A stretch of 35,856 nucleotides of DNA from Clostridiales bacterium (GTDB lineage: Bacteria > Bacillota > Clostridia > Lachnospirales > Lachnospiraceae): positions 1 to 35,856 of the forward strand of contig JAJQCB010000085.1 of the NCBI GenBank assembly GCA_021203005.1, read 5' to 3'. Both the position numbers and the translations under genes were made by a program. Positions 1 to 35,856 of the stretch are shown here, one piece after another. The notes beneath the pieces are model-generated. The model was not told where the DNA came from. It worked only from the letters and a program-made list of their open reading frames with translations, and did no database searches. Each line of letters opens with the position of its first letter. Position 1 is the first letter of the stretch.

Positions 1-78
1 TCAAGGTTTTTATAGGTTTTAGACACTAAAAACAGGGTAGTTTTTGACACTACCATGATTCTGAAAGGGGAATGAAAT

Positions 79-210
79 ATGGGATACAGAAAATATATCA
101 GGCTTTCCATAAGAAACCGGATGTGTAATGCACAAGGAAATGGATGTCTGTTTTCAGGAAATGCAGATTTGCAGAAGAGGAGGGAATACCATGAAGAAGG
201 GGTTATTTGA
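79..210 (+). pseudogene. short ORF whose 5' end copies the start of the PH-domain gene at 21694
   Basis: This 43-codon ORF sits behind a good ribosome site (GAAAGGGG). Its ribosome site and first codons (MGYRKYI) closely match the start of the tandem PH-domain gene at 21694 (MKYRKYI): about 40 bases align with only a few differences. The similarity stops after roughly seven codons and the rest (arginine- and asparagine-rich) is not PH-like. The best reading is a leftover 5' end of a second PH-domain gene, deleted or recombined after its start. It could also be a small functional ORF using a duplicated translation start. It overlaps the next ORF out of frame. Confidence 0.4.
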
Positions 211-526
211 AAGTCGGGAAAGTTATGAAAGACGACTGGAAAAAGAAGAAATTGAGGCTATGACTGGTGTCAGACAAGGAATGTGGGAAAGCTTCGATAA
301 AAAGAAAGAGCGAAACAGCAGTATATTTATGACCAGGGTAAGCAAGCATTTATAACATGCTGATAAACAAAAGCTAAAACTTCCGTTGGAACCGGATATC
401 ATCCCCGATCTCATGGGATATATGGATCAGATCCTGGCTGATAATGCATCTTTCCGAACAGGCGAGAAGTTTGGTATGCCGATAAAAATCTACGAAATGG
501 GTACGGCTGTGTTTCTATGTGACTAG
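191..526 (+). pseudogene. broken hypothetical gene with an in-frame stop
   Basis: From the ATG at 191, preceded by GAGGAGG, the frame encodes about 54 charged residues (MKKGLFESRESYERR...) and stops at the TAA at 353-355. The same frame then stays open for 56 further codons to the TAG at 524-526, and that stretch looks protein-like (LPLEPDIIPDLMGYMDQIL, then MPIKIYEMGTAVFLCD). One gene of about 110 codons interrupted by a single nonsense codon is the simplest reading. I do not recognise the family. The stop lies just before the nitroreductase start, so the two were probably co-transcribed. Confidence 0.4.
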
Positions 527-538
527 GGAGGTTTGGCA

Positions 539-1060
539 GTGGAATTAGTAGAAGGAATTTTGAACAGAAGAAGTATTCGTAAATTTGCGGACAGGCATAT
601 AACAGATGAGGAACTACACACGATACTTCGTGCAGCGATGGCGGGACCTACATGTGCGAATAAGCGGGACTGGAGCTTTCTTATCGTTCGTGACAAAGCA
701 ATGCTGGACAAAATGGCGGATGCTAATGGCAGACCGGCGGAGCCTCTCCGCCACTGTGATATTGGGATTCTTATCCTTGGTGATTTGGATCGTGCGTTTC
801 CGCCCGCGAAAGATTACTGGGTGATTGATGGGGCAATTGCCGGACAGAATATGATACTTGCAGCTGAGGGGCTCGGTATTGGCTCTGTATGGCTCGGAAC
901 CTGGCCGCAGATGGATCGAGTAGAGAATCAGAAAGTGCTTTTTTCATTGCCTGATTCGGTTATCCCGCATTCTGTCATTGCGCTCGGATATCCCGCAGAA
1001 GATAAGAATGATGAGCACCCGGATTATGAAGAAAGCCAGGTGCATTTTGAAAAATGGTGA
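539..1060 (+). CDS. nitroreductase family protein (FMN-dependent oxidoreductase)
   Basis: A 173-residue protein of the nitroreductase fold. The family hallmark is at the N-terminus (RRSIRKFADRHITDEEL, then the ILRAAMAGPTCANKRDW flavin region), and the C-terminal part has the usual GLGIGSVWLG and the ALGYPAE segment that closes the FMN site. Such proteins are cytosolic dimers that use NAD(P)H to reduce nitro compounds, quinones or related substrates; the substrate here cannot be read from sequence. The ORF track begins at a TTG (533), but the GGAGG at 527-531 sits only one base before it. The GTG at 539 is correctly spaced, so I prefer that start. It has no obvious functional tie to its neighbours. 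Confidence 0.9.
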   Translation: MELVEGILNRRSIRKFADRHITDEELHTILRAAMAGPTCANKRDWSFLIVRDKAMLDKMADANGRPAEPLRHCDIGILILGDLDRAFPPAKDYWVIDGAIAGQNMILAAEGLGIGSVWLGTWPQMDRVENQKVLFSLPDSVIPHSVIALGYPAEDKNDEHPDYEESQVHFEKW

Positions 1061-1106
1061 TTCATTAAATTGTAGAAAGCATATCTCGACTTTTTTGAAA
1101 CTCAGA

Positions 1107-1135
1107 TTGATAATCCTAACAGTTTATGCTATTCT
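1107..1135 (+). promoter_or_regulatory. sigma-A type promoter for the MNT-HEPN pair
   Basis: TTGATA (1107-1112) and TATTCT (1130-1135) are separated by exactly 17 bases, about 50 bases upstream of the MNT start. This is the only good promoter match in the 126-base gap after the nitroreductase gene. Confidence 0.5.
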
Positions 1136-1186
1136 TTTAGCAACACAGAAATAGTGCGACCAGTTCCTGAGTGAGGTGATTGATGT

Positions 1187-1528
1187 ATGTGTACACGGAA
1201 TGAACTAAATACTATATTGAATGAACTGGTAAGATCCTATCGCGCCGTGTATGGGGATAATTTATATAAAATCATCCTTTACGGTTCATATGCGAGGGGC
1301 GATTACCACGATGATTCAGATATTGACGTAGCTGCGCTTGTAAAAGGTTCCCGCCAGGAGTTACAGGACGATTTGAAGACTGTCTGGGAACGTGCAAATG
1401 ATCTGGAGCTTGAATACGAAATACTGGTATCACCTACCGTTATCCCAGTGGATGAGTTCGAGCGTTATAAGAGTGATCTTCCATACTACAAAAATATTGA
1501 TAATGAAGGGGTTTTGATTGATGGATGA
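1187..1528 (+). CDS. MNT-type nucleotidyltransferase, antitoxin of a HEPN-MNT pair
   Basis: A 113-residue minimal nucleotidyltransferase. The core motif GSYARGDYHDDSDIDVAAL at about residues 32-50 contains the GS(x)10DxD signature of the polymerase-beta superfamily, and both metal-binding aspartates are present. In characterised HEPN-MNT pairs (MntA-HepT) this protein adds AMP to the HEPN partner and silences it. The ribosome site GAGGTGA is 7 bases before the ATG at 1187; the ATG four bases earlier is out of frame. The stop overlaps the start of the HEPN gene, the arrangement expected for a toxin-antitoxin operon. The assignment is strong; the adenylylation role is inferred from the family. 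Confidence 0.9.
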   Translation: MCTRNELNTILNELVRSYRAVYGDNLYKIILYGSYARGDYHDDSDIDVAALVKGSRQELQDDLKTVWERANDLELEYEILVSPTVIPVDEFERYKSDLPYYKNIDNEGVLIDG

Positions 1529-1925
1529 TGAAATCAAAAGGGAGATGTCAGACTACCGTATGAATGCGGCAATTGAACATCTGAACGCTTCACTTTATTT
1601 GCTGGAGGGCAGGTTTATAAAGGATTCCATTGGCCGATCCTATTATGCTATGTTTTCGGCAGCAAGAGCGTTGTTGGCGCTGGATGGCGTGGATTTTTCC
1701 AAGCACGCCGGGGTAATTTCGTATTTTCAAAAGGAATATATCAAGACAGGTAAGCTTGAAGTCAAATTTTCAAAGTATTTGTCTGAAGCATTCCGGATCA
1801 GAAATCATTCTGACTATGCTGACTTTTATATTGCTTCCAAACAGGACGCTGACGAGCAATACCAAAGGGCGAGGGAGTTTTGCGAAGCAATCAAATTGTA
1901 TATTGAATCGCAAGCAACCGAATAA
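1521..1925 (+). CDS. HEPN domain protein, toxin of the HEPN-MNT pair
   Basis: A 134-residue, all-helical HEPN protein of the UPF0332 type. It contains the family features IGRSYYAMFSAARALL near residues 36-51 and RNHSDYADFY near residues 92-101, where the arginine and histidine of the RNase signature fall. The spacing R-x3-H or RNH is tighter than the classic R-x4-6-H, so RNase activity is likely but not certain. The gene overlaps the MNT gene by 8 bases, using ATG 1521 (a TTG at 1518 is the alternative), with GAAGGGG as ribosome site. The adjacent MNT protein is expected to neutralise it. The pair is a typical mobile defence or stability module. Confidence 0.88.
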   Translation: MDDEIKREMSDYRMNAAIEHLNASLYLLEGRFIKDSIGRSYYAMFSAARALLALDGVDFSKHAGVISYFQKEYIKTGKLEVKFSKYLSEAFRIRNHSDYADFYIASKQDADEQYQRAREFCEAIKLYIESQATE

Positions 1926-1997
1926 TCTTTTGAAACGACTTAGGTAAGGACGAGCTGCTTGATGAATATGCCCTGCCTGTGGAAGAAGGAGATCATT

Positions 1998-2225
1998 ATG
2001 AACAAGATAGGCCTGGCTTTAGGCGATAATACTGATGCTCTTAGCATAGTGTGCGGAATGAAAAAAGTTTTGAAAAATAAATATGAAATTGTCTTTTTTA
2101 AACCTGACAGTTTGTACCTTTCATACGATGATGAAGATGTTGACTCCGACAGTATTGATATGATGAGTGAATTAGAACAGCGTGGATTAAGAGAGTATAA
2201 ATTAAAATTGAGAAAGTATGAGTAA
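1998..2225 (+). CDS. small hypothetical protein
   Basis: A 75-residue protein starting at ATG 1998 behind GAAGGAG. The ORF track starts at 1959, but only the inner ATG has a ribosome site. The first half looks like a beta-alpha unit (NKIGLALGDN, then KNKYEIVFF). The middle is acidic (YDDEDVDSDS) and the end basic (RKYE). I do not recognise a family, and it may be the N-terminal piece of a longer protein. The neighbours are the HEPN toxin and a truncated antitoxin, so this is a region of gene debris. Confidence 0.45.
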   Translation: MNKIGLALGDNTDALSIVCGMKKVLKNKYEIVFFKPDSLYLSYDDEDVDSDSIDMMSELEQRGLREYKLKLRKYE

Positions 2226-2323
2226 TGTAGGTATACGGTTGAAGATGTTGAGGATGAGGAATAAGCACAAAGATCCCGAGCAGCAAGCTGATATTGTTAT
2301 CAGAACCAATTATCACAATATTC

Positions 2324-2677
2324 ATGGCGAAAAGACCGGTTTTTATGGCAAATGAAATGGCACCGTTTTATCAGACAGTAGATGTGGAGTTCGTTTGGAA
2401 CCGTGGATTAGCGAAGTCGCAGAAGCAGAAAAATGTCAAAGCAATCCACGAAGAGTTCCTCAAACAACAGAGGGGAAAAAGAGTGCTGGAGATAGGTAAT
2501 GTAAATTACAGCAATAGCGGAATTGTACCGACAGGACAGTTCCGCTATTGCTTTATTATTGATTCCGGTAGATGTGGGATGCCGACAGATAAAAGATTGA
2601 AAACGCACTGGATATGCGAATCGTATTTGGGAAAATATAAAAACAGTAAACAGCTGGACAAATTTTGTTTTATCTGA
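2324..2677 (+). pseudogene. remnant of a DarT1-associated NADAR antitoxin gene
   Basis: From ATG 2324 the first 58 or so residues (MAKRPVFMAN..., VDVEFVWNRGLAKSQKQK, then KRVLEI) match the conserved N-terminal segment of the DUF6977/DarT1-associated NADAR antitoxin family, whose members reverse DNA ADP-ribosylation through a C-terminal NADAR domain. After LEI the similarity ends abruptly and the frame runs into a strong hairpin. No NADAR domain and no DarT toxin are present. I read it as a 5' fragment of the gene fused to unrelated sequence. No convincing ribosome site precedes the ATG. The family assignment comes from recall of the conserved N-terminus, so confidence is moderate. Confidence 0.5.
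2510..2560 (+). terminator. 17-bp hairpin followed by T-rich tail
   Basis: AGCAATAGCGGAATTGT and ACAGTTCCGCTATTGCT pair along 17 bases with one G-T pair, around a 9-base loop, followed by TTATTATT. This is a Rho-independent terminator shape. It lies inside the open frame of the NADAR remnant, which supports that frame being non-functional beyond this point. Confidence 0.65.
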
Positions 2678-2698
2678 CATACTGAATATATATTCAGT
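2665..2698 (+). promoter_or_regulatory. promoter overlapped by an 18-bp perfect palindrome
   Basis: ACTGAATATATATTCAGT (2681-2698) is a perfect 18-base palindrome. TTGTTT (2665-2670) and TATATT (2689-2694), 18 bases apart, form a plausible promoter whose -10 box is inside the palindrome, about 40 bases before the DUF488 start. A dimeric repressor binding here would block the promoter. The regulator is not identifiable. Confidence 0.5.
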
Positions 2699-2736
2699 GA
2701 AAAGATTTTCAGTAAGTGAGGTTTGAGGAGGCGAAA

Positions 2737-3183
2737 ATGATTTACATAAAATCTTACGGGGATGTGAACGCTGGGGATTATGATGAGGTCTGGATGATTG
2801 TGCGGTCCTGGAAAGAGCCGGATCCCTGTATGCGTCATGTGCCGGAGTTGTCTCCATCCACAGACCTGTTGCATAAGTTTGTTGAATTACGGGATAACGG
2901 CGAATGGGATTATACTAAATTCATCACGGAGTATGTCCCGCGTTTCCTCAGCGAGTTCAGGGAAAAAGCGTTAGTGGTGCAGCCGTTGCTGGACGAATTG
3001 TGTAAAAAGGACAGGGAAGGGAAAAGCATCTGCCTGGCGTGTTTCTGTGAAGATGAAACGATATGCCACAGGAGTATTGTCGCGGGTTTTTTGCAGGACA
3101 GGGGAATTTCTGTCCGGACAGAAAGCGGGAGAGATTACAGAAATCTTATTCATATCGGTGAACTTTTTTGCAACAGGCAATAA
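2737..3183 (+). CDS. DUF488 family protein
   Basis: A 148-residue protein with the DUF488 signature near its C-terminus: CLACFCEDETICHRSIVAGFL, a cysteine-rich strand followed by CHR. The N-terminus (IYIKSYGD, then DEVWMIVRSW) fits the beginning of the family. DUF488 proteins are small, cytosolic and of unproven biochemical role; they recur in defence islands and beside NADAR genes. The start at 2737 is chosen because GAGGAGG lies 5 bases upstream; the ORF track start at 2716 is an unsupported GTG. A palindromic operator-like site lies upstream. The neighbouring NADAR remnant suggests this is what is left of a DNA- or nucleotide-modification defence module, which is inference. Confidence 0.75.
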   Translation: MIYIKSYGDVNAGDYDEVWMIVRSWKEPDPCMRHVPELSPSTDLLHKFVELRDNGEWDYTKFITEYVPRFLSEFREKALVVQPLLDELCKKDREGKSICLACFCEDETICHRSIVAGFLQDRGISVRTESGRDYRNLIHIGELFCNRQ

Positions 3184-3274
3184 CCAGATAAATGTTTTTT
3201 ATCTTTCGAAATTCAGAGTAACGAGGTTTGGGAAATTTGTCCCGGAAGGTTAAAATACAAGCAGGAGGCGCGTT

Positions 3275-4102
3275 ATGGAGCTGACAAAGGTAATGGTAAT
3301 GTATGACGTGCGGGGAATACAGAAATATATTTTTCGAACCGCAAAGATCAAAGATGCCATAGGTGCATCTGCGATCGTAGAGAATATCATTGAGGAGGCA
3401 TTATCCTATGCGGTAAAGAAGCTGAATCTGCAGGAACGCGCAGACCTGGAATGGTATACGGGGGATGGCGTATTGGAGTATCATGATGCAGATCTTGCGG
3501 TGCAGGTTCTGTATATTGGCGGCGGTAATGCTTATGTTATCTGTGAGTCGCGCGGGCTGTGTCTGGAGATCAACCGGATTATGGCCGGATATATTATTGA
3601 AAACACATATTCTCTCCAACTGGCAACGGCGATGGTTGCGGTGACCGGGAATTACGAGCAGGATTATGCGGAGCTGATGAATGAGATGAGCCGCGTGAAA
3701 GCGGAGATGACTTTATCAAAACCTCTGGGTGCGCTGCCGGTTATGGCTGTGGAAGTCAAAACCGGATATCCTGTCTCGGCTTCTCCGGAAACCGGGGGAT
3801 CAAAAGGCAGAACAGGAGATGTGAGTACGGAGTCCCTTTTGAAGCTGAAGAAGGAAAAGAATGTACGGAGAAATATTGACGGACAGATCAAGATACTGGA
3901 CAATTATACGACCCGGAAAGGAGTGGACAGCACGCTGGCTGTAGTACATATTGATGGAAACAATATGGGCCTGCGTATCAGAGACCTGATTTCCAAAAAA
4001 GAAACCTATGAGGAAGCGGTAAATGAGATGCGCCGTATTTCTTTTCATATAAATTTCTCATATAAAACCGTTTTCGAAAATATGTGTGCCCTTTTTTCAT
4101 GA
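3275..4102 (+). CDS. cas10: Cas10, N-terminal part (first palm domain), ends at a frameshift
   Basis: This is the N-terminal 275 residues of a type III Cas10. It begins directly with the first palm-like domain (MVMYDVRGIQKYIF, then KIKDAIGASAIVE), so the usual N-terminal HD nuclease domain is absent. Residues 224-231 (VVHIDGNN) begin the second palm domain. The ORF ends at TGA 4100-4102 right after the run CCCTTTTTTC. Removing one base from that run gives a continuous reading (MCAFFHEKAG...) into the next ORF, which carries the metal-binding motif. So the gene is split by a one-base frameshift, or is rescued by slippage at the run. AGGAGG precedes the ATG. It is the first gene of a tightly packed type III-D operon. 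Confidence 0.85.
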   Translation: MELTKVMVMYDVRGIQKYIFRTAKIKDAIGASAIVENIIEEALSYAVKKLNLQERADLEWYTGDGVLEYHDADLAVQVLYIGGGNAYVICESRGLCLEINRIMAGYIIENTYSLQLATAMVAVTGNYEQDYAELMNEMSRVKAEMTLSKPLGALPVMAVEVKTGYPVSASPETGGSKGRTGDVSTESLLKLKKEKNVRRNIDGQIKILDNYTTRKGVDSTLAVVHIDGNNMGLRIRDLISKKETYEEAVNEMRRISFHINFSYKTVFENMCALFS

Positions 4103-4874
4103 AAAGGCAGGCACGAGAAAAGAATATCAGAACAAGAAAACAGATGGTTTTGTTCTGAAAATTCTGGTGGCCGGCGACGACATTACCTATGTATGCAATG
4201 GGAAGATTGCGCTGGCGACGGTGGAATACTATTGCAGCGAGATCGCAAAGTATACAATGACCGGAGATACAGATGAAGAAAGTGTCCGGGATTACGGCTT
4301 CAGTGTATGCGCCGGGGTCGCTTACATCGGAAGCCATTTTCCGTTCCACGTGGGCTATGATGTGGCGGAAGCCTGCTGTGAAAATGCAAAGGAGAGCGCA
4401 AAGCTGCCGGAAAATAAGAGTGGGGAGCGGATTGGAAACTGGGTAGATTTCCAGATCTGTAAAAATATTCAGGCGAGAAATCTGGAAACCATGCGGGAGA
4501 GGGAGTATCTGACAGACCATGGGGAACAGCTCCTTGCCAGGCCGTATTTTGTCCGCGTCGATTCCGATGAAAACTGGCCGGTAAAAAGGACAGATTTCCG
4601 GGCTTTTGATATCCTGAAACGCAATATTAGATATTTTCAGAATGCGAAAAATATCCCCCGTTCTTTTGCCAAAAATTTAAGGAACGTATATCCGCAGGGA
4701 AAGGATAAGGCAGATATGTTTATGGCTTTCCTGGAATCCAGAAATTGGGAAATGCCGGATAAAACGGATGAACTGTTTTTGCCGGGGAATGAAGCTGTAA
4801 TAGCAAAATATTATGATGCATTAGAGCTTCTGGATTATTATATTGATCTTGACGAGATCAGAGGAGGAGAATGA
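4086..4874 (+). CDS. cas10: Cas10, C-terminal part (cyclase palm with AGDD, plus C-terminal region)
   Basis: The C-terminal 260 or so residues of Cas10 in the +1 frame relative to the previous ORF. Residues 26-36 (ILVAGDDITYV) are the GGDD-type motif of the cyclase palm. The first glycine is replaced by alanine, but both aspartates that bind metal are kept, so synthesis of cyclic oligoadenylate remains plausible. The C-terminal region (NIRYFQNAKNIPRSF..., LDYYIDL) fits the helical D4-like end of Cas10. The nominal start (GTG 4086) has no ribosome site, so this part is only made if the frameshift is bypassed. Its stop overlaps the next gene by 4 bases. The downstream CARF-HEPN gene implies the system once depended on this signalling activity. 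Confidence 0.85.
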   Translation: MPFFHEKAGTRKEYQNKKTDGFVLKILVAGDDITYVCNGKIALATVEYYCSEIAKYTMTGDTDEESVRDYGFSVCAGVAYIGSHFPFHVGYDVAEACCENAKESAKLPENKSGERIGNWVDFQICKNIQARNLETMREREYLTDHGEQLLARPYFVRVDSDENWPVKRTDFRAFDILKRNIRYFQNAKNIPRSFAKNLRNVYPQGKDKADMFMAFLESRNWEMPDKTDELFLPGNEAVIAKYYDALELLDYYIDLDEIRGGE

Positions 4875-7033
4875 TGGGCAGATATCAGCTAAGAATAGAA
4901 TTGCTCAGTGATATGTGTGTTTCGGATGGGGGTGTGTATAACAGCTCTCTGGATACCGACATCTGTTATGACCGTTATGGGTTTCCGTTTATTCCGGCTC
5001 GCAGGATCAAAGGATGCCTGCGGGAGTGCGGGCAGGAGCTTTGTGACTGGGGGATGAAAATCCCGGTGAAGGATTTGTTTGGAGATAAGGGGGCGGATAC
5101 CAACCGGGCGAAAGTACGGATTGGGAACGCTTATCCGGAGCATTATAATGAGATGGTCCGGCAGGCGAAAGAATATGCAGGGAACCTGATTTTTCATCCG
5201 CAGAATGTGCTCGATCACTTTTCTTATATCCGCACGCAGACCGCAGTAGATTACGACACCGGGGTGGCGGATCCGACTTCACTTCGCACAATTCGTGTCG
5301 CGAATAAGGGGCTGATATTTCTGGCGGATGTGGATTTTGAAGACAGATACTTTGAGAGTATGAGCGCCTGCTGCGATACCTTTACCAATATCGGGATTGC
5401 GAGAACCAGAGGACTGGGCGAGATCCGGGCGACATTGACGGAAAATATCATGGAGGAAAAGGGAGGCAGTGATATAAACAGGCATGCAGCCTATGTGCCG
5501 GGAGCTGTGCGCCTGGATTATGAGTTGTTTCTGGAGGAACCGGTAATCTGTAAAAGTACCAATGGCGGAGAAGCGCGCAGCCTTGACTATATTGACGGCA
5601 GCAAGATTCTCGGATTGATTGCGCAGGAAATCAGGCGTCAGGGAGGAGATTTCCCTGCGTTTATGAGAAAAGGCGAGCTTTTCTGCTCAAACGCTTATCC
5701 GGCGGTTGACGGTGAGCGTTGCCTGGAAGTGCCGGCAAATTATTATTCTATCAAGAATGATCATCAGCGCTATGTAGAAAAAAACAGCCAGGAATCTCTG
5801 CCGGAAGAAGTAGGGAAGCTTCAGCTGAATATGATGAAGCATTGTTATGTCAGAGTAGATTCTGCGGGGAAATTGCTCCGGGAAACGGTGGCAATGGAGG
5901 AAAGATATCACCATCGCAGACCGGAGGACAAGTCGATCGGAAGGGCTGCGGAGGAGGCGTCCGGCGGCAGCAGGTTCTACCAGATGTCCAGTATCGAGGC
6001 CGGACAGAGACTGGCGGGATATGTGACAGGAACAGCGGAGCAGATACAGACCATTTACCGCAGCTTCAGCGGTTTACAGGAAATATGCCTGGGGTACTCA
6101 CATTCCTCTGAATATGGGAAAACGCAGATCAGAGTAACCGGACTGCAAACGGAAACTCCGATAAAAACGGTGGAACTGAAAGATTTTATGGTAAAGCTCG
6201 AGTCCCCGGCAATCCTTTACAATGATCGGGCGTTCTATTCTACGGATATTGCTGATCTGGACGCCGAGATTCAGGCGGTGCTGGGGGTGGCTGATACTCC
6301 GGCGAGAGTGAAACGTATGGATCGTTATGTAAACTATACAACTGTGGGCGGATATAATGTGACGTGGAACATGAGAAAGCCAACCATGGAGGCGTTTGAT
6401 AAGGGAACGGTTCTGCTTTATCATCTGGATGAGCCGGTTCCCGTGACCCTGCCGGGGCAGATTCTGATCGGTGAGCGGGTATCTGAGGGATTTGGCGAGG
6501 TGTCTGTGCGGGAACTGGAGATGGGTGAAGAAGGACGGATTGGTTTGTTTGGAAAGAAGGTCAATGCGGCGCAGGCCAAACAGGTACAGGTATATCCCGG
6601 TTCTCTGTCGGAAGCTTTGTGCAGGGATATGTTTCATTATTATGTGAAGACGAGAGCTGTGTCTGATGTAAAAAAACTGTCCGGCAAGGATGCGGGACTG
6701 AAAACAGAGCAGGCGAGACCTACAGTGAGCAACATGCTTTTGATGTGCAGGGAGAACACTTCCATGGACCGGATTGCCGATTCCGTGGAAAAACGATATG
6801 GGAAAAGGTCGGAGCAAAAAGGAGAAAAGCTGAAAATGGCCGGAAGAATTCTGGATCTTGCGGAAAAAGGAAGTGAGCCGCTTGCAGCTCTGTTTTGCGA
6901 AAAATATTGTGTGGCTGATTTTGGTTACAGCCGTGAAGCTGCGGAGTATCTGTATCTGGAGGCGCTTTTGCAGCAGTTGAAATATAGTATCCGAAAACGG
7001 GAGGAAAAAGGGAAGCGGAAGGAGGAGACGTAA
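4871..7033 (+). CDS. type III-D fused Cas7-Cas5-Cas11 subunit (Csx10-related)
   Basis: A 720-residue fusion. Residues 1-200 are a Cas7/Csm3-type RAMP: D28 sits where Csm3 has its RNA-cleaving aspartate (SSLDTD), followed by FPFIPARRIKGCLR and the glycine-rich loop ARTRGLGEIRA. Residues 215-550 are a second RAMP, Csx10/Cas5-like (RLDYELFLEEPV, DYIDGSKILGLI, a glycine-rich YSHSSEYGKTQ loop and VSEGFGEVSV). The last 150 residues are helical and charged (SEALCRDMFHYYV to LLQQLKYSIRK), as expected of a Cas11 small subunit. This order equals the Cas7-Cas5-Cas11 protein of the Synechocystis III-Dv effector, which binds crRNA and cuts target RNA. ATGA overlap couples it to cas10. Domain limits are judged by eye. 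Confidence 0.85.
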   Translation: MMGRYQLRIELLSDMCVSDGGVYNSSLDTDICYDRYGFPFIPARRIKGCLRECGQELCDWGMKIPVKDLFGDKGADTNRAKVRIGNAYPEHYNEMVRQAKEYAGNLIFHPQNVLDHFSYIRTQTAVDYDTGVADPTSLRTIRVANKGLIFLADVDFEDRYFESMSACCDTFTNIGIARTRGLGEIRATLTENIMEEKGGSDINRHAAYVPGAVRLDYELFLEEPVICKSTNGGEARSLDYIDGSKILGLIAQEIRRQGGDFPAFMRKGELFCSNAYPAVDGERCLEVPANYYSIKNDHQRYVEKNSQESLPEEVGKLQLNMMKHCYVRVDSAGKLLRETVAMEERYHHRRPEDKSIGRAAEEASGGSRFYQMSSIEAGQRLAGYVTGTAEQIQTIYRSFSGLQEICLGYSHSSEYGKTQIRVTGLQTETPIKTVELKDFMVKLESPAILYNDRAFYSTDIADLDAEIQAVLGVADTPARVKRMDRYVNYTTVGGYNVTWNMRKPTMEAFDKGTVLLYHLDEPVPVTLPGQILIGERVSEGFGEVSVRELEMGEEGRIGLFGKKVNAAQAKQVQVYPGSLSEALCRDMFHYYVKTRAVSDVKKLSGKDAGLKTEQARPTVSNMLLMCRENTSMDRIADSVEKRYGKRSEQKGEKLKMAGRILDLAEKGSEPLAALFCEKYCVADFGYSREAAEYLYLEALLQQLKYSIRKREEKGKRKEET

Positions 7034-8368
7034 ATGGGCAATCGATCCATTAAAAAAAGAAAATATATTGCGGTAAAAGTCAGATTGGCGTCACCCCTTA
7101 GCATATCCGGCGGGACAGATGAGATGACGGATGCAGATGTGCTGGTCAACGGAAGCGGCGAGGTTTTTATTCCGGGGACATCGCTGGCCGGGGCAATACG
7201 GAATTATCTCGAATTACAGAAGGATGAGAGGGGAATGATGGGATACTCCAGGGGGAAGGAAGGGCGAATGAGCGCCCTGTATCTTTCTGATCTGTATTTT
7301 GAGAACGAGGAGGAAAGATCGCAGTCATCTGCAGGACCGACAGTCTCCGTGCGGGACGGCGTAAAACTTACCCGGGAAAAGACGGTAGAAAATAAGTTTG
7401 ATATGCAGGTGATTGAAACCGGCGCTGTCGGCATGATGTATCTGAACTATGTAATCCGTGAAAATGATGAGGAGGAAATCTGGGACAGGGATATTCATGA
7501 TGTCCTTTGTGCCATTCAGAATGGGAGTATCCGGGTCGGGGCGAATAAAAACAGGGGCTTTGGCAGGCTTTCGATTGCAAAGATATGGCAGAAGACATTT
7601 GCGTATGGAGAGGATTCTTTTGACATCTCCATGTGGCTGGGCTTTAAAAAGAACGCAAAGGATATAAACTTATATTCGGAAGGAAAGACCTTTGAAGAGT
7701 GGAACGGAGGCCAGCCGGCGTCCGTTATGAAGAAATATGTCAAACTTACGGTGCCGCTGAAGCTGACCGGAGGAATCAGCATCCGGAAATATTCCACGCA
7801 GCCCGGGAAAGCAGATTATGAACATCTTACCTGTGACGGGAAGCCGGTCATCCCGGGGAGCAGTTGGAACGGTGCAATCCGGGCGGACATCCGGGATATT
7901 CTTACATCTCTCGGGATGACACAGGCACGGGTGGAAGAATGGATGGATTTGTGGTTTGGCAAGGTTTCTGTAAATGATAAAACTGCGTGGCAGTCCAGAG
8001 TCGTGGTTGGTGAAAGTGTGATTGAAGGAGCCACAGCTCTGCCGATCACCAGAAATAAGATCAATCGGTTTGATGCGTCTACGATTGACGGTGCGCTGTA
8101 TTCAGAAATTGCATATTTTGGCGGCCGGACAAAGCTGGAAATTATGGTTCGCAAAGATACAGATGAGAGCGAAAACAATTATGCTTTTCATGCACTTCTG
8201 GCGGTTTTGGAGATGGTAGTAAAAGATATTCAGGAGGGTTATGTACCTGTTGGCGGGCTTACTGCCGTGGGCAGGGGGATTTTTGAAAAAGATGAAGAAC
8301 ATGACGTTGTCTTCAGTGAGGAGATATCTATGGATAACTGCAGGGCAGAATTGTATTCGCTGTTATAG
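7034..8368 (+). CDS. type III-D double Cas7 subunit (Cas7-2x, Csm3-like)
   Basis: A 444-residue protein made of two Csm3/Cas7 RAMP domains in tandem. Domain 1 (residues 8-190) has SGGTDEMTDADVL with candidate catalytic aspartates D33 or D35, EVFIPGTSLAGAIR, and the loop ANKNRGFGRLSI. Domain 2 (residues 235-430) repeats the pattern: LTGGISI, an aspartate near 261 (KADYEHL), KPVIPGSSWNGAIRADI, and GGLTAVGRGIF. It corresponds to the Cas7-2x backbone subunit of III-Dv complexes and should contribute two target-RNA cleavage sites. The ribosome site GGAGGAGA lies at the end of the upstream gene, with no intergenic gap. Length and motifs look intact. Confidence 0.88.
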   Translation: MGNRSIKKRKYIAVKVRLASPLSISGGTDEMTDADVLVNGSGEVFIPGTSLAGAIRNYLELQKDERGMMGYSRGKEGRMSALYLSDLYFENEEERSQSSAGPTVSVRDGVKLTREKTVENKFDMQVIETGAVGMMYLNYVIRENDEEEIWDRDIHDVLCAIQNGSIRVGANKNRGFGRLSIAKIWQKTFAYGEDSFDISMWLGFKKNAKDINLYSEGKTFEEWNGGQPASVMKKYVKLTVPLKLTGGISIRKYSTQPGKADYEHLTCDGKPVIPGSSWNGAIRADIRDILTSLGMTQARVEEWMDLWFGKVSVNDKTAWQSRVVVGESVIEGATALPITRNKINRFDASTIDGALYSEIAYFGGRTKLEIMVRKDTDESENNYAFHALLAVLEMVVKDIQEGYVPVGGLTAVGRGIFEKDEEHDVVFSEEISMDNCRAELYSLL

Positions 8369-8384
8369 GGTGAGGAGGTAAGCG

Positions 8385-8774
8385 ATGTATTGGAATGAGT
8401 TAAATGTGGAAAATGCGCCCGAAAGAGGCCAGATGCTTCTCTATACCCGCAGGTCAGTGCTGTTTCAGGAATACGCAGATAAGGCTGAGATTGGAAAGAA
8501 TCTGGCGGATCAGGAGTTATTGGAAGTTCATTTGTTTGACCGGGAGAAGGAATACCGCGCGATTGCGACGAGAAGCCCGCGTTTCCCGGGTGGCATCATA
8601 GAGACCGTCGCGGATTTTCCTGAAAATGAGGAAGATGCCATTTACAGAGAGTCGGTGCTGTTGGAGAAAGGAGAAGGCGTGATCACGGTGCTGAACCACA
8701 TCGTGTATGATAAAAAAGGTATGGCGTCTATGGATAATTACCGGATGAAAATGGGAGGGAGCTGCGATGAGTAG
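8385..8774 (+). CDS. csx19: Csx19-like type III-D accessory subunit
   Basis: A 129-residue protein with no RAMP glycine-rich loop. The only local feature is a basic patch (YRAIATRSPRFPGG) after an acidic N-terminal half. Its assignment as Csx19 rests mainly on position and size: in III-Dv loci the small Csx19 gene lies among the Cas7-fusion genes. Csx19 is a structural subunit of the effector with no catalytic role known. GGAGG precedes the ATG at 8385, and its stop overlaps the next gene by 8 bases. A small unrelated operon protein cannot be excluded from sequence alone. Confidence 0.65.
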   Translation: MYWNELNVENAPERGQMLLYTRRSVLFQEYADKAEIGKNLADQELLEVHLFDREKEYRAIATRSPRFPGGIIETVADFPENEEDAIYRESVLLEKGEGVITVLNHIVYDKKGMASMDNYRMKMGGSCDE

Positions 8775-11007
8775 ATATCAGTTTATAAATCCGTATAATT
8801 TTATCCCGCTCTCTTCCGGGTGTGCTGCTGCGCCTGCGGAGGAAAAAGGATATACGGGAGTCATCCGTTATTCTGTGTTGACTAAAACGCCCCTATTTAT
8901 CCCTAATACGAGCAATTCAGATGCGTTTGGAATGCAACAGAAGACAGCGGATCATAAGTCCTATGACTTTTTTACCTATACTGACTTGTCGGGCCAGACA
9001 GGTCCGGCGCGGGATGCTCTGCCGGTCATTCCCGGCAGTGAGATGCGCGGGATGATCCGGAGCAATTTTGAGATACTGACTAATTCCTGCATGTCTGCTG
9101 TAGACGATGAGGTGACGCTGAGCAAGCGGACATATGAGAGGTTTCAGGCCGGACTGATCCGAAATAATACAGATGGAACATTTGATCTGTATGAGGCGGA
9201 AGACTGTCTGATGCGAACCAGGGGAAAAGACAGCCTGGAGGATGACTGGGCAGACGATTCCCGTCATTATACCAGGAAATGCTATGTCCAGAATGACGTC
9301 CGGGAAGGAAGCCATGTTTATTTCGAGATGGAGAGGCGCGGATATAAAGTCAAATCTCTTGCAAAAAATGTTTCGTTGACAAGACGGCCGGGGTTGAGAG
9401 CGGAGGGCTATATTATAAAAGGTGAGGATGGCCCGGATATGGGAGGGCGCAAGCAGCAGAAGCATTGCTGCCATGTGTTTGCGTGCAGGCAAAACAGCCG
9501 TCCTTACCGGGAAAACATATCTCTGGAAACCTTAGAAAAAGTCCTGAGGGAATATAAAAACAACAAGGTGCATCCCTATGAGGAATACTGCAGCTGTTTT
9601 GACGCATTTCAGAAAGGACAGGGGGAAGAATATTTTCCGGTATACTACAGTCATATCAGCAAAAACGGGATGGATAGCCTGATGCTGTCACCCGCCTGCA
9701 TCACGAGGGAAATCTACAGCACGAAGATAAAAGATATGATCGGAGACCATCGCCCGTGCAGCGATAAGAATAACCTCTGCCCGGCATGCGCCCTGTTTGG
9801 AACCGTGAAGACCAGAGGGAAAGGAGATGCATTTTCTGTGACATCCAGAATCCGTTTTTCGGATCTTGTCTGCAGGGAAAAATCGGCAGAATTGTGCTAT
9901 GACAGAAAAGTGACACTGCCGCCGCTGTCATCCCCGAAACTGAATAATATGGAATTTTATCTCCAGCGGCCCGCGGAGGACGCCGTGTTCTGGACTTACG
10001 ATTATTATATCAACGCAAAAGGGGAGATTTTCCCCAACCGGAGCGGCATTAACGGAAGAAAATTTTTCTGGCATAATCCTGATTATAAATTAGAACAGTA
10101 TAAGCCGGGCAACCAGAATATGACTATCCGGCCGGTGAAAGCGGGCATCGTGTTTACGGGAAAATTATATTTTCAGAATCTGACAAAGACAGAACTTGAC
10201 CAGCTGATTTTTGTCCTGAATGCCGGCGATGAGGCGCAGCTGCATGATAAGAGTCATGGATACAAGCTTGGCGGGGCGAAGCCCCTTGGCCTTGGGAGCA
10301 TTGCGCTTTCTGTGGACGAAGTGATGCTCCGGAAGATTGTGAAAAATACGGAGACCAGAAGTGTGGAACGGCAGGAAATCGCTTATCAGGGGTATGCGGC
10401 GCCTGAATTTGATGCGGTTATTCTGGAAAATTTCCTCAAAATGGCCGATTTTTATGCTGTCGTTGATAAGAAAGTGTGTTATCCGTTTACAGATAAGAGA
10501 GATGACGAAGGGCACAGGGTGATTTTTGACTGGTTTGTGCAGAACCATGTGAGAAAAGAAAAAAATGGTTCTTATACAAACAAGATGCCGAAGTCCCGTA
10601 TGCAGATGGCTTATGCGGAGTATTTAGAAGCGATGGAGCCGGAGACGAAACCTACCGGAAAGCAGGGCAGCAGAGCGGAAAGCGGAACATCCGCCGGTGG
10701 AAAACAAAGTTATCGGACGAAACGCACGGTGCCTGCAGAGGAAAAGCGGCAGGAAAGCGGAAACGCCGGGAAAGAACCGTTTGTGAGAGGAAAGAACTAC
10801 CAGGCTGAGATAACAGGGTGCAACAGGAAAAATATCTTTCTCACTGTGGAAGGACAAAAAGGACAGATTTATTACAAGTCGATTCGCGAGGCTGATGAGG
10901 GACAACTGGATCAGCTCTTTTACAGAGGACAGAAGATAACCGTGAGATATGACAGGTCATCGGAGTATCAGGGGAGAACCAGCTACAGTTTTCGGTGGGT
11001 GAAGTAA
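8767..11007 (+). CDS. Cas7-insertion RAMP subunit (TIGR03986 type) with extra C-terminal OB/S1-like domain
   Basis: A 746-residue RAMP protein. It begins with the FINPYNFIPL segment typical of TIGR03986 proteins, then GVIRYSVLTKTPLFIPNT, and has PVIPGSEMRGMIRSNFE near residue 90 in the position of the Cas7 GSSLKG motif. A long insertion follows. Around residue 340 a cysteine pair (LCPACALFG) next to TVKTRGKGD suggests a zinc-binding or RAMP loop, and KLGGAKPLGLGSI near 500 is the glycine-rich loop. It matches the Cas7-insertion subunit of III-Dv. After a low-complexity charged linker (residues 620-680) the last 65 residues (YQAEITGCNRKNIFLTVEG..., GQKITVRYD) look like an S1/OB RNA-binding barrel, an unusual addition. 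Confidence 0.85.
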   Translation: MSRYQFINPYNFIPLSSGCAAAPAEEKGYTGVIRYSVLTKTPLFIPNTSNSDAFGMQQKTADHKSYDFFTYTDLSGQTGPARDALPVIPGSEMRGMIRSNFEILTNSCMSAVDDEVTLSKRTYERFQAGLIRNNTDGTFDLYEAEDCLMRTRGKDSLEDDWADDSRHYTRKCYVQNDVREGSHVYFEMERRGYKVKSLAKNVSLTRRPGLRAEGYIIKGEDGPDMGGRKQQKHCCHVFACRQNSRPYRENISLETLEKVLREYKNNKVHPYEEYCSCFDAFQKGQGEEYFPVYYSHISKNGMDSLMLSPACITREIYSTKIKDMIGDHRPCSDKNNLCPACALFGTVKTRGKGDAFSVTSRIRFSDLVCREKSAELCYDRKVTLPPLSSPKLNNMEFYLQRPAEDAVFWTYDYYINAKGEIFPNRSGINGRKFFWHNPDYKLEQYKPGNQNMTIRPVKAGIVFTGKLYFQNLTKTELDQLIFVLNAGDEAQLHDKSHGYKLGGAKPLGLGSIALSVDEVMLRKIVKNTETRSVERQEIAYQGYAAPEFDAVILENFLKMADFYAVVDKKVCYPFTDKRDDEGHRVIFDWFVQNHVRKEKNGSYTNKMPKSRMQMAYAEYLEAMEPETKPTGKQGSRAESGTSAGGKQSYRTKRTVPAEEKRQESGNAGKEPFVRGKNYQAEITGCNRKNIFLTVEGQKGQIYYKSIREADEGQLDQLFYRGQKITVRYDRSSEYQGRTSYSFRWVK

Positions 11008-11101
11008 CGATAACCGAAAATCTGTGAAGATATCTATGATTCCGGTGATGATTGGTTCCGGGATAGTATGCTGCCAATCAGGTGACAGAATGGAGATTAG
11101 C

Positions 11102-12040
11102 ATGATATTGAGCCAGCTGTTGGAAATACCTTATGTAAAACTGCAGTTTCAGTTGGAAATACTGGAAGACGCCGTATTGCCGCAGACAAAGACCTCCGCT
11201 CTGCGGGGCGGTATGGGAGAAATGCTGCTGCGGCAGAATTGTGTCAGGGACAGGAAGTGCGGTCAGTGTCCGTTCCGGAAGAGTTGTATTGTCTGGGACA
11301 CGTTTTATTCCAGGATGGAGCAGAAACCGGGGTATGTTACCGGAAAAGAGAGCGTGGGGTATCTGATTGAATGCCGGGACTATTCCACATTTTTTACGGC
11401 CGGCAGCCGCCTGGATTTTTATCTGACCCTGTTTGGAGACAGTATTGTGTTTTTTCAGGTCTATCTGCAGGCTTTCACTTACCTGGGAATGGCGGGGGTC
11501 GGAAAGAATCATGCCCGGTTCCGGATTGCGGAGGTGAAAAACATGGAGGGACGCCGTCTGGTGCATGATAATGTCGTCGATATGGAATGCTATCAGATCT
11601 GTTCGCTTCGTGAGCATGCGGAGAAGAGAAAAGAATATCTGCGGCAGAGACAGGGGGAATATACCATGTTGTTTCTGTCTCCTCTCAGCATGAAGTTCCG
11701 GGGGGAATATCTGAACCGATTTTCGGGGGAGGCAGTCGTAAAAGGCGCAATGCGCAGGGTGGAGATGTTGAACTATTATATCGGAAATGAAATAAAACTG
11801 GCGGAATGCCCGGAATTCCCTGAGATTGCGAAACAGAAAGTGCGGCGGGAGGAAGTACAGCGGTATTCCGGCACACAGGATGCGCGGATACGTCTCCCGG
11901 GGATAAAAGGGAAAATATTGTTCAAATCCATGCCGGAGGAGTGCCTTGAGTATCTTCTGGCCGGGGAACTTACGCATATCGGCAAGAATACCAGCTTTGG
12001 GTTCGGACAGTATATTGTGAAAAAGGAGATGGCTGAATGA
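11102..12040 (+). CDS. cas6: Cas6 pre-crRNA endoribonuclease
   Basis: A 312-residue Cas6 of the zinc-containing PF10040 type. The N-terminus (PYVKLQFQLEILEDAVLP, then TSALRGGMGEMLL) begins the first ferredoxin-like fold. C-x6-C-x2-C-x5-C in CVRDRKCGQCPFRKSC is the expected metal-binding insert. The C-terminal THIGKNTSFGFGQYIV is the diagnostic glycine-rich loop of the family. It should cut the repeat transcript just upstream of ATTGACAC in the array that follows. The ORF track starts at 11024, but ATG 11102 has GGAGA at correct spacing and gives the family's normal N-terminus. It is the last gene before the array and is transcribed towards it. Confidence 0.9.
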   Translation: MILSQLLEIPYVKLQFQLEILEDAVLPQTKTSALRGGMGEMLLRQNCVRDRKCGQCPFRKSCIVWDTFYSRMEQKPGYVTGKESVGYLIECRDYSTFFTAGSRLDFYLTLFGDSIVFFQVYLQAFTYLGMAGVGKNHARFRIAEVKNMEGRRLVHDNVVDMECYQICSLREHAEKRKEYLRQRQGEYTMLFLSPLSMKFRGEYLNRFSGEAVVKGAMRRVEMLNYYIGNEIKLAECPEFPEIAKQKVRREEVQRYSGTQDARIRLPGIKGKILFKSMPEECLEYLLAGELTHIGKNTSFGFGQYIVKKEMAE

Positions 12041-12170
12041 GAGTTGACCGGGCATAAAAATCTCTTTCCTTTCCGGGTAAATGGAGATATAATAATAGAC
12101 GGGCGGGAGACAAAGACATGCAAAAATGAGACCGTCAGCCCCTGGTTTCTGCGGGTTACCAGAGTGTACT
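12041..12170 (+). promoter_or_regulatory. CRISPR leader with a promoter-like -10 box
   Basis: This 130-base AT/purine-rich stretch between cas6 and the first repeat holds a consensus TATAAT at 12088-12093, with a weak TTTCCT 17 bases upstream, and starts about 80 bases before the first repeat. A small hairpin (CTGGT/ACCAG) lies at 12141-12162. The repeats end in ATTGACAC, like the 8-base 5' tag ATTGAAA(C/G) of type III crRNAs, so transcription towards the right fits this leader. Confidence 0.5.
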
Positions 12171-12539
12171 TTAGAAATGAGATAAGCCAGTTGAGGGCAT
12201 TGACACTTTCAAAACCCCTTAATATTTTATTCAGTAGAAATGAGAGAAGCCCGTTCAGGGCATTGACACCAACCAAATTCGCCAATATGATACCGAGCTC
12301 CTTTTTTGTAGAAATGAGAGAAGCCCGTTGAGGGCATTGACACCTCTTTGTGTCATATATTTCCTCCTGTTTACTAAGGTAGAAATGAGAGAAACCCGCT
12401 GAGGGCATTGACACCTCAAGGAAATTACTTCCTTGGTTACTGTTGTTTATCGTAGAAATGAGAGAAGCCCGTTCAGGGCATTGACACAACACAGATGCCT
12501 ATGATCACAACAATAACAATTGCGTAGAAATGAGAGAAG
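12171..12539 (+). CRISPR. CRISPR array, five full 36-base repeats, five spacers, and one truncated repeat
   Basis: Repeats start at 12171, 12234, 12308, 12379 and 12452 and are 36 bases long. The common form is GTAGAAATGAGAGAAGCCCG, then TTSAGGGCATTGACAC, with a short GCCC/GGGC stem. The first repeat carries three changes, one of which breaks the stem, and the fourth carries two. A sixth copy (12524-12539) stops after GTAGAAATGAGAGAAG. Spacers are 27, 38, 35, 37 and 36 bases. The 3' end ATTGACAC resembles the type III 8-base handle, so crRNAs come from the + strand. No cas1 or cas2 lies nearby. None of the five spacers was seen elsewhere in this window by eye. Confidence 0.95.
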
Positions 12540-12545
12540 AATCTT

Positions 12546-13340
12546 ATGAAAATTTTAAAATTAATCGTGCATGGCGGTGAATTTCACGCAGACGATGTCA
12601 TGTGTGCGGCCATTGCAAGAGTAGTAAATCCGGACGTTCAGATAGAGCGTGTATTTCAGGCGCCGGTATGCTGTGAGGAGGGAACTGTTGTTGCAGACAT
12701 AGGCGGCGGCAGATATGACCATCATCAGCAGGACGCAGAAAAAAGAGAAAACGGAGACAAGTACGCCGCCTGCGGTTTGCTGTTGCGGGACTTCTGGCAG
12801 CAGATTTTTCCGGATGAAGCATCCTATCGCAGGTTTGATGATGAGGTGATCCGACCCATTGAGCTGGCGGATAACGGGGTGGTTCTCAATCCGTTTTCCT
12901 TAGCCGTGTCTTCCTTTGTCCCGAACTGGGACTCGGAGGAAACGATGGATCAGGGGTTTGAAAAGGCGGTTGTGTTTGTGACGGAATTTCTTGAGCGCCA
13001 GATTGAAATCGCGAAATCCGAGCTTCGCGCGCGATGTCTGGTGGAAAAAGCTCTGGCACAGAGCGACGGTAATATCGTGATCCTTCCGCAATTTTGCCCA
13101 TGGCAGAATACGCTTGTCCCGTCATCCGCACGTTTTGTTATCTATCCGTCGAATCGCGGCGGATACAATCTGCAGACAGTCCCGGAAAAAGTCAACGGTT
13201 TTATACCAAAAGAGAGTCTTCCGGAAGAATGGCTGACAGAGCTGCCGGAGGGGTGTACTTTTGTACACCAGGCGCGGTTTCTGGCAGCTTTTGATACCGG
13301 GGAACATGCGGTTTTCGCTGCGCGAAGCATCATGGGGTAA
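12546..13340 (+). CDS. MYG1/UPF0160 family DHH-like phosphodiesterase or exonuclease
   Basis: A 264-residue protein of the MYG1 family, a branch of the DHH phosphoesterases. The N-terminal motifs are diagnostic: VHGGEFHADDVMCAA (HxDD metal site) at residues 8-22, VADIGGGRYDHHQ at 48-60, and YAACGLLLRDFW. MYG1 of eukaryotes is a 3'-5' RNA exonuclease, and DHH relatives hydrolyse cyclic dinucleotides and short RNAs. Directly downstream of a type III array it could trim RNA or degrade cyclic oligoadenylate, which is inference. Its ATG lies 6 bases after the purine run GAGAGAAG that belongs to the truncated last CRISPR repeat, and no other ribosome site is present. Confidence 0.82.
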   Translation: MKILKLIVHGGEFHADDVMCAAIARVVNPDVQIERVFQAPVCCEEGTVVADIGGGRYDHHQQDAEKRENGDKYAACGLLLRDFWQQIFPDEASYRRFDDEVIRPIELADNGVVLNPFSLAVSSFVPNWDSEETMDQGFEKAVVFVTEFLERQIEIAKSELRARCLVEKALAQSDGNIVILPQFCPWQNTLVPSSARFVIYPSNRGGYNLQTVPEKVNGFIPKESLPEEWLTELPEGCTFVHQARFLAAFDTGEHAVFAARSIMG

Positions 13341-13367
13341 ATGTCGAAAGAACGGAGAGGGACGGCG

Positions 13368-15335
13368 ATGAAACGGAGTATAGTGATCGCACAGGTTGGC
13401 AAATTAAATTACAGGGAAGCCCATTATAAAAGCAGCGGCACAGACATCATATATGATGCAAAGTATTCCTGCGCAGCAGTCATGAGAGAGGTTTTACGTA
13501 AAACAAAGACGGATGATATGCAGCTTATACTGGTAGGAACAGAAGATTCTGTCCTCGGTAATGTTTACCTGGATTTTTCAGAGGAAATTTCTGATCCGTT
13601 AATTGAAGATAAATTGTATGGAGAAAAGAATCCCTATACCGGAAAAATCGAAATGCATATGATACAAAACATTGCAGACCTGGATGTTTTGTGCGCTTTT
13701 GAGGCTGTAATGTCAAAAAAGTTCGCTGCTCAGTTTGCGTATGCAAATATGCATGTGAAACTGGCTATCATAGAATACGGGAAAACGCAGGAAGAGCTTC
13801 AGGAAAATTTTTCCATCATCAGAAAAACAGTAGAGGAAGCAATTTATTCCGGCCGGGAGAGGAGCGGCACGGATTTCGATATACAAAAAGAGGAAATTGA
13901 CGTTTATTTTGACATATCAAACGGGTTTCGTTCTTTCCCGATTTATATTTATACACTGATCAATTATCTTTCCCAGATCCGGGATTTTAATGTCCGTTTC
14001 CATATGTATTACGGAATGTTTGAGGCAAAACAGACAGACATGGGACCGAATGGAGAGATGGTTGAAGTTACGCCGCTGGTAGACCTCTGGATCATTGACG
14101 ACATGATGAACCTGATTCGCGGCATCAGTGAATTTCGAAGCTGCGGCAGTGTCGTGCAGATCCGGGAGCTGCTGAAACAGAATCCTGAATGGGATGTAAA
14201 GATTGGAGATAACACAGAGGAAACGTTGTCATACGCGTTTAACCTGTTTGACTACGGGACGAATGCGAATAATCTTGCCGCAATTAAGCATGCCATTGAC
14301 CTTTTGATCGGAATGGAGGAACAGCTGAAAGGAAAAGAGCCTGTCAATGTTGCGGAATACCTGTTGCTGGAAGATATTTCCGGAGATTTCAGGGATCGGT
14401 TTGATACTGCTCAGAGTAACTATCCGTATGGGCTCCTGATGATCCGCCTGGCGGAATGGTATCACATGCAGGGCCGGGAGGGAAATGCTGCAATCGCCGC
14501 GCAGGAAGCGATCATTACCTATATGTTGGAGCGGTACCCCGACACAGTAAATGCGTATTTGAAAATGAATCCGCCTAAAGACTTTCCGAAAGAGGGGATT
14601 GTGGATTTTACCAAAGCTGAAAATTTATTTCATTATAATTATCGGAACCCGGTTAAGAGCTTTCTGGATAATCTAAACCGGGATGCTGGCCAAAATGGTC
14701 AGGATGAAAAAATGAATGAGTTTCTGAGAGCCTATTCTTCCGTGAAAAATGATATTCGGAATGTCATGGCGCATATCCTTTTATCCGACCAGAATGGAGA
14801 AGACGGGAATTTCAACGTCAACGGGTACAGGGAAAGTATTGAGAAATTGATTTGTTTCGTAAGAACCGAAATTGAGAGCCGTTCGGAGGAAGAGCGGATA
14901 TTTGGTGAAAAGCTGAACACCTATATGAGCGGAAAGGTGTGCAGACAGAGGGAAAATGCGGAAAAAGAGCAGCTGCTTAGTTGTATGCTGGATAACCTGT
15001 CCGAGGGAAAAGAATACCATATTCCATCAGGCAATACCGTTGTTCCGGAGGAATTTATACGTGCTTTGGAAATGCTGGCGAAACAGCTGAATAGTATGAA
15101 GAATGCACAGGATTTCGATGGTTTCTATGAGCGGCGGAAGAGAGATCTCAGATTATTGTTTTGTATTCTGGACGAATGGATTTGCCGTAGGCATAATAAG
15201 CCCTCCGAGAATTTATACAAAGAATGTTTTAAAACGAAAAATCATAAATCGGGTTATATTCGTCTGGTTAATTTTATGAAGAGCAATAAGAAAGCAGTCC
15301 TGGACATTTTGGAATATTCGCAGACTGTGCTGTAA
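13368..15335 (+). CDS. CARF-HEPN ribonuclease, TM1812/Csx1-like type III ancillary effector
   Basis: A 655-residue protein. The N-terminal CARF region (residues 1-250) shows the Rossmann-like start RSIVIAQVGK, LILVGTEDSVLG and the hallmark DVYFDISNGFRSFPIY (the DxTHGFR-like motif of the TM1812/Csx2 family) before the helix ILINYL-type segment. The C-terminal half is helical and holds a HEPN RNase motif, VKNDIRNVMAHILL, with R-N-x3-H type spacing. Such proteins bind cyclic oligoadenylate made by Cas10 and then cut RNA non-specifically. About 300 extra C-terminal residues make it longer than typical Csx1. The start at 13368 is preferred (GGAGAGG at 7 bases) over the ATG at 13341, which abuts the MYG1 stop without a ribosome site. 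Confidence 0.82.
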   Translation: MKRSIVIAQVGKLNYREAHYKSSGTDIIYDAKYSCAAVMREVLRKTKTDDMQLILVGTEDSVLGNVYLDFSEEISDPLIEDKLYGEKNPYTGKIEMHMIQNIADLDVLCAFEAVMSKKFAAQFAYANMHVKLAIIEYGKTQEELQENFSIIRKTVEEAIYSGRERSGTDFDIQKEEIDVYFDISNGFRSFPIYIYTLINYLSQIRDFNVRFHMYYGMFEAKQTDMGPNGEMVEVTPLVDLWIIDDMMNLIRGISEFRSCGSVVQIRELLKQNPEWDVKIGDNTEETLSYAFNLFDYGTNANNLAAIKHAIDLLIGMEEQLKGKEPVNVAEYLLLEDISGDFRDRFDTAQSNYPYGLLMIRLAEWYHMQGREGNAAIAAQEAIITYMLERYPDTVNAYLKMNPPKDFPKEGIVDFTKAENLFHYNYRNPVKSFLDNLNRDAGQNGQDEKMNEFLRAYSSVKNDIRNVMAHILLSDQNGEDGNFNVNGYRESIEKLICFVRTEIESRSEEERIFGEKLNTYMSGKVCRQRENAEKEQLLSCMLDNLSEGKEYHIPSGNTVVPEEFIRALEMLAKQLNSMKNAQDFDGFYERRKRDLRLLFCILDEWICRRHNKPSENLYKECFKTKNHKSGYIRLVNFMKSNKKAVLDILEYSQTVL

Positions 15336-15385
15336 GTATAATCAGTAATTTGAGATGGGATGGTGTTGCCGGGAGGGCAGGCAGG

Positions 15386-16915
15386 ATGAGCAATATAAGA
15401 TTTGAAATCGGAGAACTGACAGAGATCGAAGAGATAAAAGAGTTTCATACTGAAGCGGGCGCATCCATGCGTTACCGATTGACAATAAAACTTCTGACAG
15501 TTTCTCCGGAATCCGACTTTAGCGTTGAGGATATTTGCGATTTCAGGCGGAAAGTATATCTTTATGCGCCTTTTTTTGATGCATGCGGGCTTCCGTATAT
15601 TGCAGACGAAGCGGAAGCGGTAGTAAAACCTGATCTTCCGTTGTACGATACAGAGGAAAGATGGGTAGAGTTGAAAGTACGGTCTGTCATACGGGGAAGA
15701 ATTCTGTCAGAAACAGATATAGAAAATGTAAAAGATGAAAAACTATATATCGGAAATGTGAGTTTTGATTACTGGAAGAATTTAAAGAGCGATGTAGAGG
15801 TAATAGCGAAATGGAACAGATCTATGCCGAAATCCTGTTATTCTGACCTAGATCGGTGCGTTCAATGTGCGCTTGCCACAGGCAATCATCTTGCATTTGC
15901 AAAATATTTTACGGAAAAGGCAAAGCCGAGAAAAGAAATTGCCGCTGTTGTCTTAGAAAAATATCTTGATAGATATAACAAAAAAGATGAATGGAACCAG
16001 TGGAAAATTCTTCCGACCGCTATTTGGCGGAGTTTAGATTTCGAATATACGGAAAATAATCTGAAATGGAATGCCTACGATTATGCTCAAATGAGTACGT
16101 GGATTAAGAGGGTCGGTTCGGTTCCTGACAAGGATATCCTGGTTCAGCTGGCGCTCAGTATGGGGCTGGATGGGGACGAGACAGATATGCTTCTTATGGC
16201 ATCTGGGTATGATCGACTCTATCTGCTGGATGCGGCGGATCTGTTTGCGAAAATCGCGCTTGATAAATACGGGAATGATACGGTTACATCTGATTATGAC
16301 AAAAGAAAAGAGGTCTTCGAACAGCAGAAAAAGTTCATGGCTTCACAGACAGATTTGGAGTTAAAATACATTTTAAATGAATTAGAACCGGAACAGCGGT
16401 CGGATTTTGAAAACTGCTTTTTATCTGCCTTAGAAGAAAAGGAATGTGCCGGTGAGTTTAAAGCGGAAAGAGATATCATTATAGAAATTTTAAATGATTT
16501 AAAAGATATGCGGAAAACAGGTAATTTGGACGCCGGGAAATGGTACGTTACGGAAAAGAAAGATAAAAAAGGCCATATAAAATATATTGACATAACGGAA
16601 GTTAAAAAGGATGATACGCATAGGTATTGGGGGATACAAAAACAATCAGACAGTTCTGAAATAATTGTATGGAGATATGAGTACGTACCAATAGCAGGAA
16701 ATAAACAGGAGTCTTCACAGACAGATTCGGATTTATCCGAATCATCGTGTTTGAATTTTATCCGGGATTATGGCGACAGAAAAATCAAATACATTTTAAA
16801 TGAATTAGAACCGGAACAGCGGTCGGATTTTGAAAACTGCTTTTTATCTGCCTTAGAAGAAAAGGAATGTGCCGGTGAGTTTAGGATGAAAAAAACGCCG
16901 TTAAAGAAATTTTAA
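15386..16915 (+). CDS. unrecognised protein with HTH-like segment and first half of an internal duplication; ends at a frameshift
   Basis: 510 residues from ATG 15386 (GGGAGGG upstream; the ORF track start at 15350 has none). Residues 1-150 have no recognisable family. Around residues 230-300 the segment VPDKDILVQLALSMGLDGDETDMLLMASGYDRLY resembles the lambda-repressor/XRE-like repeat found in Lachnospiraceae kinase-associated proteins. The segment YILNELEPEQRSDFENCF then occurs twice, about 140 residues apart, because 97 bases (16364-16460 and 16787-16883) are identical. The second copy loses its frame beside a run of seven A and ends as RMKKTPLKKF. The continuation is found in the next ORF, so this gene and the following one were probably one. 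It sits directly after the CARF-HEPN gene. Confidence 0.6.
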   Translation: MSNIRFEIGELTEIEEIKEFHTEAGASMRYRLTIKLLTVSPESDFSVEDICDFRRKVYLYAPFFDACGLPYIADEAEAVVKPDLPLYDTEERWVELKVRSVIRGRILSETDIENVKDEKLYIGNVSFDYWKNLKSDVEVIAKWNRSMPKSCYSDLDRCVQCALATGNHLAFAKYFTEKAKPRKEIAAVVLEKYLDRYNKKDEWNQWKILPTAIWRSLDFEYTENNLKWNAYDYAQMSTWIKRVGSVPDKDILVQLALSMGLDGDETDMLLMASGYDRLYLLDAADLFAKIALDKYGNDTVTSDYDKRKEVFEQQKKFMASQTDLELKYILNELEPEQRSDFENCFLSALEEKECAGEFKAERDIIIEILNDLKDMRKTGNLDAGKWYVTEKKDKKGHIKYIDITEVKKDDTHRYWGIQKQSDSSEIIVWRYEYVPIAGNKQESSQTDSDLSESSCLNFIRDYGDRKIKYILNELEPEQRSDFENCFLSALEEKECAGEFRMKKTPLKKF

Positions 16916-17095
16916 TAGATATGAAAAAGGACGTTGATAAATGGGATATTACGGAAAATAAAAAGGATGGCAATGTAAAATATATTAACATGAACGAAAA
17001 GAATACGCATACGTATTGGAGGATACAAAAGCAATCAGACAGTTCTGAAATAGTTGTATGGAGATATGAGGACGTACCAATAGCGAGATATAAAA
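16340..17095 (+). repeat. tandem duplication of a roughly 370-base coding segment
   Basis: Unit 1 (about 16340-16706) and unit 2 (about 16712-17095) both read from ...CTTCACAGACAGATT through the identical 97-base block to the ACAATCAGACAGTTCTGAAAT and TGGAGATATGAG blocks. The distance between copies is 423 bases at the left end and 389 at the right, so unit 2 has a net loss of 34 bases, not a multiple of three. That loss is the cause of the reading-frame break between the two ORFs. Confidence 0.85.
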
Positions 17096-18174
17096 CGAAG
17101 CTAAGCCGGAATATAGAAGGTGATATACAGAAGTTTATAAATGAGTTTGAAAAATCTTACGGAAAAAAGAATATCCAGGAGACAGAATATCTTACAAATC
17201 TGATGGGCAAGTTGTACAGGGATAAAGGAGTTACGGTAACAGATAATGGCAGTATATCCATATCGCTTCCGGGTGAAAGCCATGTAGAACCGAAAAAATT
17301 AATTGAGCAGAGGCGTTATGGCTACTTAAAAAAGATGGATAATTTCCTGAAAGACCGGGAGGCATATGAAAAATATTTACCGGATGACCCGAACTCCTGT
17401 GAATGGAAGTGGGAGTGGTCAGGCAACGTGAGCGATTTGGTATCGCATATTGATAATTGCGGCCGCTTGCTGAGTAAGGATGGAAGAAAATCGGGATACA
17501 GAACGGGGAATGGACTGAATCAGGCTACCATAATCTGGAACAGGAGGAGCAAACTATTTGACCCCTATGATTTGCCAAATGCCAGTGCGCGAAGAAGCAC
17601 ATTGAGAAATATGCTGTTTGGCAGGGGAGGTAAGAATAAGTTTGATGTGATAACCCAGATAGATAAGGCGGATTTTTTTAAGTTTCTCGTGATCACGGGG
17701 CATGAGGATGACATCGGAATTTATATGAAAAAACTTGGTTTTTGGAAGGAAGACTTGTATTCCTTGTATTCGCCAAATTTTGAGTTACACATTGATCCGG
17801 AAGATTTTCAAATAGATCCGGAAGGTCTTAAAATGGAATCCTGCGATTATATTTGTGACAGGAAAGATTTGCTGTTGCTGTATGCCCTGGTATACAGGGA
17901 TGAACTGCTTGATTCTTACTTTTTTTCCGGCAAAACCCGTGAGGAAAGAAATAAATTAAAGCAAAAGTTTCCGTTCCTTGAAGTCGTAATGGAGATTTCA
18001 AATACGATAGTGCGCAGTTATTACCTGCAGCGAAAAAATCCGGCTGCTTCATTCCATGGACCATGGATCCTTCGCGGGGCAGGTATTGACGGCATCGTTT
18101 ATTCAGACGACGTCATGTTTTTTGAAGAAAAAGGGCGGAGAGTCAGGAGTGCTGAAAATGAGCGGGAACGATAG
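16921..18174 (+). CDS. continuation of the duplicated gene after the frameshift; unrecognised C-terminal half
   Basis: 417 residues. The N-terminus (KWDITENKKDGNVKYI..., QKQSDSSEIVVWRYEDVPIA) is the second copy of residues 380-450 of the previous ORF. The same frame is open further upstream (DEKNAVKEILID) with no start codon, and the ATG at 16921 has no ribosome site, so this ORF is most likely the rest of the preceding gene. The unique part has a weak HTH-like stretch (DFFKFLVITGHEDDIGIYMKKLGF) followed by RKDLLLLYALVYRDELLDSYFF, similar in layout to the HTH-like region of the first ORF. Its function is unknown. Its last 17 bases overlap the kinase gene, so it is in the same operon. Confidence 0.55.
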   Translation: MKKDVDKWDITENKKDGNVKYINMNEKNTHTYWRIQKQSDSSEIVVWRYEDVPIARYKTKLSRNIEGDIQKFINEFEKSYGKKNIQETEYLTNLMGKLYRDKGVTVTDNGSISISLPGESHVEPKKLIEQRRYGYLKKMDNFLKDREAYEKYLPDDPNSCEWKWEWSGNVSDLVSHIDNCGRLLSKDGRKSGYRTGNGLNQATIIWNRRSKLFDPYDLPNASARRSTLRNMLFGRGGKNKFDVITQIDKADFFKFLVITGHEDDIGIYMKKLGFWKEDLYSLYSPNFELHIDPEDFQIDPEGLKMESCDYICDRKDLLLLYALVYRDELLDSYFFSGKTREERNKLKQKFPFLEVVMEISNTIVRSYYLQRKNPAASFHGPWILRGAGIDGIVYSDDVMFFEEKGRRVRSAENERER

Positions 18175-19243
18175 AATGGGCAGGAATCTGATCGCGGAAA
18201 CCGGGAATGCGGTAATATACAGCAATGGTGAAGATGGCGATACTATTTTTGCAATCAAAAAATATAAAGATGCCGGTCGCGCCATGCAGTTTATGGAGCA
18301 TGAAAAGAAAATCTCCCATGAAATATATGCCAGGACGCAAAAAAGAGAGGCGGTCATTCCGATTCTTGACATCACAGAGGACGGATGCGGGCGCATGATG
18401 TTGAAGAAACACGGACATTTTTTAAATGACCTGATCCCCGAACTGGAAGACAGATATGATAGCAGCAGCACCAGAGGACTTTTGATCCGGCTGAATATCA
18501 TAAAGGAGATACTGACATCTCTGGATACGATCCATTTTTGCGGAATGGATGAGGGAAGCGGTTATGTGCATCTCGATATTCACCCCGGGAATATATTTTT
18601 TGAAAACACGGATATAGAGCATGGACGGATCGGGACAGCGAAATTCCTTGATTTTCTGAGTGCCAGGCCGGTGAGCGGCAACCGTGTGCTGCAGGATGGT
18701 GCGGAATTGATTATTGCAACGCCCGTATATGCGGCGCAGGAATATCTTGAGGGGACTATGGATGCTGTGTGCAGGGCGGCGGACCTGTATTCTGTTGGGA
18801 AAATTTTTTGCAGAATGCTTTTTCGCGGCCCGGTGTCATCGTGGGAAGAGGATCGCCTGAAGTATTCAAAGGCTGCGATTGAGAAAGCGCTGGGAAGCAG
18901 CCTGAGCGCGGACATCATCGCTCCTTTTATCCGGTGTGCCCTGGACAGTAATCCGAGGTACCGCTATCAGACAGCCGGTGAGATGAGACAGGCAGTGGAA
19001 GACATGAGTGCTGTCCTGCGTGACTGTGAGAAGAGAAAGTTTGACAGCGTATTTTCCTATCTGTTCGATCATGGATTCGTATGGAAAGAATCCTGGCTGG
19101 AGGAGTTGGAATGCGGGGAGGGGAAACTCCTGGAATCAGCAAACCGTCTGAAAGAAGCGTTGCTGAGAGACCATATAAGCAGCTCCAAATGTTACTATAT
19201 CTACAGAGGCCTCCGCGGGTTATTAGAGAAAAACAAAAAATGA
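18158..19243 (+). CDS. divergent Ser/Thr protein kinase
   Basis: A 361-residue cytosolic kinase-fold protein. Motifs in order: FAIKKYKD (ATP-site lysine) near residue 31, an aspartate-containing catalytic loop YVHLDIHPGNIFF near 134 (HxDxxxxN with the usual R replaced by L), FLDF in place of DFG near 158, and TPVYAAQEYLEG in the activation/APE position. All residues needed for phosphotransfer are present in altered form, so activity is probable. The last 70 residues are helical. ATG 18158 has CAGGAG upstream and overlaps the previous stop. The ORF ends at a TGA after AAAAACAAAAAA, and the next frame continues immediately with TPR-like sequence, so kinase and TPR may form one protein split by a frameshift. 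Confidence 0.8.
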   Translation: MSGNDRMGRNLIAETGNAVIYSNGEDGDTIFAIKKYKDAGRAMQFMEHEKKISHEIYARTQKREAVIPILDITEDGCGRMMLKKHGHFLNDLIPELEDRYDSSSTRGLLIRLNIIKEILTSLDTIHFCGMDEGSGYVHLDIHPGNIFFENTDIEHGRIGTAKFLDFLSARPVSGNRVLQDGAELIIATPVYAAQEYLEGTMDAVCRAADLYSVGKIFCRMLFRGPVSSWEEDRLKYSKAAIEKALGSSLSADIIAPFIRCALDSNPRYRYQTAGEMRQAVEDMSAVLRDCEKRKFDSVFSYLFDHGFVWKESWLEELECGEGKLLESANRLKEALLRDHISSSKCYYIYRGLRGLLEKNKK

Positions 19244-19334
19244 AATAAGAGAATACGGGAAGATAAAAAATCTGCTGCTGGTATCAGGAGTATCCTGCTG
19301 CAATTATACAGGGCGCAGCAGCGAAGCCATAGAA

Positions 19335-20297
19335 TTGTATGAAGAACTCCGGGCAGATGAAGTGGATATGGAGTTGCAGGATTATCTGGTGCTGCTCAAC
19401 CGGACAGCGGTATCCTATGCAGATTCCCTGGATTATGAGGGAGCCTGCCGTCTGATTGAAAAAAGTATTTCTTCGCTGGAAGCCATAAAAAAGATCAATG
19501 CTGAGATCGCGGGAAATCTTAATTTAAAAGCATCTGCAACCTTTGTGAAAGATCTGGCCCGGGCCTATTCGGCGAAAGGCTGTTACATGACACTCTGCGG
19601 TCGGAATGAGGATGACAGTAAAACGCCGCTATATTACTTTGGCAAAGCACTGGAGGAATTTGGGGAAGATCGCGGGAACCGGAGGATTACGGCATCGCAT
19701 ATCCTGCAGTATGCGATTGAGAAAAAAGACAGAGCTATCTTTGAAAAATATGCTTTGGAAGAGAATTACTTTGGCCTGGAGGATAGCCGGGGAGCAGACA
19801 GATCCCCTGCCCATATTCTGGAAAATCTTCTGTTGCAGGGAGATCCTTACGTGCTCCATGTATTTCTTAAGGGAATTTACAGTTTTTACCTGAATAAGGC
19901 TGATGAGTCTTTTTCAGATATCCTGAAATCCGCTTTGTACCATGAGTTTTTGTGCTTTGAAAAAAATGACCCGATGGAGCTGGTGTTCCGCTGGGCGGGA
20001 ATGATTTTATATGAGAAGAATGGACATAAGGCGGATGCTGATGTGCTTCGCGCGTACAATCTTGCGATGTCATATGTCCCGGAGGCGGAGATCCATCCGG
20101 AGCAGCCAATCAATATTCTGACTCTGGCCACATATCAGTCCAGATACCAGTACAATGAGATAGCTGGTGGGGATAATGAAAAGCTGTATGGGGAGTTTGT
20201 GGAGCATTGCCATCGCTTCGGGGATGAAAGAATTGCAGAGATATACAAAGGAGGACCGGAAAGATTAAATGAAGTCCTGACTTTTGAATATGTATGA
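19335..20297 (+). CDS. TPR-like helical repeat protein, N-terminus unclear
   Basis: The ORF track starts at a TTG (19335) without a ribosome site, but the frame is open back to about 19230 and encodes a typical TPR-like beginning (LLLVSGVSCCNYTGRSSEAIELYEEL). Further helical pairs follow (LNRTAVSYADSLDYEGACRLIEKSI; AYSAKGCYMTLCG... LYYFGKALEEF). The absence of a start codon in the open region, and the junction to the kinase ORF at a run of six A, suggest that this is the C-terminal part of a kinase-TPR protein displaced by one base. TPR modules mediate protein contacts. It is followed by a long hairpin and then a separate LRR gene, so it probably ends the CRISPR-linked operon. Confidence 0.6.
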   Translation: MYEELRADEVDMELQDYLVLLNRTAVSYADSLDYEGACRLIEKSISSLEAIKKINAEIAGNLNLKASATFVKDLARAYSAKGCYMTLCGRNEDDSKTPLYYFGKALEEFGEDRGNRRITASHILQYAIEKKDRAIFEKYALEENYFGLEDSRGADRSPAHILENLLLQGDPYVLHVFLKGIYSFYLNKADESFSDILKSALYHEFLCFEKNDPMELVFRWAGMILYEKNGHKADADVLRAYNLAMSYVPEAEIHPEQPINILTLATYQSRYQYNEIAGGDNEKLYGEFVEHCHRFGDERIAEIYKGGPERLNEVLTFEYV

Positions 20298-20353
20298 TAC
20301 CAGGGTCAAAAGGTCATGAATGGAGCGCTTGCGGTCCAATTCATGGGTATCAT
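20294..20353 (+). repeat. 60-base imperfect inverted repeat, structured element
   Basis: ATGATACC (20294-20301) pairs with GGTATCAT (20346-20353), and CATGAATGGA (20315-20324) pairs with TCCAATTCATG (20335-20345) with one bulged T, around the loop GCGCTTGCGG. One side carries a 13-base unpaired bulge (AGGGTCAAAAGGT). There is no T-tract, so it is not a standard terminator. It could be a small structured RNA, a processing site or a short mobile repeat. Confidence 0.55.
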
Positions 20354-20417
20354 CATATGCATCAGATATATGGATGCCGATTGATATTGTCTGAATAAAG
20401 TGGAGGGAAAATCAGAG

Positions 20418-21545
20418 ATGGAAGAGTATGAGGAGTATTGGGATTTTGAAGCAGGTGAAACAGAGAACTGTCTAGACGATCGATCGCAGATAGAAGAAGT
20501 TGGAGATTTCCGGATTGCTGACCAGCATACCCTTGTGGGAGTAGGCGGTTATATCCGAAAGACAGAGACATATGTCGGGATTCCCGATCACATCAGACGG
20601 ATTGGGGAAAAAGCATTTGCAGGATGCGAGAATCTCATGGCAGTGAATATTCCGGATTCTGTGACAGAGATTGATGCAGGGGCATTTTCCTGCTGTGAAT
20701 CACTGAAGATAATCAAAATTCCGGCTTCGGTAAAAATAATCAGACCGGAAACGTTTGCACATTGCATCCGCCTGAAAAAAGTGATCCTGCCCGATTCGCT
20801 GGAAGCCATACAGGAACATGCGTTTTATCGCTGCAGATCTTTGGATGATATTTGTGTCGCGTCAGATGTCAGGATAGACGAAACAGCGTTTGAGCTTTGT
20901 TCACCGAAATCCCGGACGATCGCATTGTTTTATCCGGGAGATATCGATGACGAGATAATTTCCGGAACAGAGGAGAGGCTGAAAAAGGCAATGCAATCTG
21001 AATATGACTATACATTTTGTCCGGAATACAGGAGTATGGCAGATGCTTATTATAAATCTGATATTCAGATCCTTGTGATAGACGCAAATTTACTTTTTGA
21101 GGAAAATGAAGACTATGAAGGGATTTATCGTGCTCAGATCCGGGAGATGTTTGAAACTTTTGCTTCCCCGGCATTTATGATGGTCAACTATGAAAAATAT
21201 TATTACAACGAAAGGGAAGAAAGCGGTGGGAATGATCTATGGTGCGGTGAAAGCTATCTGAACTCTTTTGTCGCTAATGCCGCTGTTGACGCCGGCTTTG
21301 GTGGAAAAATAACTGACGAAATGTATCATGTTGTTTTCTTTTCCCTTGAAACAGGTGCATTTTATACATTGCGGAAGAGTATGTTTACTGAGGAAGGAGA
21401 TCTGGCGGAGTTTTTGAAAAATTTCGGACGTGGGCTTGACGTAGAGAGATATGGTAAATTGCTGACATTGGATCCGGCGAGCACTCCAATCGAATATTTG
21501 GAATTTTTTCACTGGGATGAAGACGATGAGGAGGATGATGAGTGA
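20418..21545 (+). CDS. cytosolic BspA-type leucine-rich repeat protein
   Basis: A 375-residue protein without a signal peptide. Residues 50-165 carry about five LRR_5 repeats (IGEKAFAGCENLMAVNIPDSV, IDAGAFSCCESLKIIKIPASV, PETFAHCIRLKKVILPDSL, QEHAFYRCRSLDDI). The remaining 210 residues form a separate, unrecognised domain (YKSDIQILVIDANLLFEENEDY, MYHVVFFSLETGAFYTLRKSMF) with an acidic tail. LRRs act as protein-binding scaffolds, and the intracellular location here suggests a sensor or adaptor. The ATG at 20418 has GGAGGG at 10 bases; the GTG at 20400 is inside that ribosome site. A strong terminator follows, so this is the last gene of its transcript. Confidence 0.82.
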   Translation: MEEYEEYWDFEAGETENCLDDRSQIEEVGDFRIADQHTLVGVGGYIRKTETYVGIPDHIRRIGEKAFAGCENLMAVNIPDSVTEIDAGAFSCCESLKIIKIPASVKIIRPETFAHCIRLKKVILPDSLEAIQEHAFYRCRSLDDICVASDVRIDETAFELCSPKSRTIALFYPGDIDDEIISGTEERLKKAMQSEYDYTFCPEYRSMADAYYKSDIQILVIDANLLFEENEDYEGIYRAQIREMFETFASPAFMMVNYEKYYYNEREESGGNDLWCGESYLNSFVANAAVDAGFGGKITDEMYHVVFFSLETGAFYTLRKSMFTEEGDLAEFLKNFGRGLDVERYGKLLTLDPASTPIEYLEFFHWDEDDEEDDE

Positions 21546-21571
21546 TTAATATATAGGAATCGATTACATGG

Positions 21572-21601
21572 AGCAGTGTTTTTTAACACTGCTTTTTTTT
21601 G
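21572..21601 (+). terminator. Rho-independent terminator
   Basis: AGCAGTGTT (21572-21580), loop TTTT, AACACTGCT (21585-21593), then eight T. A perfect 9-bp stem with a strong T-tract, 27 bases after the LRR stop. Confidence 0.92.
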
Positions 21602-21640
21602 TGTCCTTTTTTCAGGCATCCCTCTGTATTAAAGTATAAT
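21594..21640 (+). promoter_or_regulatory. intergenic T6GTGT motif and TATAAT box upstream of the PH-domain gene
   Basis: TTTTTTGTGTCCTTTTTTCAG follows the terminator. It closely resembles the intergenic sequence at 29753 (TTTTTTGTGTACCTTATTTCAG), and a shorter match lies at 24307. A consensus -10 box TATAAT is at 21635-21640, about 55 bases before the ATG; no clear -35 box is present. Confidence 0.4.
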
Positions 21641-21693
21641 CAGAAGCTATGAAAAAGCGGAACTGCTGTCACAGCTCTGAAAGGGGAATGGAT

Positions 21694-22398
21694 ATGAAGT
21701 ACAGAAAATATATAGGTTACATAATACCCGGGTTTACGACATATGAGGTGAAGACGGATTATTTCATTATAGAGTCCGGCATTTTAAATAAGAAGTACTC
21801 CTATGTCCCGATACACCAGTTGGCGGATCAGGTTGAACTGAAGCAGACTTTCCTCGGGCGATGGATGGGTGATTTCGGCAGCATTCACTTTACAACTCAT
21901 AATGGAGAAGAGGTGACTTTTTCCCAGATCAAAAAAGCCGGGTATCTGATGCAGGTTCTCCCCGGATTGATCAAAAGTGAAAACATGAGATACGTGGATG
22001 CACTGAACAAGGCCCGCTATGATATGTACAAGGGAAAACCGGCCAGAAAAAATAAACGATATGCAAAATGTTTTGCAGAAAAAAACCGGTTTTATTTTCC
22101 GGGGTTTGAGTCCTACTTTCTGGATCAGGATCAGCTGATCGTCCGGCAGGGGATTTTAAGGAAACAGGAAATGAATATTTACCTGGAAAATTTTGACAGC
22201 ATGTTTCACACAGAACGCTCTTTCGCAGAGCGGGTTCTGGGGTTCGGAACGATATCTTTGAAATGCGGCTCGGAGAAAGTAATCCTGCGTCATATTTCAT
22301 CCGCAGAAGCCATTGCCTGGATTTTAACAAAAACCATACCTCAGGCCAAAATCATTTATTACGCCTATCAGGCTTTTCAGAAGAAAGCAGGGGTGTAG
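21694..22398 (+). CDS. tandem bacterial PH-like domain protein
   Basis: A 234-residue soluble protein built of two similar halves. Residues 1-95 (YFIIESGILNKKYSYVPIHQLADQVELKQTFLGRWMGDFGSIHF) and residues 130-225 (QLIVRQGILRKQEMNIYLENFDSMFHTERSFAERVLGFGTISL) both follow the bPH_2/YdbS pattern of a beta-rich domain with the 'G-I-L' strand and 'LG-x-GSI' turn, but there are no membrane segments. The ligand is unknown. The ATG at 21694 is chosen for its spacing to AAGGGG; 21649 and 21688 are upstream alternatives. It leads a tight group with clpP. The 5' end of this gene also occurs, degraded, at position 61-100. Confidence 0.68.
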   Translation: MKYRKYIGYIIPGFTTYEVKTDYFIIESGILNKKYSYVPIHQLADQVELKQTFLGRWMGDFGSIHFTTHNGEEVTFSQIKKAGYLMQVLPGLIKSENMRYVDALNKARYDMYKGKPARKNKRYAKCFAEKNRFYFPGFESYFLDQDQLIVRQGILRKQEMNIYLENFDSMFHTERSFAERVLGFGTISLKCGSEKVILRHISSAEAIAWILTKTIPQAKIIYYAYQAFQKKAGV

Positions 22399-22444
22399 AG
22401 ATATGGAGAGTCATGTTTTTTAAGCCGAAAGGAGATGCAGAAAG

Positions 22445-23062
22445 ATGAATGTACAGGTAAAAAGCAGCAATGGGATCACTTTGGTTCCGGTGGAGACGCG
22501 CCTGATGGCAGAACGCAATATTTTTATTGAGGGCGAGATCAATTCGGAAAGCGCCTGTGAGTTCGTAAAAAAGGTTATGTACTTAAACAGCGAGGATGCG
22601 GAAGAACCGATTCATGTCCTGATCAATTCAAACGGCGGCGAGATCAATGCCGGGATGCTGATGTACGATGTGATCCAGGCCAGTAAAGCGCCGATCCGGA
22701 TGTATTGTATTGGGCACGCCTACAGCATGGCGGCAGTGCTCTTTGCCAGCGGCAATTACGGGCGCTACATGCTGCCGCACGGAGAGCTGATGCTCCATGA
22801 GCCGCTGCTCGGAAACCGGGTGGGAGGGAACTCTTCCTCCATCAAATCGATTTCCGACAGCTTGCAGGAGTCAAAGCGGGTCATGAACCGGATCCTGGCA
22901 AAGCACACGGGGAAAACAGAAAAAGCGGTGGAAAAGGCGACAAATTATGACCATTACTTCAGCCCGGAGGAAAGTATCGCGTTCGGGCTGTGTGATGAGA
23001 TTGTAGGGTTTGACAGAATGATGGAGGATGAAAACGGTTATGGACAAAATGATACTTGGTGA
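22445..23062 (+). CDS. ClpP-family serine protease paralogue
   Basis: A 205-residue ClpP-like peptidase. NIFIEGEINSESA, then HVLINSNGGEINAGMLMYDVIQ, the nucleophile region AYSMAAVLFASG (Ser near residue 97) and the histidine segment MLPHGELMLHEPL (His near 122) are all present. The third catalytic residue of housekeeping ClpP lies in DRDxxMsaxEA; here the region reads NYDHYFSPEESIAFGLCDEI, so an aspartate is available but displaced. A hydrophobic-patch loop for Clp ATPases cannot be judged by eye. The gene overlaps the next gene, a VirD4-like ATPase, by 23 bases, which suggests a functional pair in place of ClpX/ClpC. AAAGGAGA is the ribosome site. Confidence 0.9.
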   Translation: MNVQVKSSNGITLVPVETRLMAERNIFIEGEINSESACEFVKKVMYLNSEDAEEPIHVLINSNGGEINAGMLMYDVIQASKAPIRMYCIGHAYSMAAVLFASGNYGRYMLPHGELMLHEPLLGNRVGGNSSSIKSISDSLQESKRVMNRILAKHTGKTEKAVEKATNYDHYFSPEESIAFGLCDEIVGFDRMMEDENGYGQNDTW

Positions 23063-24299
23063 GAAAGCAGCTTTTAGTACGGATTGTAATGAAACGGGAT
23101 TGAATAATAATGTTTTTGTATGCGGGGGAAGCGGATGCGGGAAGACGTTGTCAATTACCGAACCCCGTCTTCTGGAGACAAAACAGTCCAGCCTGATCGT
23201 GACTGTGACGAAGAGAAGGATCGTACATAAGTATAAGCCGGTGTTTGAGCAGCGGGGTTATAAAGTGGAGGATCTGAATTATGTCAATCCCCTGGAGAGC
23301 AGCGTCGCCTACGACCCGCTGCAATATGTGGCAAGCTATTCCGATATCCGGTTCCTGAGTGAATCTATTGTTATGGCGAACCCGCGCAAGGAGAAGTCCA
23401 CGGGAGCGGATCCCTATTGGGACGAGGCGGCCATTTCACTCTGTTGTGCGGAAATTGCCTACGTTCTCATGACGGATGAAAACGCTACGCTTGCTGATGT
23501 CCTTGCGTTTCATGACAGGATTTCTTTCTGGGACGAGAACGGGCAGATCGCCACTTCTGTTGACAAAAAATTTGATCGTCTGGAGGACAGGGATCCGACC
23601 TGCTATGCGGTATCCTGCTGGAAGTCTTTCCACCAGCTCCCGATCAGGACCGCCGGCTGCGTATTTGGGGCCTTAAATACGACGATCGATACCATCTTCA
23701 GCCCGGAACTGCGCGAAATGATAGCCACGAAGAGACAAGTGGATTTTGAAAAGTTAGCCACGGAAAAAACCGTCCTGTTTGTATCAACGTCTGCTGTGAA
23801 TCCGGCACTCAACTGTTTCATCAATATGTTCTATGCGCAGGCGTTCAAAAGCCTGTTTGAATACGCGGAAAGCCGGCCGGCCGGCTGGCTGCCGATCCCG
23901 GTACATGTGCTTTGCGACGATTTTGCTACAGGCAGCAGGATACTGAATTTCCCGGAATACATCTCTATTTTCCGCGAAAAGCGGATTTCGGTCACGCTGC
24001 TTGTCCAGTCTGAGTCCCAGCTGGAATCGATGTACGGGCCGAACGATGCGACGACGATCATAAACAACTGTGACACCTACCTCTATATGGGCGGGATGGA
24101 TTTAAAGACCGGGAAGTCGATCAGTGAAAGGCTGAACGTGCCTCTGGATGAGGTCCTTTACATGCCGATCGGCCGGGAATACATATTCCGCAGAGGGCAG
24201 AAGCCGGTTGCTACCAGGCGCTATGATATTATGCGGAATGAACTTTATCTGAAAATCACGGAAGAATACGAGAGTAAGATCCGCAAATCGGAACGGTAA
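23040..24299 (+). CDS. VirD4/TraG-like ATPase without membrane segments
   Basis: A 419-residue P-loop ATPase of the VirD4/TraG (T4CP) superfamily. Walker A is VCGGSGCGKT near residues 26-35, followed by the SLIVTVTKRRIVHKY segment. Walker B is HVLCDDFATG near 300, and sensor-like RISVTLLVQSESQLESMYG and NNCDTYLYMGGMD follow, as in this family. The N-terminal transmembrane region of true coupling proteins is missing and no conjugation genes are nearby. The start at 23040 overlaps the clpP reading frame; ATG 23028 directly abuts GGAGG and is too close. Translational overlap with clpP hints that the two act together, for example as unfoldase or regulator and peptidase. That role is inference. 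Confidence 0.85.
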   Translation: MDKMILGEKAAFSTDCNETGLNNNVFVCGGSGCGKTLSITEPRLLETKQSSLIVTVTKRRIVHKYKPVFEQRGYKVEDLNYVNPLESSVAYDPLQYVASYSDIRFLSESIVMANPRKEKSTGADPYWDEAAISLCCAEIAYVLMTDENATLADVLAFHDRISFWDENGQIATSVDKKFDRLEDRDPTCYAVSCWKSFHQLPIRTAGCVFGALNTTIDTIFSPELREMIATKRQVDFEKLATEKTVLFVSTSAVNPALNCFINMFYAQAFKSLFEYAESRPAGWLPIPVHVLCDDFATGSRILNFPEYISIFREKRISVTLLVQSESQLESMYGPNDATTIINNCDTYLYMGGMDLKTGKSISERLNVPLDEVLYMPIGREYIFRRGQKPVATRRYDIMRNELYLKITEEYESKIRKSER

Positions 24300-24302
24300 A
24301 AA

Positions 24303-24370
24303 ATATTTTTTGTGTCATCGCAGATCTTATCGAAATATGCCATCCTATATGCATGAAGGGAAAGAAGGTC
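24303..24370 (+). promoter_or_regulatory. intergenic region with T6GTGT motif
   Basis: The 71-base gap after the ATPase gene carries TTTTTTGTGTCATCGCAG at 24307-24324, sharing the first ten bases and a following CAG with the intergenic motifs at about 21595 and 29753. Beyond this, AAATAT at about 24332 could serve as a -10 box 17 bases after TTGTGT. Confidence 0.35.
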
Positions 24371-24538
24371 ATGAATGAGAAAAGTATGGATGCTTTGAAT
24401 GATTGTTTCCGTAACAAACGTGCCGGTGAATCTGAGGTAATTGCGAAAGCATGCCAAAGAGCAGCGCGTATGAGGGAATGGAAAGAAAAGGAATCCAAAC
24501 AGGAATGCCGGATATATATTCCGGGAAAGGAAGGATGA
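24371..24538 (+). CDS. small charged protein coupled to the following LRR gene
   Basis: A 55-residue, strongly charged protein (MNEKSMDALNDCFRNKRAGESE..., RAARMREWKEKESKQE). I recognise no family. Its TGA overlaps the ATG of the LRR gene as ATGA (24535-24538), a typical translational coupling, and purine-rich GGGAAAGAAGG precedes its ATG, so it is probably real. ATG 24353 is an alternative start without a ribosome site. Most of it is helical and it may be a partner of the LRR protein. Confidence 0.5.
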   Translation: MNEKSMDALNDCFRNKRAGESEVIAKACQRAARMREWKEKESKQECRIYIPGKEG

Positions 24539-25608
24539 AGAAAATGCTGAAATGGAAAGGGAAATACCTGGAAGGAAGATGCGGGGAGGATGCAGCTTAT
24601 AGATTTAATCTGGGTGTGCTTACGATCTCCGGCAGGGGACGGCTGTATGACTATGAATCGAATTACGTCGATGCCGACAGGAAGTTTGATGTATATGAGA
24701 TCATTGCAGATGCCCAGGAAGAGGTGAACGCCAGACAACGGCGGGATCAATGCCGGGATGCTGATGGATGTGATCCGGGCCAGAAAAGCGCCGATCCGGA
24801 TGTTTTGCATCACGGCGCAGTCCCCTGGGCTGATTACAGAAACGATATCCGGCGGGTCTTGATCGAAAAAGGGATAACCAGCATCGGGAACAACATGTTT
24901 GCAGATTGCGTCAACCTTGAATCCGTGGCAATCCCGGAGGGCGTCACGGTGATCGGATACAATGCTTTCCGAAACTGCCGGAACCTGGTAAGAGTATCGT
25001 TTCCGGGCAGCCTTTTCCGTATCCGGTTTCAGGCATTTGAGGGATGCCATAGCCTGACCCGGGCGCTTATTTTCCCAAAGGTTGGGCTGGGCGAAGATGT
25101 TTTTAAAGACTGCCCCAATCTGAAGTTGTATGTCCGGGAGGGCTCTCCTGCCATGAAATATGCTGTCAGGAACAACATAAATTATGTAAATATGGGTATC
25201 GGCACCAGGCAGGGGAAATCCTCAGCCGGCTGTGATGCGGCGAAACAGAGGAAATGCTCAGCTGACAGCGGTGCGGTCTCAGATCAGGGATTCGAGGAAG
25301 AGTTTTTAAAAGTAGTGAAACAGTATCAGCAGGAGTTGTCTGACGCCAGGCAGTTTGTCGGGATTCTGAAAGACTGTTTCCCGGAGGCGGAAAACCAGAA
25401 GCACGTATTTTTGATGGGGGAATTGTCCCGGCTCGGAATCGTGCAGGCAATCCGTGATGCAGAGGAACTTAATGCCATGCTGCTGCAGCGGTATACGAAA
25501 CGCCTCGTTTCTGATTTTGCTGCAGACGAAAGCTGGGCTGCATGGGCGGTATCGCTCTGGTGTAAATCCTACGGGGTAAATGTTTTGGATAAGCCCTGTT
25601 CGATATAA
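24535..25608 (+). CDS. BspA-type leucine-rich repeat protein with embedded clpP-derived stretch
   Basis: A 357-residue cytosolic protein. It starts with the usual BspA lead-in (WKGKYLEGRCGEDAAYRFNLGVLTISGRGRLYDYES) and continues at PWADYRNDIRRVLIEKGITSIGNNMFADC with about four LRR_5 repeats to residue 200. The rest is helical (FEEEFLKVVKQYQQELSDARQF) ending in a C-terminal domain (ESWAAWAVSLWCKSYGV). Between the lead-in and the first repeat lies an atypical stretch of about 45 residues. Its DNA (24736-24806) is nearly the same as codons 63-88 of the clpP gene 2 kb upstream, but in a different frame. ATG 24535 is coupled to the small gene upstream; ATG 24544 is the alternative. Confidence 0.8.
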   Translation: MKKMLKWKGKYLEGRCGEDAAYRFNLGVLTISGRGRLYDYESNYVDADRKFDVYEIIADAQEEVNARQRRDQCRDADGCDPGQKSADPDVLHHGAVPWADYRNDIRRVLIEKGITSIGNNMFADCVNLESVAIPEGVTVIGYNAFRNCRNLVRVSFPGSLFRIRFQAFEGCHSLTRALIFPKVGLGEDVFKDCPNLKLYVREGSPAMKYAVRNNINYVNMGIGTRQGKSSAGCDAAKQRKCSADSGAVSDQGFEEEFLKVVKQYQQELSDARQFVGILKDCFPEAENQKHVFLMGELSRLGIVQAIRDAEELNAMLLQRYTKRLVSDFAADESWAAWAVSLWCKSYGVNVLDKPCSI

Positions 25609-25666
25609 GGTGTTGATTATGAGTAAAAAATGTAAGCTGAAACTTACAGAATGGGAGGACAAACAG

Positions 25667-26986
25667 ATGGAAGGTTCATTGTTGAAGACAGGGACAACGG
25701 TTGTTGCGGAGAATGGTGCCCGTTACACAGTCCGCAGGTTCCTTGGTTCAGGCGGCCAGGGAGAGGTTTACGATGTGGAAAACGGCAGCGGGCAGCCGTT
25801 TGCCCTGAAGTACTATTTTAAACATTCCGCAACAGACACACAAAAGAGTATTCTGAAAAACCTGATCGCGAAGGGGAGCCCGGATCCCTCTTTCCTCTGG
25901 CCGCTGACTCTGGTATGTTCAGGCCGGGAAAATGACGGCGGATTCGGGTACATCATGGCGCTGCGTCCCAAACAGTACAAGAGCATCGCGGATTTAATGA
26001 AGCGCAGGGTGGACCCGGGCTTTTATGCCATCTGCCGTGCCGCGTTCAATCTCACAAAAGGCTACAGGAAACTCCATGAAAGCGGATACTCATACCGGGA
26101 TATCTCCTGGGGGAACGTTTTTTTCACAACGGAGGGGGACATCCTGATCTGTGACAATGACAATATTTCGGTGGATGGAAAGGATGACAGCGGAGTGCTC
26201 GGGACTCCGGGGTTCATGGCGCCGGAACTGGTGGTGGGGAAGGCGAAACCCACCCCCTCCCGGAACACTGATCTGCATTCGCTTGCCGTATTGCTCTTCT
26301 GCATTTTTTTTATCAGCCATCCATTAAACGGCCAGTTGGAGGCGGAGATCAAATGCATGGACATTTATGCCATGGAGCGTCTCTACGGCGCAGATCCGGT
26401 GTTCATATTTGACCCGGAGGATAAGCGGAACCGGCCGGTGAAAGGCGTGCATGATAATGCGCTGATCTACTGGCAGATATATCCGCAGGAGCTGAAAGAT
26501 CTGTTTACACAGGCCTTTACAGTGGGATTGAAGTCGCCAAACAGGCGCGTCACGGAAAAGCAATGGCTGGACGCGATCGCGAACCTGATGAGCGGGATTA
26601 TGATGTGCCCGAAATGTGGCGCCGAGGTTTTTTACGACAGGCAAAAAGAGCTACATGGAGAAGCGCATTCCTGCTGGAACTGTTCGAATACGCTGGCTGT
26701 CCCTCATAAGCTTGTGGCGGGGAAACATAAAGTATTGCTGACTGCTGAAACCAAACTGAAATCACATTCCATTCATGGCGATTTTGATATGGATAAAACA
26801 GTGGCTGCCGTAGTCAGAAATCCGAAAAACCCTCTGTTGTGGGGCATCCGGAATGGTGAGAACGGTGTAAACTGGACATATGTAAAGAAAGATGGGAGCC
26901 AGATCCCTGTCCCGACAGGCCGCGCTGCCGGCATTGTACCCGGCGTGAAGATAAATTTTGGGGACTGTATTGGTGAAATTATCTGA
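25667..26986 (+). CDS. Ser/Thr protein kinase with C-terminal zinc ribbon, TerY-P triad type
   Basis: A 439-residue protein. Kinase motifs: FLGSGGQGEVYDV (ATP loop) near residues 24-36, FALKYY lysine, YSYRDISWGNVFF as catalytic loop (YRD in place of HRD), ICDNDN replacing DFG, and GTPGFMAPEL. After the kinase, MCPKCGAEVFYDRQ... CWNCSN is a four-cysteine zinc ribbon (about residues 310-345). The last 90 residues are a beta-rich module (KVLLTAETKLKSHSI..., GRAAGIVPGVKINFG) that may be FHA-like. Kinase, vWA and PP2C genes in this order form the TerY-P triad described for Ter-linked stress systems. ATG 25667 has GGGAGGA 7 bases upstream; upstream ATGs at 25620 and 25580 lack a better site. Confidence 0.87.
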   Translation: MEGSLLKTGTTVVAENGARYTVRRFLGSGGQGEVYDVENGSGQPFALKYYFKHSATDTQKSILKNLIAKGSPDPSFLWPLTLVCSGRENDGGFGYIMALRPKQYKSIADLMKRRVDPGFYAICRAAFNLTKGYRKLHESGYSYRDISWGNVFFTTEGDILICDNDNISVDGKDDSGVLGTPGFMAPELVVGKAKPTPSRNTDLHSLAVLLFCIFFISHPLNGQLEAEIKCMDIYAMERLYGADPVFIFDPEDKRNRPVKGVHDNALIYWQIYPQELKDLFTQAFTVGLKSPNRRVTEKQWLDAIANLMSGIMMCPKCGAEVFYDRQKELHGEAHSCWNCSNTLAVPHKLVAGKHKVLLTAETKLKSHSIHGDFDMDKTVAAVVRNPKNPLLWGIRNGENGVNWTYVKKDGSQIPVPTGRAAGIVPGVKINFGDCIGEII

Positions 26987-27043
26987 AACAGAAGAATTAT
27001 GACAAGTAAATTATAAACCTGAAAATCAAAGGAGGAAATGATT

Positions 27044-27781
27044 ATGGCACTGAAATTGAAACGACCCGGCGGAGAATTAGCGACGAGACCACTCCATTTC
27101 TTTTGGATTGTAGACTGTTCCGGCAGTATGTTCGGCGAGAAAATAGGCGCGGTAAACCATGCGATCCAATCCGTGATTCCGGATATGCGGGAGGCAGCGG
27201 AGAGCAACCCCAATGCGCAGCTTTTGGTCCGCACCCTGAGATTTGCGACCGGTGCCTCCTGGATTACGCCCGAACCCGTCCCGATCGAAGATTTTGCCTG
27301 GGACGACCTTGACGCGTCAGGACGGCAGCTGACCAATATGGGCCAGGCCATTGAGATGGTGGCTTCTCAATTAAGAATCCCACCGATGCCTGAGAGGGCG
27401 CTCCCGCCCGTATTGGTCTTGCTCTCGGACGGTCAGCCTACGGATATGGATAATTACAAAAAGAGCCTCAACGATCTGCTTCACCTTCCCTGGGGGAAGA
27501 AGGCTGTCAAAATAGCCATATCCATCGGCAGGGACGCCGACGATACTGTTTTGCAAGATTTTACCGGGAATCCGGAGCTGGTACTGGAAGCTAATAATGC
27601 GTCCATGCTCACCGAAGCCATAAGGTGGGCGTCAACGGCTGTTTCCGCTGTACCCGCTCCTCCATCCAGCATACTGTCTGAGGAGGATAGCAATGGCTCA
27701 CACAGCCCGGCCATGCGGGTACTCAATATCAACAACATTCCGACACCCGACGACGTTATTGATCAGGAGGATGTCTGGTGA
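27044..27781 (+). CDS. vWA domain protein, TerY-like
   Basis: A 245-residue von Willebrand A protein. The metal-dependent adhesion site is complete: FFWIVDCSGSM near residues 18-28 (DxSxS), the threonine in RQLTNMGQAIEM near 90, and VLLSDGQPTD near 125 (final D). There is no signal peptide or membrane segment, so it is cytosolic, as for TerY proteins that join kinase and phosphatase in the TerY-P triad. The tail is flexible (APPSSILSEEDSNG..., PTPDDVIDQED) and acidic, and could be the target of phosphorylation. The ribosome site GGAGGAAA fits ATG 27044 better than ATG 27038. It lies between the kinase and PP2C genes. Confidence 0.9.
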   Translation: MALKLKRPGGELATRPLHFFWIVDCSGSMFGEKIGAVNHAIQSVIPDMREAAESNPNAQLLVRTLRFATGASWITPEPVPIEDFAWDDLDASGRQLTNMGQAIEMVASQLRIPPMPERALPPVLVLLSDGQPTDMDNYKKSLNDLLHLPWGKKAVKIAISIGRDADDTVLQDFTGNPELVLEANNASMLTEAIRWASTAVSAVPAPPSSILSEEDSNGSHSPAMRVLNINNIPTPDDVIDQEDVW

Positions 27782-27799
27782 AAGTGAGGTGGATGGTAA

Positions 27800-28693
27800 A
27801 TGATGTCACGGATGATTTATGGCGAAAGCGTGAGGGGAGCCTCACATATCAGATCTGGTAAACCCTGTGAAGACTCTTTCAAATTCATGGAGATTTCGGG
27901 TCAAGTTTCTCTGCTCGCAGTGGCTGACGGGCATGGCAGCGATGCCTGCCCGTACAGCCGAGACGGGGCGGAAATAGCTGTTGAAGCGTTCTGTTCTGTC
28001 ATGGAACGTCTCGTTGAAAAAAATTTTACGGAAAACTCGGATAAGAATTTCTTCCTGTCTTATCTGAACCGGGATGGGAGTCTGGGTGTGGCCCGCCTTG
28101 TGGAACAGGAATGGAAACAGCGTGTCTGGGAAAGTTACCTTACTAATCATGGTGGGCAGGGGGAATCGGACACCACGGACAGGAACTCTGTTTACCGCTT
28201 ATATGGTTCCACCCTGCTCGGACTTTTGCTTATGGAGGACTATCTCTTCGCATTCCAGATCGGCGACGGTGACATTCTGCCTGTCGATGCGGACCGGGTG
28301 CAGCCGCTGACAGAGGCTGACAAGATCCTTGGTACGGAGACGCACTCGATTTCCTCTGAAAATGCCTGGAAGAACGCGGTCACATCGGTACGCCGTCAGG
28401 AGGACCATCCCCGGCTTTACCTGCTTTCAACGGACGGTTTTTGCAACAGCTACCCCACAACAGAGAGTTTTAAGGAAACCTGCCGGGATTATTATAACGT
28501 CTTACGGGAGTACGGTTTCCAGGCAGTAACAGATAATCTGAAAGACTGGTTGACGGAGACGAGCGATCTCGGATCCGGGGATGATATTACTCTGCTGCTG
28601 GCATATACAGGTGACGAAGAATGCGCAGAAACTGCCGACAGCAGGGCAGAAGAGAGAAGAGATGATATATCCGATGGAGGAGAGCAGGAATGA
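27800..28693 (+). CDS. PP2C-family protein phosphatase
   Basis: A 297-residue PPM/PP2C phosphatase. The family motifs are visible in order: GKPCEDSF near residue 20, LLAVADGHGSD at 37-47 (metal-binding aspartate and glycine), FAFQIGDGDIL near 150, LYLLSTDGFCNSY near 208, and GSGDDITLLLAY near 256. It has no membrane segment. In this setting it should reverse phosphorylation by the kinase encoded at 25667. Its last codons overlap the start of the transglutaminase-like gene as ATGA, so these genes form one operon. GAGGTGGATGG precedes the two adjacent ATG codons at 27800 and 27803. Confidence 0.92.
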   Translation: MMSRMIYGESVRGASHIRSGKPCEDSFKFMEISGQVSLLAVADGHGSDACPYSRDGAEIAVEAFCSVMERLVEKNFTENSDKNFFLSYLNRDGSLGVARLVEQEWKQRVWESYLTNHGGQGESDTTDRNSVYRLYGSTLLGLLLMEDYLFAFQIGDGDILPVDADRVQPLTEADKILGTETHSISSENAWKNAVTSVRRQEDHPRLYLLSTDGFCNSYPTTESFKETCRDYYNVLREYGFQAVTDNLKDWLTETSDLGSGDDITLLLAYTGDEECAETADSRAEERRDDISDGGEQE

Positions 28694-29703
28694 TCACGGA
28701 CAGGTATTATTACAGCCGGCTTTCACGGCAGGAGAGACAAATCTATAAAGCCCTGTACCAGGGTGTGGTAAATTCAGATGCCGGTATTCCGCTGTATAAA
28801 ACAACTTCGGAGACAATCCCGGATCCGGAGGTGATCCGGAGGGTGTTCCGGGCTGTGGCAAGAGATAATCCGCATTTGTTTTATGTCAACCAGACACTGC
28901 TGGAAACCAGGCAGATCGGGAATAAAATGACGTTGGTCCCGCAGTATTTTTACTCGAAAGATGAGATTGCAGCCTGCAATGCCAAAATAGAAGCGGAAGT
29001 CAATCGGATGATAACGGATCTCGGACTGAACCGTCTGCCGCAGCCGGAGGCCGTACATAAAGTCCATGATTATTTTTGCCGGAACATCGCTTATGACACA
29101 GAAGCGGCGGAGAAAGGGATTACCCCCGGCACCATCCATGCATACGCCGCTCCCGGCGTGTTTTTAGAAAAGCGGGCAGTCTGCGAAGGCATTTCCAAAG
29201 CCCTGAAGCTTCTCCTGAATGCGGCGGACATAAAATGCATCCTGGTGGAAGGGAACAGCCTGCCCGACAATGCCCCGCATGCATGGAACATCATCAAAGT
29301 AAATAATGTTCCCTGCCATATGGACCTGACCTGGGATATGACAGGAGGTATGGAGGGGATCACCAGTTATGATTACTACTGCCTGTCGGAAGCGGATATA
29401 TCCAGAGACCACACGGATTTTTCCGGGGTTCCCGTATGCAATTCCGATAGTGAAAACTATTTTCTGAAAAGAGGGCTGGAATTTTATACGCCGGACCAGT
29501 TGAGAACGTATATCAGGCACGGTCTGAAAAAGAAACAAACAGACTTTTATTTCCGATACAGGGGAACGGGGGGAATTGCGCCGGTTATGCAGGAAGAGAT
29601 CGAATTCCTGCAGTGGCAGTTCCCCATGCATGGGATGGAGGGCAGGATCGTCAGCACCATGAGGGAGACGCAGGGTACGGGGCGGATCGTACTTCTTTCC
29701 TGA
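28690..29703 (+). CDS. transglutaminase-like cysteine protease family protein
   Basis: A 337-residue cytosolic protein with a transglutaminase-like core. The cysteine is in KRAVCEGISKALKLLL (about residue 165), the histidine in PHAWNIIKVNN (about 198), and the aspartate in CHMDLTWDMT (about 213), in the canonical C-H-D order. The N-terminal 110 residues are helical and basic, and the final 80 residues contain a short helical tail domain. Members hydrolyse or crosslink peptides; the substrate here is unknown. The four-base overlap with the PP2C gene implies co-translation, adding a protease-like effector to the kinase/vWA/phosphatase triad. The known family supports an enzyme; the link to signalling is inferred from gene order. 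Confidence 0.85.
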   Translation: MITDRYYYSRLSRQERQIYKALYQGVVNSDAGIPLYKTTSETIPDPEVIRRVFRAVARDNPHLFYVNQTLLETRQIGNKMTLVPQYFYSKDEIAACNAKIEAEVNRMITDLGLNRLPQPEAVHKVHDYFCRNIAYDTEAAEKGITPGTIHAYAAPGVFLEKRAVCEGISKALKLLLNAADIKCILVEGNSLPDNAPHAWNIIKVNNVPCHMDLTWDMTGGMEGITSYDYYCLSEADISRDHTDFSGVPVCNSDSENYFLKRGLEFYTPDQLRTYIRHGLKKKQTDFYFRYRGTGGIAPVMQEEIEFLQWQFPMHGMEGRIVSTMRETQGTGRIVLLS

Positions 29704-29752
29704 TTTTTCCGCTCCCGTGCAGAAAATGATAAGAACGAACCGGAACGTATTA

Positions 29753-29780
29753 TTTTTTGTGTACCTTATTTCAGAAATAC
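29753..29780 (+). promoter_or_regulatory. T6GTGT motif upstream of the membrane-anchored protein gene
   Basis: TTTTTTGTGTACCTTATTTCAG matches the motif after the terminator at 21594 almost base for base. It is about 140 bases upstream of the gene at 29894. The surrounding 190-base gap holds no other gene of normal size. Confidence 0.4.
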
Positions 29781-29832
29781 ATTATGGTACACTCTTTTAA
29801 AACAAGGAAACAAAGAGAAAGACAGGAGGAGT

Positions 29833-29865
29833 ATGCCTCAGCCGGTGTTTCCACTGTCATGCTAA
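29833..29865 (+). CDS. possible 10-codon leader peptide
   Basis: ATG 29833 lies 3 bases after the strong ribosome site ACAGGAGGA and opens a frame MPQPVFPLSC that stops at TAA 29863-29865, 28 bases upstream of the next gene. The spacing of the ribosome site is tight. It may be a short leader ORF or an accidental one. Confidence 0.25.
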   Translation: MPQPVFPLSC

Positions 29866-29893
29866 TTCCAAATGGAGAAATGGAGGGCGAAGT

Positions 29894-31039
29894 ATGCAGA
29901 AAGCTAAGATAAAACGAAATATATGGATCATCTTCATCATTTTTTTATGCATACTGGGGATCATCGTTGCAATTTGCGGATCCCATTATTTTCCTCAAAA
30001 ACAATATGAGAAACAGGTTGCGGCAGTTATGGATTTGAGTACCGATGGTGCATATTTATCCGGAAGCGCTGCTGATTCCACCCACTTATATAAAGATATT
30101 TATTCTGTCCTGTTGAAAATGGATGGGGACAATGACTGCAGTGCTTACGTGTCCTTTTCGGATGGGACAACGGTAGATGATGCTTCCGTATCCTGGTTTT
30201 CTGAAGATTCAGTGAAGCTTACCTGGACTGTGCAGGATGAGGATGGGGTATCCTCAACAGAGTCAGTTTCCTTTTCTTTCTGTAATGCTTATCCCAATGG
30301 CTTTTATATCATTTCCGGGTCGGAGCAGGAGATCTATGACTATACGGCTGTACTCGATCGAAGCGGGGCGTATGTTTTTGATTCTGATGATATCACAGAT
30401 GCAGGCGTGTCTTTGAACTATGAAGATATAGATGACTTTTACAAAACAGGAGGCTGTCCGGAAGAGGTCGCAGCACTGCTGTCCGACATGGAAGAAGAGA
30501 GTGAAATGTTTTCCTCCGCAGTTTCCTCAGGCGTCGGATCCGGACAGGATATTTCCTGTGCATACTGTTACGCAAACGGCACTGCATTTGTGACGGCCCG
30601 TTATGAAGAGGAATATTATTATTTCCGCTATCTCTCCGGTCATTGGGAAGCGGCGAAATGCGAAGATGACGAGCCGGTGTTCGCCCTGTATTCTTCCCTG
30701 TTTCTTCTTACATCAACAGATGCCGGGTATCTGGTTGCGTGGCAGCGAAGTTATCAGGGAGATCCTTCTCCTGCCATATATGTGTCGGACGATTATGGAG
30801 AATCTTTTGTAAAGCTGGTGTTTGATATAGAGGTGTCTGCAGCAGAGCTCCTTGATATTCCTTACTATGCTGATATCTCGATTTCAGACACGGGAACAAT
30901 GCAGATTACTCTTGAAGCACACCGTTTCGGGCAGAGTGCAATGGTTATTGAAATCCCTGATTTTGACAGTGTTATGGATGGGGATGGGACGGAAGCATCG
31001 TTTTCTGTGGAAGATATCATTGCTATGCCGGCAAATTAG
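29894..31039 (+). CDS. membrane-anchored extracytoplasmic protein, unknown function
   Basis: A 381-residue protein. After a basic N-terminus (MQKAKIKRN), residues 10-31 (IWIIFIIFLCILGIIVAICG) form one hydrophobic anchor with no lipobox or clear signal peptidase site, so the remaining 350 residues should be outside the membrane. That part is acidic, serine- and tyrosine-rich and beta-like (YVSFSDGTTVDDASVSWF, TSTDAGYLVAWQRSYQG, YVSDDYGESFVKLVF). The SDDYGESFV segment resembles the Asp-box of beta-propellers but is not repeated clearly. I recognise no family. GGAGGG lies before ATG 29894. It is downstream of the signalling operon but separated by 190 bases, so it may be regulated separately. 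Confidence 0.7.
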   Translation: MQKAKIKRNIWIIFIIFLCILGIIVAICGSHYFPQKQYEKQVAAVMDLSTDGAYLSGSAADSTHLYKDIYSVLLKMDGDNDCSAYVSFSDGTTVDDASVSWFSEDSVKLTWTVQDEDGVSSTESVSFSFCNAYPNGFYIISGSEQEIYDYTAVLDRSGAYVFDSDDITDAGVSLNYEDIDDFYKTGGCPEEVAALLSDMEEESEMFSSAVSSGVGSGQDISCAYCYANGTAFVTARYEEEYYYFRYLSGHWEAAKCEDDEPVFALYSSLFLLTSTDAGYLVAWQRSYQGDPSPAIYVSDDYGESFVKLVFDIEVSAAELLDIPYYADISISDTGTMQITLEAHRFGQSAMVIEIPDFDSVMDGDGTEASFSVEDIIAMPAN

Positions 31040-31102
31040 GAGGGGCGTTATGATAGAAAAACAACTTTTGGTGAACCCATGATTATTTGCAAAGGCGTTT
31101 GA

Positions 31103-31372
31103 TACTTCACAGATTTTTCAAATCTGTATGCGCAAAACCCGCAGCGTATCCGCAAAATTCCCGCAAATCTGCCTCTGCTCCTGGTGTCCGGAGCCTGTGA
31201 CCCGGTGGGAGAAAACGGTAAAGGTGTGAAACAGGCGTACCAGAGTTACAGGAATGCCGGAATTCAGGATATTCATCTGAAACTCTATGAGAATGATCGG
31301 CATGAAATTCTAAACGAAACGGATCGTGACATCGTCTATTCGGATATTCTGGAGTGGCTTGACGCGCGGTGA
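31103..31372 (+). pseudogene. C-terminal remnant of an alpha/beta hydrolase
   Basis: The frame is open from just after a TGA (31100-31102) to TGA 31370 and encodes about 89 residues (IRKIPANLPLLLVSGACDPVGENGKGV..., LKLYENDRHEILNE, DILEWLDAR). This is the end of a serine aminopeptidase-type alpha/beta hydrolase, with the acid residue in SGACDPVG and the catalytic histidine in DRHEILNE. The N-terminal two thirds, including the nucleophile, are missing and no start with a ribosome site exists. The fragment sits directly after the membrane-anchored protein gene and ends 25 bases from the convergent ABC gene. Confidence 0.75.
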
Positions 31373-31396
31373 ACATAGTAAAATAAGGGAAGGAGA

Positions 31397-34300
31397 CTAT
31401 TCCGTCCGCAGCGCCTCCACGGGGTTGCTTTTGGCCGCTTTCCTTGACGGAAGCATCCCGGCAAGCAGTGTCAGCGCGATGCTGAGGAGAATCAGCAGGA
31501 CCGCGTACCGCAGCGGCAGATGCACAGACAGTTCCTCGATGCCGGAGTAGCTGTGTATCAGCCTGTTGACCGGTTGGATCAGAATCACGGTCAGGGCGAT
31601 ACCTAACAATCCCGCAGCAAGCCCGATGATCCCGGTTTCCGCATTAAATACCTCAGATATATTGTGGCGGGATGCGCCGATGGCGCGCAATATCCCGATT
31701 TCCTGTTTCCGCTCCAGTACACTGATGTAGGTGATTACTCCGATCATGATGGAGGATACCACAAGGGAGATCGCCACGAAAGCGATCAGTACATAGCTTA
31801 GGATGTTTACAATTTCTGTGACCATGGACATCAGGCTGCCCACGGAATCCGAGAAGGTAACGACTTTGTCCTCCTCGCCCGCGGCGCTCATCCGGTCATT
31901 ATAGTCGTTCAGTATGTCAATCACAGCATCCTTACATTCAAAGTCCTTCGGGTAGATGCTGATGCTGTCCGGGGAGGAAAAATCCGTATAACCCAGGGAT
32001 TCCAGATTGTCCTCGTAAGTCGTCGTGCCGGAGGACAAAAGGGAAGTCAGGATGTCGGATAAGTCAGAGATATCCATGTCAATGGTAAAGGCGTTTACCA
32101 GCGACTCTGTGTCGATACTGATTGCCTCCGCCAGCACAGTTTCCATCTGACTCATATCTGCAGAAAGCTGTTTTTGTATCTCCGCACTGATCTGCGCAGA
32201 AATCTGTTCTGCGGTCTGGGAAATCTGCGATTCCAGCTGCTCGGAAAGGCTCTCTGCCATTGACGCAGCCGCCTCATTCATATAGGTTTGGAGAGCGGCA
32301 GCTATCTGGCTTTCCAGGCTTTCCGTATCGATCATTTGTTCCAACCCCTCTGTCAGAATCTGTTGCGCCTCGTCTGTCCCCAGATATTCCACAAAGGAAT
32401 CACTGATCTGGTCAGGATCCGGTGCGGAACTGTCCGATGCCGCATAGGTCTGGTAACCGCTTACAAGGTCCGATGTCAGGCTGCCAAGCTGTTCCTGTGA
32501 AATCGTCATATCGGACAGGTCGAATTGCAGGTTCGACGCGGCCCAGATATTTAGGATCTCCCGGGCGCGGGTTGTTTCGAGATACTCGTTCAGATATACG
32601 TCCATCTGTGAGATGTCCGTGTAGCCCTGTTCCGCGGCGTATGACTGGAAGTCAGTCAGCACGTCCGTGACCAGTGTCTGAAGCTGGTCGGTAGAAATCT
32701 GCAACCCTCCATTGCTTTCTATAATCTCCAGCAGATGTTCCATCAGGATGTCCTGTGCGGCATCGGTCTGGAGGTAAGCCAGGAACGCGTCGCCCAGCTG
32801 TGTCACATCCGCCTGGCTGTTCCCGGATACATAGGACTGGTAACTGCTTAAGAGGTCAGACGCGATCTGGCTGAGATCCTCACCGGAAGCCGTGATCTCA
32901 AGACCGCTGAGCAATTCCGACAGGCTGATGTCATCCGTATCCGGAAGTTCCAGTTCAATGGAGCTTAAGTCCACCATATCTGACAGGTCGATGGATGATC
33001 CGCTGCCGGATCCCAGGGAACCAGAGAGGTCGGAGGAAAGCGAGCCGAACAGATCCTCCAGCGCACTTTCATCCACCGTAATCACGTCCCGGAAAAGCTC
33101 TTCATCCACTTCAAACAGGGAATTCAGGTCAAAGCTGCCGTCGGTCTCTTCCTCGCCAAATGGTTCATTGGTAAAAACATTGATGTCAGGATTTGCCAGC
33201 TGCTGTTTCACAATCTCACTTTCCGCTGCTTCCTTTGCCAGATGTTCGATCAGGGACGGCAGATAGTTGATGCCGTGGCTTAAGATCTCGCTGCCCGCAT
33301 TTTCGTTTACGGTTACAACGCCGACAACGGTCAGTGTTTCCCCGTTGTTTACCAGTTCCTGGACATAAGATTCATCCTCTGACTTATCGGCCCAGATCTG
33401 ATACTGGCTGTCATATGCATAGAAATCCGTGCTGTTGACGACCTTAAATGTCACGCCAAGAAAATCATCGTAAGAATAGGTACCTGTAATCTCCGGCTGA
33501 TCAACGATGTCACCATCGATAAACTGAGAAATCATGTCTTCCAGGCCGGCAATGTCCTCAAAACCCATGACATACAATGCGAGATCCGTGGTTCCGCCCT
33601 CAGAATCCATCACCATGACACACTCATTCCAGCTCTCCGGCCACCGCCCGGCCAGGACAGTATAGCTGTCTTTATATAAATCATCAGAATCCGGCAGCTG
33701 GGAAAAAACGTCCGTATCCACAATAGACGACATGATGGAGTTTGTGCTGGTGGTAGAGCCAAAGCCCAGCGCGTCAAAGAAGTGATCCGGGTGTACCTGT
33801 ACGACATCCTCCGTATTGTCCTGGTAGATCTGCGGTGTGACGCCGAAATCGTACTCAATATCCGTCACCAGATCTTCTATACCGCTGCCGCCACTTTCAA
33901 GGTACTCTTTTAAGGAGGCCAGGTCATTCGATGCTTGGCCGGAGAAAATATTGTAGATCAGCGCTGTGATATCGACGGTGTCGGAAGCGGAAAACCCGTT
34001 TATCGAACTGCTTTCTTCAGAATCTGAACCCGTGCCGAGAAGCGAAGATGTGCCGCCTCTGGCGGAGACATAGGCAGTGATATCGTAGTATGCCTGCTCG
34101 ATCTCCAGGGGATATTCCGTTGCCATCTGAGCTTCCAGTATCTGTACGTAGTCATTTACCCCGGACGAGATTGCCAGGATCAAGGCGATGCCGATGATGC
34201 CGATGGATCCCGCAAAAGCGGTCAGCAGTGTCCGGGCTTTTTTTGTCCGCAAGTTGTTAAAACTCAGGGTAATCGCTGTCCATGGGGACATGGCGGAACG

Positions 34301-35026
34301 TCCCATATTGGCATGAATGGCCGGCTGCTCTGTTTTTCCTGTCTCCGGTACATACGGGTTGGAATCTGCGCAGATCCTGCCGTCCTTTAGGCGGACGATC
34401 CGGGTGGCGTAAGTCTCCGCCAGTTCCGGGTTGTGCGTCACCATCACGACCAGGCGGCTCTTTGCCACCTCTTTTAACAGATCCATGACCTGGAGGCTGG
34501 TATCGCTGTCGAGGGCTCCGGTCGGTTCATCCGCCAGCAGGATGTCCGGGCTGTTGACCAGAGCCCGGGCGATCGCCACACGCTGCATCTGGCCTCCGGA
34601 AAGCTGTGCCGGCCGTTTTCCTGCCTGATCTGCCAGGCCTACCTGCGCAAGCGCGTCCATCGCGCGCTGCCTGCGCTGTCTCCGACTGATGCCGGAGATT
34701 GTGAGAGCCAGCTCCACATTTGACAGGATCGTCTGGTGCGGAATCAGGTTGTAGCTCTGGAAGACAAAACCGATGGTGTGATTCCGGTAGGAATCCCAGT
34801 CCCGATCCTGATATTCCTCCGTGGAAACGCCGTTGATGATCAGATCGCCGCTGTCATAGTGGTCCAGACCGCCGATAACATTCAGCAGGGTGGTTTTGCC
34901 GGATCCGCTGGGGCCTAAGATGGCCACAAATTCACTGTCCCGGAAATTCAGGGTTACATCGTCCAGTGCTTTCTGGACCAGTTTCCCGGTCTGATATCTC
35001 TTACATACATTGCGGATCTGCAGCAT
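31397..35026 (-). CDS. MacB-like ABC exporter, ATPase fused to FtsX permease with long extracytoplasmic insert
   Basis: A 1209-residue fusion. Residues 1-225 are the ATPase: [11 protein letters not shown] (Walker A) near 38, [15 protein letters not shown] (signature) near 143 and [14 protein letters not shown] (Walker B) near 163. A membrane segment follows at about 260-285 ([17 protein letters not shown]). Residues 290-1030 are extracytoplasmic. The C-terminus has three membrane segments and the FtsX hallmark ([28 protein letters not shown], then [16 protein letters not shown]). Within the insert, three similar 65-residue units occur near residues 712, 776 and 840 ([25 protein letters not shown]; each with an IL segment). 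The family exports peptides, antibiotics or lipoproteins. It follows the TetR gene with a 21-base gap and is presumably repressed by it. Confidence 0.9.
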
Positions 35027-35047
35027 GATATCCCTTCTCTCTGTCTG

Positions 35048-35644
35048 TTATCTTTCCACTGCTGCCCGGGCACCGATTGCGTTTGTTACAAATGTATTGA
35101 TCTGTTCTGCCATTTCGTACTTTGTAAGCTGCTCTTTGTGGTTCAGCCACCAGTCTATACTTTGAAATATTGCACCCGTCAGAAACTGGCAGGCAAGTTC
35201 CAGGCTGGTATCCGAAACGGTGTCAGGCAGTTCATGTTTGTGCAGATATTCAATAATATCCTCTGTAATACTGTCGATCAGGGTTTCCCTGACAAAAGCA
35301 GAAGAGCAGCTGTCTTTCAGTGCACCAAACAGCACGTCATTTTCTTCTACATATTCGAAAAGATAGAGGATACTATAGTAAAATTCCCGGCCTTCCTCAT
35401 CAGAAGAGAGCTGTTTTTCATGTGCTTTCCGTCCGGTATCTTCCAGAATCCCTGTTATGGCAAATACGAGCAGTTCATATTTATCGCTGAAATGCTTATA
35501 GAAAGTGGGCCGGCGGACCATGGCCCGCTCACAGATCTCATTTACGGTGATCTCATTCAGAGACTTTCTGGTCAGCAGATATTTTAATGATTCTGTCAGG
35601 GCCCGATTCGTTTTTACAATTCTCAAATCCATTTTCTCTTCCAT
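35048..35644 (-). CDS. TetR/AcrR family transcriptional regulator
   Basis: A regulator of 198 residues with an N-terminal helix-turn-helix (KSLNEITVNEICERAMVRRPTFYKHFSDKYELL, residues about 27-60) and a helical ligand domain (LACQFLTGAIFQSIDWWLNHKEQL near 150-175). It lies directly upstream of and in line with the exporter gene, a usual pairing in which the regulator senses the exported compound. Start choice is uncertain: GTG 35650, ATG 35644 and ATG 35632 are all in frame and none has a strong ribosome site. It should bind the two palindromes found about 120 bases upstream, or others nearby. Confidence 0.88.
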   Translation of the reverse strand: MEEKMDLRIVKTNRALTESLKYLLTRKSLNEITVNEICERAMVRRPTFYKHFSDKYELLVFAITGILEDTGRKAHEKQLSSDEEGREFYYSILYLFEYVEENDVLFGALKDSCSSAFVRETLIDSITEDIIEYLHKHELPDTVSDTSLELACQFLTGAIFQSIDWWLNHKEQLTKYEMAEQINTFVTNAIGARAAVER

Positions 35645-35753
35645 TTTCACACTTTTTTACACGGATACATTTTTAAAAATCTGTTATTTATCTGACAATG
35701 CGGAAATTCTGTATTATTGCAGAATCTTATAGTATTGATTATAATGGACGAAA

Positions 35754-35783
35754 TGACATATGTCAAATAAATTACACATGTGT
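35754..35783. promoter_or_regulatory. two palindromes, candidate operator upstream of tetR
   Basis: TGACATATGTCA (35754-35765) and ACACATGTGT (35774-35783) are both perfect palindromes, separated by eight bases, in the AT-rich region upstream of the TetR gene. Their size suits TetR-family dimers. The region also reads towards the right edge, where GAAAGAAGGCGGAG (35840-35853) looks like a ribosome site for a gene outside the window, so the operator may serve divergent genes. Confidence 0.5.
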
Positions 35784-35806
35784 TAATAAAATTAAATGAG
35801 GTCGCG

Positions 35807-35824
35807 CCTGTTTTCTGAAACAGG
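35807..35824 (+). repeat. short hairpin
   Basis: CCTGTTT (35807-35813) pairs with AAACAGG (35818-35824) around TCTG. No T-tract follows. It lies in the presumed leader of a rightward gene beyond the window and may be a 5' UTR structure. Confidence 0.35.
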
Positions 35825-35856
35825 TAGTTGGTGTTTAAGAAAGAAGGCGGAGTAAT

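Follow-up and report, generated by a model that had tools for sequence, protein, structure and literature searches.

To our knowledge, the known ATP-dependent proteases all use AAA+ motors. Where the peptidase is ClpP, a hydrophobic pocket on its surface takes the IGF loops of the Clp ATPases (PMC8182300), and a Glu/Arg pair adjoining the catalytic aspartate forms the salt bridge that joins the two rings of active ClpP (PMC9823225). Unfolding is needed also for the substrates of type IV secretion systems (T4SS), the home of the VirD4/TraG coupling ATPases, and the unfoldase responsible has been stated to be unclear (PMC5826034). The locus described here sets members of these two protein classes side by side. 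It lies in a contig of a Clostridiales bacterium of the Lachnospiraceae (assembly GCA_021203005.1, contig JAJQCB010000085.1), the whole analysed stretch of which, 35,856 nucleotides long, is called here the window. The features of the pair and its immediate surroundings are as follows.

21649..22398, plus strand: bacterial PH-domain protein (bPH_2, 7e-17), 46 bases upstream of the pair
22430..22434, plus strand: AGGAG, candidate Shine-Dalgarno sequence of clpP, from sequence reading
22445..23062, plus strand: clpP, ClpP peptidase of 205 amino acids, with catalytic Ser94, His118 and Asp169, a handle helix and a remodelled docking pocket
23023..23027, plus strand: GGAGG, candidate Shine-Dalgarno sequence of the ATPase gene, within clpP, from sequence reading
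23040..23062, plus strand: overlap of the clpP and ATPase frames, 23 bases with the ATG at 23040, or 35 bases if the in-frame ATG at 23028 is used
23040..24299, plus strand: ATPase gene, soluble VirD4/TraG-type protein of 419 amino acids without a transmembrane (TM) segment, with Walker A GGSGCGKT (Lys35), Walker B DDFA (Asp293-Asp294) and Arg312

The overlap of 23 bases that had been reported in an earlier note on this DNA is exact for the ATG at 23040, and comparison with homologues places the N-terminus of the ATPase at about the same residue as their starts. Both proteins belong to known superfamilies. The peptidase matches Pfam CLP_protease (PF00574) at 4e-48, with 164 bits against a cut-off of 20.2, and its AlphaFold model (pLDDT 90.5) shows a complete ClpP fold with handle helix, the top structural matches of which are all ClpP. 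The ATPase matches Pfam T4SS-DNA_transf (PF02534) at 1e-29 and scores 249.4 bits against the NCBIfam model of CD1115-family VirD4-like proteins (NF045973), 0.6 bit short of its cut-off of 250. The same note had called this protein the only ATPase next to ClpP, which is true of motor ATPases, but two protein kinases also lie within 5 kb. At this locus the PH-domain gene and the pair perhaps form one transcript; in our neighbour survey of loci, the PH-domain gene was absent from the recurrent neighbours of the pair and is hence not conserved with it.

The main result of our analysis is that the association of these two genes is a conserved trait of a whole clade of ATPases. When the ClpP and the ATPase of the window were each searched separately in 299 genomes of the family, the best 19 ATPase matches outside the window's own genome, spread over 17 genomes, were all found beside a same-strand ClpP, mostly with ClpP first and in three cases with the ATPase first (in one pair, that of G277, ClpP is interrupted by the contig end). 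Conversely, the 14 ClpPs nearest to that of the window, at 41-68% identity, all adjoin such an ATPase. A profile (A1) built from 23 of the paired ATPases was then used for searches at order, class and phylum level, where it returned more pairs, and in GTDB genomes, where it returned 80 named loci. The range of hosts takes in the Lachnospiraceae, Oscillospiraceae, Christensenellaceae, Selenomonadales and Solobacterium, with Lachnoanaerobaculum, Frisingicoccus caecimuris, Blautia, Ruminococcus, Selenomonas ruminantium, Schwartzia and Anaerovibrio among the named hosts. The module is widespread in gut and rumen Firmicutes.

A survey of VirD4-like genes without membrane segments for ClpP neighbours had been proposed in the earlier note, and it was carried out here. 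The count took in all distinct full-length members collected, which were assigned to a TM-less (109) or a conjugative (63) class from profile score and coverage, independently of ClpP. A same-strand ClpP was found within 1.2 kb of 100 of the 109 TM-less ATPases and of none of the 63 conjugative VirD4 relatives (Fisher p of about 3e-39, as given by the script for a 110/62 split, from which row L060, with a membrane segment and a Walker B of DE, was reassigned by hand), related loci being non-independent in these counts and the sample being biased towards paired members, since the profile was made from paired ATPases and the 80 named loci are their nearest relatives. Five of the remaining TM-less members are cut off by contig ends and four (L193, L198, L208 and L219) have no ClpP nearby. 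The spacing of the genes is tight: among 84 pairs in the ClpP-ATPase order, 29 overlap and 48 are separated by 0-30 bases (together 77 of 84). ClpP is moreover the sole constant neighbour of the ATPase, the other surrounding genes varying from locus to locus. We conclude that the two genes form a conserved module in which pairing is clade-specific and nearly obligatory, and that a linkage so far beyond chance strongly supports a functional one. The two proteins are co-inherited, and the distances among ClpPs and among ATPases correlate with r = 0.84, a value that linkage can explain without contact between the products.

A few loci in the survey deserve separate mention. The single candidate for a natural ClpP-ATPase fusion (L154) proved to be two overlapping frames. 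A search of the ClpP-less loci for a replacement peptidase gave nothing in L198, L208 or L193; in L219 (11509-13953) a gene for a clostripain-like peptidase, recognised by eye, lies downstream of the TM-less ATPase, an arrangement that could be due to chance.

The ATPases that take part in this module have diverged from their conjugative relatives in more than their neighbours. In a quick tree with long branches, the paired ATPases make up one side of a branch against the conjugative VirD4s with a support of 100. Of the 63 conjugative relatives, 50 have a hydrophobic segment ahead of the matched region, as against none of the 109 TM-less ATPases, so that the absence of a membrane anchor, first remarked upon in the window, extends to the group. 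The Walker A lysine (Lys35) is kept in 110 of 110 sequences, whereas Walker B reads DD (DDFA) in all 109 TM-less ATPases and DE in the conjugative relatives, a replacement of Glu by Asp that, judging from sequence, may make hydrolysis slower or alter it. In the ATPase alignment, C-terminal columns 370-408 looked specific to the pairs but were discarded as an artefact of trimmed conjugative rows. The AlphaFold model of the ATPase (pLDDT 91) consists of a RecA-like fold and an all-alpha domain, as in VirD4/TraG coupling ATPases, and Foldseek places it closest to Cag-beta (TM 0.70) and TrwB (about 0.6), with weaker matches to the HerA ATPases of defence systems.

Since the ATPase comes from a family of conjugative elements and phages possess ClpP-like proteases (the window ClpP matches the head maturation model at 2.5e-23), the pair might be taken for a relic, left behind by a conjugative element or a prophage, whose two genes share no function. 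Its open frames are nevertheless intact, its active sites conserved and its order kept in many species, and neither conjugation nor capsid genes recur near it: no relaxase or T4SS gene appeared among the recurrent neighbours in our neighbour survey, and the four relaxase matches of the window genome all lie on contigs other than that of the window. We therefore regard a relic as exceedingly improbable.

More consideration is due to the idea of a nucleoprotein or defence module, in which the ATPase would translocate DNA, like its counterparts in conjugation and HerA systems, and ClpP would cleave proteins that the ATPase encounters on DNA or displaces from it, or would be activated when the ATPase senses foreign DNA. 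The structural affinity of the ATPase to T4SS coupling proteins, and more weakly to the HerA of defence complexes, speaks for it, as does the position of several loci near type III CRISPR, WYL, STAND, TerD or kinase/PP2C genes. Yet PADLOC models match neither the ClpP nor the ATPase of the window, many pairs sit amid ordinary chromosomal genes, and the neighbour survey returned no recurrent nuclease or relaxase partner. Viral contigs also contribute little, with only three relatives of the ATPase in 2.9 million, two of them beside a ClpP, and the predicted isoelectric point, tried on the TM-less and conjugative sets as a marker of DNA versus protein handling, was uninformative and does not discriminate. 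Movement of DNA by the ATPase could still form part of its activity, but as an account of the pair this reading seems to us rather unlikely.

The peptidase, for its part, retains its catalytic machinery for the most part. The Ser-His-Asp triad is invariant in 22 paired ClpPs, and in a larger set of 92 it is kept at Ser in 92, at His in 90 and at Asp in 84. The aligned His and/or Asp are missing in eight of the 92, and both in L145 and L146, where the ATPase is retained and ClpP may be an inactive subunit or use an altered chemistry. That these two ClpPs remain paired without catalytic residues, and that Walker B reads DD throughout, would suit a regulatory or scaffolding pair in which the task of ClpP is to restrain the ATPase or to assemble it, its activity as a peptidase being secondary; the conservation of the triad across nearly all other members makes such an arrangement very unlikely as a general explanation.

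It is around the catalytic residues that the paired ClpPs depart from the housekeeping type. As a reference we used a comparison set of 18 ClpPs, from which one paired ClpP and an odd third ClpP of the window genome were set aside to leave 16 housekeeping ClpPs. In the tree these form, with E. coli ClpP, a clade of their own (support 99) apart from the paired ClpPs. The positions compared, given in E. coli ClpP numbering verified against the triad, are those that we take to make up the docking pocket. Position 82 of the pocket is aromatic in all 16 housekeeping ClpPs and in 0 of 92 paired ones, Tyr62 occurs in 16 of 16 against 24 of 92, and position 192 is basic in 15 of the housekeeping set against four of the 92. 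Beside the catalytic Asp, Arg170 is universal in the housekeeping ClpPs (16/16) and survives in a single paired one (1/92), an aromatic residue or His taking its place in 70. The context of the catalytic Asp in the window (NYDHYF) had been noted as atypical; the Asp itself is intact, and the oddity resides in its neighbours, which read aromatic-Asp-His/Asn and not Arg-Asp-Asn/His. Given the loss of Arg170 across the paired ClpPs, this peculiarity is better seen as a trait of the family, at a site that matters for function.

These changes bear directly on the reading that ranks, along with the DNA- or defence-linked role, as a main rival of a dedicated protease, namely that the paired ClpP is an accessory isoform that serves the genome's ClpX or ClpC, or mixes with the housekeeping ClpP, while the ATPase is separate but co-regulated. 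Its fold is clearly that of ClpP, the window genome has a clpX gene next to that of the housekeeping ClpP as well as three further ClpB/ClpC-type matches, and examples are on record of ClpP isoforms whose pockets are altered and which mix with another ClpP (PMC9823225). The family-wide loss of the pocket aromatic and of the ring-ring Arg, however, leaves a remodelled pocket that argues against use by ClpX or ClpC, and the exclusive pairing with the ATPase over many bacterial families also speaks against an isoform of this kind, which we consider quite improbable.

On balance, and with some caution, we favour a dedicated, two-component, ATP-dependent and self-compartmentalised protease with a motor of the HerA/FtsK class, which seems to us slightly the better side of the question. 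The soluble VirD4-like ATPase would assemble as a hexameric ring and would recognise, unfold and thread protein substrates into the ClpP barrel, thus filling the role that ClpX, ClpC or HslU has elsewhere. Presumably, such a system arose when a CD1115-type coupling ATPase was joined to a ClpP paralogue, the motor losing its membrane anchor and the peptidase gaining a remade docking surface. A dedicated protease is the simplest reading, and it accounts for the exclusive pairing and the lost anchor, for the preservation of the active sites of peptidase and ATPase and for the altered docking surface; against it we count the lack of an IGF-like docking tripeptide conserved across the alignment of paired ATPases, the DD of Walker B, the eight ClpPs without the aligned His and/or Asp and the four ClpP-less ATPases. 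The earlier suggestion of a protease with an unconventional motor is supported in part, strongly as regards functional linkage, through the pairing, the co-inheritance and the changed pocket and ATPase site, whereas contact, unfolding and proteolysis are what we infer from these.

The surroundings of the pair offer some candidates for additional components. No third gene is constant, the commonest same-strand neighbour being a YbjN/CesT-like gene upstream in about 10 of 111 loci. This small protein, encoded directly upstream of clpP (e.g. L159:8649-9401, L162:8718-9401, L168:8687-9406 and L068:8429-9004), has a fold of the type III secretion chaperone type, with weak Pfam matches only, and is a candidate adaptor; substrate choice may accordingly vary by genome with local partners of this sort. 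WYL, STAND, TerD, vWA and YbjN/CesT-like proteins recur at subsets of pairs, and may be adaptors or mere neighbours. An upstream run of a STAND-type ATPase, a protein of about 900 amino acids whose C-terminal domain is of the WYL type, and two unknown proteins recurs in L142:1-7994, L159:3-8527, L161:5864-8533, L071 and L072, and the WYL protein is found also at pairs near type III CRISPR.

In the window, the pair comes after a type III CRISPR locus that includes a CARF-HEPN protein, among kinase, PP2C, vWA, BspA-type LRR and transglutaminase genes, and type III CRISPR genes lie near three other pairs. The Cas10-like protein of the window locus (3275-4874) spans two overlapping frames (3275-4102 and 4086-4874); that of a relative (L072:3635-5245) occupies one, and the split may be a frameshift or an assembly error. 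A short CRISPR array (12166-12540), with six repeats of about 36 bases at a spacing of 63-74, has Cas6 on one side and a UPF0160 (MYG1-like) gene on the other. Two adjacent unknown proteins (15350-18174) share a duplicated stretch, LKYILNELEPEQRSDFENCFLSALEEKECAGEF occurring twice in the first and KYI..IQKQSDSSEI.VWRYE being common to both, which suggests a recent tandem duplication. Downstream of the pair (25580-29703), protein kinase, vWA, PP2C and transglutaminase genes follow in a row that resembles kinase/vWA/phosphatase signalling modules.

Literature searches, which took in no bioRxiv preprints and only a minority of subscription papers, yielded no prior description of a module of ClpP and a VirD4-like ATPase, and its pairing as a conserved unit appears to be new. 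The module would be categorically new only if the motor proves to unfold protein. Whether it stands for a new class of compartmental protease, in which a motor from the VirD4/HerA-FtsK lineage, and not an AAA+ one, unfolds proteins and feeds ClpP through non-IGF docking, is a proposition that we hold evenly balanced. If true, the pairing of ClpP with a VirD4-class motor would be an exception to the AAA+ rule and show that this class of motor can unfold proteins; a soluble relative that brings its own peptidase as a read-out would also make the unfoldase question of T4SS coupling ATPases directly testable. ADEP-type compounds, which bind the canonical ClpP pocket, would be expected to have little effect on the paired ClpP.

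Several known systems can be compared with the pair. It shares with the ClpP-like head-maturation proteases of phages a ClpP-type peptidase away from the housekeeping locus, but the match to these is weaker (2.5e-23, below cut-off), there are no capsid genes and the partner here is an ATPase. With HerA-based defence complexes such as DUF4297-HerA it has in common an ATPase of the HerA/FtsK class with an enzymatic partner, and a weak structural match; that partner is here a ClpP peptidase, the structural match is far weaker than to coupling proteins and PADLOC gives no match. The CD1115-family VirD4-like coupling proteins (NF045973), TrwB and Cag-beta share with the ATPase a sequence family (249 bits) as well as the fold, Walker A and Arg312, whereas the paired ATPase has no anchor and no recurring conjugation genes, carries DD and not DE in Walker B, falls on a separate branch and has ClpP as its partner. 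Finally, as in ClpXP, ClpCP and HslUV, the gene for a ClpP barrel, with handle helix and triad present, adjoins that for a ring-type P-loop ATPase; unlike those systems, the pair has no conserved IGF-like tripeptide, its docking pocket and ring-ring Arg are changed, and its motor is of the T4SS-DNA_transf/VirD4 type instead of an AAA+ Clp.
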